Below, in pieces: positions 1 through 64,000 of a DNA stretch of 64,000 nt. This DNA is from Pseudomonas corrugata. Its GTDB lineage: Bacteria; Pseudomonadota; Gammaproteobacteria; Pseudomonadales; Pseudomonadaceae. The first letter of the stretch is position 1, and each line of letters starts with the position of its first letter. Made by a program: the position numbers and the translations under genes. The notes beneath the pieces were generated by a model, which was not told where the DNA came from, ran no database searches, and saw only the letters and a list, made by a program, of their open reading frames with translations. The stretch spans positions 124,397 to 188,396 of the forward strand of contig NZ_LHVK01000014.1 of assembly GCF_001269905.1 (NCBI RefSeq), in the 5' to 3' direction.

Positions 1-654
1 GCTGAATCTGGTGGCGATAGCTTTCTTGTCGGCGCTTTTGCCTATGGCATTGAAGAGGGTAGATACCGTCCCAAGGCTGAGTTCTTCCAGGACCGCCCAG
101 GCGGGTGGCAGCTCAGGGGAGGCATAGGTTGCAGCGTAATATCGGAAGTAGTTGTCACGCATGCGGTTTTCTATCCGCTGTTGTTGGAGCCCATCGGCTT
201 GCCGGCCCTTTTTGATGCGGTCGATATCTCGTCTGAGTTTGTTGCGTTCCTTATTCAATTGCTCCCGCAACGGACGCAACAGATCGGGGTGTGAGTATGA
301 AGAGGAGAAGACTGACGCGTCAGCTATCCAGTCAGGCCCGTACTTGGGGCACATATGATTGCTGATAGTCGCTCGTATGGCGACTTCGACACGTTCGATG
401 GCATCCATGGTGATGCGCCGTAACGAACCATCGAAGCGGTAGATATCGACGATTGCCTTCAGTTTGCTGCCGGGCTTGAAAGTATGTTCAGGATCTGACT
501 CCTGAAAGGGGCGCATATAGGGACTCAGGCGAAACAGCGTGACCACTTCGAGAAAACGCATGGCCCGATCATCGTTGGCGATGTGCAAACCTCGTTGCTT
601 TAGCAGTTCCAATTGTTGTTCTACGCTGAGAGCCGGTTTGTCGAAGGGCCTCAT
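1..654 (-). CDS. AbiF/AbiD-type abortive infection protein (Abi_2, HEPN), partial at left edge
   Basis: An open frame begins at ATG 654-652 and runs off the window start, giving 218 codons with no stop. The N-terminus (MRPFDKPALSVEQQLELLKQ) and the later VLEELSLGTVS block are typical of the Abi_2 family. Members are HEPN-fold proteins thought to act as RNA-cleaving toxins that abort phage infection. The HEPN signature R-x5-H is present as RATISNH (R94, H100). A GGAG ribosome site at 666-663 stands 8 nt before the ATG, which fixes the start. The gene lies on the 3' side of tRNA-Thr and looks more AT-rich than its neighbours, so horizontal acquisition is likely. A promoter and a short terminated RNA precede it, so expression probably depends on read-through of that RNA. 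The C-terminus is not visible; the family call is firm, the exact substrate unknown. Confidence 0.88.
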   Translation of the reverse strand, partial: MRPFDKPALSVEQQLELLKQRGLHIANDDRAMRFLEVVTLFRLSPYMRPFQESDPEHTFKPGSKLKAIVDIYRFDGSLRRITMDAIERVEVAIRATISNHMCPKYGPDWIADASVFSSSYSHPDLLRPLREQLNKERNKLRRDIDRIKKGRQADGLQQQRIENRMRDNYFRYYAATYASPELPPAWAVLEELSLGTVSTLFNAIGKSADKKAIATRFS

Positions 655-670
655 GTAGTTTTCTCCGGGC

Positions 671-733
671 AAAAAAAACCCGCACGATTTGAGCTTGCTG
701 ACTGGGTCAACCTAGGCTTGGCGGGTGTGTTGG
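671..733 (-). ncRNA. Candidate structured leader/antitoxin-like RNA upstream of abiF-type gene
   Basis: A strong promoter (739-766) would start a transcript near 731-733. About 60 nt later the sequence reads GCGGG followed by eight U (678-671), terminator-like, only 17 nt before the AbiF start codon. CCCGC at 725-721 can pair with GCGGG at 683-679, enclosing a 6-bp hairpin GTTGAC-CCA-GTCAGC (711-697). AbiF-family genes are known from published RNA-motif surveys to be preceded by a structured RNA (the abiF motif). I recognise the arrangement but have not matched the covariance model. A terminated RNA in front of a HEPN toxin is what a type III-like RNA antitoxin system would look like. Confidence 0.5.
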
Positions 734-738
734 GGTGC

Positions 739-766
739 ATTATAGGTCGGTGTAAGAGACCGTCAA
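739..766 (-). promoter_or_regulatory. Sigma70 promoter of the abiF leader RNA
   Basis: On the minus strand, TTGACG (766-761) and TATAAT (744-739) are separated by 16 bp. The -10 is a perfect consensus and the -35 matches five of six. This is one of the strongest-looking promoters in the window, which fits high expression of the small RNA relative to the gene behind it. Confidence 0.8.
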
Positions 767-886
767 CATTGTCCTGACGTGAAATTGTAACGGGTAGGAG
801 CGCAGGCAAGGTTCGGTCTGTGGATGCCGATAAGGCGATATCGGTCTTATCTAGCTCCTAGGAAGGTTCAACCTCCAGAAACAACA

Positions 887-912
887 AAGCCCTCGCATTT
901 CTGCGAGGGCTT
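887..912 (-). terminator. Rho-independent terminator of tRNA-Thr
   Basis: GCCCTCGCA (910-902 on the minus strand) pairs with TGCGAGGGC (897-889), a 9-bp stem with a 4-nt loop, 10 nt beyond the tRNA 3' end. The following bases (TTTGTTGTTT) are T-rich. Confidence 0.8.
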
Positions 913-921
913 CGTCTTGTA

Positions 922-997
<76 letters not shown>

Positions 998-1009
998 GTG
1001 TGGGCGACG

Positions 1010-1037
1010 ATTATAGCGATTGAGTGATTTCTGTAAA
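1010..1037 (-). promoter_or_regulatory. Promoter of tRNA-Thr
   Basis: TTTACA (1037-1032) and TATAAT (1015-1010) are 16 bp apart on the minus strand, and the -10 ends 12 bp before the tRNA 5' end. Confidence 0.75.
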
Positions 1038-1413
1038 CCCCTGAATTCTGACTATTTTTGCCGGGGGCGTAGGTCGGGTGGGAACCGGAAGCTTTCGTGG
1101 TTTGTACAGGGCCTGGCAGGTGCGGTTGTTCGGGATGTCCTGTAGCGGGCTTCGACCTGTTTGGCGCTGGTAGGGATGTAGATGCTGGTGCATTTCCAGC
1201 CCTGATTTCGACCGTTATGCCGATTTGCTTGAGCGCTTATGCACAACGGACCCGACTGGACGGGTGGCGTCTTGCGATTTTGTGACAGCCTTCTCATTCG
1301 CATGCAAATGACTGTTTTAATGGTTTTTTATTCTGATGAACAAAAAATGACCAGTCATGATTTGCTCAACAAAACGCGGATTTATTGGATCCCGGCATAT
1401 TCCATCAACAGAG
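1038..1413. other. Non-coding gap between tRNA-Thr promoter and methyltransferase pseudogene
   Basis: About 375 bases without a convincing gene on either strand. The half near 1300-1400 is distinctly AT-rich and holds a short inverted repeat ATGAC-CA-GTCAT (1347-1358). No terminator or promoter is clear. Confidence 0.5.
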
Positions 1414-2667
1414 TTATCCACAGGCTGTCTCACCTTGGCAACGCTCTGCCAGCAACATCAGGTTTCGTGGCGTAATGGGTGTGTCGCAGAAAGTGCCAAG
1501 GTGAACGTCGTAGCCTTTTTCAGTAAGGAAAAGTGCTCGATCCAACGCCAGCCAAAGCTCCAGTGGCCGTCGGAAAAGTCCGCGCACCAGTTCCAGGTTA
1601 CGCACCTCGACCAAGCGTTGATGACCCGCTGCTTCTACGGCGGCCCAATCTGGCGTGCCGATGATGGAGAGGTTTTTCAGGGCTGCCAGATCGATGCAGT
1701 ACTGGGCGAAGGATTTATCCAGCCACGCGGTGGGGAGCGAGGGGGTGGGGAGGTAGTCGTTGCGGCCTCGGATTTGTCGTTGCAGCAGGTCGAAACCCAG
1801 GCGCCAGGCCATGGACTGATCCCGTTGTCTGCGCACACGGGCTCCGGCGGTAACGGTTTCGGTCAGTGGCAAGCCGAGATCGTCGACGGACAGCTGTAGG
1901 GCAGAGCCTCGGGCGGCGTCGGACAGTGCCTGATAACAGTCAGCGCTGATGCGGTTATAACAGCAGGGTGCAATCGCCAGCTGGGCGCAACCGACGGCGC
2001 TGGCCAGTTGCATCAGCCGGACGTGCAGGTCGCCACAGGCGTGCAGGGCTACTGGCGTGTGCTCGGCCTGGATCGCCTGGGCGGCCTCCGGTGCCAATAC
2101 GTCTTGTTGCAGATGCGTGGCGGCCAGGTGGTGACGCTGGCTCAGTTGCTGGCCGTTGACGACCAATGCGGGATCGTATTCCAGGCACGTCAGCTGTTGA
2201 TCGCCGTGCAGCAAGCGTCTGCCGAGGTGGCCTTTGCCGGCGCACTAGTCGAGCCAATGGGTCGGTTCGGTGGAGAATTGCAGGCGGCTGGCGAAGGCTT
2301 CAATCTGCTGCCACTTGCGACCGGGCACGTCGACGTTGAGGCGCTGGGTCGGTGTTTCGAGCTGTTTGCCGGGTAATGCTGCGACGGTGCTCAATGCGTG
2401 GGAAAGCATCGCCAGCTCCGGAAACGGCGCTGGCGCCTGTTCAATCAGCCAGGGCTGGTGATGGTCGTTCTCTGCGTCTTCCAGCGAGCGCCTGCGTAGC
2501 CACTGGGCGAGTTCCGGATGGGACGCTTCCCAAGGCAGTTGCAAGTGGGTAAACGGGCGTGGTTTCCACAGCCTCTGGTGTGCCGTGAGAAATCCGTCCA
2601 GCTCGATGAAACGGGCGAGCAGCGCTGCGCCCGTCAACACCTCGGTTTCAGCGCCCCTGGCAGGCAT
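1414..2667 (-). pseudogene. SAM-dependent methyltransferase (Methyltransf_32-like), interrupted by an in-frame TAG
   Basis: One reading frame of 417 codons from ATG 2667 to TAA 1414 is broken only by TAG at 2247-2245. Just before the stop the protein reads STEPTHWLD; just after it CAGKGHLGRRLLHG. Family members have a Trp between them (the DWCAGKGHLGRRL SAM-binding motif), so TGG has become TAG. Downstream LHACGDLH and PCCYNR are intact, characteristic of this methyltransferase family. The stop falls in the cofactor site, so the 140-residue N-terminal product should be inactive. A downstream ATG at 2214 would restart after the motif. It overlaps the end of the permease gene by 20 nt, so it is probably the last gene of that operon. 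A recent nonsense mutation, read-through or a base-call error are the alternatives. Confidence 0.85.
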
Positions 2668-3337
2668 CGACGCGTAACCACCGTTCCAGCTGTTTGAAGC
2701 CTTGCACCAGCAGGAACGCTATCACCAGGTAGAACAAGCCGGCTGCGAAAAAAATCTCCACGGGCAGGTAGGTCCGGGCAATGATGGTACGGGCCATGCC
2801 GGTGAGTTCCAGCAGGGTCACGGTGCTCGCCAGGGCGCTGGCCTTGAGCATCAGGATCACTTCGTTGCTATAGGCCGGTAGTCCGATGCGCGCGGCCCGC
2901 GGCAGCATGATGTAGAACAGCGCCTTGGGCCGCGACATGCCCAGGGCTCGCGCGGCTTCGATCTCGCCTTTGGGGATGGCCTGGATCGCGCCGCGCAGGA
3001 TCTCGGCGATGTAGGCGGCGGTGTGCAAGGTCATGGTGGCGGTGGCGCACCAGAACGGATCCCGCAGGTATGGCCATAACGCACTGCTGCGTACGGCATC
3101 GAATTGCGCCAGGCCGTAATAGACCAGAAACAGTTGGACCAGCAGCGGCGTGCCACGGAAAAAGAAAATGTAGGCGTACGGCAATGCCCTTACGTACCAC
3201 AGGCGCGAGGAACGGGCGATGCCCAGCGGAATCGCCAGCAGCAGGCCGGCGATCACGGCTATGGCGACCAACTCCAGGGTCAGGGTCGCTCCCTGGGCCA
3301 GCCTCGGCATCCACTTGATGATGACTTCCCAGTTCAT
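2648..3337 (-). CDS. Polar amino-acid ABC transporter permease (HisM-like)
   Basis: A 229-residue inner-membrane permease beginning MNWEVIIKWMPRLAQGATLT. It has about five hydrophobic segments and the EAA-type loop AARALGMSRPKALFYIMLP that contacts the ATPase. It pairs with the upstream HisQ-like subunit. The start was chosen at ATG 3337, which overlaps the upstream stop as ATGA and has CAGGAG ahead of it; a longer open frame to 3715 only shadows the other permease. The set resembles the histidine/arginine/lysine/ornithine family, but the substrate cannot be read from the permease. Confidence 0.92.
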   Translation of the reverse strand: MNWEVIIKWMPRLAQGATLTLELVAIAVIAGLLLAIPLGIARSSRLWYVRALPYAYIFFFRGTPLLVQLFLVYYGLAQFDAVRSSALWPYLRDPFWCATATMTLHTAAYIAEILRGAIQAIPKGEIEAARALGMSRPKALFYIMLPRAARIGLPAYSNEVILMLKASALASTVTLLELTGMARTIIARTYLPVEIFFAAGLFYLVIAFLLVQGFKQLERWLRVDACQGR

Positions 3338-4029
3338 TGGGTACTCCTGGCAAAGCCGCGGGCGGCGCGTCGTTCCAGCAGATGCATGCCGGTCATGGCG
3401 AGGACGGTCAGACCCAGGTACATGAACGCGGCCACCATGTAGAAGGTGAAGGGTTGCTTGGACACGGTCACGCCGATCTGTGCGTGGCGCATGATCTCTT
3501 CCAGGCCGATCACCGAGACCAACGCGGTGTCCTTCATCAGGATCATGAACAGGTTGCCCAGGCCGGGCAGAGCAATGCGCCACATCTGCGGCATGATCAA
3601 TTTGGTGAAGATCCGCCATTTCGACAGACCCAGGGCCACGCCGGCTTCGCGGTGACCTTTGGGGATTGCCAGGATCGCGCCACGAAACACTTCCGTGGCG
3701 TAGGCGCCAAAGCACAGGCCCAAGGCGATGACGCCAGCGGAGAAGGGGTCGAGGGCCAGGTCCGGATTGCCGAAGTACTTACCCAACGCCCCCAGCAGAT
3801 TGATGGTGCCGAAGTAGATCAGCAGAACCCAGAGCAATTCCGGGACGCCGCGGACCAGTGTCGAATAGGTGCCGCCCAGCCATTGCAGCGGCTTGTGGGC
3901 AGATGTCTTGGCCAGGGCGCCCAGCAGGCCGAGCACAAGGCCCAGGCACAGGGCCGAGAGCGCCAGTTTGACGGTCATCAGTGCACCGGCGGCAAGCGCC
4001 GGGCCGAATCCGTAGAGGTCGATCATCAT
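3334..4029 (-). CDS. Polar amino-acid ABC transporter permease (HisQ-like)
   Basis: A 231-residue membrane subunit (MMIDLYGFGPALAAGALMTV) with the permease signature EAGVALGLSKWRIFTKLIMP. It forms a heterodimeric channel with the HisM-like protein, translated directly after it with a 4-nt ATGA overlap. ATG codons at 4029 and 4026 are both possible starts; no strong ribosome site separates them. A 78-nt gap lies between this gene and the binding-protein gene, where some attenuation is possible. Confidence 0.92.
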   Translation of the reverse strand: MMIDLYGFGPALAAGALMTVKLALSALCLGLVLGLLGALAKTSAHKPLQWLGGTYSTLVRGVPELLWVLLIYFGTINLLGALGKYFGNPDLALDPFSAGVIALGLCFGAYATEVFRGAILAIPKGHREAGVALGLSKWRIFTKLIMPQMWRIALPGLGNLFMILMKDTALVSVIGLEEIMRHAQIGVTVSKQPFTFYMVAAFMYLGLTVLAMTGMHLLERRAARGFARSTQ

Positions 4030-4107
4030 GGGTATGTGTTCATATCACGGCAGGCTTTGCTAAGTGCCGGCGCTGCGGTGCTGCAGCGCCGGCCAGGCAC
4101 GTTCGCA

Positions 4108-4863
4108 TCAGTAGATGTTGAACGGGAAGTACTTGTCGTTGATCTTTTTATAGGTACCGTCGGCAACGATTTCTTTCAGCGCGGCGTTCAGCTTGTTGCG
4201 CAGGTCGTCGTCACCCTTGCGTACGGCGATGCCGATCTTGTCACTTTCCACCACCGGGTCGCCCTTGAATTCGTAAGCGCGGCCGGCGTCGGTTTTCAGC
4301 CAGTCGTAGTTCACGTATTTGTCCGCCAGGATCGCGTCGACGCGGCCGGAGGTCAGGTCCAGGTAGGCGTTTTCCTGGGTGTCGTAGAGCTTGGCGGTGA
4401 TGTCGCTGCCCAGTTCGTCTTCCAGCCAGGTACCGGCGAGGGTCGCGCGTTGAGCACCGATGACCTTGCCTTTGAGCGAATCTTTATCGGTCTTGAACTC
4501 GACATTCTTCGGCGCGATGAATTGCAGTTTGTTGGAGTAGTACGGGTCGGTGAAGTCCACGGCCTGCTTACGCTCTTCAGTGATCGACAAAGAGGAGATC
4601 AGGAAGTCGAATTTCTTGGCGTTCAAGGCAGGGATGATGCCGTCCCAGTCGGAGGTGACCACTTCGCATTCGACTTTCATCTTGGCGCACAGGGCGTCGC
4701 CGATGTCCTTGTCGAAGCCCACGACCTGGCCGCTGGCGTCCTTGTTGTTGAACGGCGGATAGGCCGCTTCGATGCCCATCTTCAGCTTTTCGGCTGCCAT
4801 GGCATTGGCCGAAAACACCAGGGTGGCGGCTGCGGCCAAAAGGAACTTCTTGTAATTCTGCAT
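4108..4863 (-). CDS. Periplasmic polar amino-acid binding protein (HisJ/ArgT/AotJ-like)
   Basis: A 251-residue secreted receptor with a clear Sec signal peptide (MQNYKKFLLAAAATLVFSA, cleavage near AMAA-EK). The mature start KLKMGIEAAYPPFNNKD and the internal DFLISSLSITEERKQAVDFT block are typical of SBP_bac_3 proteins for basic amino acids. ATG 4863 was preferred over GTG 4869 because GGAG sits 8 nt upstream of it. It supplies substrate to the two permeases and the ATPase of this operon. Lysine/arginine/ornithine or histidine is the likely ligand, inferred from family only. Confidence 0.93.
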   Translation of the reverse strand: MQNYKKFLLAAAATLVFSANAMAAEKLKMGIEAAYPPFNNKDASGQVVGFDKDIGDALCAKMKVECEVVTSDWDGIIPALNAKKFDFLISSLSITEERKQAVDFTDPYYSNKLQFIAPKNVEFKTDKDSLKGKVIGAQRATLAGTWLEDELGSDITAKLYDTQENAYLDLTSGRVDAILADKYVNYDWLKTDAGRAYEFKGDPVVESDKIGIAVRKGDDDLRNKLNAALKEIVADGTYKKINDKYFPFNIY

Positions 4864-4876
4864 ATGCACTGCTCCG

Positions 4877-5650
4877 TTAGCGGTTGCTGGACATGAATTG
4901 TTTACAGCGTGCCGAAAGCGGGTTTTCGAAGACCTGCTGTGGCGATCCTTGTTCTTCGACCAGGCCCTGATGCAGGAACACCACTTCGCTGGAGACCTGA
5001 CGGGCGAACCCCATTTCGTGGGTCACCAACAGCATGGTGCGACCTTCTTCGGCCAGAGCGCGGATCACATTAAGTACTTCCTGGACCATTTCCGGGTCAA
5101 GGGCGGAGGTGGGCTCGTCGAACAGGATCACTTTGGGTTGCATCGCCAGGGTGCGAGCGATGGCGGCGCGTTGCTGCTGGCCGCCTGACAGCTCGGCGGG
5201 ATAGGCATGGCGCTTGTCGGCGATGCCGACCTTGGCCAGCAAGGCTTCGGCTACTTCAACCGCTTCGGCCTTACTCTGGCCGAGCACCCGGCGTGGGGCT
5301 TCGGTGATGTTGTCGAGCACGCTCATGTGTGGCCAGAGGTTAAAGTTTTGAAACACAAAGCCAATCTCACTGCGCATGCGATTGATCTGTTTGCCGTCGG
5401 CGGCCACCAGTTCACCGTTTTTCGCAGCCTTGAGCTTGAGCGCTTCACCGGCCACCAGGATCTCGCCCTGATTGGGATTCTCCAGCAGGTTGATGCAACG
5501 CAGGAACGTGGACTTGCCAGAGCCGGAGGAGCCCAGGATCGAGATCACATCGCCGTCGCGGGCGGTCAGCGAGACGCCTTTGAGCACCTCCAGCTGTCCG
5601 TAGCGTTTGTGCAGGTTGCGGATTTCAAGCGCGGGCGTGGCCTGGGCCAT
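4877..5650 (-). CDS. Polar amino-acid ABC transporter ATP-binding protein (HisP-like)
   Basis: A 257-residue ATPase. Walker [10 protein letters not shown] is at 40-48, the signature LSGGQQQR at 154-161 and Walker B VILFDEP at 174-180. It energises uptake through the HisQM-like channel. It is the first gene of the minus-strand operon; AGGA stands before ATG 5650. Gene order ATPase, receptor, permease, permease matches the transporter found near mutY in other pseudomonads. Confidence 0.94.
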
Positions 5651-5926
5651 GTGCGGTCCTCATGGTGTGTGCTCCCTTGCTGTTGGTGGCCTTCCTTGGC
5701 GAGGCGGCCAAGCTAGCATGCGTCCGAATGGCCGCCAACAGCGCTACGGATGGTAAACCGGTGATGTGCGGCAGTTTGTCGCATCGGTACAGCAGACTGT
5801 CGCGCCATCAACAACCGAACGGCTGTTTGAACCGTGTTTGCCGGTGAAAATCCCCGGGAGTCGCGTAAAAAAAGGCGCGATGGTGCCAGCTTTGGGCGGG
5901 GGTTGGAAGGGTTAACCGGATGAGCG

Positions 5927-6343
5927 TTACTCTGGCCCTTTCGCAACGGTCCAATCTTCGGTGCGCAGTCCCGGAACTCTTTCAAACTCCTTCAGATTGT
6001 TGGTTATCACGATCAGCCCGAGAGAACGGGCATGGCCGGCAATCATTTGGTCGTAAGGGCCGATTGGCTTGCCTGCCTTCGCCAGTTCGGCTCGAATCAT
6101 TCCGGTATGTGCGGCAGCTTCATAACCAAATGGTAGAACCTCAAGGCGAGCACAGAAGCCTTCGATGACGGCGAGATTTCTTTCTGGGGCGCAAGACTTT
6201 TCTGCGCCGTAGATCAGCTCCATCAGCGTAACGGCACTAATGCAAAGCTGGCCGTGATGCAGATTGAAAGCTTCTCTGACCATCTGGGGTTTGTTCTTGA
6301 TGGTGAAAATACAGATGTTGGTATCCAGCATGAATTTGATCAT
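5927..6343 (-). CDS. vapC: VapC-family PIN-domain toxin
   Basis: A 138-residue PIN ribonuclease. The acidic catalytic set is visible: D7 (MLDTNI), E42 (LMELIYGAEKS) and D98 (GPYDQMIAGHA), followed by TNNLKEF. Such toxins cleave tRNA or rRNA when the antitoxin is degraded. The upstream antitoxin gene ends 1 nt before this ATG, giving the usual antitoxin-first operon. It lies in the accessory block between the ABC transporter and tRNA-Phe. The RNA target is not predictable. Confidence 0.93.
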   Translation of the reverse strand: MIKFMLDTNICIFTIKNKPQMVREAFNLHHGQLCISAVTLMELIYGAEKSCAPERNLAVIEGFCARLEVLPFGYEAAAHTGMIRAELAKAGKPIGPYDQMIAGHARSLGLIVITNNLKEFERVPGLRTEDWTVAKGPE

Positions 6344-6574
6344 TTAGAAGGGTTCACGCTCCTGATCGGCGGGCTGATCGCGGTCTGTCATAAAGTCAGC
6401 TGTCACGGTATCTCCATCGAACCAGCTGTCCCATGCTTCTCCGGCCGGGGTAATGATTCGGGCTCTGCCGACGGCGATTACATCTACGCGCTTCACGTCG
6501 CTTGGCATCGCCACTGCTTTGGGAAGCCGGACCGCTTGGCTGCGGTTGCTCATGAAAAGGGTGGTTTGTTCCAT
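6344..6574 (-). CDS. vapB: VapB-family antitoxin
   Basis: A 76-residue protein starting MEQTTLFMSNRSQAVRLPKA, the swapped-hairpin AbrB-type DNA-binding start seen in VapB antitoxins. The C-terminus (TVTADFMTDRDQP) is acidic and probably wraps the toxin. The start at 6574 was chosen over 6604 because GGAG precedes it and the family begins at this methionine. It would neutralise VapC and repress its own promoter. Confidence 0.9.
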   Translation of the reverse strand: MEQTTLFMSNRSQAVRLPKAVAMPSDVKRVDVIAVGRARIITPAGEAWDSWFDGDTVTADFMTDRDQPADQEREPF

Positions 6575-6748
6575 CAGGAGTCCTCCACGAATCCAAAAAT
6601 CCAAGCGTAGGCTACCACTGGGATATGGCGATGGGATATACGATTCTGACGGCTGCCGGTGGCGCGGATGCTTCCAATCGATCTAAACCTACGACTGCGA
6701 CCCGAATCAAAAGGGAACCTGTATGGGCGAACCGTGGGAGTTATCGCC

Positions 6749-7198
6749 ATGAAGCTTTTTCGTTGCTTTTTGTTGCCCTTCACGAGCTTAGGGGTATTAC
6801 TTTTTTCCATCATGCTCAACGCCACCAACCTCGCTCCAATAGACAGCGCCGGCGTGCAGGTTCAGCCGCTGCAGCAAAACGGCATCACCTACCTGTCCGG
6901 TGGTATCGGCGAAGACGAAGCCCGGGCCATCGGGCAGGCGCACGGGTACAACCTGCATATGACTTTTGCGGTCGGGCCTGAAAACAAATACATCCCGGAT
7001 GTGCACGTCACGATTCACAACGCGTCGGGGCAAACACTGCTGACGCTGGATGACGCGGGACCGCTGGTTTATGTGCAGCTGCCGCCGGGCAAATACACCG
7101 TGATGGCGACACGCAATGGCGAGGAGCGTCGCGACACCGCCGACATAGGCAGCGGGGCCGCACGCAATCTGGTGTTCCATTGGAACGGTGACGAATAG
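6749..7198 (+). CDS. Exported carboxypeptidase-regulatory-like domain protein
   Basis: A 149-residue protein with a hydrophobic N-terminal export segment (MKLFRCFLLPFTSLGVLLFS). Its C-terminal half (VHVTIHNASGQTLLTLDDAG ... LPPGKYTVMATRNGEERR) reads as a small beta-sandwich of the carboxypeptidase-regulatory type. It resembles a common pseudomonad exported protein of unknown role. The start at 6749 was chosen because the signal segment begins there. It converges on the next gene with 9 nt between stops. Periplasmic location is inferred. Confidence 0.75.
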   Translation: MKLFRCFLLPFTSLGVLLFSIMLNATNLAPIDSAGVQVQPLQQNGITYLSGGIGEDEARAIGQAHGYNLHMTFAVGPENKYIPDVHVTIHNASGQTLLTLDDAGPLVYVQLPPGKYTVMATRNGEERRDTADIGSGAARNLVFHWNGDE

Positions 7199-7207
7199 CC
7201 AATCGGC

Positions 7208-7654
7208 TTACTCGCCGGCGGGCTCTTCCATCGATTGGCGATAACGGTCCAGCGCTTCGCCGAAGTCCTTGATGAATTCAGGGGTGCTGAGCCAGCGTTG
7301 TGCCGTTTCGCGGTCCATGTCGTCGGCCCACATGCGGTAATCCACCAGCATGTCGGCGGCCAGATTGGTTGCTGCCATGCTTTCGTTCTCGGCGTTCTTC
7401 AGGTCCAGCAGGCCTGGACGTTCGCTGATCATCACGCTCAGGGAAGACAGCAGCGTGTCGAGCAATTCGCTTCGGCTGACAGCTTCGGCTTCACGTAGCT
7501 TGGCGAACAGCTCCAGCACATAGACGGGCGGCTGCGCGGTGGCATGGGCTGGGTCGCCGTACATTGGAATGGACTTACGCCCGGTCATGCGGATCTGCTT
7601 CGCTTTGTCTTTGGCACGCTTGGCGCGTTTCTGCTGCTTGTTCAATGAGGCCAT
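7208..7654 (-). CDS. Conserved small protein with NKQQKR basic N-terminus (paralog A)
   Basis: A 148-residue hypothetical protein. Its lysine/arginine-rich N-terminus MASLNKQQKRAKRAKDKAKQ is followed by an acidic helical body (LFAKLREAEAVSRSELLDTL). It is clearly related to the product at 9097-9504, which starts MASANKQQKRNQRAKAKAKQ and shares the same layout. The basic tail suggests nucleic-acid or ribosome contact, but no function is known to me. A DUF1016 nuclease gene lies between the two copies. Confidence 0.8.
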   Translation of the reverse strand: MASLNKQQKRAKRAKDKAKQIRMTGRKSIPMYGDPAHATAQPPVYVLELFAKLREAEAVSRSELLDTLLSSLSVMISERPGLLDLKNAENESMAATNLAADMLVDYRMWADDMDRETAQRWLSTPEFIKDFGEALDRYRQSMEEPAGE

Positions 7655-7798
7655 TGGGCTTCGGTTTCCAATTCGTCAGGTGGCAGTGCCCGGCTCAAGC
7701 CATTTCGGCACGGTCGGTGGTCTGTTAGGCGGGTAGTTTACCGCTTCGGACTCGGATAATGCCCCCTTGGAACGCATCTGCGGATCGGCGCAAGGGTG

Positions 7799-8857
7799 TC
7801 AGTGGCCTTCTGCAGGTGTACCCGATGGTCGCTCTTCAAGCCGGGCTCGCTCACGATCCAACTCATTGCGCAGTTCTTCTTCTGTCGGGAGTACAAGTTG
7901 GTACTGACTGGCGAAGAGCTGTTCGTTGCCTTGCAGCACTGAGTAGCGCACCACCGACTCGTCCTTCTGCGCACAGAGAATGATGCCGACGGTGGGTTTG
8001 TCATCCGGGCCGCGTCTCAGGTCGTCGTAGAGGCGGACGTACATGTCCATCTGGCCGATGTCCTGGTGGCTGAGTTCGCCGCGCTTGAGGTCGACGATCA
8101 CAAAGCATTTGAGCAGATAGTTGTAGAACACGAGGTCGACGTAGAAGTCCTTGCTCTCGGTGCTGATGCGCTGCTGACGGGCAACGAAGGCAAAGCCCTT
8201 GCCCAGTTCGAGGAGGAATCCCTGCAGTTGGTCGATCAGGGCCTGTTCCAGGTCGGTTTCCAGCAGGAGGCCGGCATTGGGCAGTCCGAGAAACTCCAGG
8301 ACGACCGGGTCCCTGACGATATCCCTTGGGCCGAGATCGAAAGCTTTCAGGTTGTCCGAGGCCTCTTGCTTCACCTTTGGCCGGTCGCGGCTTGCCAGCA
8401 GGCGCTCGTAGTAGAAGGTTCCGATTTGCCGTTCCAGGGCGCGGGTGGACCAGTTCTGTGTGGCGGTTTCGTTCATGTACCAATGCCGGGCGTTGTCGTT
8501 CTCCACCCGGAGAAGCGTGCGGTAGTGGGTCCAGCTCAATTCGTGACGCAGTGCGTCACACTTTGGAAATGCCTGATAAAAAAGCCGCATATAACGCAGA
8601 TTCGAGGCATCGAACCCTTTTCCAAACTTCGCCGTAAGTGTTCTTGCCAGAATTGGCAGCAGTTGTTTCCCATAAGCCGCCCGCTCAGCTCCTCGCTGCT
8701 CGAATTCAACGATATGCCGGCCGATCTGCCAGCAGGTCTGTACTTGAAGGGTATCAACGGCGCGCAGCACTTTACGACGTGCCTGCTGGATCAGTTCACC
8801 GAGTTCGTTGATCAGTGGCGCAAGCTTTGGATCGTCTTGGGATAAAAGTGGACTCAT
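7799..8857 (-). CDS. DUF1016 (YhcG-type) PDDEXK nuclease domain protein
   Basis: A 352-residue protein of the YhcG/DUF1016 family. The N-terminal half (WQIGRHIVEFEQRGAERAAYG ...) is the DUF1016 helical domain. The C-terminal half carries the PD-(D/E)XK core: D241 (FYVDLVF) and D256-x-K258 (VIVDLK). Family members occur near restriction and other defence genes, and a role in DNA processing or defence is suspected rather than proven. The catalytic residues look intact. About 240 nt separate it from the upstream small gene, so it may have its own promoter. It sits with vapBC and two small paralogs in the accessory stretch before tRNA-Phe. Confidence 0.88.
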   Translation of the reverse strand: MSPLLSQDDPKLAPLINELGELIQQARRKVLRAVDTLQVQTCWQIGRHIVEFEQRGAERAAYGKQLLPILARTLTAKFGKGFDASNLRYMRLFYQAFPKCDALRHELSWTHYRTLLRVENDNARHWYMNETATQNWSTRALERQIGTFYYERLLASRDRPKVKQEASDNLKAFDLGPRDIVRDPVVLEFLGLPNAGLLLETDLEQALIDQLQGFLLELGKGFAFVARQQRISTESKDFYVDLVFYNYLLKCFVIVDLKRGELSHQDIGQMDMYVRLYDDLRRGPDDKPTVGIILCAQKDESVVRYSVLQGNEQLFASQYQLVLPTEEELRNELDRERARLEERPSGTPAEGH

Positions 8858-9096
8858 CGAATATCAGCCGAAGTGGTGGGCGGTCCAGAAAAGGATGCTT
8901 CAATCGGTATTTCGATGATGCCGGACGAGGCTGATTGACCTGGATGAAAAGCGACAGATACATGCAGGATCGGTTTGAGGCAGCGTTATGTCTGTTGCGT
9001 CAGAACCTGTAGGCGCTGTCCGAAGAAAGTGTCGGTGTGCGGAAAGTTCTGACGCAGGCTACCCAGTTTGACCGGGCAGCCTCGTAGTCACCGAAG

Positions 9097-9504
9097 TTAA
9101 TCAGACGCTTGCGTCAGTTGCCGGGATGCTGCGACGTAATCGGCCTGGAACTGGGGGCTTTCGACCCAGTCCAGTGCAGTTTGCTCGTCAACTCCCGTGG
9201 TCAGGCGACGGTATTCGATCAAGGCGGTAAAGATGAAGTCCGTGGCTTCTTCCTCACCTTCCTGTTCCAGCACCAGCGCCAGCAGTGGATGCCCTAGGAA
9301 GGCGGCGCACATGGCCTGCTGACTGACTTTTTCAGCCGTGCGCATCTGGTTGAACAGATCGGACAGGTCCACCGTTTCCAGATCGATGCGCTCATCGTTC
9401 GGGTCCAGGAAGTCGTTCGGCGCAGCGGCACGTTGAACGCGGTTCTGCTTGGCTTTCGCTTTGGCGCGCTGGTTACGTTTCTGCTGTTTGTTCGCCGATG
9501 CCAT
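9097..9504 (-). CDS. Conserved small protein with NKQQKR basic N-terminus (paralog B)
   Basis: A 135-residue hypothetical protein with a basic N-terminus (MASANKQQKRNQRAKAKAKQ) and an acidic, alpha-helical remainder (DLETVDLSDLFNQMRTAEKV). It is paralogous to the product at 7208-7654; the similarity is strongest in the first 22 residues and extends loosely through the body (TAxxW at the C-terminal third). Same orientation, with the DUF1016 nuclease between them. No function recognised. Confidence 0.8.
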   Translation of the reverse strand: MASANKQQKRNQRAKAKAKQNRVQRAAAPNDFLDPNDERIDLETVDLSDLFNQMRTAEKVSQQAMCAAFLGHPLLALVLEQEGEEEATDFIFTALIEYRRLTTGVDEQTALDWVESPQFQADYVAASRQLTQASD

Positions 9505-9569
9505 GGGCCGGATTCCTGACGTGAATTGAAGCTGTATATCCTACAGCCTCAAGGCCAATGCTTCGAACC

Positions 9570-9899
9570 TCAATCCACCACGAACAAGGTGGCACCCTGG
9601 GAAGTCGAAGAACGATGGGGCTCGGCCTGGTCGGCCACCTGGTAGCTCATGCCAGCCTTGAGCACGAAGTGCCGTCCATCCTCCAGCTCGGTGTTCAGCT
9701 CACCTTTCAGGCAAAACAGGATGTGCCCTTTGATGCACCAGTGGTCGGCGAGGTATCCCGCCGTGTATTCCACCATCCGCACCCGGATATTCCCGAACTG
9801 CCGGGTCCGCCAATATGCCGTTCCGGTGACGCCTTTGTGTTCGGTCGGTTCGATGGTTGACCAGTCGGTGGTGCCGAAGGGGATGCCGGTGATGTCCAT
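9570..9899 (-). CDS. DHCW-motif cupin protein
   Basis: A 109-residue single-domain cupin. It contains ADHWCIKGHILFCLKGEL, the conserved cupin strand in which this family has Asp-His-x-Cys, and ends with SYQVADQAEPHRSST. The start at ATG 9899 was chosen because family members begin MDITGIPFGTTDWS; the longer frame to 9998 overlaps the tRNA-Phe terminator. Function unknown; cupins usually bind a metal or a small ligand. Confidence 0.8.
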   Translation of the reverse strand: MDITGIPFGTTDWSTIEPTEHKGVTGTAYWRTRQFGNIRVRMVEYTAGYLADHWCIKGHILFCLKGELNTELEDGRHFVLKAGMSYQVADQAEPHRSSTSQGATLFVVD

Positions 9900-9982
9900 G
9901 ACGACTCGTTTGTTAGGGAAGGGAGAGCAACGAGGGGCGAATGTAACTGAGTCGGCGAGACGGTGGAATAAACCCAGGCAAT

Positions 9983-10016
9983 AAAAAACCCCGATCAATT
10001 GCTTGATCGGGGTTTT
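9983..10016 (-). terminator. Rho-independent terminator of tRNA-Phe
   Basis: On the minus strand CCCCGATCAA (10012-10003) pairs with TTGATCGGGG (9998-9989), followed by TTTTTT. It begins 8 nt after the tRNA 3' end. Flanking A and T runs make it able to work in both directions. Confidence 0.85.
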
Positions 10017-10023
10017 CGGTATT

Positions 10024-10099
10024 TGGTGCCCAGAGACGGAATCGAACCGCCGACACGGGGATTTTCAATCCCCTGCTCTACCGACTGAGCTATCTGGGC
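10024..10099 (-). tRNA. tRNA-Phe (anticodon GAA)
   Basis: A 76-nt cloverleaf on the minus strand, starting GCCCAGATAGCTCAG. The anticodon arm is GGGGATTGAAAATCCCC with anticodon GAA, the T-arm is GGTTCGATTCC, and CCA is encoded. Its 3' end faces the accessory block at 5900-9900. Confidence 0.97.
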
Positions 10100-10109
10100 A
10101 ACGGGGCGC

Positions 10110-10138
10110 ATTAAACGGGTTTTTCAGGGGGGCGTCAA
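10110..10138 (-). promoter_or_regulatory. Promoter of tRNA-Phe
   Basis: TTGACG (10138-10133) and TTTAAT (10115-10110) are 17 bp apart on the minus strand. A GC-rich stretch (GCGCCCCG) lies between the -10 and the tRNA, as expected of a stringently controlled promoter. Confidence 0.7.
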
Positions 10139-10201
10139 GCAAGTTTTCAAAAAATATTTAATTATTACCGTCGCTTACGATTCGCCCCCGGTCCGGACAG
10201 C

Positions 10202-10474
10202 TTATTCGGACGGCGGCACGTAGCCTTCGGCCTTGGCGTATTCTTCGCCGGAAAAGAACTTCGCCATCTCGCCCTGGAGGTATTTGCGGTCGTCGGCGTT
10301 CATCATGTTCAGGCGTTTTTCGTTGATCAGCAGGGTCTGGTGTTTCTGCCAGTCGCCCCAGGCCTTGGCCGAGACGTTGTCGTAGATATCCTGGCCTATG
10401 GAGCCCGGGAAGGGGGCTCGTTCCAGGGCGGGCAGTTCTTCTTTGTACTTACGGCACATGATGGTGCGGGTCAT
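10202..10474 (-). CDS. yggX: Fe(2+)-trafficking / oxidative damage protection protein YggX
   Basis: A 90-residue protein beginning [20 protein letters not shown], the diagnostic YggX start with the single conserved Cys7. Family length is about 90. YggX proteins are linked to protection of Fe-S clusters from oxidation. It overlaps the stop of mutY by 4 nt (ATGA), the same coupling seen in many gammaproteobacteria. MutY is itself a 4Fe-4S enzyme, which makes the coupling functionally sensible. Confidence 0.96.
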
Positions 10475-11538
10475 GACGGCTCTCCTGCGTTCAATACGGC
10501 GGCCGCGCGCTCGAGCAAGGTCTTGACCGGGGCGGCGAGGCCCAGGCGCGGCGGGGTGGCGAGGTTATACCAGAGCCAGTCGGCCTCGGCCACGTGATGG
10601 CCGCTTTCCCGAACCTGGACCAGCCAGGGTTCGATTGCCAACTGGAAGTGACTGAAGGTGTGTACCAGGCCGGGCATTTCCTGGTGCTTGCCCAGCTCCA
10701 GGGCGTGCTGCAGGGCCAGGTGTTGCAGGTCGTCGAGGTCGTCGAGTTCCGGCAGGCTCCACAATCCGCCCCACAGGCCGGTGGAAGGGCGACGGTAAAG
10801 CAGGATGGCGCCTTCACGGTTGGCCAGCATTGGCATCAGCGTGCGTTTCCTGGGGACTTCCTTGCGTGGCTTGGGGATCGGGTAGCGGGTTTCCAGGCCC
10901 AGCATGTGGGCTTCGCAACCTGACTTCAGGGGGCACAGCAGGCAGCTGGGCTTGCTGCGGGTGCAGAGCGTGGCTCCCAGGTCCATCATCGCCTGGGTGT
11001 AGGCGTTGACCCGGTCCTGGGGGGTGAAGCGCTCGGCGGTGGCCCACAGCTGTTTGGCAACCCTGGGTTCGCCGGGGTAGCCTTCCTGGGCCGTGAAGCG
11101 GGCCAGCACCCGCTTGACGTTGCCATCGAGGATTGGCGCCCGCAGGCCCATGCTGATGCTGGCGATGGCGCCGGCGGTAGACAGGCCGATCCCCGGCAGT
11201 TCGGTGAGTTTTTCCACGTCCCGGGGGAATTCGCCGCCGTACTGGTCGACGACGATCTTCGCGCTCTTTTGCAGGTTGCGCGCACGGGTGTAATAGCCCA
11301 GACCGGTCCACAGGTGCAGTACTTCGTCTTCCGGTGCGGCGGCCAGGGCCTGGACGGTGGGCAGCGAGGCCATGAACCGGTCGAAGTAGTTGAGCACGGT
11401 GCTGACCTGGGTCTGCTGCAACATGATCTCGGAGACCCACACCCGGTACGGAGTGATGTCTTGTTGCCAAGGCAAGTCGTGACGCCCGTGGCGGTCGAAC
11501 CAGTCCAGGACGGCGCTGGAAAACTGCTCGGCTCTCAT
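10471..11538 (-). CDS. mutY: A/G-specific adenine glycosylase MutY
   Basis: A 355-residue base-excision repair enzyme that removes adenine opposite 8-oxoguanine. Visible are the helix-hairpin-helix region [18 protein letters not shown], the catalytic Asp in [14 protein letters not shown], the four-cysteine 4Fe-4S cluster ([17 protein letters not shown]), and a C-terminal NUDT1-like recognition domain ([18 protein letters not shown]). The start at 11538 gives [20 protein letters not shown] and overlaps asmA by 4 nt; an upstream extension to 11721 would lie inside asmA and is rejected. Confidence 0.96.
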
Positions 11539-13760
11539 CGCTTGAACAATCCCTTGAGCGCGTCTTTCAACTCGGGGCTGACCTTGTCGCCCAGCTTCTC
11601 GTCGATCTTGTCGCTGAGACGGTCGCCAGCCAGTTTTGCCGCGACCTTGCCCAGTCCATCCTTGTCCAGGCGGCATGCCTTGGCGCCAAGTTCCAGCGGG
11701 CCACGACAGCGCAGCGGCCATTCGACATCGACGTAGCGTTCGTTGACCTGGCAGGCAGGATCGGGCATGTCGCTCTTGTCGCCTTCAACGATGACGCCGA
11801 CGCGGTAATCCATGCCAAGCACGCGCAGGTCGATGTCGCCGTTGCCGTTGACGGTCATGCCGGGGATGCGGACTTTCAGGTCCGGGTTGCTGGCTACGCC
11901 ATTGTGGAAGGTCAGGTTGCCGTCGAGTTGCCGGAACGGCGTGTCCTTGCCCCGAGGTTCGCCGCTGAGGCTCTTGCGGTTCAGCAGGGCGATGCCCTTG
12001 CACAGCTGCTGTTCTAGGTTGGCGTTGAGCAGGACACCATCGTTGATGACGAATCCGGCGTTGCCGTTGAGGCTTTCGATCAAGGCTTTCTGGCTGTTGC
12101 CGCTGGCGGTCACGGCGCTGTTGAGTGTCACCAGTCCTTTGACCGGCGGATTCTTGCCCTGGCTCTCGATGATTTTCTCGACCGGCACCCGGTTGATCCG
12201 GGTTTGCAGGCTCAACTGTGGCGTGGTCTGGCGAACATCCAGCGTGCCTTTGGCTTCGAAGTTGCCGTTGAACAGATCGCCCCGCAGGTTCTGCAGGGTC
12301 AGCAGGCCGCCCTGGCCGGTGGCCTTGAGGGCCGCGTCCTGGATCGGCAGTTTGTCGAGGATCAGTTGGCCGAAAGTCAGGTCGGCATCAAGGTCCAGTT
12401 TGCTCAGGCGTTCCACCGGAAAGAGCCGGTCGTTGCTCCAGGCGCCCTGAGTCGGAGCGTTCGGCAACGGTGTGGTGCCGGCGCCAGCCATGGCACTGGC
12501 CTCGGTGTTGCTGACTTCCTCCTCGCGGGCGGCCTTGGCGCTGTTGGTCTCTGCAGACTTTGGCGGCAGATAGCGATCAACATTGAACATGTCGGCCTTG
12601 AGTTGCGCGCGCAGTGACTGCTTGGCGAAGTCTTCCACGGCGATACGACCGCTGAAGCTGCTGTCGTCGAGCTTCAGATTGATGTTGTTGAGTTCGACGC
12701 TGGTGGGGGTGCCGGCGATGCGGCTGGCCAGTTCGACCTTGGTCAGGCTGCCTTCGCCCATGGCTGGCAGTTTCTGGCCGATGCTGTCGACGAAGTTCGC
12801 CAGGTCGAACTGGGCGATTGATATGCCGCCACTCAACTGTGGCGTTTTGTCGAGGTCGTTGACCTTCAGTTCGCCCAGAGCGCGCAACTGGTTCAGGGAC
12901 AGCTTGATGCCGGTCCATTCGGCAACGTTCGCGGCCCTGTCCAGGGATAGCTGACCCTGGGCGTTGAAATTCAGGATCTTGCCCTGTAGAGGGTCTCCGG
13001 TGACCTCGCCGGACAGTTTCAGGTCTTCGAACTTGTAGCGTTGCACGGCCCGCTCGAAGCGCAGTTCGCCAGTGACCTCGGTCCGTACGCGCACGGCCGG
13101 CTGGTTGCTGGACAGGAAGGCGGTCAGTGTGACCGGGATGTTGGTGGAGTCGTGGACCGGGCCGGTGCTCAGTTGGATGCTTTCGGCGCTGAACTGCTTG
13201 CCGGTCTGCTCGTCGGTGTATTCGATCCGGGCGTTGTTCACGGTCAGGCTGTCGATGTCCAGGCGGGTTGGCTGGGCCGGTTTTTCCGCCGGGGTGCTGG
13301 CGGGCGGAGCAGGTTGATCGGCCGGTGCCGGAGCGCCCGCAGTTGTTGGGGACGCAGGGGCCTTGCCGATGTCTTCCCAGTTACCGTGACCGTTCTTGTC
13401 ACGGTTGAGGCGCAGGTTCAGGCCTTCGACCCGAACGTCGCTCATCTGAACTTCCCGGCGCAGCAGCGGCATGACCCGCACCGAAAGACCGAGCATCTGC
13501 AGGTCAGCGAAAGGTTGTGTCGGGTTGGCCAGCGTCGCAACGCTGGCTTCGTGCAGTTCCAGGCCCAACCATGGGAACAGACTCCAGCCGATGTCTCCAT
13601 TGAGGGTCAACTCAATGTGGGCCTTGTCGCGGGCTATCTGGCGGATCTCTTCCTTATAGTCGTTGGGATCGAAGAGGTGGGTCAGGGCAAAGCCCAAGGC
13701 CACAATGATCAGCAACAGCCCGAGAAGTACCAGACCCAGGATTTTGCCGAACGCTTTCAT
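11535..13760 (-). CDS. asmA: AsmA family protein
   Basis: A 741-residue envelope protein with one N-terminal membrane anchor (ILGLVLLGLLLIIVALGFAL) and a long beta-rich periplasmic body. AsmA-like proteins are now seen as bridge-type lipid carriers between inner and outer membrane. A proline/alanine-rich linker (about 135-165) and a C-terminal AsmA_2 region (VNGNGDIDLRVLGMDYRVGV) are visible. Two cysteines near the C-terminus (DPACQVNERY, PLRCRGPLE) may form a disulfide. It is the promoter-proximal gene of asmA-mutY-yggX. Confidence 0.93.
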   Translation of the reverse strand: MKAFGKILGLVLLGLLLIIVALGFALTHLFDPNDYKEEIRQIARDKAHIELTLNGDIGWSLFPWLGLELHEASVATLANPTQPFADLQMLGLSVRVMPLLRREVQMSDVRVEGLNLRLNRDKNGHGNWEDIGKAPASPTTAGAPAPADQPAPPASTPAEKPAQPTRLDIDSLTVNNARIEYTDEQTGKQFSAESIQLSTGPVHDSTNIPVTLTAFLSSNQPAVRVRTEVTGELRFERAVQRYKFEDLKLSGEVTGDPLQGKILNFNAQGQLSLDRAANVAEWTGIKLSLNQLRALGELKVNDLDKTPQLSGGISIAQFDLANFVDSIGQKLPAMGEGSLTKVELASRIAGTPTSVELNNINLKLDDSSFSGRIAVEDFAKQSLRAQLKADMFNVDRYLPPKSAETNSAKAAREEEVSNTEASAMAGAGTTPLPNAPTQGAWSNDRLFPVERLSKLDLDADLTFGQLILDKLPIQDAALKATGQGGLLTLQNLRGDLFNGNFEAKGTLDVRQTTPQLSLQTRINRVPVEKIIESQGKNPPVKGLVTLNSAVTASGNSQKALIESLNGNAGFVINDGVLLNANLEQQLCKGIALLNRKSLSGEPRGKDTPFRQLDGNLTFHNGVASNPDLKVRIPGMTVNGNGDIDLRVLGMDYRVGVIVEGDKSDMPDPACQVNERYVDVEWPLRCRGPLELGAKACRLDKDGLGKVAAKLAGDRLSDKIDEKLGDKVSPELKDALKGLFKR

Positions 13761-13851
13761 GGGCGAGTCCTTGTAGGTTGAGTTCAGAATTTAGCCTGCG
13801 AGTATAACGCTGTGGATTGCTGGTGCGTTGGGGTGATCGTTTTCGTGGCGC

Positions 13852-14250
13852 TCAACTTTCGTCCAGCGCCAACTTCAATTTGGCTGCCAGGGCCTGGGCC
13901 ATCAAGTGTCCGGCAGGGGCCAGCAGCCGCAGTTCGGCGCCCTCTCGCCGAGCCATCCGCTGTGCTTCGCTGACCAATCGCTCCGCTACGCCACGGCGAC
14001 GGGTCACGCTTCGTACGCACATCTGAGACAAATGCCAGACGTTCCGGTGCCGTTGCAGGCGTGCGGCGCCGAGCAGTCGATCATTGAAGCGAGCCGCAAT
14101 GAATGAGCTATCGTGCAAGTAATCCTGGACCAGCTGAGTGGCATCGCTGAACGGCTCGAGCAGCCAGGGCGGGGCGTCCAGGTAGATTTTATGCAGGTCC
14201 TGCCGATCCTGGCCGGTAGCTTCAATCAGGTGCTCAACAACAATGGGCAT
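13852..14250 (-). CDS. panZ: PanZ-family acetyl-CoA sensor (GNAT)
   Basis: A 132-residue GNAT-fold protein. The acetyl-CoA loop appears as VRSVTRRRGVAERLVSEAQR. Length and the N-terminal MPIVVEHLIEATGQDRQDLHKI fit the PanZ/PanM family, which promotes self-cleavage of aspartate decarboxylase PanD and links coenzyme A level to pantothenate synthesis. The gene stands alone between asmA and the transporter gene, which is divergent. Assignment is by family resemblance; panD is not in the window. Confidence 0.8.
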   Translation of the reverse strand: MPIVVEHLIEATGQDRQDLHKIYLDAPPWLLEPFSDATQLVQDYLHDSSFIAARFNDRLLGAARLQRHRNVWHLSQMCVRSVTRRRGVAERLVSEAQRMARREGAELRLLAPAGHLMAQALAAKLKLALDES

Positions 14251-14511
14251 GGAAGTTCCTGAAAAATAAATGACTTTTGCCCTACAGAATGCAACCAGGG
14301 GCGCGATAAGACAGATGACGTGAAAAAGGTGATATCACTTTGGTTTTTCTGTCACGAGCAAATGGTAACCTTTACCCGTTCGCCCGTCCTTCTGCGACTT
14401 GATGTCACACCAACAGGGAGCTTCACCAGAAAATACAGCCGCGCCTGCGTGCAAATAAGGCTGAGGGTGATGCGTGGCTGGCGAACCATTCTAACAATTG
14501 GGGGATACACA

Positions 14512-16173
14512 ATGAGCACGAGTATCACGGCGGGCGGCGTTGCCGACCAGCCTGCGTTCCTCTCCAAGGAGCGTATCATCGCCAAATCAGGTTTCAACCG
14601 GTGGCTGGTTCCACCGGCCGCCCTGGCCATTCACCTCTGCATCGGCATGGCCTACGGCTTCTCGGTATTCTGGTTGCCTCTGTCCAAGGCCTTGGGTATT
14701 ACCAAGCCGGTGGCTTGTGCACCGGACATGAGCTTCATCTCGCAAGTCTTTTCGTCCCAGTGCGACTGGCCGATCTCGATGCTCGGCTGGATCTACACTC
14801 TGTTCTTCATCTTCCTCGGTTGCTCGGCAGCCATTTGGGGTGGCTGGCTGGAACACGCCGGGCCACGCAAGGCTGGTGTCGTGTCGGCCTTGTGCTGGTG
14901 CGGTGGTCTGGTGATTTCCGCGCTGGGTATCTATACCCACCAGATCTGGTTGATGTGGCTCGGGTCGGGCGTGATCGGCGGCATCGGCCTGGGTCTGGGC
15001 TATATCTCCCCGGTTTCCACCCTCATCAAATGGTTCCCGGATAAGCGCGGCATGGCGACCGGCATGGCGATCATGGGCTTTGGTGGCGGGGCGATGGTCG
15101 GTGCTCCGCTGGCCGCGGCGCTGATGAGCCATTTCGCCTCGCCGACCAGCGTAGGCGTCTGGCAGAGCTTCCTGGTCATGGCCGCGATCTATTTCGTGTT
15201 CATGATCGGTGGTGCGTTGTCGTACCGCGTACCTCCGACCGGTTGGAAGCCTGAGGGCTGGACTCCTGCGCCGAAGAAAACCGCTAACTCGATGATCACC
15301 CATCGCCACGTTCACGTGAACGTAGCCTGGAAAACACCGCAGTTCGTTTTGGTGTGGCTGGTACTGTGTCTGAATGTGTCCGCTGGCATCGGCATTATCG
15401 GTATGGCCTCGCCGCTGTTGCAGGAAGTGTTCGGCGGCAAGCTGCTCGGCAACGACCTGCCTTTCGGCCAACTGGACGCTACCCAACTGGGCCAGATCGC
15501 GGCCATTGCGGCCGGCTTCACTGGCCTGCTGAGCCTGTTCAACATCGGTGGGCGGTTTTTCTGGGCATCCTTCTCGGATTACCTGGGTCGCAAGAACACC
15601 TACTTTGTGTTCTTTGCCTTGGGGGTTGCGCTGTACTCGCTGATCCCGAACCTCGGTCACCTGGGCAGCATCGCCCTGTTCGTGGCGGCGTTCTGCATCA
15701 TCCTGTCGATGTACGGCGGCGGTTTCGCCACTGTTCCGGCCTACCTGGCGGACTTGTTCGGTACGCAAATGGTCGGCGCGATCCACGGTCGTCTGTTGAC
15801 CGCCTGGGCTGCCGCCGGCGTGCTGGGTCCGGTACTGGTGAACTACCTGCGTGAATATCAGTTGAGCATCGGCGTTGAACGCGCCGCGGCCTATGACATC
15901 ACCCTGTACATCCTCGCCGGCCTGCTGGTGCTGGGCTTCCTCTGCAACCTGATGGTTCGCCCGGTCGCCGACAAATACTTCATGACCGACGCCGAACTGG
16001 CCGCCGAACAGGCGCTGGGCCATGACAAAGGCGCCGATAGCACCACTTCGCTGGAATGGAAGGCCGCACCGGGCACCAAGCCCCTGGCGGTCGCTGCCTG
16101 GCTGGTGGTGGGCATTCCGCTGGCGTGGGGCGTGTGGGTGACCCTGCAGAAGACGGCGGTGTTGTTCCACTAA
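14512..16173 (+). CDS. OFA-family MFS transporter
   Basis: A 553-residue major facilitator protein with about twelve membrane segments. The MFS loop motif after TM2 is modified, and family features include SPVSTLIKWFPDKRGMATGMA and SYRVPPTGWKPEGW, typical of the oxalate/formate antiporter family. The start at 14512 was chosen for the GGGGGA ribosome site and because the protein proper begins MSTSITAGGVADQPAFL; the frame is open to 14320. A longer extracellular loop with Cys residues (GITKPVACAPDMSFISQVFSS) is notable. Substrate not predictable; monocarboxylates are common in the family. It is monocistronic and followed by a REP element. Confidence 0.9.
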   Translation: MSTSITAGGVADQPAFLSKERIIAKSGFNRWLVPPAALAIHLCIGMAYGFSVFWLPLSKALGITKPVACAPDMSFISQVFSSQCDWPISMLGWIYTLFFIFLGCSAAIWGGWLEHAGPRKAGVVSALCWCGGLVISALGIYTHQIWLMWLGSGVIGGIGLGLGYISPVSTLIKWFPDKRGMATGMAIMGFGGGAMVGAPLAAALMSHFASPTSVGVWQSFLVMAAIYFVFMIGGALSYRVPPTGWKPEGWTPAPKKTANSMITHRHVHVNVAWKTPQFVLVWLVLCLNVSAGIGIIGMASPLLQEVFGGKLLGNDLPFGQLDATQLGQIAAIAAGFTGLLSLFNIGGRFFWASFSDYLGRKNTYFVFFALGVALYSLIPNLGHLGSIALFVAAFCIILSMYGGGFATVPAYLADLFGTQMVGAIHGRLLTAWAAAGVLGPVLVNYLREYQLSIGVERAAAYDITLYILAGLLVLGFLCNLMVRPVADKYFMTDAELAAEQALGHDKGADSTTSLEWKAAPGTKPLAVAAWLVVGIPLAWGVWVTLQKTAVLFH

Positions 16174-16216
16174 GCAATATCGAGGTGATCCCGGAGCCAT
16201 TGGTTCCGGGTGAACC

Positions 16217-16306
16217 CTGTGGGAGCGAGCCTGCTCGCGATGAGGCGTGTCAGTCGAGTCATTGTTGACTGATCCAGCGCTATCGCGAGCAGGCTCGCTC
16301 CCACAA
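16217..16306. repeat. REP/REPIN pair after MFS gene
   Basis: Two inverted copies of the REP core (GTGGGAGCGAGCCTGCTCGCGAT at 16219 and its complement ending at 16304) flank a short spacer. This is the doublet (REPIN) form spread by RAYT transposases in pseudomonads. It may also protect the 3' end of the transporter mRNA. Confidence 0.92.
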
Positions 16307-16474
16307 TTGTTTCTGGTTGATGGCCAAAAACTGCATCCCTCACTTGTATGGACATGTCTATCGCCGGCTGCGCGGGATTCAGCCCGTCAGTGATATCGTC
16401 TCCCGTGTTTCTGTTTGTCGCTCGCGCCCCTATAATGGCTGCCTTTTTCGCCCAATGATTTTGCGGAGCTGGTG

Positions 16475-17068
16475 ATGGCCGAACGTAAGGCGTCTGTCGA
16501 GCGCGACACTCTGGAAACCCAGATCAAAGCCTCGATCAACCTGGATGGCACCGGAAAGGCCCGGTTTGATATCGGCGTGCCTTTTCTTGAGCACATGCTG
16601 GACCAGATCGCCCGTCACGGGCTGATCGACCTGGACATCGTCAGCAAGGGCGACCTGCATATCGACGACCACCACACAGTGGAAGACGTCGGTATCACCC
16701 TGGGGCAGGCCTTCACCCAGGCCATCGGCGACAAGAAGGGCATCCGTCGCTACGGCCACGCCTATGTGCCGCTCGATGAAGCACTGTCGCGGGTGGTCAT
16801 CGACTTCTCCGGTCGTCCTGGCTTGCAGATGCATGTGCCATACACCCGCGCTACCGTCGGCGGCTTCGACGTCGATCTGTTCCAGGAATTCTTCCAGGGC
16901 TTCGTCAATCACGCCAATGTGACCCTGCACATCGACAACCTGCGCGGGCACAACACCCATCACCAGATCGAAACCGTGTTCAAGGCTTTCGGCCGTGCCC
17001 TGCGCATGGCCGTCGAACTCGATGACCGCATGGCCGGGCAGATGCCCTCCACCAAGGGCGTCCTGTAA
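16475..17068 (+). CDS. hisB: Imidazoleglycerol-phosphate dehydratase HisB
   Basis: A 197-residue enzyme for the seventh step of histidine synthesis, converting IGP to imidazole acetol phosphate. The two metal-binding signatures are present: [11 protein letters not shown]-type ([14 protein letters not shown]) and [12 protein letters not shown]. It is the monofunctional form without the histidinol-phosphatase domain. ATG 16475 follows GGAGCTGGTG; a GTG 3 nt upstream is also possible. It heads the hisB-hisH-DUF2164-hisA-hisF cluster, and its TAA overlaps the ATG of hisH by one base. Confidence 0.97.
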
Positions 17069-17706
17069 TGCAGACGGTTGCAGTCATCGACTACGGTATG
17101 GGCAACCTGCACTCGGTGGCCAAGGCCCTCGAGCATGTGGGGGCCGGCAAGGTGCTGATCACCAGCGATGCCGACGTGATTCGCGAAGCCGACCGAGTGG
17201 TATTCCCCGGTGTCGGTGCGATTCGCGATTGCATGGCCGAGATCCGTCGCCTGGGCTTCGATTCGCTGGTCCAGGAAGTCAGCCAGGACCGTCCGTTCCT
17301 TGGCATCTGCGTGGGCATGCAGGCTTTGCTCGAGCGCAGCGAAGAGAACGCCGGTGTCGATTGCATCGGCATGTTCCCGGGTCAGGTGAAGTTCTTTGGC
17401 AGGGACCTGCATGAAGACGCCGAACACCTGAAAGTCCCGCACATGGGTTGGAACGAAGTGAAGCAGGTGGTGGATCACCCGCTGTGGCACAACATTCCGG
17501 ACCTGGCGCGCTTCTACTTCGTACACAGTTACTACATCGCCGCCGGCAATGCACGGCAGGTGGTGGGCAGTGGTCACTATGGCGTCGATTTCGCAGCGGC
17601 CCTGGCCGATGGGTCACGATTTGCCGTGCAGTTCCACCCGGAGAAGAGCCACACCCATGGCCTGCAGCTGTTGCAGAATTTCGCCGCGTGGGACGGCCGC
17701 TGGTAA
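17068..17706 (+). CDS. hisH: Imidazole glycerol phosphate synthase glutaminase subunit HisH
   Basis: A 212-residue class I glutamine amidotransferase. The nucleophile elbow GICVGMQ contains the catalytic Cys, and FHPEKS contains the catalytic His and Glu. It supplies ammonia to HisF, encoded three genes downstream. Both junctions are TAATG overlaps (hisB before, DUF2164 after), indicating tight translational coupling. Confidence 0.97.
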
Positions 17707-17960
17707 TGGCACGCAAGAAACCGCCAATCCTCACCCTCACCCCGGAACAGGAAAGTGAGGCGAACCGCAAGATTCAGCGGTTCATGGAGGATCGTTTCGA
17801 ACTGGACCTGGGGTCGTTCGAGGCGGCGGAAATTCTTGACCTGTTTACCCGCGAAATTGCTCCGCACTATTACAACAGGGCGATTTTCGACGTGCAGGCG
17901 CACCTTAAGGAAAGGTTCGAAAGCATCGAAAGCGACCTGTGGGCGCTCGAGAAAAACTGA
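17706..17960 (+). CDS. DUF2164 family protein embedded in the his cluster
   Basis: An 84-residue soluble protein ([20 protein letters not shown]). It matches the DUF2164 pattern: a basic start, then NRKIQRFMEDRFELDLGSFE and the HYYNRAIFDVQAHL core. Its ATG overlaps the hisH stop (TAATG), so it is translated with the histidine genes. No biochemical role is known to me; its position suggests a link to IGP synthase or simple co-expression. Confidence 0.88.
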   Translation: MARKKPPILTLTPEQESEANRKIQRFMEDRFELDLGSFEAAEILDLFTREIAPHYYNRAIFDVQAHLKERFESIESDLWALEKN

Positions 17961-18002
17961 TTCCCGAGCCAAGCTGAACATTCGTATTTGAAGGTTTGCC
18001 AG

Positions 18003-18740
18003 ATGCTGATTATCCCCGCTATCGATCTCAAGGACGGCGCTTGCGTACGTCTGCGTCAGGGCCGGATGGAAGACTCCACGGTATTTTCCGATGATCCGGT
18101 GAGCATGGCCGCCAAGTGGGTGGAAGGTGGTTGCCGTCGCCTGCATCTGGTCGACCTGAACGGCGCCTTCGAAGGGCAGCCGGTGAACGGTGAGGTGGTC
18201 ACCGCCATCGCCAGGCGCTACCCGAACCTGCCGATCCAGATTGGTGGTGGTATCCGTTCGCTGGAAACCATCGAGCACTACGTCAAGGCCGGCGTCAGCT
18301 ATGTGATCATCGGCACCAAGGCGGTCAAGGAGCCTGAGTTCGTTGCCGAAGCCTGCCGCGCCTTCCCGGGCAAGGTCATCGTTGGCCTGGACGCCAAGGA
18401 CGGTTTCGTCGCCACTGACGGCTGGGCCGAAGTCAGCACCGTGCAGGTGATCGACCTGGCCAAGCGCTTCGAGGCTGACGGCGTGTCTGCCATCGTCTAC
18501 ACCGACATCGCCAAAGACGGCATGATGCAAGGCTGCAATGTCCCGTTCACCGCCGCCCTGGCCACCGCTACGAAGATTCCGGTCATCGCCTCCGGCGGTA
18601 TCCACAACCTGGGCGATATCAAGACGCTGCTCGACGCCAAGGCGCCGGGCATCATCGGTGCGATCACCGGTCGCGCGATTTATGAAGGTACCCTGGACGT
18701 CGCCGAGGCCCAGGCCTTCTGCGATGCCTACACAGGCTGA
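18003..18740 (+). CDS. hisA: ProFAR isomerase HisA
   Basis: A 245-residue TIM-barrel isomerase of the histidine pathway. The N-terminal catalytic Asp is in [12 protein letters not shown] and the second in [12 protein letters not shown]; the phosphate-binding repeats GGGIRS and ASGGIHN are evident. The start at 18003 was chosen over 18988-type upstream codons because the family begins MLIIPAIDL. It lies 42 nt after the DUF2164 gene and 9 nt before hisF. Confidence 0.97.
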
Positions 18741-18749
18741 GGACTCATC

Positions 18750-19520
18750 ATGGCGCTGGCCAAACGCATCATCCCTTGCCTGGACGTGGATAACGGCCGG
18801 GTGGTCAAGGGCGTCAAGTTCGAGAACATCCGTGACGCCGGCGACCCGGTGGAAATCGCCCGTCGCTACGACGAGCAGGGCGCGGACGAAATCACCTTCC
18901 TGGACATCACGGCCAGCGTCGATGGTCGCGATACCACGTTGCATACCGTCGAGCGCATGGCCAGCCAGGTATTCATTCCGCTGACCGTGGGCGGTGGCGT
19001 GCGCACCGTGCAGGACATCCGCAACCTGCTCAACGCCGGTGCGGACAAGGTGTCGATCAACACCGCCGCCGTCTTCAATCCTGAGTTCGTCGGCGAGGCC
19101 GCCGAGCGTTTCGGCTCGCAGTGCATTGTCGTGGCGATCGATGCGAAGAAGGTGTCCGGCCCGGGCGAACCCCCGCGCTGGGAAATCTTCACCCACGGCG
19201 GCCGCAAGCCAACCGGCCTCGACGCCGTCGAGTGGGCGAAGAAGATGGAGGGCCTGGGCGCCGGTGAGATCCTGCTGACCAGCATGGATCAGGATGGCAT
19301 GAAGAACGGTTTCGACCTGGGCGTCACCCGCGCCATCAGCGATGCACTGGGGATCCCGGTGATTGCCTCCGGCGGTGTCGGCAACCTGCAACACCTGGCC
19401 GATGGCATTCTCGAAGGCCACGCCAGTGCAGTGCTGGCGGCGAGCATCTTCCATTTTGGCGAATACACCGTGCCGGAAGCCAAGGCCTACATGGCACAGC
19501 GCGGTATCTGCGTTCGTTGA
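18750..19520 (+). CDS. hisF: Imidazole glycerol phosphate synthase cyclase subunit HisF
   Basis: A 256-residue TIM barrel that uses ammonia from HisH to form IGP and AICAR. It starts [21 protein letters not shown] with the catalytic Asp11 equivalent, and [15 protein letters not shown] carries the second catalytic Asp. Half-barrel phosphate sites GGGVRT and ASGGVGN match. It is the last gene of the his cluster; hisI/hisE are not adjacent. Confidence 0.97.
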
Positions 19521-19539
19521 TTGCTGGACACCATGGCGA

Positions 19540-19558
19540 GCCCAAGGCACTCTTGGGC
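19540..19558 (+). other. Short hairpin after hisF
   Basis: GCCCAAG-GCACT-CTTGGGC forms a 7-bp stem with a 5-nt loop, 20 nt after the hisF stop. No T-run follows, so it is more likely a transcript-stabilising or weak pausing structure than a terminator. A CACCATGG octamer repeats directly on both sides. Confidence 0.45.
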
Positions 19559-19583
19559 ACACCATGGATTGCGGTAGCCCGAC

Positions 19584-20330
19584 ATGCTCAAACGCCTCGT
19601 TCTTGCCTTTGCTGGCGCCACGTTGCTGCTCGCAGGGTCCGCCCGCGCTGCCGAGACATCACTGGTGCTGCTGACGGAAAACTTCCCTCCGTACAACATG
19701 GCCAAGAACGGCAAGAACTTCGCCCAGGACGAGAACATCCATGGCATTGCCGTGGACATCGTCCGCGAGATCTTCAAGCGCGCCGATATCACCTACAACC
19801 TGACACTGCGTTTTCCCTGGGAACGCATCTACAAACTCGCCCTGGAAAATCCCGGCTACGGTGTGTTTGTCATGGCGCGGCTGCCGGAGCGTGAAGCGCT
19901 GTTCAAATGGGTTGGTCCTATTGGTCCGGACGACTGGATCATGCTTGCCAGGGCGGACAGCAAGATTGTCCTCGACTCGTTGGAGCAGGCGCGCCAATAC
20001 AGGATCGGCGCCTACAAGGGTGATGCGATTGCCGAAACACTGGGCAAGCAAGGGCTGAATCCAATTGTCGTGCTGCGCGATCAGGACAACGCCAGGAAAC
20101 TGGTCAACGGTCAAATCGATCTGTGGGCCACTGGCGACCCGGCCGGCCGCTACCTGGCTCGTCAGGAGGGTGTGAGCGATCTCAAGACCGTGTTGCGATT
20201 CAACAGTGCCGAGTTGTACCTGGCGCTGAACAGGGACGTGCCCGACGATGTGGTCGCACGGCTTCAAAAAGCCCTGGATGAACTGCGCAGGGAAGGTGCG
20301 GTGGACGCAATCATGGCGCGGTATCTTTGA
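19584..20330 (+). CDS. Periplasmic solute-binding protein, SBP_bac_3 type
   Basis: A 248-residue secreted protein with signal peptide MLKRLVLAFAGATLLLAGSA (cleavage near ARA-AE). The mature sequence (VLLTENFPPYNMAKNG ... HGIAVDIVREIFKRADI) is of the family-3 binding-protein type. No permease or ATPase is adjacent, so it may serve a distant transporter or act as an orphan receptor. It lacks the basic amino-acid signature of the receptor at 4108-4863 and is not its close paralog. It follows hisF by 63 nt and could share its transcript. Confidence 0.85.
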   Translation: MLKRLVLAFAGATLLLAGSARAAETSLVLLTENFPPYNMAKNGKNFAQDENIHGIAVDIVREIFKRADITYNLTLRFPWERIYKLALENPGYGVFVMARLPEREALFKWVGPIGPDDWIMLARADSKIVLDSLEQARQYRIGAYKGDAIAETLGKQGLNPIVVLRDQDNARKLVNGQIDLWATGDPAGRYLARQEGVSDLKTVLRFNSAELYLALNRDVPDDVVARLQKALDELRREGAVDAIMARYL

Positions 20331-20355
20331 AGAAATTTACCGGTCGGTCAGGCGC

Positions 20356-20423
20356 TTCGCGAGCAAGCCCCCACAGGATGAAGCTCAGTCGCGAATCAAT
20401 GTGTGCGAGCCTGCTCGCGATAG
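20356..20423. repeat. Degenerate REP pair
   Basis: Two half-sites (CGCGAGCAAGCCCCCACAGG at 20358 and TGCGAGCCTGCTCGCGAT at 20404) resemble the REP core in opposite orientation but with several mismatches, suggesting an older copy. Confidence 0.65.
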
Positions 20424-20434
20424 CAGCGACGCGG

Positions 20435-21217
20435 TTATCGATAAACCCCATTTTTCCCATGCCCCGCCATCGCCCGATTGCTGCGCAGGCTGATCATCGA
20501 CTGGATGTCGACCCATTCGATACCCTGGGCCTTTAGCCTGGGCAGTTCGCGTTCGAGTACCGCCAGCGTTTGCGGGTAGGGATGACCGATCATCACGGCC
20601 GAGCCCTGGCGGCGGGCCAGGTCGATGGCGCTCTGGAGCTGGTGGCCGATGGCGGCTTCGGTGCGCTCGTCGTCGAGGAATACATCCCGCGACACACTGG
20701 CGAGGCCAATCTTCTGGGCTTCGGCGGCTGCGACGGTCTGGGCGCTGGTGCGGCTGTCAACGAAGAACTTGTGCCGCTGTTGCAAGTCCGCCATCAGCCA
20801 TGCCATGGCCTGGGGCTGGGCGGTCATGCGGCTGCCCATGTGGTTGTTGACCCCGCTGGTATAGGGCACGGCGGCGAACGCGGCGTCGAGACGCTTTCCC
20901 AGCTCCTCAATCGGTAGTTCGGGATGCCAGGCGAACGGTCCGGTCGCCGGATCCATGGGCATGTGCAGCATGACGATTTTGCCAGCGCGGTGAGCCTCGC
21001 GAGCGAATTCGGCGGCGTGGGGCGTGTCGGGCATGATCGCGGTGGCGACCGGACCGGGGAGTGCGAGCACCCGGCGATCCCGGGGCAGATTCTGTCCCAG
21101 GTCGTCGATGATCAGGCTCAGGTAAGCCTTGTGCGGTGAAGGCGCAGGCGTGTCGGGCGCCGCAAAAGCAGCGCTCGCCAGGCAGCACAACAGACCGAGG
21201 ATGAAACGCCGGTCCAT
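20435..21217 (-). CDS. Divergent polysaccharide deacetylase family protein (YibQ-like)
   Basis: A 260-residue secreted protein with signal peptide MDRRFILGLLCCLASAAFAA. The deacetylase-like core is visible as YLSLIIDDLGQN, VMLHMPMDP, NNHMGSRMT and VMIGHPYP. The family is named divergent because not all catalytic residues of NodB deacetylases are kept. The start lies 1 nt after the ctpA stop. The run envC, ctpA, deacetylase points to peptidoglycan or envelope maintenance. Confidence 0.88.
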   Translation of the reverse strand: MDRRFILGLLCCLASAAFAAPDTPAPSPHKAYLSLIIDDLGQNLPRDRRVLALPGPVATAIMPDTPHAAEFAREAHRAGKIVMLHMPMDPATGPFAWHPELPIEELGKRLDAAFAAVPYTSGVNNHMGSRMTAQPQAMAWLMADLQQRHKFFVDSRTSAQTVAAAEAQKIGLASVSRDVFLDDERTEAAIGHQLQSAIDLARRQGSAVMIGHPYPQTLAVLERELPRLKAQGIEWVDIQSMISLRSNRAMAGHGKNGVYR

Positions 21218-21218
21218 C

Positions 21219-22532
21219 TCAGCGGCCGGAGGTGATGTTCAGTCCTTTGAGCAGGCTCAGGGCCTGGGCCAACTGGTAATCGTCATCCTGCGGCATCGGC
21301 TTGGCCTTGGCGCCAGAACCGCTCGGCTTGTCGGCGCCGCCGTTGCCATTGCCCAGGTGACCTTGCAGGTCGGCTTCCTTGAAGTATTCGCTGTCCTGCT
21401 CGCTGGTGATCTTGGCCTTGCGCACCTCGATGTCCGGGACGATGCCCTGGGCCTGGATGGAGCGGCCGTTGGGCGTGAAGTACAGCGCGGTAGTTATCTT
21501 CAGGGCGCGATCATTGTTCAGTGGCAGCACGGTCTGCACCGAGCCTTTGCCGAAACTGGTGGTGCCCATGACGACGCCGCGCTTCTGGTCCTGCAGGGCA
21601 CCGGCGACGATTTCCGAGGCCGAGGCGCTGCCACCGTTGATCAACACCACCAGTGGCACAGCTTCGCTCAGGTCGTTGCCGGTGGCCGAGAAGCGCAGCT
21701 CGGAGTTGGCGATACGCCCCTTGGTGTAGACGATAAGGCCCTTGGTGATGAAGTGATCGACCACTTCCACCGCCGACTGCAGCACGCCGCCAGGGTTGTT
21801 GCGCAGGTCCAGGACCAGACCGTTGAGTTTCTTGCCATTGTCCTTGCGCAGCTTGGCCAGGGCCTTGGCAACTTCTTCGCCGGTCTTGACCTGGAACTGG
21901 GTGATGCGGATGTAGCCGTAGCCCGACTCCAGCAGTTGGCTCTTCACGCTCTTGACCTGGATGACCGCCCGCGTGAGGGTCACGTCGAACGGCGTGCCGC
22001 CATCGCGCACCAGGGTCAGGGTGATCTTCTGGCCGATCTTGCCGCGCATCTTGTCCACGGCTTCGGTCATGCTCTGGCCGCGTGTCGGCTGGCCGTTGAT
22101 CTTGACGATGAAGTCACCGGCCTGGATTCCGGCCTTGGAGGCCGGCGTGTCGTCGATCGGCGAGACCACCTTGATAAAGCCGTCTTCGCTGCCGACTTCG
22201 ATGCCCAGGCCGCCGAACTCGCCGCTGGTGCTTTCCTGCAATTCGGCAAAGTCTTCCGGTCCCAGGTAGGCCGAGTGCGGGTCGAGGTTGCTGAGCATGC
22301 CCTTGATGGCGTTCTCCAGCAGCATCTTGTCATCCACCGGTTCGACGTAGGCGGCTTTGATCCGGTCCATGACTTCGGCAAAGGTGCGCAGTTCATCCAG
22401 CGGCAACGGGGCCTTCGTGGTCGCGGCGGCGGCAGGCGCCGACGGGGCCGGTCCGGCGGCGAAAGCCAGGGGCGCACCGATCACGAGGGCGATCGTCAGG
22501 GCCAGCGAGGTAAGGCGGGACAAATGCAGCAT
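21219..22532 (-). CDS. ctpA: C-terminal processing peptidase CtpA (S41)
   Basis: A 437-residue periplasmic serine protease with signal peptide MLHLSRLTSLALTIALVIGA. A PDZ domain (GIEVGSEDGFIKVVSPIDDT) precedes the S41 catalytic core: Ser in NGGSASASEIVAGAL and Lys in TTSFGKGSVQT. In Pseudomonas such proteases degrade peptidoglycan hydrolases with a lipoprotein partner. The start at 22532 was chosen since the export signal begins there. It lies between envC and the deacetylase in one minus-strand run. Confidence 0.93.
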   Translation of the reverse strand: MLHLSRLTSLALTIALVIGAPLAFAAGPAPSAPAAAATTKAPLPLDELRTFAEVMDRIKAAYVEPVDDKMLLENAIKGMLSNLDPHSAYLGPEDFAELQESTSGEFGGLGIEVGSEDGFIKVVSPIDDTPASKAGIQAGDFIVKINGQPTRGQSMTEAVDKMRGKIGQKITLTLVRDGGTPFDVTLTRAVIQVKSVKSQLLESGYGYIRITQFQVKTGEEVAKALAKLRKDNGKKLNGLVLDLRNNPGGVLQSAVEVVDHFITKGLIVYTKGRIANSELRFSATGNDLSEAVPLVVLINGGSASASEIVAGALQDQKRGVVMGTTSFGKGSVQTVLPLNNDRALKITTALYFTPNGRSIQAQGIVPDIEVRKAKITSEQDSEYFKEADLQGHLGNGNGGADKPSGSGAKAKPMPQDDDYQLAQALSLLKGLNITSGR

Positions 22533-22564
22533 GTCGAACGAACTCCTTAATTGGATGGGCGCGC

Positions 22565-23857
22565 TTATCCTTGCGCACGACACCATTGGGCCGGGTCACT
22601 GGGGCGACCCTGCTGACGAATAGCGAAATACAGTGCAGGCGTATCCTGCCCGCCACTGTTGCCGACCGTGGAGATGGACTCACCGGCCTTGACCACATCC
22701 CCCGCCGACTTGAGCAGCGTCTGGTTGTGGCCATACAGACTCAGGTAACCGTTGCCGTGATCGAGGATCACCAGCAGGCCGGCGCCACGCAGCCAGTCGG
22801 CGAACACCACGCGCCCGCCATGAACGGCGTGCACCTGGCTGCCGGCGGATGCGCTGATCATCACGCCGTCCCACTTGGTACGGGTGTCGTCGCCGCGGGT
22901 TTCACCAAAGCGCGCAAGCAATCGACCATTGACTGGCCATGGAAGTTTGCCCCGGGCGGAAGCAAAGGCGCCGCCGAAAGTTTCGCCATCGCTGGAAACC
23001 AGCGCGCCGGGGCTGGATTTTGTCGTTTTGCGGGGCGCATCGTCCGAGTCCGCATCGGCCTGGGCTTCACGCAAACGCTTTTTTTCGGCTTCCTGCTGGG
23101 CGATCAGCGCTTTCTGCCGCGCTTCCTCTGCCTCTCGCGCCTGGCGGGCCAGGGTTTCCTCGATGGTTTTCAAGACTTTCGCCAATTCGGCCTGGTCCTG
23201 CTCGCGAGCCTTGAGCTTGCTGTCCCGCGCCTTCATATCATCATTGAGCTTGGCCAGGGCTTCTGCGCGTTCCTTGCGCACTTTCTCGAGTTCTTCGCGC
23301 TGGGTATCGAGGCTGCTTTTCTGCACCAGCAACTGGGCTTGCTGCAGTTCGATGTCTTTTTCGACGTTGGCCAGCTGCCGCAGGGTTTCGTTGAATTTCT
23401 TGAGTTGTTCCAGGCGTGCCTGGCTCAGATAGTCATAGTAGGTGAGGGTGCGGGCGAACTTCTCGGGGTTCTGCTGGTTGAGCAACAGCTTGAGATACTC
23501 CTGACGGCCGCTCTGATAGGCCGCGCGGGCCTGGATGGCGATCAGATGCTGCTGTTCAGCGCGCGCGCTCTGGAGTTTTTTTTTCTCTCCATCGAGCCGC
23601 TGCAGCTCGGATTCGCTTTTCTTCAGCTCTTTTTGCAGGGCGTCGACCTGTTTCTCCAGGTTGCCCATCTCGGTCTCGGTGCCGCGCAAGTCTTTCTGCA
23701 CGCCGGCTTTCTCTTCCTGCAGCTTGCCCAGCAGCTTCTTCAGCTCGGCAATGTCCTGGCGCGTGGCTTCCAACTGCTGTTGGGTTTGCGCGCGCTCGTC
23801 AGCGAAGGCCGGTTGGAGCAGGCAGGTCAGAGCGAGGGCTATCAGGACGCGAAGCAT
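22565..23857 (-). CDS. envC: EnvC-type murein hydrolase activator (degenerate LytM)
   Basis: A 430-residue secreted protein with signal peptide MLRVLIALALTCLLQPAFA. A long coiled coil spans roughly 20-280 (heptads rich in Gln, Lys, Glu), then a C-terminal LytM/M23 domain (AVHGGRVVFADWLRGAGLLV). The zinc ligands of active M23 enzymes are missing: the first site reads KWDGVMISASAG and the last reads ALYFAIRQ instead of HxH. That pattern is the hallmark of EnvC, which activates the cell-division amidases instead of cutting peptidoglycan itself. It lies 32 nt before ctpA. Confidence 0.92.
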   Translation of the reverse strand: MLRVLIALALTCLLQPAFADERAQTQQQLEATRQDIAELKKLLGKLQEEKAGVQKDLRGTETEMGNLEKQVDALQKELKKSESELQRLDGEKKKLQSARAEQQHLIAIQARAAYQSGRQEYLKLLLNQQNPEKFARTLTYYDYLSQARLEQLKKFNETLRQLANVEKDIELQQAQLLVQKSSLDTQREELEKVRKERAEALAKLNDDMKARDSKLKAREQDQAELAKVLKTIEETLARQAREAEEARQKALIAQQEAEKKRLREAQADADSDDAPRKTTKSSPGALVSSDGETFGGAFASARGKLPWPVNGRLLARFGETRGDDTRTKWDGVMISASAGSQVHAVHGGRVVFADWLRGAGLLVILDHGNGYLSLYGHNQTLLKSAGDVVKAGESISTVGNSGGQDTPALYFAIRQQGRPSDPAQWCRAQG

Positions 23858-23980
23858 AGAGGCGGGCGATACCAGGGAAAGGGACGGCCTAGTATGCCCG
23901 CCCCACGCCGCAAAAAAAACGCCCATTTGGGGCTGTGTGACAACTGGGCTGGTGTCAGGCGCCAAATCACCGCCAAACCT

Positions 23981-24073
23981 CTGTGGGAGCAAAGCTTACT
24001 CGCGATGATGTCAGCACATTCAACAAAAGTGCTGACCGTTCGATCGCTATCGCGAGCAAGCTTTGCTCCCACA
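23981..24073. repeat. REP/REPIN pair (AAGCTT variant)
   Basis: CTGTGGGAGCAAAGCTTACT and its complement flank a spacer between the divergent-facing ends of envC's upstream region and the gpmI stop. The core has AAAGCTT in place of GAGCCTG, a variant shared with 61592-61680. Confidence 0.9.
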
Positions 24074-24085
24074 TGGGGGGGTTGA

Positions 24086-25615
24086 TCAGACCAGAATCGA
24101 AGTCCCGGTCATTTCCGCAGGCTTTTCCATGCCCAGCAGCATCAGCATGGTCGGCGCCACGTCGGCCAGCACACCGCCGTCGCGGACCTTGAAGTCGCGC
24201 TTGCCAACGTAGATAAATGGCACCGGCTCGGTGGTATGGGCAGTGTGGGCCTGGCCGGTGGATTCGTCGGACATCTGCTCGACATTGCCATGGTCGGCTG
24301 TGATCAGCGCTTCGCCTCCGACCTTTTCCAGCGCCTCGACGATGCGGCCAACGCAGGTGTCCAGGCACTCCACGGCCTTGACCGCTGCCTCGAATACACC
24401 GCTGTGACCGACCATGTCGCCGTTGGCATAGTTGACCACGATGACGTCGTAACGCTGGTTTTCAATGGCGTCGACGATCCGGTCTGTGACTTCCGGGGCG
24501 CTCATCTCCGGTTGCAGGTCGTAGGTGGCGACTTTCGGCGATGGGATCAGGATGCGTTCTTCGCCCGGGAACGGTTCTTCGCGGCCGCCGGAGAAAAAGA
24601 ACGTCACGTGGGCATATTTTTCTGTTTCGGCGATGCGCAACTGAGTCTTGCCATTCTTCGCCAGGTAATCGCCCAGCACGTTTTCCAGGCTGCCGGCGGC
24701 GAAAGCCGAAGGTGCCGGGATGCTGGCGGCGTACTGGGTCAGCATTACGAAACCGGCCAGCTTTGGCTGGCGAGGGCGTTCGAACTCCTTGAAATCGTCT
24801 TCGACGAAGACCCGGGTCAGTTCGCGGGCGCGGTCGGCGCGGAAGTTCATGAACACCACGGCGTCGCCATCCTCGACTTTGACCGGCTCGCCGATGGTGG
24901 TGGCCTTGACGAATTCGTCGCTTTCGCCGCGCTCGTAGGCGGCTTGCAGGCCTTCCTGGGCGGTGGCGGCGCTGAATTCGGCGTTGCCATCGACGATCAG
25001 ATTGTAGGCCTGGGCTACGCGGTCCCAACGGTTGTCGCGATCCATGGCGTAGTAACGGCCGACGATGCTGGCGATGCGGCCCTTGCCCAGCGCCTGGAAT
25101 GTGGTGTCCAGCAGCTCGATGGAAGAGGCGGCACTCTTCGGCGGGGTGTCGCGGCCATCGAGGAAGGCGTGCAGGTAGATTTTCTCGGCGCCGCGTTTGA
25201 AGGCCAGTTCGGCCATGGCAATCAGGTGGTCCTGGTGGCTGTGCACGCCGCCGTCGGACAGCAGACCCATGAAATGCACGGCCTTGCCGGCAGCCACGGC
25301 TTTATCCACGGCGGCGCAGATGGTCGGGTTCTCGAAGAACTCGCCGTCGCGGATCGCTTTGGTGACGCGGGTGAAGTCCTGGTAAACCACGCGGCCGGCG
25401 CCGAGGTTCATGTGGCCGACTTCGGAGTTGCCCATCTGCCCGTCCGGCAGGCCGACGTCCATGCCGCTGCCGGAGATCAGGCCGTTCGGCACGGTGGCCC
25501 ACAGGCGGTCCAGTACAGGCTTGTTGGCCGAATACACAGCGTTGGATTCGTGGCTGTCACTGTGACCGAAGCCGTCGAGAATCATCAGGACCAAAGGTTT
25601 AGGCGTGGTAGTCAT
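24086..25615 (-). CDS. gpmI: 2,3-bisphosphoglycerate-independent phosphoglycerate mutase
   Basis: A 509-residue glycolytic/gluconeogenic enzyme that interconverts 3- and 2-phosphoglycerate using two Mn ions. [18 protein letters not shown] and [20 protein letters not shown] include the metal Asp and the catalytic Ser (GNSEVGH). Later metal ligands appear in [12 protein letters not shown] and [11 protein letters not shown]. The start at ATG 25615 follows the family N-terminus ([12 protein letters not shown]); the frame is open further upstream without support. It is transcribed divergently from the rhodanese gene. Confidence 0.97.
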
Positions 25616-25767
25616 GGAATCCACTCGTGGCTGGTTAAAGGAAGACGATGGAAAAGGGACGGGCAGTTTAAAGGTAAGTTCCGGTGCCGTCACCGCCGGG
25701 CGGGGTTTGGCCGACCTTGAGTGCTGTGTATACTGGCCGACATTTTAACGCCCTGGAACCTCCTTCG

Positions 25768-26181
25768 ATGGTTGCTCACCTGATTGAATTTGCCACTAAC
25801 CACTACATTCTCGTCGGTATCTTCGTCGTACTGCTGGCATTGCTGCTCGTCCACACGATGCAGGGCGGCGGTCGCAGCCTGAGCACCGCCGAACTGACCG
25901 CGCTGGTCAACAAGGACGCCGGCGTGGTGGTGGACATTCGTCCCGGCAAGGAATTCGCCGCCGGTCACATTGTCGGCGCGTTGAACATCCCCCAGGACAA
26001 ATTGGCCGCACGTATCGGCGAACTGGAAAAGCACAAGGCCAAGACCATTATCCTGGTCGATGCCATGGGCCAGACGGCCGGTACCCACGCCCGCGAACTG
26101 ATGAAGTCCGGTTTCACTGCCGCCAAGCTGTCCGGTGGCGTGGCGACCTGGAAAGCCGACAACCTGCCCCTGGTGAAGTGA
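25768..26181 (+). CDS. Membrane-anchored rhodanese-like protein
   Basis: A 137-residue protein with one N-terminal membrane segment (ILVGIFVVLLALLLVHTM) and a rhodanese domain (LVNKDAGVVVDIRPGKEFAA). The usual active-site Cys is missing: the loop reads VDAMGQTAGT, so sulfurtransferase activity is doubtful. It starts the rhodanese-grxC-secB run with a 1-nt gap to grxC, suggesting a thiol/redox or protein-export role. Start 25768 chosen from the hydrophobic N-terminus. Confidence 0.9.
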   Translation: MVAHLIEFATNHYILVGIFVVLLALLLVHTMQGGGRSLSTAELTALVNKDAGVVVDIRPGKEFAAGHIVGALNIPQDKLAARIGELEKHKAKTIILVDAMGQTAGTHARELMKSGFTAAKLSGGVATWKADNLPLVK

Positions 26182-26182
26182 G

Positions 26183-26437
26183 ATGACCCACGTCGTTGTC
26201 TATTCCAGCGATTACTGCCCCTATTGTTCCAGAGCCAAGTTTCTGCTCCAGAACAAGGGCGTGGCTTTCGAAGAGATCAAGGTCGATGGCAAGCCGCAAC
26301 TGCGCGCCGAGATGACCCAGAAGGCCGGACGTACATCCGTGCCTCAGATCTGGATCGGCAACACCCACGTGGGCGGTTGCGACGACCTGTTTGCCCTGGA
26401 GCGCGCCGGCAAGCTCGACGCGATGCTCAAGGCCTGA
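26183..26437 (+). CDS. grxC: Glutaredoxin 3
   Basis: An 84-residue glutaredoxin with the active site CPYC (SSDYCPYCSRAKFLL), the cis-Pro loop TSVPQIWIGN and the GGCDDL glutathione-binding stretch. It reduces disulfides with glutathione. It lies 1 nt after the rhodanese gene and 36 nt before secB. Confidence 0.97.
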   Translation: MTHVVVYSSDYCPYCSRAKFLLQNKGVAFEEIKVDGKPQLRAEMTQKAGRTSVPQIWIGNTHVGGCDDLFALERAGKLDAMLKA

Positions 26438-26473
26438 ATCCCCTGAAGAACCTGAAAGTGAGAAGGATCTGCG

Positions 26474-26956
26474 ATGACTGACCAACAGAACACAGCTGCC
26501 AGCGAAGAAGAAGCCGCACCGCAATTCTCCTTGCAGCGCATTTATGTGCGAGACCTGTCGTTCGAAGCCCCGAAAAGCCCGGCGATCTTTCGCCAGCAGT
26601 GGGAGCCGAGCGTAGGCCTGGACCTCAACACCCGCCAGAAAGCCCTGGAAGAAGACTTCCACGAAGTGGTGCTGACCCTGTCGGTCACCGTGAAGAACGG
26701 TGACGAAGTGGCGTTCATCGCTGAAGTCCAGCAGGCCGGGATCTTCCTGATCAAGAACCTCGATGCCGCTTCGATGAGCCATACACTGGGCGCGTTCTGC
26801 CCGAACATCCTGTTCCCGTACGCCCGTGAAGCGCTGGACAGCCTGGTGACTCGCGGCTCGTTCCCGGCCCTGATGCTGGCCCCGGTGAATTTCGATGCGC
26901 TGTACGCCCAGGAGCTGCAACGCATGCAGGAAGAAGGCAGCGCGACGGTTCAATAA
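26474..26956 (+). CDS. secB: Protein-export chaperone SecB
   Basis: A 160-residue chaperone that holds preproteins unfolded and hands them to Sec[20 protein letters not shown] and the later [19 protein letters not shown] are the SecB signatures. Acidic N-terminus; tetrameric cytosolic protein by family. It is the third gene of the rhodanese-grxC-secB operon and is followed by a compound REP block. Confidence 0.97.
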
Positions 26957-26980
26957 GCGTCCGACAGCCGGCTACAAAAC

Positions 26981-27117
26981 CTGTGGGAGCGAGCCCTGTG
27001 GGAGCCGAGCCTGTGGGAGTCGAGCTTGCTCGCGATGAACGATGACGCGGTTTAAAGTTGAACCGTGTCGACTCCATCGCGAGCAAGCTCTGCTCCCACA
27101 GGCTCTGCTCCCACAGG
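26981..27117. repeat. Nested compound REP block after secB
   Basis: Several REP cores are stacked: GTGGGAGCGAGCC, GTGGGAGCCGAGCC and GTGGGAGTCGAGC in direct order, then complementary copies on the other side of a spacer. A 68-nt central part (27023-27090) is repeated at 41947-42014 with only three mismatches. The nesting suggests REPIN insertion into an older REP. Confidence 0.9.
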
Positions 27118-27136
27118 AGTTTCTGGCGTTATGGGT

Positions 27137-27592
27137 TCAGGCGAAACCGTTCTGCCGCCACGCCTCGTAAACAGCCACCGCCACCGTGTTGGACAGGTTC
27201 AGGCTGCGGCAGCCTTCACGCATCGGCAGGCGCAAGCGCTGCTCTGCCGGTAGCGCGTCCAGCACGTCGGCCGGCAGGCCTCGGCTTTCAGGCCCGAACA
27301 GGAACGCATCGCCGGCAACGAAACTGGCATCATGGAAGGGCCGCGAACCCTTTGTGGTGAAAGCGAACAGGCGCGGGTGGCCGAGGCTTTCCAGACAACT
27401 GGCGAGGTCTGCATGACGCTGCAAGGTGGCATACTCATGGTAGTCGAGGCCCGCGCGACGCAGGCGCTTGTCGTCCATCTCGAAGCCCAGCGGTTCGATC
27501 AAATGCAGATGGCAGCCGCTGTTGGCGCAGAGCCTGATGACATTGCCGGTGTTCGGCGGAATTTCCGGTTGAAAAAGGATGACGTGAAACAT
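27137..27592 (-). CDS. trmL: tRNA (cytidine(34)-2'-O)-methyltransferase TrmL
   Basis: A 151-residue SPOUT methyltransferase that modifies the wobble base of leucine tRNAs. It begins [20 protein letters not shown], and the trefoil-knot motifs [10 protein letters not shown] and [20 protein letters not shown] are present. The length is typical. Its ATG (27592-27590) shares two bases with the ATG of the divergent gene at 27591, so no separate intergenic promoter exists. Confidence 0.96.
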
Positions 27593-28031
27593 GCACGGCT
27601 CCGATAACAAAGATGACGCGCATTCTACGCTGCAAACCGATGAGCGTTCGAAGCTATTCCCGCGGGTCATGGGCTCCCTGGCAATCTTCGGGTTGATGAT
27701 TGGACTGATGATCGGCCGCCTGACCAATCCCGAACCGAGCGTGTTGCAACAGATCGAGGTGAGCGATGGGGTGCTGGTGGCCTGGTTCAATGACGAACCC
27801 AAGCTGCACGGAGAAATCATCGATGGCTCCGTGGCGCTGTTGTTCGAAGCCGAAGGTCCGGCACAGAAGGGGCAACTGAAGCTCAATGGCAAGGACGTGA
27901 ACTGGCGCGTGCGCTTGAGTGACAAGGGCTTGTTGCTGACGCTGGTGGCGGCGCGTCCGTTGCGGGGCGAGTGGACCGGCAGCGAGGTGGATGATCGCTG
28001 GCGGCTCGAGGTCCGTCTCCAGGAGCAATAA
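27591..28031 (+). CDS. Membrane-anchored hypothetical protein
   Basis: A 146-residue protein with a hydrophilic N-terminus, a single membrane segment ([17 protein letters not shown]) and a probable periplasmic domain ([20 protein letters not shown]). It occurs next to trmL in other pseudomonads but I know no function. ATG 27591 is preceded by AGGATGA inside the trmL coding region. An alternative start at Met27 (MGSLAIF) would remove the overlap with trmL. Confidence 0.75.
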
Positions 28032-28035
28032 AAGA

Positions 28036-28212
28036 GGGGAATCCCCGGCCTGCCTGTACCAAGGTCCCCAAAACGGGAGGGCGATCGCAAAGATCCAGCC
28101 CTGGTGTAAAGAAGGGAAACCTTGACCTGCCTGTATCAAGGCCCCCAAAACGATGAGCTCGATGAGCCCGAATAAAATGGGGAATCCCCGGCCTGCCTGT
28201 ACCAAGGTCCCC
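28036..28212 (+). repeat. Three-copy 34-bp palindromic repeat of unknown family
   Basis: Copies at 28036-28069, 28113-28146 and 28179-28212. The first and third are identical over 34 bp (GGGGAATCCCCGG ... CCAAGGTCCCC); the middle one keeps CCTGCCTGTA and CAAGG with about seven changes. Each copy can fold, since GGGGA pairs with TCCCC. It is unlike the REP cores elsewhere in the window. It lies just after the stop of the 27591 gene and before a terminator. Confidence 0.85.
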
Positions 28213-28293
28213 GAAACTGGGTAGTGATTGGGTTATTGCAGGGGGCGTGCCAGTTTTAAATGGCTTGTCACAGAAAACCTTACGATGTTGCGC

Positions 28294-28316
28294 AAAGCCC
28301 CGTATTCCGGGGCTTT
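28294..28316 (+). terminator. Rho-independent terminator-like hairpin
   Basis: AAAGCCCCG-TATTC-CGGGGCTTT forms a 9-bp stem followed by GGCTTTTG. It would end transcripts arriving from the membrane-protein gene and the triple repeat. The T-run is imperfect. Confidence 0.65.
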
Positions 28317-28427
28317 GGCTTTTGTTGAGGCAGGTTTCCCCGAGGTGACTCGATCAGTCAGGGCTCGTATGAAGCGCGCAGTTGCGGTTCGTGGTGCATT
28401 GGTGTGGTGCACGAAGCTTTCAAAAGC

Positions 28428-28515
28428 ATCGCGAGCAGGCTCGCACACAGGGGGAGCGGCGCCACGACACGCGCGCACACCGACAACCCGATGTGGGAGC
28501 GAGCCTGCTCGCGAT
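28428..28515. repeat. REP/REPIN pair before ntrC stop
   Basis: ATCGCGAGCAGGCTCGCACA at 28428 and its counterpart GTGGGAGCGAGCCTGCTCGC ending at 28513 face each other across a GC-rich spacer. Likely an mRNA 3' structure for ntrC, whose stop is at 28550. Confidence 0.88.
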
Positions 28516-28549
28516 TGGCCTTCAGATTCAGCGAAAAGCCGACGGAGGC

Positions 28550-29986
28550 TCAGCCCTCTTCGCTTTCATCATCATCCCCGCCATCGACCTTCATCCCCAA
28601 TTCCTTGATCTTGCGGGTCAAGGTATTGCGACCCCAGCCCAGCAATACGGCGGCGTCGCGGCGGCGGCCGGCGGTGTGCTTGAGGGCGGTTTCGATCATG
28701 ATTCGTTCGAAACTCGGCACGGCACTGTCCAGCAGGCTCGACTGGCCTCGGGCCAAGGCCTGATCGGCCCACTGGCGCAGGGCCTGTTCCCAGTTGGTCA
28801 CCGGGGCCGAGTCCTGTGGCAGGCTCAGCAGTTCCGGTGGCAGGTCGCCGATATGCACCTCACGTCCCGAGGCCATGACGGTGATCCAGCGACAGGTGTT
28901 CTCCAGCTGGCGCACGTTGCCGGGCCACGGCAGGTTCTTGAGGTATTCCTCGGTCTCGCTCTTGAGCAGCTTGGGCTCTACCGCCAGCTCCTGGGCGGCG
29001 CGGCTGAGGAAATGCCTGGCCAGGGTCGGGATGTCCTCGCGACGATCCGCCAGGCGCGGGATATGAATGCGGATCACGTTCAGGCGATGGAACAGGTCTT
29101 CACGGAATTTGCCGGCGTGAACCAGGGTTTCCAGGTTCTGGTGGGTCGCGGCGATGATGCGTACATCGACCTTGACCGGTGTATGGCCGCCTACCCGATA
29201 GAACTCGCCGTCCGCCAGCACGCGCAACAGACGGGTCTGGGTGTCGGCCGGCATGTCGCCGATCTCGTCGAGGAACAACGTGCCGCCGTCGGCCTGTTCG
29301 AAGCGCCCGCGTCGCAGGTTGGCCGCGCCGGTGAATGCGCCTTTTTCGTGACCGAACAGCTCGGACTCCATCAGGTCCTTGGGAATCGCAGCCATGTTCA
29401 GCGCGATGAACGGCGATGCCGCCCGTGGACTGTGGCGGTGCAGGGCATGGGCCACCAGTTCTTTACCGGTACCGGATTCGCCATTGATCAGCACGGTGAT
29501 GTTGGAGTGGCTCAGGCGTCCGATCGCGCGAAACACTTCCTGCATCGCCGGCGCTTCGCCGATGATTTCCGGTGTGCGGGCCAGGGCCGGCACTTCTTCC
29601 AGGCCTTGCTGTTCCTGGGCGTGCTGGTTGGCGCGCTTGACCAGCGACACTGCTTCATCGACATCGAACGGCTTGGGCAGGTATTCGAAGGCTCCGCCCT
29701 GGTAGGACGCTACGGCGCTGTCCAGGTCGGAGTGGGCGGTCATGATGATCACCGGCAGCCGTGGATGCTCCTCGCGAATTCGCGCCAGCAAGTCCAGGCC
29801 GCTGGCGCCGGGCATGCGAATGTCGGAGATGATGACGTCCGGTTGCTGACGGGCCAGGCGACTCATCACGCCATCGGCGCTGTCAAAGCTCTGGGTGGTC
29901 ATGCCTTCCTGTTGCAAGGCTTTTTCCAGGACCCAGCGGATAGAACGGTCGTCATCGACGATCCACACGGTTTCACTACGGCTCAT
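28550..29986 (-). CDS. ntrC: Nitrogen response regulator NtrC (NR(I))
   Basis: A 478-residue sigma54-dependent activator. The receiver domain has the phosphoacceptor Asp55 ([10 protein letters not shown]). The AAA+ domain shows Walker A GESGTGKE, the sigma54-contact loop GAFTGA and Walker [13 protein letters not shown] Fis-type helix-turn-helix closes the protein ([20 protein letters not shown]). It activates nitrogen assimilation genes, glnA among them, when phosphorylated by NtrB. It overlaps ntrB by 4 nt (ATGA). Confidence 0.97.
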
Positions 29987-31068
29987 GTCGATGTGGCTCC
30001 TTGTTCCAGTGGCAGGAAGATCGAGAAGGTGGTGTGGCCCGGGTGGCTCTCACACTCGATCAGGCCCTGATGCTGACTGATGATGTTCTGGGTAATGGCC
30101 AGGCCCAGCCCGGTACCGTCCGGACGGCCGCTGACCATGGGAAAGAAGATGGTTTCCTGCAACTCCATGGGGATGCCCGGGCCGTTGTCGATGATTTCGA
30201 TCTTGGTCACCAGGCGATGGCGCACATGACCGATGGTGAACTGGCGCAGGGCGCGGGTGCGCAAGCTGATGCGGCCAAGGCGCAGCTCGTTCTGGCTGCC
30301 GATGGCCTGCATCGCGTTGCGCACGATATTCAACACGGCCTGGATCATCTGTTCACGATCGATCAAGACATCGGGAATGCTTGGGTCGTAGTCGCGCACC
30401 AATGTGATGCAACCCTGGCTTTCGGCTTCCACGAGGCTGCCGACGCGCTCCAGCACTTCGTGGACATTGCACAGGGCCAGGGACGGCAGCTTGTTGGAGC
30501 CGAGCATGCGGTCCACAAGATTTCGCAGGCGGTCGGCTTCCTCGATGATGACGTTGGTGTAGTCCTTGAGGCTTTCTTCAGGCAGTTCCCGGGCGAGCAA
30601 TTGCGCAGCGCCACGAATGCCACCGAGGGGGTTCTTGATTTCATGAGCCAAGCCACGCACCAGCATCTTGCTGGTTTCCTGCTTGGACAACTGTGCCTCT
30701 TCCTTGGTGATGCGCAGCAAGCGATCACGGGGGTGGACTTCCAGCAGCAACAGGGTGGCACCGTTACTCAGGATCGGCGTTACCGCATAGTCGACCGTCA
30801 GCGTCTGACCGGTCAGGGCGGTGAGCATCGCTTCACGCTTGGTGAACGGGTGAGCCTGCTCCACGGCCTGGCGCAACGAGTTGAGCGCCTCGGCGGATTC
30901 GGTGAACAGCTCGCTGATGAACTGGCCATGGCTGCGCTGGCCGCTGACAGCCAGGAGCATCTCCGCCGCCGGGTTCATGTACTCGAGGCGCAGTTCAGCG
31001 TCGAGCAGAATGGTCGCGGTGGTGAGGTTATCGAGTAGCAAGCGGTGTAGGGCATCGCTAATGGTCAT
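29983..31068 (-). CDS. ntrB: Nitrogen regulation sensor kinase NtrB (NR(II))
   Basis: A 361-residue cytosolic histidine kinase. A PAS domain covers about 1-120, the phosphorylated His142 is in LAHEIKNPLGGIRGA, and the ATPase shows N (NIVRNAMQAI), G1 (IIDNGPGIP) and G2 (GTGLGLAI) boxes. It controls NtrC phosphorylation in response to PII. The start at ATG 31068 follows GAGGT; the upstream extension to 31536 is unsupported. A sigma54 element and an NtrC-like palindrome lie upstream. Confidence 0.97.
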   Translation of the reverse strand: MTISDALHRLLLDNLTTATILLDAELRLEYMNPAAEMLLAVSGQRSHGQFISELFTESAEALNSLRQAVEQAHPFTKREAMLTALTGQTLTVDYAVTPILSNGATLLLLEVHPRDRLLRITKEEAQLSKQETSKMLVRGLAHEIKNPLGGIRGAAQLLARELPEESLKDYTNVIIEEADRLRNLVDRMLGSNKLPSLALCNVHEVLERVGSLVEAESQGCITLVRDYDPSIPDVLIDREQMIQAVLNIVRNAMQAIGSQNELRLGRISLRTRALRQFTIGHVRHRLVTKIEIIDNGPGIPMELQETIFFPMVSGRPDGTGLGLAITQNIISQHQGLIECESHPGHTTFSIFLPLEQGATST

Positions 31069-31146
31069 CGGGACCTCTTTTGAAGCGTGGCAATTCAGGG
31101 CCGGTCCTAAATTGCGCGCGCGATAAACGCGCTGATGGAAGGAAAA

Positions 31147-31162
31147 TGCAAAAACCAAACCA
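31147..31162 (-). promoter_or_regulatory. Candidate sigma54 (-24/-12) promoter of ntrBC
   Basis: TGGTTTGGTTTTTGCA on the minus strand keeps the obligatory GG-N10-GC spacing and the TTGCA -12 box, though the -24 side is TGGTTTG instead of TGGCACG. It ends 79 bp before the ntrB start. Confidence 0.55.
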
Positions 31163-31289
31163 AGGCTCCGAAAAGAAGCGTTTAGAGCCTGAAAAGGGTA
31201 TTTTTCGCCCGATTGCGTGGCGTTCTGCCAGTTTTTCCGGGTACTTTCGAACCAAAATGGGTTGAAGCCTGGGTAGTGGCGCAACGATT

Positions 31290-31306
31290 CGCACCAATAT
31301 AGTGCG
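31290..31306. promoter_or_regulatory. Candidate NtrC binding site upstream of ntrBC
   Basis: CGCACCAATATAGTGCG is a palindrome (CGCAC-N7-GTGCG) that agrees with the NtrC consensus TGCACYA-N5-TRGTGCA. It lies about 130 bp upstream of the -24/-12 element, an enhancer-like distance, and suggests autoregulation. Confidence 0.6.
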
Positions 31307-31321
31307 CTGACATGGAGGGTG

Positions 31322-31939
31322 TTAGAAGAACGGCAGGATGCTGCTCTCTTCTTCCGGCTTATCGGCGAGGGGGCATTCGGGGCGCTGACCATAATCGGCG
31401 GTGGTGCAAGGCTTGATGCGGCGTTTCTGCGCCAGCGACGTGCGTTGCATGTGGAAGGGTTGGTTGGCGGTGCGTTCGACGATGCGGTCTTGCTCATCGA
31501 GGATTTCCACCGCCAGCTGGTGAGTCCCTCGATCAATGTTACTCAAGGCAAACACTGGGCTTGGTCCTGGTTCCCCAGTGGGCCGGCCGTCGAGCAGCAG
31601 GCGGTAGTGATGGCCCTTTTTCAGCCCTGGTTCACTGGTGGCGGTGACGATCAGTTCCCCCGCTGTGCTGCGTATCGTGGCGTCGGGCTCCGGGATCAGC
31701 AACCGGAGCATCTCGTAATGAAACAAGGGTTCTGACTGGACTTCGGTTGACGCCGAGGTTGCAGCAGGAGGCTGCGCGGGCATCCGGTTGCCGGGTGGCA
31801 GTTGGACTTTCTTCGCATTGCCGGGACGCGGTTGATCGGTGAAGACACGATTACCCTGAGCGTCGACATAGGTATAGACCTGCGCCATCCCTGGCAAGGC
31901 AGTCAGGGACAGGTACAGGGCCAGCGCCAAGCGAATCAT
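31322..31939 (-). CDS. DUF4124 domain protein (paralog 2)
   Basis: A 205-residue secreted protein with signal peptide MIRLALALYLSLTALPGMAQ. The DUF4124 motif VYTYVDAQGNRVFTDQPRPG follows, then a proline-rich linker and a beta-rich C-terminal domain (LLLDGRPTGEP ... IDRGTHQLAVEILDEQD). It is a tandem paralog of the gene upstream, overlapping its stop by 4 nt. This pair sits between glnA and ntrB in many pseudomonads; a cell-envelope role is likely but unproven. Confidence 0.88.
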   Translation of the reverse strand: MIRLALALYLSLTALPGMAQVYTYVDAQGNRVFTDQPRPGNAKKVQLPPGNRMPAQPPAATSASTEVQSEPLFHYEMLRLLIPEPDATIRSTAGELIVTATSEPGLKKGHHYRLLLDGRPTGEPGPSPVFALSNIDRGTHQLAVEILDEQDRIVERTANQPFHMQRTSLAQKRRIKPCTTADYGQRPECPLADKPEEESSILPFF

Positions 31940-32454
31940 GGCTGGTGCACCCGCTGCACGGTAAAAGTGACGGTTTCGCTCTGCTGCACAAGGTTTTCCC
32001 CATCGATGACCTGGACCGCCAACCGGTGCTCGCCCCGATCGATGTTCACCAGTTGCAGACGCGGCACGTTGGAGGGCAGGCCGTAGGGTTGGTCATCCAG
32101 CAACAGTCGGAACTGATGAGGACTTTGCAGGCGTGGTTGCGCCCGGACGCCGACGGTGAAAGTGCCGTTGTTGGCGCGCAGGGCTTGCTCGGTGGGGATG
32201 TCCGTCAGCTCGAGTGTTTCGTAGGCCTTGCGCGGCGATTCTCTACTGGCCGGAACTGGCGGCGTGTCCGGGCCGGTTGGCGGCTGATGTTCGATGCTGT
32301 TGAGCGGAGGCAACTCCACCGTCTGGGTCGGAACGCCTTGGGGTGGTTGGTTGCTATAGGCCGTGTTGCCATTGGCGTCGGTGTATTTGTAGATCTGGGC
32401 TGCTGCGGGCAGTGCCAGTAGCAGCGATAGCATTCCTGGAAAAACGCGACCCAT
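31936..32454 (-). CDS. DUF4124 domain protein (paralog 1)
   Basis: A 172-residue secreted protein (MGRVFPGMLSLLLALPAAAQ signal) with the DUF4124 motif IYKYTDANGNTAYSNQPPQG and the C-terminal NIDRGEHRLAVQVIDGENLV domain also found in paralog 2. No good ribosome site precedes ATG 32454; a start at Met 32484 is an alternative. The open frame continues into a REP element upstream, which is not coding. Confidence 0.85.
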   Translation of the reverse strand: MGRVFPGMLSLLLALPAAAQIYKYTDANGNTAYSNQPPQGVPTQTVELPPLNSIEHQPPTGPDTPPVPASRESPRKAYETLELTDIPTEQALRANNGTFTVGVRAQPRLQSPHQFRLLLDDQPYGLPSNVPRLQLVNIDRGEHRLAVQVIDGENLVQQSETVTFTVQRVHQP

Positions 32455-32542
32455 AAAATCAACCGGAAACTGAAAGTGTTGCATGCAGCATAGGACAAGG
32501 AGCCGGTCGGCCCAACCCAAAGAGTTCAACACTGAAACCCCT

Positions 32543-32630
32543 TTGTGGGAGCCTGCTCGTGATGGCGATGTGTCAGGCAACAGCAATGTTGCTGATCGAT
32601 CGCCATCGCGAGCAGGCTCGCTCCCACAGG
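32543..32630. repeat. REP/REPIN pair between DUF4124 and chorismate mutase genes
   Basis: GTGGGAGCCTGCTCGTGATG (one arm with a 4-bp deletion) and the intact arm ATCGCGAGCAGGCTCGCTCC flank a spacer. Confidence 0.88.
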
Positions 32631-32645
32631 GGAATGTGTGTTGCT

Positions 32646-33200
32646 TCAGCTTTTGGCTAGGCACAGTTCAGCAGTCGCCCGTATCAGGGCAAGTCGGTGC
32701 ACCGGGTGCTGTTTGTCGTGGTGGGTGGCCCGGGCCAGCCATTGCGGGCACTGCGGATCGGTACGGTAGGGGGCGAAATCGGCCAGTTGTTGCAGCAGGC
32801 GTTTTTGCAGTCGATCGAGTTGCGGGCGGATTTGCCCCACCAGGTCCGGACGCGGGAGGTCCGGCGCCTTGCCTTCCAGGGTCCAGTCGGACAGGTCGAT
32901 GTACTGCACCAGTTTGTTGGCTTCTATCTGGGCGGTGAAAAACGCTTCCACGGTTTCCCCGGACAGCTTGTAGGTCGGCGCCTGGGCGACCGCGGCGGCA
33001 ATGACTTCACGCTCGCGCTGGCGGTCTTCTACCGGTTTATGACTGTCCCATTTGCTCAGCGCCACTTGATCGGCGATGGCTATGCGTTCGCCGATGGCGT
33101 TCAGCAAAGGGGTCAGGGCGTCGGGAGCGGGCTTGGCTTCGGCTGTGCTTGCCAGCAGCGCGGTGGAAAGGGCGAGGCCAAGTGTGAAGCGCAAGTTCAT
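32646..33200 (-). CDS. Secreted chorismate mutase (AroQ gamma class)
   Basis: A 184-residue exported all-helical enzyme with signal peptide MNLRFTLGLALSTALLASTA (cleavage near AEA-KP). ERIAIADQVALSKWDSHKPV with the following DRQREREVI matches the periplasmic AroQ gamma pattern, converting chorismate to prephenate outside the cytosol. A single C-terminal Cys pair (DPQCPQWL, AELCLAKS) could form a disulfide. It is downstream of glnA but separated by the glnA terminator, so it is likely expressed on its own. Confidence 0.88.
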   Translation of the reverse strand: MNLRFTLGLALSTALLASTAEAKPAPDALTPLLNAIGERIAIADQVALSKWDSHKPVEDRQREREVIAAAVAQAPTYKLSGETVEAFFTAQIEANKLVQYIDLSDWTLEGKAPDLPRPDLVGQIRPQLDRLQKRLLQQLADFAPYRTDPQCPQWLARATHHDKQHPVHRLALIRATAELCLAKS

Positions 33201-33258
33201 GGGCAATCTCTTCCAAGGGGAGGGGCGACGGTCATCATGCACGTAACCTGCGCCCATG

Positions 33259-33288
33259 AAAAAGGCCTCCCGAAGGAGGCCTCTCTTG
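33259..33288 (-). terminator. Rho-independent terminator of glnA
   Basis: AGGCCTCC-TTCG-GGAGGCCT with a UUCG tetraloop, followed by TTTTTC on the minus strand, 31 nt past the glnA stop. Confidence 0.9.
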
Positions 33289-33318
33289 TTTCACGCCGCG
33301 TATGCGAGCGCTACCGGA

Positions 33319-34725
33319 TCAGCAGCTGTAGTACAGCTCATATTCCAGTGGGTGTACGAAGGTGCGAACCTTGATTTCTTCTTCGCTTTTCAGTGCGATG
33401 TAAGCGTCGATGAAGTCATCGCTGAATACGCCGCCCTTGGTCAGGAACGCACGGCCCTTGTCCAGCTCTTCCAGGGCTTCTTTCAGGCTGCCGCAAACCT
33501 GTGGGATTTCCTTGGCCTCTTCAGGCGGCAGGTCATACAGGTTCTTGTCGGCGGCATCGCCAGGGTGGATCTTGTTCTGGATACCGTCCAGACCGGCCAT
33601 CATCAGTGCGGCGAAGGCCAGGTATGGGTTGGCAGCCGGATCCGGGAAGCGGGCTTCGATACGGCGGGCTTTAGGGCTGTTCACGTACGGAATACGGATC
33701 GAAGCGGAGCGGTTGCGAGCCGAGTAGGCCAGCATTACCGGCGCTTCGAAGCCTGGTACCAGACGCTTGTAGGAGTTGGTCGACGGGTTGGTGAAGCCAT
33801 TCAGGGCCTTACCGTGCTTGATGATACCGCCGATGAAGTACAGGGCGGTGTCCGACAGACCGGCATAGCCTTCGCCTGCGAAAGTGTTCTTGCCGTCCTT
33901 GGAGATCGACACGTGAACGTGCATGCCCGAACCGTTGTCGCCATACAGTGGCTTCGGCATGAAGGTCGCGGTGCGGCCATAGGCGTCGGCAACGTTGTGC
34001 ACGACATATTTCAGGGTCTGGACTTCGTCAGCCTTCTTGACCAGCGTGTTGAACTTCACGCCGATTTCGTTCTGGCCGGCAGTCGCCACTTCGTGGTGGT
34101 GAACTTCGACGGTCTGGCCCATTTCTTCCAGTGCGTTGCACATGGAGGTACGGATTTCGTGGTCGAAATCGAACGGTGGTACTGGGAAGTAGCCGCCTTT
34201 CACGCCTGGACGGTGGCCTTTGTTGCCGCCTTCCACGTCCTGGTCGGACATCCACGAACCTTGTTCGGAGAAGATCTTGAACATGGAGCCGGAGATGTCG
34301 GACTTGAACTTGACCGAGTCGAAGATGAAGAACTCAGGCTCGGGACCGAAGAAAGCGGTGTCGCCGATACCGGTGGACTTCAGGTATTCCTCGGCACGGT
34401 GGGCAATGGCGCGTGGGTCGCGGTCATAGCCTTGCATGGTCGAAGGTTCGATGATGTCGCAGACCAGGATCAGGGTCGGCTCTTCGGTGAACGGATCCAG
34501 AACGGCGGTTTCGTCGTCCGGCATCAGGATCATGTCGGACGCTTCGATGCCCTTCCAGCCAGAGATGGAGGAACCGTCGAACATCTTGCCGATTTCGAAG
34601 AAATCGTCATCCAGGGCATCACGGGCCGGCATGGTCACGTGATGTTGAGTGCCTTTGGTGTCAGTGAAGCGCAGATCAATCCACTTGACGTCATGATCTT
34701 TGATGAGTTGAACCGACTTCGACAT
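33319..34725 (-). CDS. glnA: Glutamine synthetase type I
   Basis: A 468-residue enzyme that makes glutamine from glutamate, ammonia and ATP. Metal and substrate motifs [20 protein letters not shown] and [12 protein letters not shown] are visible. The adenylylation Tyr lies in [11 protein letters not shown], so GlnE control applies. An ideal ribosome site CGGAGGACAT precedes ATG 34725; the long upstream extension is not coding. A sigma54 promoter is found 97 nt upstream. Confidence 0.98.
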
Positions 34726-34821
34726 ATGTCCTCCGGGTGGCTTCGGGCGGGTAATGGTATGCCCGTAGATATGAGTGATGCCGGCGCGAATACTCTGCCA
34801 AGGCAACCTGCCTCACAAGGG

Positions 34822-34837
34822 AGCAAATTGCATGCCA
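34822..34837 (-). promoter_or_regulatory. Sigma54 promoter of glnA
   Basis: TGGCATGCAATTTGCT on the minus strand differs from the consensus TGGCACG-N4-TTGCW at one base and keeps the GG-N10-GC spacing. It ends 96 bp before the glnA ATG. Confidence 0.85.
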
Positions 34838-34895
34838 GTGCCCCAGCTTGGGTTTTTTGCACCAAACCCACGCCTTTCCAGGGCTTGAACGGCAG

Positions 34896-34930
34896 ATTGT
34901 CAGACAATTGCGCACTGTAATGTAGCGCAA
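34896..34930. promoter_or_regulatory. Two inverted repeats upstream of the glnA promoter
   Basis: ATTGTC-A-GACAAT (34896-34908) abuts TTGCGC-N11-GCGCAA (34908-34930), 60-90 bp upstream of the -24 element. Their position suits activator binding. They do not match the NtrC consensus well; NtrC-like half sites (TGCACC at 34858-34863, TGGTGCG at 34952-34958) are nearby. The binding protein is unknown. Confidence 0.45.
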
Positions 34931-35006
34931 TGGAAGGCGGATGACCTGTTTTGGTGCGCTCAAAACGGGGCACACATTAATTGGTCAAACCTTGAGCAAT
35001 TTCCGC

Positions 35007-35012
35007 TATAAT
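35007..35012 (+). promoter_or_regulatory. -10 element of thiI promoter
   Basis: A perfect TATAAT preceded by a weak -35 (GGTCAA 18 bp upstream), 42 bp before thiI. It is divergent from the glnA promoter. Confidence 0.5.
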
Positions 35013-35054
35013 CCGCGCCCCCCTTTTTCGGCTGGCCGTTCGCGCGCTGTTTTC

Positions 35055-36509
35055 ATGAAACTAATCGTAAAAGTCTTTCCCGAAATCACCATCAAGAGCC
35101 GCCCGGTCCGGACGCGTTTCATCCGGCAGTTGGCGAAGAACATCCGTGCCGTGCTCCGTGATCTGGACCCGGTCGTGGTGGTGAATGGCGTGTGGGACAA
35201 TCTCGAACTGGAAACCCGCGTCAGCGATCCCAGGATCCTGAAGGAAATGACCGAGCGGCTGACCTGCATGCCGGGCATCGCGCACTTTCTGCAGGTGGAT
35301 GAATATCCGCTGGGGGATTTCGACGACATCGTCGCCAAATGCAAGCTGCATTATGGCAATGCGTTGGCCGGCAAGATTTTCTCGGTACGTTGCAAGCGCG
35401 CGGGCAAGCACCCGTTCAGCTCGATGGACGTGGACCGGTACGTCGGCAGCCAACTGCGCCAGCAATGCGGCGCCGCTGGTATCTCGTTGAAAAACCCGCA
35501 GGTTGAAGTACGCATCGAAATTCGCGACCAACGGTTGTTCGTCATCCACAGCCAGCACAACAGCATCGGCGGGTATCCGCTGGGTGCCCTGGAGCAGACG
35601 CTGGTGCTGATGTCGGGCGGCTTCGACTCCACGGTTGCGGCCTATCAGATCATGCGACGCGGACTGATGAGCCATTTCTGCTTCTTCAACCTCGGCGGGC
35701 GTGCCCATGAGCTGGGTGTGATGGAAGTGGCGCACTTCATCTGGAAGAAGTACGGCAGCTCCCAGCGCGTGTTATTTGTGAGTGTGCCGTTCGAAGAAGT
35801 TCTGGGGGAAATCCTCGGCAAAGTCGACGACAGTCATATGGGCGTCATTTTGAAGCGTATGATGTTGCGTGCCGCGTCCAGCATCGCCGATCGCCTGCAC
35901 ATCGATGCGCTGGTCACCGGCGAGGCGATTTCCCAGGTATCGAGCCAGACGCTGCCGAACCTGTCGGTTATCGACTGCGTGACCGAAAAGCTTGTACTGC
36001 GCCCGCTGATCGCCAGCCACAAGCAGGACATCATCGACACGGCCAACGCGATTGGCACCGCTGAATTTGCCCGGCACATGCCGGAGTACTGCGGGGTCAT
36101 CTCGGTCAATCCGAAGACGGCCGCCAAGCGCGGACGCGTGGAGCATGAAGAGAAAGAATTCGACATGGCGGTGCTCGAGCGTGCGCTCGAAAACGCCAGG
36201 CTGGTGCCAATCGATCGAGTGATCGACGAATTGGGTCAGGACATCAAGATTGAAGAAGTCGGCGAAGCGCTGGCTGGTCAGATCATCATCGACATCCGTC
36301 ATCCGGACGACGCTGAAGACGACCCGTTGAGCGTCGCCGGTATCGAGGTACAAACGATGCCGTTCTATGCAGTGAACGCGCGTTTCAAGGAACTGGACCC
36401 TACTCGCCAGTACCTGCTGTATTGCGACAAAGGCGTGATGAGTCGCCTGCATGCCCACCATTTGCTCAGTGAGGGGCATGCCAATGTGCGCGTTTATCGA
36501 CCGAGCTAA
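35055..36509 (+). CDS. thiI: tRNA 4-thiouridine synthase / thiamine sulfurtransferase ThiI
   Basis: A 484-residue three-domain protein: ferredoxin-like/THUMP (about 1-165), a PP-loop ATP pyrophosphatase ([15 protein letters not shown]), and a C-terminal rhodanese domain with the active Cys in [13 protein letters not shown]. It forms 4-thiouridine at position 8 of tRNA, a near-UV sensor, and in the long form transfers sulfur for thiamine thiazole. The presence of the rhodanese domain gives the full-length form. Start 35055 follows the family N-terminus [15 protein letters not shown]. Confidence 0.97.
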
Positions 36510-36647
36510 GTGCCCGGGGCTGTTTGCCTGTGGCCTGCGTCACCGGCCCCCCGACGCCGCCGACAAGCTGTAGCGGCTTTGTCGGACTCAACGTAAATCG
36601 CTGCCACGACCTGTCAGCACACCGAATCCTCTGATCGAGATACACAA

Positions 36648-38468
36648 GTGATCGAAAATCTACGCAACATCGCCATCATTGCCCACGTTGACCATGGTAA
36701 GACCACCCTGGTAGACAAACTCTTGCGTCAATCCGGCACCCTGGAACGCAACGAGCTCAACGACGAGCGCGTGATGGACTCCAACGACCAGGAAAAAGAG
36801 CGTGGTATCACCATCCTGGCGAAAAACACCGCCATCAACTGGAACGGCTACCACATCAACATCGTGGACACCCCGGGCCACGCCGACTTCGGTGGTGAAG
36901 TAGAGCGCGTGATGTCGATGGTCGACTCCGTGCTGCTGCTGGTCGACGCCCAGGACGGCCCTATGCCGCAAACCCGCTTCGTGACCAAGAAAGCGTTCGA
37001 AGCCGGCCTCAAGCCGATCGTGGTGATCAACAAGGTCGACCGTCCGGGCGCGCGTCCTGACTGGGTTCTGGACCAGATCTTCGACCTGTTCGACAACCTC
37101 GGTGCCACCGACGAACAACTGGACTTCCAGGTCGTCTACGCCTCGGCCCTGAACGGCATTGCCGGTCTGGACCACACCGCCATGGCTGAAGACATGACCC
37201 CGCTGTACCAGTCGATCGTCGACAACGTACCAGCGCCAGCCGTTGACCGTGACGGTCCGTTCCAGATGCAGATCTCGGCCCTGGACTACAACAGCTTCCT
37301 GGGTGTGATCGGCGTTGGCCGTATCGCCCGTGGTCGCGTCAAGCCGAACACCCCGGTTGTCGCCATCGACGTCGACGGCAAGAAACGCAACGGCCGTATC
37401 CTGAAGCTGATGGGTCACCACGGTCTGCACCGTGTGGACGTCGAAGAAGCGGCTGCCGGCGACATCGTCTGCATCAGCGGCTTCGAAGAGCTGTTCATCT
37501 CCGACACCCTGTGCGACCCGACCGTTGTCGAGGCGATGAAGCCGCTGACCGTCGACGAGCCGACTGTTTCCATGACCTTCCAGGTCAACGACTCGCCATT
37601 CTGCGGTAAGGAAGGCAAGTTCGTGACTTCCCGTAACATCAAGGAACGTCTGGACAAGGAGCTGCTGTACAACGTTGCACTGCGCGTTGAAGAAGGCGAC
37701 TCGGCCGACAAGTTCAAGGTTTCCGGCCGTGGTGAGCTGCACCTCTCGGTACTGATCGAAACCATGCGTCGCGAAGGCTTCGAAATGGCCGTAGGCCGTC
37801 CTGAAGTGATCATCCGCGTCGTCGATGGCAATAAGCAGGAACCGTTCGAGAACGTCACCATCGACATCCCTGAGGAATCCCAGGGCAAGGTCATGGAAGA
37901 AATGGGCCTGCGTAAAGGCGACCTGACCAACATGTCCCCGGATGGCAAAGGGCGTGTGCGCCTGGAGTACAACATCCCGGCTCGTGGCCTGATCGGTTTC
38001 CGTAACCAGTTCCTGACTCTGACCAACGGTGCTGGCATCCTGACCTCGATCTTCGATCGCTACGACACCATGAAGTCCGGTCACATGTCCGGCCGTCAGA
38101 ACGGCGTCCTGGTATCGGTGGAAACCGGCAAGGCGCTGACCTACTCCCTGGAAACCCTCCAGGCGCGTGGCAAGCTGTTCGTCGAGCACGGCCAGGAAAT
38201 CTACAACGGCCAGATCGTAGGTCTGAACAGCCGTGACAACGACCTGGGCGTCAACCCTACCAAGGGCAAGAAGCTCGACAACATGCGTGCTTCGGGTAAA
38301 GACGAAACCATCGCCCTGGTTCCACCTGTTCGCTTCACCCTGGAACAGGCACTGGAATTCATCCAGGATGACGAGCTGTGTGAAGTGACGCCTAAGTCCA
38401 TCCGTCTTCGCAAGAAGATCCTGGATGAAGGCGAGCGTACCCGCGCTGCCAAGAAAGCCAAGGCTTGA
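36648..38468 (+). CDS. typA: Translational GTPase TypA/BipA
   Basis: A 606-residue ribosome-binding GTPase. G1 [11 protein letters not shown]3 [10 protein letters not shown] and G4 [10 protein letters not shown] are intact, followed by EF-G-like domains and the TypA-specific C-terminus ([20 protein letters not shown]). It helps 50S assembly and growth under stress and cold. The start codon is GTG (36648). A strong terminator follows the stop. Confidence 0.98.
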
Positions 38469-38494
38469 TCGTTTAGCTTCGGCTGAATGAAAAA

Positions 38495-38528
38495 CGCCCC
38501 CGGTCGTGAGACCGGGGGCGTTTTTTTT
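38495..38528 (+). terminator. Rho-independent terminator of typA
   Basis: CGCCCCCGGTC-GTGA-GACCGGGGGCG followed by eight T, 26 nt after the stop; the strongest terminator in the window. Confidence 0.95.
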
Positions 38529-38562
38529 ATGCCTGGGATTTTTGTAGTGACTATTCGGGCCT

Positions 38563-38628
38563 CATCGCGAGCGGGCTCGCTCCCACAGGTTCAGCACCGT
38601 CCATGTGGGAGCGAGCCTGCTCGCGATA
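38563..38628. repeat. REP/REPIN pair, short spacer
   Basis: TCATCGCGAGCGGGCTCGCT and GTGGGAGCGAGCCTGCTCGC face each other across about 20 nt, between typA's terminator and the stop of the cysteine-cluster gene. Confidence 0.9.
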
Positions 38629-38662
38629 GCGCCAGACCAGGCGCCGCTGAAACATCAGTGGA

Positions 38663-39100
38663 TCAAAACCGATCCAGCGTCCGCGGATTGCGCTCGTGCT
38701 CCACTTCCTTGGGCTTGTACGCGCAATACCCCGGCCGTGGGCCGACCCGCGGATGATTGCGGCAGGTGTCCGGGCGTTTCTCGTAAATGGTGCACAGGCG
38801 GCTCTTGCGGTCCAGATAAAGGCAATCGTTGTTGCTCATGCGCTGGAGCGTGAAGATCTCCGACTTCTGGTTGTAACGCTCGACGATCCCTTCCTTTTGC
38901 AGGCGCTTGGCAATGTTTTTCGGTGGGTCGCCCAGTTCGAATTCGTCGACGATGCCGATCCTGATCAGGTCCTTGATCTTGACCTCGACCGGGAGCGTGC
39001 AGCAGCTCGACACGCAGGAACCGCACATCGGGGCGGAATACTTGGCCCAGGTATCGAGTCGGTCGATCTCCGCGGCGGCGATCAGGTTGGGCTTCATCAT
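38663..39100 (-). CDS. YkgJ-family cysteine cluster protein
   Basis: A 145-residue protein with the zinc- or iron-sulfur-type cysteine cluster of the YkgJ/CxxCxxCC family: APMCGSCVSSCCTLPV, then NDCLYLD, RLCTIYEKRPDTC and GYCAYKP. These proteins have an unknown function. ATG codons at 39100 and 39097 are both possible; no clear ribosome site. Transcribed toward typA. Confidence 0.88.
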   Translation of the reverse strand: MMKPNLIAAAEIDRLDTWAKYSAPMCGSCVSSCCTLPVEVKIKDLIRIGIVDEFELGDPPKNIAKRLQKEGIVERYNQKSEIFTLQRMSNNDCLYLDRKSRLCTIYEKRPDTCRNHPRVGPRPGYCAYKPKEVEHERNPRTLDRF

Positions 39101-39355
39101 CTAGGTATACCAGCATGCATCAGGGCGCGCGATCATACCGGGACTGATGAAATTTTGAACGACCATCCGCCGGTTTTTTTTCTTGCCCGGCAGAATCCTC
39201 CCTTGGCGGCATGGCCCCTGCATTCATTCGTCCATCGGCAATTTCCTGGCGGCAATTCTCCGGCATTCGGGGAAAAAGCCACCGAACCAAGAGCCTGTGC
39301 CGTCTGTCAGACCGTCTAGGCTCAGACAATTCCATGCTCGTTCGAGGTCTTATTC

Positions 39356-41806
39356 ATGACTCAAGAACCACTTGTTCGCGAAGCAGAAGTGGCCGCATTT
39401 CGCGACGCTGTGTTGACCAAACTCACTTATGCCGTCGGCAAGGACCCGGATCATGCCTTTGATCACGATTGGTTCGAAGCCATTGCCCTTGCCGCCCGCG
39501 ACCACATGGTCGAACACTGGATGGATCACACGCGACAGATCTATCGCAAGGGCCAGAAGCGGGTCTACTACCTTTCTCTGGAGTTCCTCATCGGACGCCT
39601 GCTCTACGACAGCCTGAGCAACCTCGGCCTGCTGGACACTGCCCGCGAAGCTCTGACCGAGCTGGGGGTGGACCTGGAGCGCATCCGCTTGCTCGAGCCC
39701 GATGCGGCGTTGGGCAACGGCGGCCTCGGCCGGTTGGCGGCGTGCTTCATGGAAAGCATGTCGACCCTGGGCATCGCCGGCCATGGCTACGGTATTCGTT
39801 ACGAGCACGGCCTGTTTCGCCAGGCGATCGTCGATGGTTGGCAGCAGGAGCAGACCGAGCATTGGCTGGATTTCGGCAACCCCTGGGAGTTCGAACGGCC
39901 GGAAGTGGTCTACCCGATCGGGTTCGGCGGTAGCGTCGAGACCGTCACCGACGAGACCGGCAAGACCCGGCAGGTCTGGTCTCCAGGTGAAACCGTACGG
40001 GCCATTGCCTATGACACCCCGGTGGTGGGCTGGCGGGGGGCGAGCGTGAACACCCTGCGCCTGTGGCGCGCCCGGGCCGTGGAAGACCTGCACCTGGAGC
40101 GCTTCAATGCCGGCGACCACCTTGGTGCCGTGGCTGAGGTCGCCCGGGCCGAAAGTATCTCCCGCGTGCTCTACCCGGCCGACAGCACCGAGGCCGGCCA
40201 GGAACTGCGGCTGCGCCAGGAGTATTTCTTCGTTGCCGCCTCGTTACAGGACCTGCTGCGCCGTCACCGCAACATGCACACCTCGGTACTGACCCTGGGA
40301 GATCACGCGGCGATCCAGCTCAACGACACCCACCCGTCCATCGCCGTGGCCGAGCTGATGCGCCAGTTGGTGGACGTCTACGACGTGGCCTGGGACGCGG
40401 CCTGGCAGATCACCCAGGACACGCTGTCGTACACCAACCACACGCTGCTGCCCGAAGCCCTGGAAACCTGGCCGGTCGGGTTGATGGAGCGCATGCTGCC
40501 GCGACATATGCAGATCATCTACCTGATCAACGCCCAGCATATCGATTCGCTGCGGGCCAAGGGGGTGCACGATTTCGACGTGCTGCGCTCAGTGTCGCTG
40601 ATCGAAGAAGACAACGGCCGCCGGGTACGCATGGGCAATCTCGCGTTTCTCGGCTCCCACAGCGTCAACGGCGTGTCCGGGTTGCACACGCAATTGATGC
40701 GCAGCACAGTATTTTCGGAGCTGCACAAGCTCTACCCGGAGCGGATCAATAACAAGACCAACGGAGTCACGTTCCGCCGCTGGTTGTTCCAGGCCAACGC
40801 CGAACTGACCTCGATGATGGTCGATGCCCTCGGCCCGAGCGTGCTCGATAACCCTGAGGAGCGCCTGATCGAGCTGGAGCCGTTCGCCGACAAGCAGGCC
40901 TTCCGCAAACTGTTCGCCGAACAGCGCCTGCACAGCAAGAAGGCCCTGGCGTACCTGATCCACGAACGCTTGGGCATTGCCGTGAACCCGGCGGCGATGT
41001 TCGACGTGCAGGTCAAGCGGATTCACGAATACAAGCGCCAACTGCTCAACCTGATGCACACCGTGGCGCTGTACCAGGCGATTCGCGCCGAGCCGGAGGT
41101 GGATTGGGTACCACGGGTGAAAATCTTCGCCGGCAAGGCCGCCGCCAGCTACCACCAGGCCAAGCTGATCATCAAGTTGACCAACGACATCGCCCGGGTG
41201 GTGAACAACGACCCGACTGTGCGCGGCCTGCTCAAAGTGGTGTTCTTGCCCAACTACAACGTCAGCCTGGCCGAAAGCATCATCCCGGCTGCAGACCTGT
41301 CGGAGCAGATCTCCACGGCCGGTTTCGAAGCGTCGGGCACCAGTAACATGAAGTTCGGCCTCAACGGCGCACTGACCATCGGCACCATGGATGGCGCCAA
41401 CGTGGAAATGCATGAGCGGGTGGGGGGTGAGCACATGTTCATTTTCGGCCTGACGGCCGAGCAGGTGGAAGCGCGCAAGCGCAACGGTGAATTCAGCGCT
41501 GCGCCGGACATTGCCGCGTCCCATCGCCTCAGCGATGTGTTGCAGGCGATTCGTGGCGGGGTGTTCTCGCCCGACGACCCGATGCGCTACACCGGCCTGG
41601 TGGATTCGCTGGTGGACCATGACCGCTTCCTGGTCTGCGCTGATTTCGACGCCTACTGGAACGCCCAGGCCAAGGTCGAAGAGCGTTGGCACGATTCCAA
41701 GCAGTGGTGGCGCTCGGCGGTGCTCAACACGGCGCGCATGGGCTGGTTCTCCTCCGATCGGACCATCCGCGAATACGCCACCGACATCTGGAAGGCCCTG
41801 GAATAG
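39356..41806 (+). CDS. glgP: Glycogen/starch/maltodextrin phosphorylase
   Basis: An 816-residue phosphorylase that releases glucose-1-phosphate from alpha-glucans. YYLSLEFLIGRLL and ALGNGGLGRLAACF are family marks; the pyridoxal phosphate Lys is in EASGTSNMKFGLNGALTIGT. Length fits the bacterial GlgP/MalP family. A GAGGT ribosome site precedes ATG 39356. It is monocistronic here; the glycogen synthesis genes are not adjacent. MalP is the alternative name. Confidence 0.95.
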   Translation: MTQEPLVREAEVAAFRDAVLTKLTYAVGKDPDHAFDHDWFEAIALAARDHMVEHWMDHTRQIYRKGQKRVYYLSLEFLIGRLLYDSLSNLGLLDTAREALTELGVDLERIRLLEPDAALGNGGLGRLAACFMESMSTLGIAGHGYGIRYEHGLFRQAIVDGWQQEQTEHWLDFGNPWEFERPEVVYPIGFGGSVETVTDETGKTRQVWSPGETVRAIAYDTPVVGWRGASVNTLRLWRARAVEDLHLERFNAGDHLGAVAEVARAESISRVLYPADSTEAGQELRLRQEYFFVAASLQDLLRRHRNMHTSVLTLGDHAAIQLNDTHPSIAVAELMRQLVDVYDVAWDAAWQITQDTLSYTNHTLLPEALETWPVGLMERMLPRHMQIIYLINAQHIDSLRAKGVHDFDVLRSVSLIEEDNGRRVRMGNLAFLGSHSVNGVSGLHTQLMRSTVFSELHKLYPERINNKTNGVTFRRWLFQANAELTSMMVDALGPSVLDNPEERLIELEPFADKQAFRKLFAEQRLHSKKALAYLIHERLGIAVNPAAMFDVQVKRIHEYKRQLLNLMHTVALYQAIRAEPEVDWVPRVKIFAGKAAASYHQAKLIIKLTNDIARVVNNDPTVRGLLKVVFLPNYNVSLAESIIPAADLSEQISTAGFEASGTSNMKFGLNGALTIGTMDGANVEMHERVGGEHMFIFGLTAEQVEARKRNGEFSAAPDIAASHRLSDVLQAIRGGVFSPDDPMRYTGLVDSLVDHDRFLVCADFDAYWNAQAKVEERWHDSKQWWRSAVLNTARMGWFSSDRTIREYATDIWKALE

Positions 41807-41826
41807 CATCTGTAAGAAATGTGAGC

Positions 41827-41850
41827 GAAGCCCAACGGCAAGTGGGCTTC
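41827..41850 (+). terminator. Hairpin after glycogen phosphorylase gene
   Basis: GAAGCCCA-ACGGCAAG-TGGGCTTC, an 8-bp stem 20 nt after the stop. Only GTCGATAT follows, so termination would be weak. Confidence 0.5.
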
Positions 41851-41919
41851 GTCGATATACTGAGCGCCAGTTTCGCCGGGCTGTGTGGCCGGATTCAGGA
41901 CAGGAAGCCCTCATGACCC

Positions 41920-42040
41920 CTGTGGGAGCGAGCCCTGTGGGAGCCCAGCTTGCTCGCGATGAACGATGACGCGGTTTGCAGTTAAACCGTGTCGACTCCA
42001 TCGCGAGCAAGCTCGGTCCCACAGGGCTCGCTCCCACAGG
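41920..42040. repeat. Nested compound REP block upstream of DUF2339 gene
   Basis: Stacked REP arms (GTGGGAGCGAGCC then GTGGGAGCCCAGC) and their complements flank a spacer. The central 68 nt (41947-42014) match the block at 27023-27090 with three differences. Confidence 0.9.
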
Positions 42041-42121
42041 TTGTGTGTGGTTTCCACTAGACTGAGCCAGGCACCGCATCACCCGGTCATGCCCGCAAGG
42101 GGCCGCTCAGGGATATCAACC

Positions 42122-45100
42122 ATGCAATGGATTTTGACGCTGTTGGGCCTGGCAATCGGCTGGGTGGTGGATGAGTCGTTCGCCGATGCGCTGATAGGTG
42201 CATTGTCGGGGCTCGGCATCGCTCTGGTCTTGCGGCTGCGACGCCTCGGGGCCCAGACCGATAAACAACAGCGTCTGCTGGAAGCGACCCAACAAAACCT
42301 GCTGACGCTGGAAGCACGTCTTGCCGTGCTTGAGCGCGGCACTGTATCTGCGCCAAGCGCACCTGCACCTGAGATCGTCGTGGCCCAGGCTCCGAAACCT
42401 GAAGCTCGGCACGAGGCAGAAGCAGAGACGGAACTGGTCTGGGAGCTTCCGCCTGACCTGGCGCCGGCCCCCGCGATGGTGACACAAGCCAGCCAACCGC
42501 TGCCCGACGACATTTGGACCCCAGCACCGGTCACTGCTCAGCATGAAGTTCACGGCGCCGAGCCTATGGACCCGATCGTCACGCCGCCTGTCCCTCGCGG
42601 CCCCGGTTTCATCGAGCGTGCCGTGGCCGGTGCGCGCAACTGGCTGTTCGGTGGCAATACCGTACTGCGGGTTGGCGTGCTGCTGTTGTTCCTCGGCCTG
42701 GCGTTTCTATTGCGCTATGCCACTGAAGGCATGGTGGTGCCGATCGAACTGCGCTATGCCGGTGTCGCGGCCAGTGCGTTGGGCTTGCTGGGTCTGGGCT
42801 GGTGGCTGCGCCAGCGCAACAACAGTTATGCGCTGATGCTCCAGGGTACCGGCATCGCTGTGTTGTACCTGACGGTGTTCGCCGCCATGCGCCTGCATCC
42901 ACTGCTCGATTCCAAGGCCGCGTTGGGGCTGCTGGTGGCGGTCACGGTGTTCTCGGCGATCCTGGCAATGACCCAGAACGCTCTGGGGCTGGCCGCTGCC
43001 GCCGCGCTGGGCGGCTTTGCCGCGCCAATCCTGACCTCCACCGGCAGCGGTAACCATGTCGCGCTGTTCAGCTACTTCATCCTGCTCAATGCCGGCATTC
43101 TCGCGATTGCCTGGTTCAAGGCCTGGCGCCTGCTCAACCTGATCGGTTTTGTCGGGACCTTCGGCATCGGTATCGCCTGGGGCTTGCGTTCGTATACGCC
43201 GGCACTGTTCTTCAGCACCGAACCGTTCCTGATCATTTTTTTCCTCATGTACCTGGCGATTGGCTTGCTGTTCACCCGGCGCAAACTGCTGGAGATGAGC
43301 GACGGTCCCGAGGATGACAGCCGTGAAGCGCTGCTGCGCTGGTCGGCGCGCAAGGGCGATTATGTGGACGGCACAATGCTGTTCGGCCCGCCGCTGGTGG
43401 GCTTCGGCTTGCAGCTCACGCTGGTGATGTTCCTGGATCTGGCCGCAGCGTTCAGTGCCCTCGTCCTGGGCATGATTTACATGGGCCTGGCCCGGGTGTT
43501 GATGAGGGGACGCGCCCTGTTGCTGGCCGAAACCTGCCTGGCACTCGGGGTGATTTTTACCAGCCTGGCGATTCCCCTGGGCCTCGATGCCCGTTGGACC
43601 ACGGCAGCGTGGGCGGTGGAAGGCGCGGGGATTTTCTGGCTGGGCCTGCGTCAGCAGCGACCACTGGCGCGTGCGTTTGCCTTGCTGCTGCAGTTGGGCG
43701 CGGCGCGGGCTTTCTTCGGTGAATTGCAGATCGGCCAGGGCAGTCTGCTCCAAGGCGCTCCATTGGGAGCGTTGATGCTGGGCGCCGCGTTGCTGTTCAG
43801 CTTCTATCAATTGCGCAAGGCGGCGCCGGGGCACACCGCGAGTTGGGAGCGCCAGGTGCAGCCGGTGCTGGCTGTGTTGGGGCTGGGCTCGCTCTATCTG
43901 CTGGCGCCGCTGTTTTTCTTCACCCACGGCACCGCCATCACCTGGGCGCTGGCCGGTCTGGCGACGCTGTTTGTCGGCCTGCGCCTGCAAGCGCGTAGCT
44001 TCCTGTTCATGGCGTTTGGCGTACAGCTGCTGGGGGGCGCACTGTTCCTGATGCGTTTGCGCGGCGCCGAAGGGGATTCGGCAGCAGTGTTCGCCGCCGG
44101 CTGGAGCGGCTTGCTCAGCGCCTCGTTGATCGGCCTGGCCTTGATTGGCGGCATGTTGCTGGCCGCCCGCGACGAAATGGTGCGCAACGACATTCGGTTG
44201 CTGCGTGGCTTGTCGGTGGTGTTGCTGGCGGGGCTGGCTTTGATCAACCTCGCTGTGCTGTTCGTCCTGCCCTGGCAAACGGCGAGCGGCGTGTGGGCCG
44301 CCAGTGGCCTGTTGATCATCTGGTTGAGCCTGTACCTGAAACAACGCGTGAGCTTCGTGTTCGGCCTGCTCCTGCAAGTGTTGGGCGGTGCGGCGTTCCT
44401 GGTGGCGGGGCCGGCCTTGCTCGGACCGCTCGACAGCGAGGGGCTGCGGCCCCTGGCCCACAGTGGCTTCTGGACGCCGATGGTGCTGGGACTGGCGGCG
44501 CTGGTGGGGGCTTGGCGACTGCAACGGGGCCATCCGGCCGCGGTGTTCGATGTCTTGAGTTTGCAGCGGTTGTCCGAGTTGCTGTTGATCTGGGGCGCCG
44601 GTTGGTGGTCGCTGACGTGGATCAGCGAAGTGCTGCGCTTTGCCCCGGTCCATTTGCAAGGCAGCTTGCTGCTGATTGTCGCGGCGCTCAGTGTCGCGGT
44701 GTGGGCGATTCTGGCGCTGCGCTTGCAGTGGCCGGCGCTGGGGTTGCTGTGCACCTTGCTGATTCCTGCGGCGGGCTGTGTGTTGGTCGCGACCTGGCAC
44801 AGCCGTTACCACCCGGCGGCGGATTTCGGCTGGCTGGCCTGGTTGATCCTGTTCGGTGTGCATTTGCTGTCGCTCAAGCGCCTGGCCTCGATGCTCCCGG
44901 ACGCGGTTCGCAGCACCGCCCATGTACTCGGTTGCTGGTTGCTGATCGGCGTGTTGGCCCTGGAGCTGCGTTATGGCCTGTTGCTGTTGTCCGAGCAATA
45001 CAACGCCTGGCGTTGGCTGGGTTGGGCGATCCTGCCGAGCCTGTACCTGGTGCTGATGGCCGCGCCGCGGGCCTGGCCATGGCCGATATCGGCTCAACCG

Positions 45101-45739
45101 CGGGAGTATCGCGTCTACGCGGCGGCGCCTCTGGCCCTGTTGATGCTGGGGTGGTTCTGGCTGGCCAACACCTTCAGCGATGGCATCGCCGAGCCGTTGC
45201 CGTATGTGCCGCTGCTCAACCCATTGGAGCTGGGCCTGTTGTTCGCCCTGTTCGGTGTCTACGTATGGGCCCGTAGCGCGCTGGCGCAGTTGGCGATCCG
45301 TTGGGCCCATGCCGAACACGTCGCCCAGTTGATCGCCGGGGTCTCACTGTTCGCGTTCTTCACCGCCCTGGTAATGCGCAGCGCCCACCATTGGCTGGAT
45401 GTGCCGTTCGAACTGGACGCATTGCTCGAATCCATGTTCGTGCAGGCCGGGTTGTCTCTGGTCTGGACCCTGATCGCCCTGGGCCTGATGATCGGCGGGC
45501 ATCTGAGGCATCGCCGCGAGGTGTGGCTGATCGGTGCGGCGCTGATTGCCGTGGTGGTGGCCAAGTTGTTCTTTGTCGAATTGAGTAACCGTGGTGGTCT
45601 GGCGCGGATTGTGTCGTTTATCGGCGTGGGTGTATTGCTGCTGGTGGTGGGTTACTTCGCACCGCTGCCGCCCAAACGGCCGGAAACGGTTCCAGAGGCC
45701 GAGCCGCCAATGCCTGTCAGTGAGGGAGTGTCATCTTGA
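42122..45739 (+). CDS. Very large DUF2339 polytopic membrane protein
   Basis: A 1,205-residue inner-membrane protein. After one N-terminal membrane helix (MQWILTLLGLAIGWVVDESF) comes a coiled and Pro/Ala-rich soluble stretch (about 35-170). The rest is an almost unbroken series of hydrophobic segments, about 25-30 by eye. It fits the DUF2339 family, function unknown. The start at ATG 42122 was chosen because upstream codons read through a REP element. Its TGA overlaps the TTG start of the DUF3999 gene, so the two are translationally coupled. Confidence 0.9.
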   Translation: MQWILTLLGLAIGWVVDESFADALIGALSGLGIALVLRLRRLGAQTDKQQRLLEATQQNLLTLEARLAVLERGTVSAPSAPAPEIVVAQAPKPEARHEAEAETELVWELPPDLAPAPAMVTQASQPLPDDIWTPAPVTAQHEVHGAEPMDPIVTPPVPRGPGFIERAVAGARNWLFGGNTVLRVGVLLLFLGLAFLLRYATEGMVVPIELRYAGVAASALGLLGLGWWLRQRNNSYALMLQGTGIAVLYLTVFAAMRLHPLLDSKAALGLLVAVTVFSAILAMTQNALGLAAAAALGGFAAPILTSTGSGNHVALFSYFILLNAGILAIAWFKAWRLLNLIGFVGTFGIGIAWGLRSYTPALFFSTEPFLIIFFLMYLAIGLLFTRRKLLEMSDGPEDDSREALLRWSARKGDYVDGTMLFGPPLVGFGLQLTLVMFLDLAAAFSALVLGMIYMGLARVLMRGRALLLAETCLALGVIFTSLAIPLGLDARWTTAAWAVEGAGIFWLGLRQQRPLARAFALLLQLGAARAFFGELQIGQGSLLQGAPLGALMLGAALLFSFYQLRKAAPGHTASWERQVQPVLAVLGLGSLYLLAPLFFFTHGTAITWALAGLATLFVGLRLQARSFLFMAFGVQLLGGALFLMRLRGAEGDSAAVFAAGWSGLLSASLIGLALIGGMLLAARDEMVRNDIRLLRGLSVVLLAGLALINLAVLFVLPWQTASGVWAASGLLIIWLSLYLKQRVSFVFGLLLQVLGGAAFLVAGPALLGPLDSEGLRPLAHSGFWTPMVLGLAALVGAWRLQRGHPAAVFDVLSLQRLSELLLIWGAGWWSLTWISEVLRFAPVHLQGSLLLIVAALSVAVWAILALRLQWPALGLLCTLLIPAAGCVLVATWHSRYHPAADFGWLAWLILFGVHLLSLKRLASMLPDAVRSTAHVLGCWLLIGVLALELRYGLLLLSEQYNAWRWLGWAILPSLYLVLMAAPRAWPWPISAQPREYRVYAAAPLALLMLGWFWLANTFSDGIAEPLPYVPLLNPLELGLLFALFGVYVWARSALAQLAIRWAHAEHVAQLIAGVSLFAFFTALVMRSAHHWLDVPFELDALLESMFVQAGLSLVWTLIALGLMIGGHLRHRREVWLIGAALIAVVVAKLFFVELSNRGGLARIVSFIGVGVLLLVVGYFAPLPPKRPETVPEAEPPMPVSEGVSS

Positions 45740-47106
45740 GTCGCAAGTTGAGTCGGATCGGCCTGGGTGTGGTCGGGTTGTGGGTGGCATTGTCGGCTAC
45801 GGCCCAGGAAAAACCGGCGGACTTCGCCCATCAGGTGCCGTTGACCTTGAGTGGCGAAGGGCCGTGGTATCGCTTGCCGTTGCCGTTGGAGGTCCAGTTG
45901 CAGGCCCGGCAGACCGACCTGAGCGACGTACGGGTCTTCAATGCGGCCGGGCAGCCCCAGGCGTATGCGCTGGTCCGCGAGACCGCGCAGAGCCGGGAAG
46001 AGCGTACCGTCACCGACGTGAAGTGGTTCCCGCTGTACAACGCTGCCGATGACAACGAGCGTGCCCCCAGTGTACGGGTGCAGTCGAACGCCAACGGCAC
46101 GCTGGTGGAAGTCCAGCCGGCGAGTCGGCTCGAGGCGGGGGAGGAGGAGTTGCGCGGCTGGTTGCTGGATGCCAGTGCAATCAAGGCACCCTTGCAGCAG
46201 TTGATTCTCGACTGGACCAGCGAACGCGACGGCTTTCAGCGGTTTACCATCGAGGCCAGCGACGACTTGCAGAACTGGCAGGCATGGGGTGAAGGCCAGG
46301 TGGCGCGCCTGGCCTTCGCCGATGAGCGGGTCGAGCAGCATGAAGTTAACCTGCCGGGGCAGTCGGCGCGTTACCTGCGGCTGTTGTGGGATTCGCCGTC
46401 TTCCGCGCCGGTGCTGACGTCGGCGCAGTTGCAGAGCGCCAGTCGCGAGAACCTGCCGTTGCCACTGGCCTGGTCGCAGCCGTTGGCCGGCAGCACCGTG
46501 AAAGCCGGTGAATACACCTGGCAATTGCCCATGGGGCTGAATATCGAGGAGGTGCAGGTCGAGCTGAGCCAGGCCAACAGCCTGGCGCCGGTGACCCTGG
46601 CCGGGCGCCGTGAGAGCAGTCATCCGTGGCAGCCGATGGGCAGTGGTTTGCTGTACCGGCTGACCCAGAACGGCCAGGACGTGGTGCAGAACCAACTGCA
46701 GTTGTCCGGCCAGACCGTCCAGCAATTAAAGCTGACGGTGGACGAGCGCGGCGGTGGTCTCGGTACCGAAGCGCCGGCCCTGCGCTTTGCCGTGCGCCCG
46801 ACCCAGGTGGTGTTCCTCGCCCGTGGCGAAGGCCCCTACAGCCTGGCGCTGGGCAGCGCGACGGTGAAGGCGGCCAGCCTGCCACTGACGACACTGGTGC
46901 CCGATTACCGTCCTTCGCGCCTGGCGACCCTGGGTGCGGCGACGGTGAATGGGCCCACGACCTCTGCACCGGCGGCTGAAACGGCGCCGGCCGTCGTCGG
47001 GACCAACTGGAAGAAAATCGGCCTGTGGGCGGTGCTGGTGCTGAGCGTGCTGTTCCTCGGCTCGATGGCCTTCAGCCTGCTGCGCAAGCCGCCGGTCAAA
47101 TCCTGA
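45736..47106 (+). CDS. DUF3999 exported, C-terminally anchored protein
   Basis: A 456-residue protein with a signal peptide (MSRKLSRIGLGVVGLWVALS), a long beta-rich periplasmic region and a C-terminal membrane helix (IGLWAVLVLSVLFLGSMAFS). It matches the DUF3999 family, which accompanies DUF2339 proteins. The start is TTG 45736, overlapping the preceding stop (TTGA), with GGGAG upstream. Coupled synthesis suggests a complex with the DUF2339 protein. Confidence 0.88.
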   Translation: MSRKLSRIGLGVVGLWVALSATAQEKPADFAHQVPLTLSGEGPWYRLPLPLEVQLQARQTDLSDVRVFNAAGQPQAYALVRETAQSREERTVTDVKWFPLYNAADDNERAPSVRVQSNANGTLVEVQPASRLEAGEEELRGWLLDASAIKAPLQQLILDWTSERDGFQRFTIEASDDLQNWQAWGEGQVARLAFADERVEQHEVNLPGQSARYLRLLWDSPSSAPVLTSAQLQSASRENLPLPLAWSQPLAGSTVKAGEYTWQLPMGLNIEEVQVELSQANSLAPVTLAGRRESSHPWQPMGSGLLYRLTQNGQDVVQNQLQLSGQTVQQLKLTVDERGGGLGTEAPALRFAVRPTQVVFLARGEGPYSLALGSATVKAASLPLTTLVPDYRPSRLATLGAATVNGPTTSAPAAETAPAVVGTNWKKIGLWAVLVLSVLFLGSMAFSLLRKPPVKS

Positions 47107-47123
47107 AAGCGGGTGCTTCGCAC

Positions 47124-47210
47124 CCATCGCGAGCAGGCTCGCTCCCACACTTGATCGGATTCTGTCAGGGGAAACACAATCCAATGTGGGAGCGAGCCTG
47201 CTCGCGATGA
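47124..47210. repeat. REP/REPIN pair upstream of fbp
   Basis: CATCGCGAGCAGGCTCGCTC and GTGGGAGCGAGCCTGCTCGC bracket a spacer of about 35 nt between the DUF3999 stop and fbp. Confidence 0.92.
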
Positions 47211-47319
47211 CGCCACTCTGTGAACTCAATCCTCCATTCCCCGTCTCATAGGAGGAATTAAGTCCCGACACGCGCTAAACTGCGCTGGTTTTTCCGCCCC
47301 CTATTCTTCGGAGCCGTCC

Positions 47320-48330
47320 ATGTCTCGCGTTACCTTGAGTCGCTATTTGATTGAGCAGACCCGCAGCAACAATACTCCTGCCGATCTGCGCTTTTTGATC
47401 GAAGTGGTGGCGCGTGCCTGCAAGGAGATCAGCCACGCCGTATCCAAAGGCGCGCTGGGTGGGGTCCTGGGCAGCATGGGCACCGAAAACGTGCAAGGCG
47501 AAGTGCAGAAGAAACTCGACGTGATTTCCAACGAGATCCTGCTCGAAGCCAACGAATGGGGCGGTCACCTGGCCGGCATGGCGTCCGAGGAAATGGACAA
47601 TGCCTACCAGATCCCGGGCAAATACCCCAAGGGTGCCTACCTGTTGGTATTCGACCCGCTGGACGGTTCGTCGAACATCGACATCAACGCGCCGGTCGGC
47701 ACCATCTTCTCGGTATTGCGTTGCCCGAACGAATACCTGAGCCAGAACGAAGCCTTGAACGAAAAGGCCTTCCTGCAGCCAGGCACCCAGCAAGTGGCCG
47801 CCGGTTATGCCATCTACGGTCCGCAGACCATGCTGGTGCTGACCCTGGGCGACGGCGTCAAGGGCTTCACCCTGGACCGGGAAATGGGCAGCTTCGTGTT
47901 GACCCACGAGAACATCACCATTCCCGAAACCACCCAGGAATTCGCTATCAACATGTCCAACCAGCGCCACTGGGAAGCCCCGGTACAGCGCTACGTCGGC
48001 GAATTGCTGGCCGGTGAAGAAGGTCCGTTGAAAAAGAACTACAACATGCGCTGGGTGGCCGCGATGGTTGCCGACGTACACCGCATCCTGAACCGCGGTG
48101 GCCTGTTCATGTACCCCCGCGACAGTCGTGAGCCGACCAAGCCAGGCAAACTGCGCTTGATGTACGAAGCCAATCCGATGTCGTTCCTGGTGGAACAGGC
48201 CGGCGGCGCTTCCACCGATGGTCACCAGCGCATTCTCGACATCAAGCCTGAAGGCCTGCACCAGCGCGTGGCGGTGTTCCTCGGTTCGAAGGAAGAAGTG
48301 GCCCGCGCCACGGCCTACCACAAGGAATAA
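47320..48330 (+). CDS. fbp: Fructose-1,6-bisphosphatase class I
   Basis: A 336-residue gluconeogenic phosphatase. The metal/phosphate motif [18 protein letters not shown] and the later [20 protein letters not shown] and [12 protein letters not shown] are diagnostic. It is important in pseudomonads, which lack 6-phosphofructokinase. DUF924 follows after 3 nt, so the two form an operon. Confidence 0.98.
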
Positions 48331-48333
48331 ATC

Positions 48334-48930
48334 ATGGCCGAGCCTTGGCAGCCGTTACTCGATTGGTGGTTTGGTTCAGCCGACACGCCGGACGAAATAG
48401 CGGCTGAAAAGAACAAGCTGTGGTTCGGTAAACACCATGATCGCCAGGCGCGCGAGCGTTTTGGCGATCAGGTCGATCAGGCACTGGCCGGCGGATTGAC
48501 CGACTGGGCGCAACGCCCGGAAGGTTGGCTGGCCCTGGTGCTGCTGCTCGACCAATTCCCGCGGATGATCTTTCGCGAAACCCCCAAGGCCTTCTCCGGC
48601 GATCTTCGTGCCCAGGCGTTGGTGGCCCAGGGGCTGGCAGCAGGTTTCGACCGGCAACTCAAACCCATCCAGCGCGTATTCATCTACCTGGTGCTCGAGC
48701 ACTGCGAAAACCTCGCCGTGCAGAATGAGGCTGTGTCGCGGTTTATCGAGTTGGTTCGAGAGCAGCCGGAAGCGGATCGAACGGTGTTCGAAAGCAATCT
48801 GGACTATGCCGAACGGCATCAGAAAATCATTGCCCGGTTTGGACGGTTTCCCCATCGCAACGCAGTGTTGGGGCGGGCGTCTACGGCTGAGGAAGTGGAG
48901 TTCTTGAAGGGGCCGGGGTCTAAATTCTGA
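48334..48930 (+). CDS. DUF924 family protein
   Basis: A 198-residue alpha-helical protein, starting MAEPWQPLLDWWFGSADTPD. The WLALVLLLDQFPRMIFRETP and HRNAVLGRASTAEEVEFL blocks are typical of DUF924 (TPR-like fold in solved members). Function unknown. It starts 3 nt after fbp and is probably co-translated. Confidence 0.92.
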   Translation: MAEPWQPLLDWWFGSADTPDEIAAEKNKLWFGKHHDRQARERFGDQVDQALAGGLTDWAQRPEGWLALVLLLDQFPRMIFRETPKAFSGDLRAQALVAQGLAAGFDRQLKPIQRVFIYLVLEHCENLAVQNEAVSRFIELVREQPEADRTVFESNLDYAERHQKIIARFGRFPHRNAVLGRASTAEEVEFLKGPGSKF

Positions 48931-48953
48931 TTTCGCGGTGAGGCGGGTGCCGT

Positions 48954-49037
48954 CTTCGCGGGCAAGCCCGCTCCCACAGTTGACCGAGTTCCGTCGGAAG
49001 AAACTCAATCGACTGTGGGAGCGGGCTTGCCCGCGAA
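48954..49037. repeat. REP/REPIN pair, GCGGGCAAGCCCGC variant
   Basis: CTTCGCGGGCAAGCCCGCTCC and its complement (49017-49037) flank a spacer between two convergent genes. The core differs from the common GAGCCTGCTC form and is a separate subclass. Confidence 0.92.
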
Positions 49038-49053
49038 GGGGCCCGAAAGAGCG

Positions 49054-50946
49054 TTAGATCCGGAAGCTGCCCACCAACTGCTTCAACCGCGCCGCCTGCT
49101 GTTCAAGGTCGGTACAAGCCCGCAACGTGGCTTGCAGGTTTTCCACACCTTCCTGGTTCAGTGTGTTGATCTCGGTAATGTCGACGTTAATCGACTCTAC
49201 CACGGCGGTCTGCTCTTCGGTGGCGGTGGCCACGGACTGGTTCATGCCGTCGATCTCGCCGATGCGCTGGGTCACGCTGCCGAGGCGCTCGCCGGCCTGG
49301 TTGGCGATGCCGACGCTGCTTTCGCTCTGGCGCTGGCTGTCGGTCATGGTCAGCACCGCTTCCCTTGCGCCGACTTGCAACTCTTCAATCATCTTCTGTA
49401 CTTGCTGCGCCGAATCCTGGGTGCGGTGGGCCAGGTTGCGCACCTCATCGGCCACCACGGCGAAACCGCGTCCGGCTTCACCCGCGCGGGCCGCTTCAAT
49501 GGCCGCGTTGAGTGCGAGCAGGTTGGTCTGCTGGGAAATGCTGGTGATGACTTCGAGGATCTGGCCGATGTTCACCGTGCTGCTGTTCAGGGTTTCGATG
49601 TTGCCGCACGAATCGCTGATCTTTGCCGACAGCTGCTGCATGGCGGCGATGGTTTTATCTACCACCTGCTGACCGTCTTCTGCCAGGTTGCGGGCGTCGC
49701 TGGAATGTTGCGAGGCGAGGGCAGCGTTCTGGGCGATCTCCTGGGCCGCGGCACCGAGCTGGTTGATGGCCGCCGCCACGCTGCTGGTGCGCGAGGCTTG
49801 CTGGTCGGAATTGAACATCGACGAGTTGGAGGCGCTGACCACACGCAGCGCCACTTCGTTGACTTGGCCGGTGGCCGACGCCACTTCACGGATCGAGGTG
49901 TGGATACGCTCGACGAAACGGTTGAAGGAGGTCCCCAGGGCACCGAATTCATCCTGGCCATGAATGGTCAGGCGTCGGGTCAGGTCACCTTCACCTTCGG
50001 CAATGTCATGCATCGCACGGCCCATGGTCAGCAGCGGTTGCATCAGCACGCGGATCAGCATGCCGAGCAGCGCGATGATGAACACCACGGCGATGGCCAT
50101 GGCGATCAGCGCCGAGGTGCGGAACTCGCTGAGCATGGCCAGCGCCGTGTCCTTGTCGAGCACCAGTGCCACGTACCAGTCGGCTCCCGGCACGCCGTTG
50201 ACGCGGGTGAAAGAGATGAACTGGGTCTTACCGTCGAGTTCGACTTCCTTCATGCCTGGGCTGACCTGCGGCGCACCGTTGGGGTAAGCCTCGGCCAGGG
50301 TCTTGAGGATGCGTTTGCTGTCAGGGTGGATCAGGATCTTGCCATCGGCGCTGACGATGAACGCATAGCCGTGACCGCCGAAGTTCAGCGAGTTGATGAT
50401 GGCGCTGACGCTCGACAAGTCGATGTCCGCACCCGCCACGCCGATCATCTGGTTCTGATGCTGTACCGGGGCAGCGACGGTAATCACCAGTTTGCCCGAC
50501 GAGGCGGCAATGTAGGGTTCGGTGACGACGGTCTGCTGTGCGCTGTTGGCGGCCTTGTACCAGCCTCGCGCGCGAGGATCGTAGTCGGCGGCGCGATTGC
50601 CGGCCGGCACCGAGAACATCACGCCGTCGACGCCACCGAAGTAGCTGAGCTGGAAGTTGCCGGTATAGGCGGGCAGATCGACAGCACGCTTGAGACTGGT
50701 GGCGCTGCTGCCGTCCACGGCAATCTGTTGGGCCATCGATTGCAGCAGTTGGGTGCGACCTTCGACCCACGTCTGGATGTTGCGGCTGGTCAGGCTGCCG
50801 AGCTCCTGCATGGACGTTTCGGTGCTGTTATGCAGGCTCTGGCGCTGACGGTAGTCGTTGAACAAGATGAAACAGGCGAATGCAACGGCTACCACAAGGG
50901 CTGCCGCCAGCAGGATTTTGTGGCTGAATTTCATGTTTCTGGTCAT
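49054..50946 (-). CDS. Methyl-accepting chemotaxis protein with amino-acid-type dCache domain
   Basis: A 630-residue chemoreceptor: TM1 (about 11-30), a periplasmic dCache_1 domain, TM2 (about 280-300), HAMP, and a signalling domain with the hairpin tip [20 protein letters not shown]. The ligand pocket keeps Y122, R127, W129, Y130 ([10 protein letters not shown]) and D174 (GADIDL), the pattern reported for amino-acid receptors such as PctA, so an amino-acid or related ligand is likely. Met1 (50946) or Met5 (50934) may be the start; neither has a good ribosome site. Confidence 0.93.
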
Positions 50947-51230
50947 TAAGAACGCTACCGCACAGGAGCTGGTCAGGAAGGGGCGTCAATTTGCCATAAG
51001 GCAAGGCATCGCGCTGTTCTTTTTATCGGTGCGCAAGCGCCAGGATTCAGGCGTCAGAGGCACAAACCCGACGAAATGCATGACGCCATCAAAAAACGGT
51101 TGATTTACCGACGAACTACCTGTTTTTACCCCAATAAATACTGGGGTCTCCGGGGAACCAGATAGGGGTTTTCTCTTCTAAGCTTCAGGTTGGCACCCTG
51201 CCACCTTCCTTCCGCTCCAGGAGTTTCACG

Positions 51231-51485
51231 ATGTCCCTGCGATCCATCGCGTTGTTGTCTTTGTGCGTCTTGTTGACCGCATGCAGCAAGGTCAACCAGG
51301 AAAACTATTCGAAGCTGTCGGCCGGCATGTCCAAGGCCGAAGTCGAGACGTTACTGGGAAAACCAACCGACTGTTCGGGCGCGCTCGGCATGTCCAGTTG
51401 CACCTGGGGCGACCAGAAAAGCTTTATCAGCGTGCAGTATGCCGGTGAGAAAGTGTTGATGTTTTCCGGCCAAGGCCTGAAGTAG
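51231..51485 (+). CDS. Small BamE-like lipoprotein
   Basis: An 84-residue protein with lipobox LLTAC (Cys18) and the BamE-type sequence YSKLSAGMSKAEVETLLGKP. It contains further Cys pairs (DCSGALGMSSC). Function unknown; outer-membrane attachment inferred. It is followed 31 nt later by the lipocalin gene and may be in one operon with it. Confidence 0.82.
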   Translation: MSLRSIALLSLCVLLTACSKVNQENYSKLSAGMSKAEVETLLGKPTDCSGALGMSSCTWGDQKSFISVQYAGEKVLMFSGQGLK

Positions 51486-51516
51486 ACCGGGGCCACGTGC
51501 CCACGGGAGAAAAATA

Positions 51517-52086
51517 ATGATGCGGTTATTGTTAGTGCTTTTAGCCGGCCTGGTATTGGCCGGCTGTGCCACTTCTGGCGAAGACCCGTTGGCGCCCAAG
51601 ACCGCCAACAGCGTCAATCTCAAGCGTTACCAAGGGACCTGGTACGAGTTGGCCCGCCTGCCAATGTATTTCCAGCGCAACTGCGCGCAATCGGAAGCCC
51701 ATTACACCCTCAAGCCTGACGGCAACATGGGTGTGTTCAATCGCTGCCTGACCTCTGACTGGAAGTGGGAAGAAGCCAAGGGCACCGCCACGCCCCAGGT
51801 ACCGGGCAAGACTGACAAACTCTGGGTCGAATTCGACACCTGGTTCTCTCGGATCCTGCCGGGTGTGTCGAAGGGACAGTATTGGGTGTTGTACGTCAGC
51901 GATGACTACAAGACTGCCATCGTTGGCGACCCGAGTCGGCGCTACATGTGGCTGTTGTCCCGTACGCCGACCGTCAATGGTGTGGTACGCGAAGAATTGC
52001 TGAGCAAGGCGCGCCAGCAGGGCTATGACACGACACGGCTGATCTGGCGTGCGTCGGATCGGCAGATGGCCAAGACGTCGGATTGA
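51517..52086 (+). CDS. Bacterial lipocalin (Blc-like lipoprotein)
   Basis: A 189-residue lipoprotein with lipobox LVLAGC (Cys17) and the lipocalin GxW motif (RYQGTWYELARLPMYFQRNC). YVSDDYKTAIVGDPSRRYMW is the second conserved block. Such proteins bind lipids at the outer membrane and help under envelope stress. Confidence 0.93.
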   Translation: MMRLLLVLLAGLVLAGCATSGEDPLAPKTANSVNLKRYQGTWYELARLPMYFQRNCAQSEAHYTLKPDGNMGVFNRCLTSDWKWEEAKGTATPQVPGKTDKLWVEFDTWFSRILPGVSKGQYWVLYVSDDYKTAIVGDPSRRYMWLLSRTPTVNGVVREELLSKARQQGYDTTRLIWRASDRQMAKTSD

Positions 52087-52101
52087 CGGCCAGGGAATGA
52101 C

Positions 52102-52192
52102 CCTGTGGAGCGAGCCTGCTCGCGATGACGGACTTTCATCAACATCTCTGTTGAATGTAAAGGCTTCATCGCGAGCAGGCTCGCTCCCACAA
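52102..52192. repeat. REP/REPIN pair between lipocalin and hutF
   Basis: CTGTGGAGCGAGCCTGCTCGC and ATCGCGAGCAGGCTCGCTCC flank about 40 nt, between two convergent genes. Confidence 0.92.
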
Positions 52193-52204
52193 GGGGAGTT
52201 GCGG

Positions 52205-53569
52205 TCAGCCTAGAAGATCGCGCAATACCTGGGTGAACGCCCGGGCGCTTTGCTCTTCTGCGGCGTGATGCCCGTTACGCACCACCCACTTGCCGCCCAC
52301 CATGACATCCCGCACCTGGCGATCACCGCCGGCAAACAGCCAGCGATTGAGGATGCCGTCGCCCTGGGCCGTGGCCAGGTAAGGGTCGTTACCGTCGAGT
52401 ACCAGCCAGTCGGCACGCTTGCCGATTTCTAGGGCGCCGATGGGTTGCCCCAATGCCTGGGCGCCACCGTCCAGCGCCGCATCGAACAGCGTGCGCCCGA
52501 CCATCGGCTGATCTGCCCGATACAGACGGTTACGCCGTTGATCCCGCAGACGCTGGCCGTATTCCAGCCAACGCAGTTCTTCCACCACGCTCAATGACAC
52601 ATGGCTGTCGGAACCGATACCCAGGCGCCCGCCTTGGGCGAGGTAATCCACTGCCGGGAAAATACCGTCACCCAGGTTGGCTTCGGTGGTCAGGCACAGG
52701 CCGGCAATCGCCTGGCTCCTGGCCATGAGGCTGACTTCATGGGCATTGGCGTGGGTGGCGTGGACCAGGCACCAGCGCTGATCCACCTCGGTGTTTTCAT
52801 ACAACCATTGCAGCGGACGGGCACCGCTCCAGCTCAGGCAATCGTCGACTTCCTTCTGCTGCTCGGCGATGTGGATATGCACCGGGCAGTGAGCGTCGCT
52901 GGCGGCCAGTACCTCCTGGATCTGTCCGGGCGTGACGGCGCGCAGGGAGTGGAAACACAACCCCAGCGCCTGCAGCGGTTGACCGGCCAGGATCGGTTGC
53001 AGCCGTGACTGAAGCTTCAAGTAGTTCTCGGTGCTATTGATGAACCGACGCTGCCCGTCATTGGGCGCCTGGCCGCCAAAACCTGAATGGCTGTAGAGCA
53101 CCGGCAGCAGTGTCAGCCCGATGCCGGCAGTGCTGGCGGCGTGGCTGACGCACAAGGCCAGCTCCGCCGGGTTGGCGTAAGGTGTACCGTCGGTGTCGTG
53201 GTGTACGTAATGGAATTCGGCGACCGAGGTGTAACCGGCCTTGAGCATTTCGATGTACAGCTGTCGGGCAATGATGCCGAGTTGGTCGGGGCTGATTTTT
53301 CCGACCAGGCGGTACATCAGGTCGCGCCAGGTCCAGAAACTGTCGTTGGGATTGCCCGCCACTTCCGCCAGGCCGGCCATGGCCCGCTGGAACGCGTGGG
53401 AATGCAGGTTCGGCATACCCGGCAACAGCGGACCGTCCAGCCGCTCGGCGCCGTCTGCGTGGGAGCCGGCCTGGATATGGGTCAGGACACCTTGGGCGTC
53501 GACTTCAAGACGTACATCATTGGCCCATCCACTAGGCAACAGCGCGCGTTCGGCAAAGAAGGCGGACAT
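52205..53569 (-). CDS. hutF: Formimidoylglutamate deiminase HutF
   Basis: A 454-residue amidohydrolase that converts N-formimino-glutamate to N-formyl-glutamate and ammonia. The metal motif is NLHSHAFQRAMAG, with VHIHIAEQ and GLCLTTEANLGDGIFPA further on. Its presence implies the five-step histidine pathway through formylglutamate (HutG). It is divergent from hutC with an operator-like palindrome between. GAGG precedes ATG 53569. Confidence 0.96.
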   Translation of the reverse strand: MSAFFAERALLPSGWANDVRLEVDAQGVLTHIQAGSHADGAERLDGPLLPGMPNLHSHAFQRAMAGLAEVAGNPNDSFWTWRDLMYRLVGKISPDQLGIIARQLYIEMLKAGYTSVAEFHYVHHDTDGTPYANPAELALCVSHAASTAGIGLTLLPVLYSHSGFGGQAPNDGQRRFINSTENYLKLQSRLQPILAGQPLQALGLCFHSLRAVTPGQIQEVLAASDAHCPVHIHIAEQQKEVDDCLSWSGARPLQWLYENTEVDQRWCLVHATHANAHEVSLMARSQAIAGLCLTTEANLGDGIFPAVDYLAQGGRLGIGSDSHVSLSVVEELRWLEYGQRLRDQRRNRLYRADQPMVGRTLFDAALDGGAQALGQPIGALEIGKRADWLVLDGNDPYLATAQGDGILNRWLFAGGDRQVRDVMVGGKWVVRNGHHAAEEQSARAFTQVLRDLLG

Positions 53570-53591
53570 GGTTCAACCTCATCGTGCGTAA

Positions 53592-53610
53592 TTTGTATAT
53601 ACATATACAG
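53592..53610. promoter_or_regulatory. Candidate HutC operator between hutF and hutC
   Basis: TTTGTATATACATATACAG contains the perfect palindrome TGTATATACA (53594-53603) plus a further overlapping TATACA. It resembles the 14-bp palindrome before hutU, so HutC could control both divergent genes here. Confidence 0.65.
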
Positions 53611-53673
53611 ACGTTTGCCTGGCCGGTAAACTCCGGCAAGCTAGCAACCTTATCCGCAGAACAGGGAACCGCC

Positions 53674-54423
53674 GTGCCGACTCCGCCTGCCAAACCGCCG
53701 CTGGTCTCAAACCTGGGTGACAGTCCGGCACCCTTGTATGCCCGCGTCAAACAGATGATCACCCAGCAGATCGACAGTGGAAACTGGCCGCCGCATTACC
53801 GCGTGCCGTCGGAAAGCGAGCTGGTCAATCAGTTGGGCTTCAGCCGCATGACCATCAACCGTGCCCTGCGGGAAATGACCGCCGACGGCCTGTTGGTGCG
53901 CATGCAGGGCGTCGGCACGTTCGTCGCCGAACCCAAGAGCCAGTCCGCGCTGTTCGAAGTACACAACATTGCCGACGAGATCGCCTCTCGCGGCCATCGC
54001 CACACCTGCAAGGTCATCACCCTGGAAGAAGAGGCCGCAGGCTCCGAGCGCGCCCTGGCCCTGGACATGCGTGAAGGCCAGAAGGTGTTCCACTCGCTGA
54101 TCGTGCATTTCGAAAACGACATTCCGGTGCAGATCGAGGACCGCTTCGTCAACGCCTTGGTGGCGCCCGACTATCTCAAGCAGGACTTCACCCTGCAGAC
54201 GCCCTACGCCTATCTGAACCAGGTCGCGCCGCTGACCGAAGGCGAGCATGTGGTGGAAGCGATCCTCGCCGAGCCGAATGAATGCAAGTTGTTGCAGATC
54301 GAAAAGGGCGAACCGTGCCTGCTGATCCGCCGTCGTACCTGGTCCGGGCGTCAGCCTGTCACCGCCGCGCGGCTGATTCATCCGGGTTCCCGTCATAGTC
54401 TGGAAGGGCGATTTCATAAGTGA
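53674..54423 (+). CDS. hutC: Histidine utilization repressor HutC
   Basis: A 249-residue GntR-family regulator of the HutC subfamily. The winged helix-turn-helix (YRVPSESELVNQLGFSRMTI) lies near 40-75 and a UTRA effector domain follows; urocanate is the known effector of the family. The start was taken as GTG 53674 (after AGGGAA), since the family begins about 10 residues before SPAPLYARVKQMI; the frame stays open to 53584 through the operator. It overlaps hutD by 4 nt. Confidence 0.95.
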   Translation: MPTPPAKPPLVSNLGDSPAPLYARVKQMITQQIDSGNWPPHYRVPSESELVNQLGFSRMTINRALREMTADGLLVRMQGVGTFVAEPKSQSALFEVHNIADEIASRGHRHTCKVITLEEEAAGSERALALDMREGQKVFHSLIVHFENDIPVQIEDRFVNALVAPDYLKQDFTLQTPYAYLNQVAPLTEGEHVVEAILAEPNECKLLQIEKGEPCLLIRRRTWSGRQPVTAARLIHPGSRHSLEGRFHK

Positions 54424-54989
54424 GTGACTTGAAAGTTCTACGTGCGGTGGATTACCCGCGCATGCCATGGAAAAACGGCGGTGGCAGCACCGAGGAAATC
54501 ACCCGCGACGCCGGCACCGGCCTGGAAGGTTTCGGCTGGCGGCTGTCGATTGCCGATATCGGTGAGTCAGGCGGTTTTTCCACCTTTGCCGGTTACGAGC
54601 GCGTCATCAGCGTCTTGCAGGGCGATGGCATGAGCCTGACCGTCGATGGTCAGGTCACGCGGCCGTTGCATCCCCTGGACCCTTTCGCGTTCAGTGGTGA
54701 GAGCCACGTTCATTGCACGTTGCTGGGCGGACCGATTCGTGACTTCAACCTGATCTATTCGCCCCAGCGTTACCGGGCACGGTTACAGTGGCTGGCGGGC
54801 GAGCAGCGGTTTTTCAGTGAGGCGGGGACGGTGCTGGTGTTCAGTGCCGACCCGGAATTGAGTGTCAGGGTTGGCGACTTTACTGCCACGCTGGGCCTCT
54901 ATGACTGCCTGCAACTGGGCGGTAACACTCAACTGCTGGAAGTTGCCAGCCACGGCCAATGTTGCGTGATCGAGCTGACTGCTCACTAG
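54420..54989 (+). CDS. hutD: HutD family protein
   Basis: A 189-residue cupin-like protein starting MSDLKVLRAVDYPRMPWKNG. GGGSTEEITRD and GFGWRLSIADIGESGGFSTF are HutD marks. It is thought to set an upper limit on hut expression in P. fluorescens. The start codon is GTG and overlaps the hutC stop as GTGA. Confidence 0.94.
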   Translation: MSDLKVLRAVDYPRMPWKNGGGSTEEITRDAGTGLEGFGWRLSIADIGESGGFSTFAGYERVISVLQGDGMSLTVDGQVTRPLHPLDPFAFSGESHVHCTLLGGPIRDFNLIYSPQRYRARLQWLAGEQRFFSEAGTVLVFSADPELSVRVGDFTATLGLYDCLQLGGNTQLLEVASHGQCCVIELTAH

Positions 54990-55008
54990 TTTCAGCTGTA
55001 GCACTTCC

Positions 55009-55132
55009 TTGTGACGAGGGGATTTATCCCCGCTGGGCCGCGAAGCGGCCCTAAATCAATTGCACCCGAGTTATGGGAAGGCCCCCAATAGGGCTGCTTC
55101 GCAGCCAGCGGGGATAAATCCCCTCGCCACAA
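55009..55132. repeat. Large imperfect palindromic repeat (GGGGATTTATCCCC type)
   Basis: GAGGGGATTTATCCCCGCTGG at 55016 is repeated inverted as CCAGCGGGGATAAATCCCCTC at 55106-55126. Inner arms GGCCGCGAAGCGGCC (55036-55050) and GGCTGCTTCGCAGCC (55092-55106) are small palindromes themselves. The family is different from the REP cores elsewhere. It separates hutCD from hutU. Confidence 0.9.
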
Positions 55133-55328
55133 AAAGCCTGTAGGTTGTTCCCGTTTCGCGCACCAACTTGTTACCGAATGCCCCAGTGTGGCGCAACGCC
55201 ACGCTTTCTGTCCTTCTCTTGTCTGCATCTGAAAATCCCCCTCCGAAAAATTAATCCCCTCGAAAACCCTTCAATTCCGCACGTTACAGCCATTTCCAGA
55301 AAGATTCCTGCGCACGCCTTCAACAAGT

Positions 55329-55344
55329 TGGCCGCTTGATTGCA
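55329..55344 (+). promoter_or_regulatory. Candidate sigma54 promoter of the hutU operon
   Basis: TGGCCGCTTGATTGCA keeps TGGC, the GG-N10-GC spacing and TTGCA. The expected start site, near 55356, falls inside the palindrome at 55349-55362. CbrB or NtrC would be the activator by analogy with known Pseudomonas hut control. Confidence 0.7.
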
Positions 55345-55348
55345 TATG

Positions 55349-55362
55349 CTTGTACATACAAG
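55349..55362. promoter_or_regulatory. HutC operator before hutU
   Basis: CTTGTACATACAAG is a 14-bp near-perfect palindrome, closely matching the reported Pseudomonas hut operator (CTTGTATGTACAAG). It covers the predicted transcription start of the sigma54 promoter just upstream. Confidence 0.8.
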
Positions 55363-55464
55363 TAAAGACGTATGCGTATGAGTTGCCTATGTTCAACGCA
55401 ACGTTCGTTAAATCGCTGCCCACTGCCCGGGCTGGTCTGGATTGATCGCTGAGGAGTTTTTGCT

Positions 55465-57153
55465 GTGACCGACGCAACCCGCAAACCCGAAAAATACCGT
55501 GACGTTGAAATTCGCGCCCCTCGCGGTAATACGCTGACCGCCAAGAGCTGGCTGACTGAAGCACCGCTGCGCATGCTGATGAACAATCTCGACCCACAAG
55601 TGGCCGAGAATCCCAAGGAGCTGGTGGTCTACGGTGGCATCGGTCGCGCGGCGCGCAACTGGGAGTGCTATGACAAGATCGTCGAAAGCCTCACGAACCT
55701 GAACGACGACGAAACCCTGCTGGTGCAATCCGGCAAGCCGGTGGGCGTGTTCAAGACCCACACAAATGCCCCACGCGTACTGATCGCCAACTCCAACCTG
55801 GTACCTCACTGGGCCAGTTGGGAGCACTTCAACGAGCTCGATGCCAAGGGCCTGGCGATGTATGGCCAGATGACCGCCGGCAGCTGGATCTACATCGGCA
55901 GCCAGGGCATCGTGCAGGGTACCTATGAAACCTTCGTCGAAGCCGGTCGCCAGCATTACGACTCCAACCTCAAGGGCCGCTGGGTCCTGACCGCTGGCCT
56001 GGGCGGCATGGGTGGCGCACAACCGTTGGCTGCCACACTGGCCGGCGCCTGCTCGCTGAACATCGAATGCCAGCAGGTCAGTATCGATTTCCGTCTCAAG
56101 ACCCGTTACGTCGACGAGCAGGCCACCGACCTGGATGACGCCCTGGCCCGTATCGAGAAATACACCGCCGAAGGCAAGGCAATCTCCATTGCACTGTGCG
56201 GGAACGCCGCTGAAATCCTGCCGGAAATGGTCCGTCGCGGTGTGCGTCCGGACATGGTCACCGACCAGACCAGCGCCCACGACCCGCTCAACGGTTACCT
56301 GCCGGCTGGCTGGACCTGGGACGAGTACCGTGCCCGCGCCAAGACCGAACCCGCCGCCGTGGTGAAAGCCGCCAAGCAATCGATGGCGGTGCACGTGAAA
56401 GCCATGCTGGCCTTCCAGAAAATGGGCGTGCCGACCTTCGACTACGGCAACAACATCCGTCAGATGGCCCAGGAAGAAGGCGTCGAGAATGCCTTCGACT
56501 TCCCAGGCTTCGTGCCGGCGTATATCCGTCCGCTGTTTTGCCGCGGCATCGGTCCGTTCCGCTGGGCCGCGCTGTCGGGTGACCCGCAGGACATCTACAA
56601 GACCGACGCCAAGGTCAAGGAACTGATCCCAGACGACGCCCACCTGCACAACTGGCTGGACATGGCTCGCGAGCGCATCAGCTTCCAGGGTCTGCCGGCA
56701 CGCATCTGCTGGGTCGGCCTGGGCCAACGTGCCAAGCTGGGCCTGGCGTTCAACGAAATGGTGCGCAGCGGAGAGCTGTCGGCACCGATCGTGATTGGCC
56801 GCGATCACCTGGACTCCGGTTCCGTGTCCAGCCCCAACCGTGAAACCGAATCCATGCAGGACGGTTCCGACGCGGTCTCCGACTGGCCGTTGCTCAACGC
56901 CTTGCTCAACACCGCCAGCGGCGCGACCTGGGTGTCTCTGCACCACGGTGGCGGCGTCGGCATGGGCTTCTCCCAGCACTCGGGCATGGTCATTGTCTGC
57001 GATGGTACCGATGAGGCGGCCGAGCGAATCGCTCGCGTACTGCACAACGACCCGGGCACCGGGGTGATGCGTCATGCCGATGCCGGTTACCAGATTGCGA
57101 TCGACTGCGCCAAGGAACAGGGCCTGAACTTGCCGATGATTACCGGCAAGTAA
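55465..57153 (+). CDS. hutU: Urocanate hydratase HutU
   Basis: A 562-residue NAD-dependent enzyme, second step of histidine breakdown (urocanate to imidazolonepropionate). It shows [26 protein letters not shown]-type [13 protein letters not shown] and [15 protein letters not shown], all family marks. Start is GTG 55465 with GAGGAG upstream. First gene of the hut catabolic transcript. Confidence 0.97.
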
Positions 57154-57164
57154 CGCAGGACCCC

Positions 57165-57270
57165 TTGTGGGAGCGAGCCTGCTCGCGATGGCGTCGGCAC
57201 ATTCGACACATGCATCGACTGGCAGACCACTATCGTCGGATCGCCGCCCGGAGCAGGCTCGCTCCCACAG
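57165..57270. repeat. REP/REPIN pair inside the hut operon
   Basis: GTGGGAGCGAGCCTGCTCGCG (57168) and GGAGCAGGCTCGCTCCCACA (57250) flank a longer spacer. It lies between hutU and the permease gene and may uncouple their expression. Confidence 0.88.
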
Positions 57271-57318
57271 AAAAGCAACACCAGAGTCACCACCAGAACA
57301 ATCCACAGAGGTTGAACC

Positions 57319-58785
57319 ATGGCCGTCAGTAGCACACGTGCAAGCAGTAAGCCGTTGATCGAGAGACGCTCGATCGACTACATCCCGGAAGCTGAGAGAC
57401 ACGGTCGATTGTTGAGCCAGTTCACCCTCTGGATGGGGGCCAACCTGCAAATCACTGCCATTGTCACCGGTGCATTGGCGGTGGTGCTGGGCGGTGATGT
57501 GTTCTGGTCGTTGATCGGTCTGCTGATCGGCCAACTGCTCGGCGGTGGTGTCATGGCGTTGCATGCCGCGCAAGGACCCAAGCTTGGCCTGCCGCAGATG
57601 ATTTCCAGCCGGGTGCAGTTCGGTGTTTATGGCGCGGCCATCCCGATCGTGCTGGTGTGCCTGATGTACCTGGGTTTCACCGCGACGGGCACCGTGCTTT
57701 CCGGTCAGGCGCTGGGCCAGTTGTTTGGCGTCAGCGACAGTGTCGGCATCCTCATTTTCGCCAGTGTCATCGTGCTGGTCACGGTGCTCGGGTATCGGGT
57801 GATTCACTTCATTGGCCGCGTCGCCAGCATTATTGGTGTGATTGCCTTTGTTTACCTGTTCGCTCGCCTGATCAGCCAGACGGACGTTGGCGCACTCCTG
57901 CAAATCCGCCACTTCAGCTGGAGCAGCTTCCTGCTTGCGGTGTCGCTCGCGGCATCCTGGCAGATCGCCTTCGGCCCCTACGTGGCTGACTATTCGCGCT
58001 ACCTGCCGAGCAAGACGTCCTCGGTGAAAACCTTCTTTGCCGCAGGTGCCGGTTCGGTCATTGGCGCCCAGGTGGCGATGATCCTTGGCGTGTTTGCCGC
58101 CGCCTCGGCCAACGGGCAGTTCGCGGGTCACGAAGTGGCCTACATCGTTGGCCTGGGGGGCACTGGCGCCACCGCTGCGCTGCTGTATTTCAGCATCGCG
58201 TTCGGCAAGGTCACCATTTCCACGCTGAACTCCTACGGCAGCTTCATGTGCATTGCCACCATCATCAGCGGTTTCCGTGGCCAGTTGAACGTAACGCGCT
58301 TGCAGCGTCTGCTCTTCGTGCTGGTCATTGTTGGCGCCGCGACGCTGATCGCGCTGCTCGGCCAGCACTCGTTCCTCGGTGCGTTCAAGTCTTTCATCCT
58401 GTTCCTGCTGGCGTTCTTTACGCCTTGGAGCGCGATCAACCTGGTGGACTACTACTGCATCACTCGCGAGCGCTACGACGTGCCGGCACTGGCTGATCCG
58501 AACGGTCGCTACGGTCGTTGGAACGCCCTGGGTATCAGCATCTATACGCTGGGTGTACTGGTTCAATTGCCGTTCATTTCCACCAAGTTCTATACCGGGC
58601 CGCTGGTGGCAGCGATGGGGGATGTGGATATCTCGTGGATCATCGGCCTGGTGGTACCGGCGGCGTTGTATTACGTCGCGGCGAAGAAGTGGCACAGCGC
58701 TGTACCCGATCAATTGATCCTGCCAGTCGAGCAGGACGCGGTTGACGCACAACCGAGCAGGGCGGGCCGCATCCAAGCGGTCTGA
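57319..58785 (+). CDS. NCS1-family (cytosine/purine-type) permease in the hut cluster
   Basis: A 488-residue membrane transporter with about twelve segments. It resembles purine-cytosine permeases (FTLWMGANLQITAIVTGALA; SFILFLLAFFTPWSAINLVD). Its position between hutU and hutXWV suggests uptake of urocanate, histidine or another imidazole; that is inference from context. ATG 57319 follows AGAGG. Confidence 0.88.
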   Translation: MAVSSTRASSKPLIERRSIDYIPEAERHGRLLSQFTLWMGANLQITAIVTGALAVVLGGDVFWSLIGLLIGQLLGGGVMALHAAQGPKLGLPQMISSRVQFGVYGAAIPIVLVCLMYLGFTATGTVLSGQALGQLFGVSDSVGILIFASVIVLVTVLGYRVIHFIGRVASIIGVIAFVYLFARLISQTDVGALLQIRHFSWSSFLLAVSLAASWQIAFGPYVADYSRYLPSKTSSVKTFFAAGAGSVIGAQVAMILGVFAAASANGQFAGHEVAYIVGLGGTGATAALLYFSIAFGKVTISTLNSYGSFMCIATIISGFRGQLNVTRLQRLLFVLVIVGAATLIALLGQHSFLGAFKSFILFLLAFFTPWSAINLVDYYCITRERYDVPALADPNGRYGRWNALGISIYTLGVLVQLPFISTKFYTGPLVAAMGDVDISWIIGLVVPAALYYVAAKKWHSAVPDQLILPVEQDAVDAQPSRAGRIQAV

Positions 58786-58854
58786 TAGGACGTTGACAGG
58801 GCTGGATGCCTCTTGACTGCCGTAAGCCAATTCACTGATTAGGAGCGTCACACA

Positions 58855-59823
58855 ATGAAATCGAACAAGACCCTGCTGACCACGTTGCTTTCCATGGGCC
58901 TGCTGGCCAGCGCCGGCGCCACCCAGGCGGCGGGTTGGTGCGAGTCGGGCAAACCGGTGAAATTCGCCGGCCTGAACTGGGAAAGCGCCATGCTGCTGAC
59001 CGACGTCCTGCAAGTGGTGCTGGAAAAAGGCTACGACTGCAAGACCGATAGCCTGCCGGGCAACTCCATCACCATGGAAAACGCCCTGAGCAGCAACGAC
59101 ATCCAGGTGTTTGCCGAAGAGTGGGTCGGCCGCAGCGAGGTCTGGAACAAGGCCGAGAAGGCCGGAAAAGTGGTCGGCGTCGGTGCTCCGGTGGTCGGGG
59201 CCATCGAAGGCTGGTACGTGCCGCGCTACGTGATCGAAGGTGACGCCAAGCGCAAGCTGGAAGCCAAGGCCCCGGGCTTGAAGAACATCGCCGACCTGGG
59301 TCAGTACGCTGCCGTCTTCAAGGATCCGGAGGAACCGTCCAAGGGTCGTTTCTACAACTGCCCGGCCGGTTGGACCTGTGAGTTGGACAACAGCGAGATG
59401 CTGAAAAGCTATGGCCTGGAAAAGACCTACACCAACTTCCGCCCAGGTACCGGCCCGGCGCTGGATGCAGCAGTGTTGTCGAGCTACAAGCGTGGCGAGC
59501 CGATCCTGTTCTACTACTGGTCGCCAACCCCGTTGATGGGCCAGGTGGACCTGGTAAAACTGGAAGAAAAACCGGGCGTGGATAAAAGCGTGAGCATCAA
59601 GGTCGGCCTGTCCAAGACCTTCCACGACGAGGCCCCGGAGCTGGTGGCGGTGCTGGAAAAGGTCAACCTGCCTATCGATATCCTGAACCAGAACCTCGGG
59701 CGCATGGCCAAAGAGCGGATCGAGTCGCCGAAACTGGCGAAGATCTTCCTGAAGGAACATCCTGAAGTCTGGCACGCCTGGGTAAGCGCAGACGCTGCCA
59801 AGAAAATCGACGCGGCTCTGTAG
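58855..59823 (+). CDS. hutX: ABC transporter substrate-binding protein HutX
   Basis: A 322-residue periplasmic receptor with signal peptide MKSNKTLLTTLLSMGLLASA (cleavage near TQA-AG). It is of the OpuAC glycine-betaine/proline type (VKFAGLNWESAMLLTDVLQV) but in this context is the histidine receptor HutX. Cys pairs (WCESGK, YDCKTD; NCPAGWTCELD) may form disulfides. Followed by a 12-bp hairpin and then hutW. Confidence 0.9.
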   Translation: MKSNKTLLTTLLSMGLLASAGATQAAGWCESGKPVKFAGLNWESAMLLTDVLQVVLEKGYDCKTDSLPGNSITMENALSSNDIQVFAEEWVGRSEVWNKAEKAGKVVGVGAPVVGAIEGWYVPRYVIEGDAKRKLEAKAPGLKNIADLGQYAAVFKDPEEPSKGRFYNCPAGWTCELDNSEMLKSYGLEKTYTNFRPGTGPALDAAVLSSYKRGEPILFYYWSPTPLMGQVDLVKLEEKPGVDKSVSIKVGLSKTFHDEAPELVAVLEKVNLPIDILNQNLGRMAKERIESPKLAKIFLKEHPEVWHAWVSADAAKKIDAAL

Positions 59824-59833
59824 GTCGAATACT

Positions 59834-59861
59834 TCCCGGTCAGCCGTAGGGTTGGCCGGGA
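59834..59861 (+). other. Strong hairpin between hutX and hutW
   Basis: TCCCGGTCAGCC-GTAG-GGTTGGCCGGGA forms a 12-bp stem (two G-U pairs) with a 4-nt loop, starting 11 nt after the hutX stop. No T-run follows. It would protect hutX mRNA from 3' decay, raising receptor over permease. Confidence 0.75.
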
Positions 59862-59894
59862 CATTCACCGCATCCCCCTGATCGAGAGTCCCTT

Positions 59895-60746
59895 ATGTTT
59901 CCCGAAAGCTTTACCTTTTCCATCGCCGACTGGGTCAACGGTTGGGTCGACTCCCTGGTGACCAACTATGGCGATGTGTTCCGGCACATCTCCGATACGT
60001 TGCTGTGGGCCATCGTCAACCTCGAAAGCCTGCTGCGCATGGCGCCCTGGTGGCTGATGCTGGCCATCGTCGGCGGCGTCGCCTGGCACGCCACCCGCAA
60101 GGTCATGGCCACGGCGGTGATCGTCGGTCTGCTGTTTCTGGTGGGCGCGGTGGGCCTGTGGGACAAACTGATGCAGACCCTCGCACTCATGCTGGTAGCA
60201 ACGCTGATATCGGTATTGATCGGCATCCCGCTGGGTATTCTCTCGGCACGCAGCAATCGCCTGCGTTCGGTGCTGATGCCGTTGCTGGACATCATGCAGA
60301 CCATGCCGAGCTTCGTGTACCTGATTCCGGTGTTGATGCTGTTCGGCCTGGGCAAGGTCCCGGCGATCTTCGCCACTGTGATCTATGCCGCGCCGCCGCT
60401 GATTCGCCTGACCGATCTGGGCATCCGCCAGGTAGACGGCGAAGTGATGGAAGCCATCAATGCCTTTGGTGCCAACCGCTGGCAGCAGCTGTTCGGCGTG
60501 CAACTGCCCCTGGCCCTGCCAAGCATCATGGCCGGGATCAACCAGACCACCATGATGGCCCTGTCGATGGTAGTCATCGCCTCGATGATCGGCGCCCGTG
60601 GCTTGGGTGAGGACGTGCTGGTGGGTATCCAGACCCTCAACGTCGGACGCGGCCTGGAAGCCGGGCTGGCGATCGTGATTCTCGCCGTGGTCATCGACCG
60701 CATTACCCAGGCCTATGGTCGTCCTCGGCATGAGGTGAGCAAATGA
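59895..60746 (+). CDS. hutW: ABC transporter permease HutW
   Basis: A 283-residue inner-membrane permease of the ProW/OpuAB type with about six segments and the EAA loop [20 protein letters not shown]. It carries substrate from HutX and overlaps hutV by 4 nt (ATGA). The single permease gene implies a homodimer. Confidence 0.93.
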
Positions 60747-61573
60747 GCAACGCAGCTATCAGCAAAATCGAAGTCAAGAACGTCTTCAAGATTTTCGGCA
60801 ATCGGTCCAAGGATGCCCTGGACCTGATCCGCCAGAACAAGACCAAGGACCAGGTGCTGGCCGAAACCGGTTGCGTGGTCGGTGTGAATGACCTGTCGCT
60901 GAGCATCGGTACCGGCGAGATATTCGTGATCATGGGGCTGTCCGGTTCCGGCAAATCCACCCTGGTGCGGCATTTCAACCGCCTGATCGACCCCACCAGC
61001 GGCGCGATCCTGGTGGACGGCGAAGACATCCTGCAACTGGACATGGACGCCCTGCGTGAATTCCGCCGGCACAAGATCAGCATGGTGTTCCAGAGCTTCG
61101 GCCTGCTGCCCCACAAGAGCGTGCTGGACAACGTCGCCTACGGCTTGAAGGTCCGCGGCGAGAGCAAGCAGGTGTGCACCGAGCGCGCGTTGCACTGGAT
61201 CAACACCGTGGGCCTGAAGGGCTACGAAAACAAATACCCGCACCAGCTTTCCGGCGGCATGCGCCAGCGTGTGGGCCTGGCCCGTGCCTTGGCGGCGGAT
61301 ACCGACATCATCCTGATGGACGAGGCCTTCAGTGCCCTCGACCCGCTGATCCGCGCAGAAATGCAGGACCAGTTGCTGGAACTGCAGAAGACCCTGCACA
61401 AGACCATCGTCTTCATCACCCACGACCTCGACGAGGCCGTGCGCATCGGCAACCGCATCGCGATTCTCAAGGACGGCAAGCTGATCCAGGTCGGCACGCC
61501 CCGGGAGATCCTGCATTCGCCGGCCGATGAGTATGTCGATCGGTTCGTGCAGCGGCGGGCGGCGGTGGTGTAG
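60743..61573 (+). CDS. hutV: ABC transporter ATP-binding protein HutV
   Basis: A 276-residue ATPase of the ProV/OpuAA type, without the C-terminal CBS domains of osmoregulatory members. Walker [10 protein letters not shown], signature LSGGMRQR and Walker [13 protein letters not shown] are visible. The lack of CBS domains fits a nutrient importer and not an osmolyte one. Confidence 0.94.
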
Positions 61574-61591
61574 GGCGGACCGGTCACAAAA

Positions 61592-61680
61592 TCTGTGGGA
61601 GCAAAGCTTGCTCGCGATACAGGCACCTCGGTTCCAGAGAGAGCGCATTGGATTCATCGCGGGCAAGCCTTGCTCCCACG
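61592..61680. repeat. REP/REPIN pair between hutV and the hutH-like gene
   Basis: CTGTGGGAGCAAAGCTTGCTC and GCGGGCAAGCCTTGCTCCCAC face each other. The AAAGCTT core matches the variant at 23981-24073. Confidence 0.88.
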
Positions 61681-61737
61681 GATAATCCCGCTGCGGCTCA
61701 AGGGTATTGGCAACTTAATATGTGTATGAGGCTTTAG

Positions 61738-63261
61738 ATGTCCCAGGCTGAAAAAATCATCATCGCCGACGCCCCCCTGCGTTGGCAGGACGTGGTCGCC
61801 GTCGCCCGCTTCGGTGCCGAGCTCGAGCTTTCGGCCCAGGCCTGGGCGCGGATCGACAATGCCCAGGCCATCGTGCAGCGCATCGTCGAAAGCGGCGAGC
61901 GCGCCTATGGCGTCAACACTGGCCTGGGGGCCTTGTGCAATGTGTCGCTCAAGGATGAACAACTCAGTCAGTTGTCGCGCAACACCCTGCTCAGCCACGC
62001 CTGTGGCGTGGGGGCGCCGCTGGCGGATGAACAGACCCGGGCGATTCTCTGCGCCGCCATCCTCAACTACAGCCAGGGCAAGTCCGGCATTCATCGTCGG
62101 GTGGTCGAAGCCTTGCTGGCGCTGCTCAATCGCGGCATCACCCCACAAGTGCCGTCTCAGGGGTCGGTGGGTTACCTGACCCACATGGCTCACATCAGCA
62201 TTGCGCTGCTGGGTGTCGGCCAGGTCAGCTATCGCGGCCAGATCGTAGCGGCGCAACAGGCCATGGCCGCAGAAGGCTTGCAACCGGTTCAATTGGGGGC
62301 AAAGGACGGCCTATGCCTGGTCAACGGCACGCCATGCATGACCGGCCTCAGTTGCCTGGCCCTGGCGGATGCGACGCGGCTGGTGCAATGGGCGGACGTG
62401 ATCGGTGCCATGAGCTTCGAGGGCCAGCGTGGACAGATCGCCGCGTTCGACGCCGAGATCATCGCTCTCAAACCGCACCCGGGCATGCAACAGGTCGGGG
62501 CCAACCTGCGCGCCTTGCTCGATGGCAGCGAAGTCATTGCCTCGAGTCTGGGCATTCGCACCCAGGATGCCTTGAGCATCCGTTCTATTCCCCAGGTCCA
62601 TGGCGCCGCTCGTGATCAGTTGGCGCACGCGCGTCAGCAGATCGAAACCGAACTCAATGCCGCCACCGACAACCCGCTGTTGCTGGGGACGCCGGATAGC
62701 TTCCGGGTCATGTCCCAGGCCAACCCCCACGGCCAGTCGGTGGCTTTGGCGGCGGATCTGCTGGCGATTGCCATGGCGGAGATCGGCTCCATCGCCGAGC
62801 GCCGTCTCGACCGATTGATCAACCCGCATGTCAGCGGGCTGCCGGCCTTTCTGGTGGCCAACCCCGGCGTGAACTCGGGGATGATGATCGTGCAGTACGT
62901 CGCCGCCTCCTTGTGCGCGGAGAATCGCCAGTTGGCGCAACCGGCGGTGCTGGATAATTACGTGACCTCGGGCTTGCAGGAAGATCACTTGAGCCTGGGC
63001 ACCAACGCGGCCCTGAAGCTGCACAGGGTGTTGGAAAACTGCACGCAGATTCTCGCCATCGAATACCTGCTGGCGGCCCAGGCCTTTGAATTCCTCAAGT
63101 CGCAGCGCTTTGGCGCCGGTACCGGGCATGCCTGGAAACTGCTGCGCGAACACGTGGCTGCCTATGACCAGGACCGCTGGCTGGCGCCGGACATAGCCAG
63201 CACCGCCGGGCTCCTTAAAGACCCGAACCTGTTGCACAGCGTGTTACCGAATTTGAATTGA
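61738..63261 (+). CDS. HAL/PAL-family ammonia-lyase homolog lacking the MIO triad (HutH2-like)
   Basis: A 507-residue protein with the histidase fold. Kept from active histidases are Tyr57 (YGVNTG), His87 (LSHACGVG), Asn196 (LVNGT), Arg282 and the Glu of LQEDHLSLG. The Ala-Ser-Gly that forms the MIO electrophile is missing: GSVG142-145 is followed directly by YLTHMAHIS, a 3-residue deletion relative to [16 protein letters not shown] in the next gene. The catalytic Tyr280 equivalent is Leu279 (QDALSIR). It may be a non-lyase, a different enzyme, or a regulatory partner of HutH. It lies 164 nt after hutV and 132 nt before hutH. Confidence 0.9.
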   Translation: MSQAEKIIIADAPLRWQDVVAVARFGAELELSAQAWARIDNAQAIVQRIVESGERAYGVNTGLGALCNVSLKDEQLSQLSRNTLLSHACGVGAPLADEQTRAILCAAILNYSQGKSGIHRRVVEALLALLNRGITPQVPSQGSVGYLTHMAHISIALLGVGQVSYRGQIVAAQQAMAAEGLQPVQLGAKDGLCLVNGTPCMTGLSCLALADATRLVQWADVIGAMSFEGQRGQIAAFDAEIIALKPHPGMQQVGANLRALLDGSEVIASSLGIRTQDALSIRSIPQVHGAARDQLAHARQQIETELNAATDNPLLLGTPDSFRVMSQANPHGQSVALAADLLAIAMAEIGSIAERRLDRLINPHVSGLPAFLVANPGVNSGMMIVQYVAASLCAENRQLAQPAVLDNYVTSGLQEDHLSLGTNAALKLHRVLENCTQILAIEYLLAAQAFEFLKSQRFGAGTGHAWKLLREHVAAYDQDRWLAPDIASTAGLLKDPNLLHSVLPNLN

Positions 63262-63393
63262 TCGAAAAAAAGCGCCAGCGTGCCAAGGCACCCCTTGCCC
63301 AAAAAGCATCGCTCAAAAGGCGAGGGTGACGGATAACGGAACATTCCGGAGCGACTGGCGGGTAAAAAACAAAACTCTCAAAAGGAGCAATAA

Positions 63394-64000
63394 ATGACTG
63401 CCTTAAACCTGATTCCCGGTCAATTGAGCCTGGCTCAATTGCGCGACATCTATCAGCAACCGGTGACCCTGAGCCTCGACGCCAGCGCTTCGGCACAAAT
63501 CGAAGCCAGCGTGGCGTGCGTGGAGCAGATCCTCGCCGAGAACCGCACCGCCTACGGCATCAACACCGGTTTCGGTCTGCTGGCCTCGACCCGTATCGCC
63601 AGCGAAGACCTGGAAAACCTGCAGCGCTCCCTGGTGCTGTCCCATGCCGCTGGCGTGGGCGAGCCGATCAGCGATGCGCTGGTGCGCTTGATCATGGTGC
63701 TCAAGGTCAACAGCCTGAGCCGGGGTTTTTCCGGCATTCGCCGGCAAGTGATCGATGCGCTGATCGCGCTGGTCAATGCCGAGGTCTATCCGCACATCCC
63801 GCTCAAGGGCTCGGTCGGTGCTTCCGGCGACCTGGCACCGTTGGCCCATATGTCCCTGGTGCTGCTGGGCGAAGGCAAGGCACGCTACAAAGGTGAATGG
63901 CTGCCGGCGGTCGACGCGTTGAAAGTCGCCGGCCTCGTGCCGCTGACCCTGGCCGCCAAAGAGGGCTTGGCGCTGCTCAATGGCACCCAGGTGTCTACTG
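63394..64000 (+). CDS. hutH: Histidine ammonia-lyase HutH, cut by right edge
   Basis: The first 202 residues of histidase, the enzyme that turns histidine into urocanate. The MIO triad is intact ([12 protein letters not shown], Ala143-Ser144-Gly145), with Tyr54 (YGINTGFG), His84 and Asn196 (LLNGTQVST). AAAAGGAG stands just before ATG 63394. The C-terminal two thirds and the genes hutI, hutG and others expected next are outside the window. Confidence 0.97.

Follow-up and report, generated by a model that had tools for sequence, protein, structure and literature searches.

In histidases, the MIO cofactor turns the amino group of the substrate into a leaving group; trimethylammonium leaves unaided, as it does in ergothionase. 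The HutXWV system of S. meliloti reportedly imports histidine, proline and betaines. Passages of two articles describe ergothionase as an enzyme of the HAL family that lacks MIO and frees trimethylamine from ergothioneine (PMC13405746, PMC7653990). In passages of a review, hutH1 of P. fluorescens SBW25 appears as a histidase gene that is dispensable on histidine, with mention neither of a missing MIO nor of a substrate, and hutTu of the same strain is termed a urocanate transporter (PMC8871633). The gene analyzed here is almost certainly the same gene, judged by its name, its place in the operon and the description in that review, and we call it hutH1 throughout. It lies in a 64,000-nucleotide window of Pseudomonas corrugata (contig NZ_LHVK01000014.1; the window is the whole stretch of DNA that we analyzed). 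Like the known histidine/betaine transporter, HutXWV is encoded there by three genes, which stand upstream of hutH1, and the genes follow the order hutF (on the minus strand), hutC, hutD, hutU, NCS1-type permease, HutX, HutW, HutV, HutH1 and hutH2:

52205-53569, minus strand: hutF, formimidoylglutamate deiminase, 56% identical to the annotated S. meliloti hutF (L044)
53584-54423, plus strand: hutC regulator, about 50-62% to hutC-annotated or hutC-matched genes beside rhizobial HutH1
54420-54989, plus strand: hutD, resembling hutD-like genes of other hut loci
55465-57153, plus strand: hutU, true urocanase (TIGR01228, 1026.2 bits; cut-off 375)
57319-58785, plus strand: NCS1-type permease, HutT (TIGR00800 match below cut-off)
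58855-59823, plus strand: HutX, ProX-type substrate-binding protein of the betaine family (NCBIfam ProX and choline-binding matches, below cut-offs)
59895-60746, plus strand: HutW, betaine-type ABC permease (TIGR03416 and ProW matches, below cut-off)
60743-61573, plus strand: HutV, betaine-type ABC ATPase (TIGR01186 proV, 368.8 bits; cut-off 326.6)
61738-63261, plus strand: HutH1, HutH paralog without MIO, 507 aa from an ATG start, predicted MIO-independent histidine-betaine lyase
62161-62190, plus strand: MIO-loop region of HutH1, residues 142-151 (GSVGYLTHMA), where Tyr146 replaces the cofactor triad (from sequence and alignment)
63394-64000, plus strand: hutH2, canonical MIO-type hutH with the ASG triad, truncated by the window end and whole in L002

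Eleven REP-like elements, several of them arranged as facing pairs, were detected at 16219-57189 of the window, where none would be expected by chance. A further inverted REP-like pair, recognized by eye and not listed by the scan, occupies approximately 61597-61681 between hutV and hutH1.

The hutH1 reading frame is intact and unbroken over its 507 residues. An initial annotation had described a full-length gene next to a normal hutH in which the MIO-forming Ala-Ser-Gly is missing and the catalytic Tyr is replaced, and both the reading frame and our alignment agree with this description. Alignment with hutH2 showed that the canonical pattern GSVG-ASGD-L is shortened to GSVG-Y-L (GSVG-YLTHMAH in HutH1), a deletion that can be written equally well as loss of ASG with Asp to Tyr or as loss of SGD with Ala to Tyr, and that Leu279 occupies the position of the catalytic Tyr280 of canonical HutH. 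Each of the pocket residues listed there as kept (Tyr57, His87, Asn196, Arg282 and Glu415 of the QEDH motif) was recovered by alignment. Two additional changes had escaped that description, namely Pro330 at the position of Phe329 and His149 where the canonical loop has Pro. Judged by the features of MIO-dependent histidases, HutH1 has the HAL/PAL/TAL fold and the sequence similarity but lacks the ASG triad and Tyr280, which supports the earlier view that the classical MIO mechanism is closed to it.

An alignment of homologs, the check suggested in the initial annotation, showed that the loop Tyr and the gap are conserved. Among 148 HutH-type sequences, 69 were MIO-less with Tyr, 77 were canonical and 2 were neither; the Tyr and the gap belong to the rule by which the loops were sorted, whereas the changes at Tyr280, Phe329 and the loop Pro are independent of it. 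The Tyr280 position holds Leu in 68 of the 69 MIO-less sequences and Met in one, as against Tyr in 77/77 canonical ones. At the Phe329 position, Pro (52), Ala (15) and Cys (2) replace the Phe that is present in all 77 canonical sequences, and the loop Pro has become His in 69/69. Across the same 69 sequences, the equivalents of Tyr53, His83, Asn195, Arg283 and Glu414 (P. putida numbering), which we take to be the imidazole and carboxylate contacts, persist. HutH1-like proteins with at least 58% identity were encoded in 59 of 79 genus genomes (its own included; the loop was read in the fetched loci), and dN/dS between HutH1 and ten orthologs was 0.05-0.14, indicating that HutH1 is under purifying selection. 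A decaying gene or a deletion unique to this strain, the outcome that the initial annotation had held open against its own idea, is ruled out by this distribution, by the loop conservation and by the low dN/dS.

Beyond Pseudomonas, members of the MIO-less family were found in rhizobia, other proteobacteria, Peribacillus, Paenibacillus, Sulfobacillus and Polaromonas, as well as on Erwinia, Rhizobium, S. meliloti and Priestia plasmids. Their spread is patchy: class-wide profile searches recovered the form in 8 of 289 genomes of the class to which G184 belongs and, in the class of the P. corrugata genome, in that genome alone among 274. A whole canonical hutH accompanied HutH1 in 24 of 26 genomes, as judged by identity. 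Paenibacillus eucommiae carries HutH1 and no canonical hutH at the search threshold, and in Polaromonas sp. P2-4, which has HutH1, the canonical gene is fragmented. In two genomes (G034:C1:1367682-1369213 and G948:C1:3802216-3803689) canonical hutH lies in two to three pieces while HutH1 is whole, possibly through sequencing error. Four of seven tested MIO-less proteins scored above the cut-off of the NCBIfam hutH equivalog model TIGR01225, which explains why such genes are named histidine ammonia-lyase.

The AlphaFold model of HutH1 (pLDDT 91.2, pTM 0.92) matched HAL 7tqr (Z 47.2), P. putida HAL 1b8f (45.4) and T. denticola ergothionase 6s7j (44.9). With HutH (EC 4.3.1.3), HutH1 shares the fold, and it also shares about 40% identity, a place in the hut operon and the equivalents of Tyr53, His83, Asn195, Arg283 and Glu414, but it is without Ala-Ser-Gly, Tyr280 and Phe329. 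With the T. denticola ergothionase it has in common the HAL fold, the absent MIO triad, Leu in place of Tyr280 and, as proposed below, the expulsion of trimethylamine. The two differ in that the ergothionase loop is one residue short (GEG-D in T. denticola, GCA-D in others) as opposed to the three residues missing from HutH1, that their identity in the structural alignment is 29% (25-26% for rhizobial ergothionases), and that ergothionase pairs with thiourocanate hydratase whereas HutH1 pairs with urocanase. Likely ergothionases, with the GCA-D loop and Leu for Tyr280, lie beside thiourocanate hydratase in 4 of the 5 genomes having that gene.

Phylogenetic trees were calculated with the loop and two other changed stretches excluded. 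In the first tree (66 rows, with the long-branched ergothionases, L046, L047 and L003 included), the MIO-less rows appeared as a proteobacterial and a Bacillota group. Once the long rows were removed, a branch supported at 100/98.6 set all MIO-less sequences of the resulting 60-row tree apart from the rest, and a 36-row tree that included ergothionases gave the MIO-less branch support of 87/96. A joint clade of HutH1 and ergothionase was absent from the best 36-row tree but was not rejected (p-AU 0.234). These trees make a single MIO-less family appear likelier than two origins within HutH. If MIO was lost separately from ergothionase, cofactor-free elimination would have evolved twice in the HAL fold.

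Three further HAL-like genes drew our attention. L046:8998-10494 has a loop one residue short (GSIGAA-D) and lies after hutC and before a glycine-betaine-type binding protein; L047:8956-10530, also one residue short (GSVGQA-D), has an annotated DMSP lyase gene in its vicinity. The third HAL-family gene of the P. corrugata genome (G000:C6:274075-275451, L003) is 35% identical to HutH1 and keeps ASG intact.

The gene neighborhood supplies what we regard as the most telling evidence, namely betaine-type transporters and a urocanase partner, neither of which had figured in the initial annotation. We surveyed marker genes within 8.5 kb at 49 HutH1 loci. Betaine-type transporters (ProXWV, OpuC/OsmF or BCCT) were located at 31 of these, with 23 of 26 loci in the Pseudomonas group, where operons are related by descent and are not independent observations. 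The 23 loci outside that group divided into 8 with a betaine-type transporter, 8 with an opine-type ABC system and 7 with neither. Over all 49 loci, opine-type ABC systems accounted for 10 more, leaving 8 with neither type (L063, L068, L193, L194, L200, L045, L082 and L105, the last with an Opp-type system). By comparison, a betaine-type transporter was present at 3 of 72 canonical hutH loci, a control set of different taxonomy with a flank below 12 kb in 24 of the 72; one of the three is a BCCT gene that also lies beside HutH1 of G128. The betaine carriers near HutH1 come from unrelated families. ProXWV-type carriers precede HutH1 in Pseudomonas and S. meliloti; an OsmF/OpuC-type carrier, whose binding protein most resembles choline-like sensors, ProX and EgtUC, stands just upstream in two Paenibacillus; and a BCCT carrier lies just upstream in G128 (PF02028, E 9e-117), with others at G041 and G063. 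More generally, OpuC-type binding proteins near MIO-less genes resemble EgtUC, and the opine-type binding protein of Erwinia has binders of octopine and nopaline as its nearest relatives. As for HutX of the window, its solved relatives are glycine-betaine and choline binders, and its Trp residues 42, 90, 97, 120, 173, 222, 306 and 309 are invariant across 14 relatives.

Any hut marker was in reach at 40 of the 49 loci, hutU at 31 and none at 9, and in some hut operons hutH1 is the sole hutH in reach (L064, L065, L083 and L084). Eight neighboring HutU proteins (those of the window, L045, L064, L067, L083, L084, L105 and L242) were identified as urocanases, all of them under the thiourocanate hydratase cut-off; the window HutU scored 687.9 against NF058530, for which the cut-off is 930. 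The P. corrugata genome contains no thiourocanate hydratase above cut-off. From its sequence, the window HutU is predicted to consume the product of HutH1. The transporter-HutH1 unit of the rhizobial loci L043 and L066 has no hut marker other than hutC nearby, as would be expected if HutH1 produces urocanate, which parts of two articles give as the inducer of HutC (PMC8871633, PMC12772324).

Within the genus, HutX follows HutH1. Orthologs of HutX (at least 78% identity) were present in 56 of 79 genomes, namely 55 of the 59 that encode HutH1 and just one of the 20 that do not (Fisher p 2e-13, a value that ignores shared descent), and HutX was absent from 12/12 genomes having a canonical hutH but no HutH1. 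Among the four HutH1 genomes without HutX, two (G041 and G063) have a BCCT carrier in its stead, and the permease gene is still present in the other two (G023 and G051). At L223 of G043, hutC adjoins HutX and the permease, and the genome yielded no hutH at E 1e-40.

HutH1 is thus a member of a conserved HutH branch that lacks MIO, and its sequence and surroundings make it most likely a hercynine lyase. We propose, with a probability of roughly 0.57, that it acts as a cofactor-independent lyase that converts hercynine (N-alpha-trimethyl-L-histidine, or histidine betaine) to urocanate and trimethylamine. By analogy, the best reading is that it would work like ergothionase, which need not make it one. 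Hercynine would be imported by HutXWV just upstream, a system that we suggest serves above all hercynine uptake, in distinction from its known role, and elsewhere by an ABC system of the OpuC/OsmF or opine type or by a BCCT carrier. With the help of a putative catalytic base, HutH1 would then abstract the beta-proton and expel trimethylamine, and the resulting urocanate would pass to glutamate by the ordinary HutU-HutI-HutF-HutG route and also induce HutC. Without MIO, and with Leu at the Tyr280 position and Pro, Ala or Cys at that of Phe329, the pocket, as read from the alignment, may have room for the trimethylammonium at its amine end. In our proposal, MIO could be given up because the substrate brings its own good leaving group, and since the product must suit urocanase, the substrate would lack the sulfur of ergothioneine, which points to hercynine. 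Of the ideas in the initial annotation, that of another reaction with an imidazole substrate accordingly fits best.

Several observations count against hercynine. Only 8 of the 23 loci outside the Pseudomonas group have a betaine-type transporter; of all 49 loci, 8 have neither transporter type and 9 have no hut marker; G043 has HutX without hutH, and in G023 and G051 the permease was found without HutX; and the form on Klebsiella plasmids, described below, lacks both Asn196 and His149. EgtU, whose binding protein is related to the OpuC-type ones found here, shows only weak binding of hercynine according to part of one study (PMC9732360). The review passages cited above treat HutXWV as a histidine importer (PMC8871633). 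In addition, part of one article lists PA5093 as hutG and reports that its deletion slows growth on histidine (PMC12772324); by the gene order of PA7 (L125), in which it adjoins hutI on that side, PA5093 may be HutH1, and slower growth of the deletion on histidine would then speak against the hercynine reading.

A lyase that acts without MIO on a histidine with some other N-alpha substituent (an opine of histidine, for example, or mono- or dimethylhistidine) would likewise yield urocanate, so that the urocanase partner fits it equally well; the opine-binding-type transporters at 10 of 49 loci, with the Erwinia binder closest to octopine and nopaline proteins, also favor it. Secondary amines are, however, poor leaving groups without MIO on general chemical grounds, and BCCT, ProX and OpuC/OsmF systems are understood to carry mainly quaternary ammonium or sulfonium compounds, and we regard this possibility as unlikely. 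Ergothioneine itself is disfavored as the substrate. The shared MIO-less fold, the same Tyr to Leu change, the unrejected joint clade (p-AU 0.234) and the likeness of nearby OpuC-type binders to EgtUC would suit an ergothionase, but no thiourocanate hydratase in the P. corrugata genome reaches the cut-off, all eight HutU proteins tested are urocanases, the loops differ (one residue lost as opposed to three), and three rhizobial genomes pair thiourocanate hydratase with an ergothionase-like gene while HutH1 lies on another contig. An ergothionase is hence very improbable.

HutH1 could also be a histidase, or a D-histidine lyase, that operates without MIO. Its location in hut operons, where it is the sole hutH in reach at L064, L065, L083 and L084, agrees with such a role, as do P. 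eucommiae, with no other hutH at threshold, and Polaromonas sp. P2-4, with a broken copy. Amine departure, however, is understood to need MIO in known histidases, 24 of 26 HutH1 genomes also have a whole canonical hutH, and the SBW25 gene is dispensable on histidine according to the review passages (PMC8871633), all of which makes this reading quite improbable. The initial annotation had further considered that HutH1 modulates HutH through mixed tetramers, and a catalytically dead partner would be consistent with an unusable MIO site and with the canonical hutH that it adjoins in many Pseudomonas. Against this stand the transporter of its own that it often has at a distance from canonical hutH, the many invariant pocket residues, the one genome (P. 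eucommiae) in which no canonical partner was found and the fragmented copy of Polaromonas sp. P2-4; we consider a dead modulator the least probable of these explanations.

If the hercynine reading holds, hutH1, reportedly dispensable on histidine in SBW25, would acquire a function and the adjacent HutXWV a natural substrate, and hercynine from fungi and soil would become a further source of trimethylamine. It would also illustrate that a fold can dispense with a protein-derived cofactor once the substrate offers a good leaving group. We see about even odds that a hercynine module, consisting of a transporter and an MIO-independent trimethylammonia-lyase that feeds urocanase, is widespread in Pseudomonas, rhizobia, some Bacillota and Klebsiella plasmids under the annotation 'histidine ammonia-lyase'. 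Our search of the open-access literature, outside which most subscription papers lie so that absence is unproven, returned no hercynine lyase, no MIO-less lyase of this kind and no link of HutXWV with betaine.

The Klebsiella plasmid members were found later and stand outside the 69 sequences; their loop was read in two plasmid records. The cluster is as follows:

Klebsiella OW849148.1, 461-10334 (L242): plasmid hut cluster with MIO-less hutH

The plasmid protein is 41% identical to HutH1 and retains Tyr146 and Leu279, with Gly at the Phe329 position, Asn196 to Gly and His149 to Ala. Its gene directly follows an OsmV/OpuB/OpuC-type ABC transporter, with a divergent hutU and with hutD, hutC and hutF nearby. 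Of 72,556 plasmid records, 203 contained near-identical DNA: 191 from Klebsiella, 10 from Raoultella and 2 from Escherichia. Most of the gene is present in 163 of these 203. Among 5,426 E. coli genomes, two contained such DNA.
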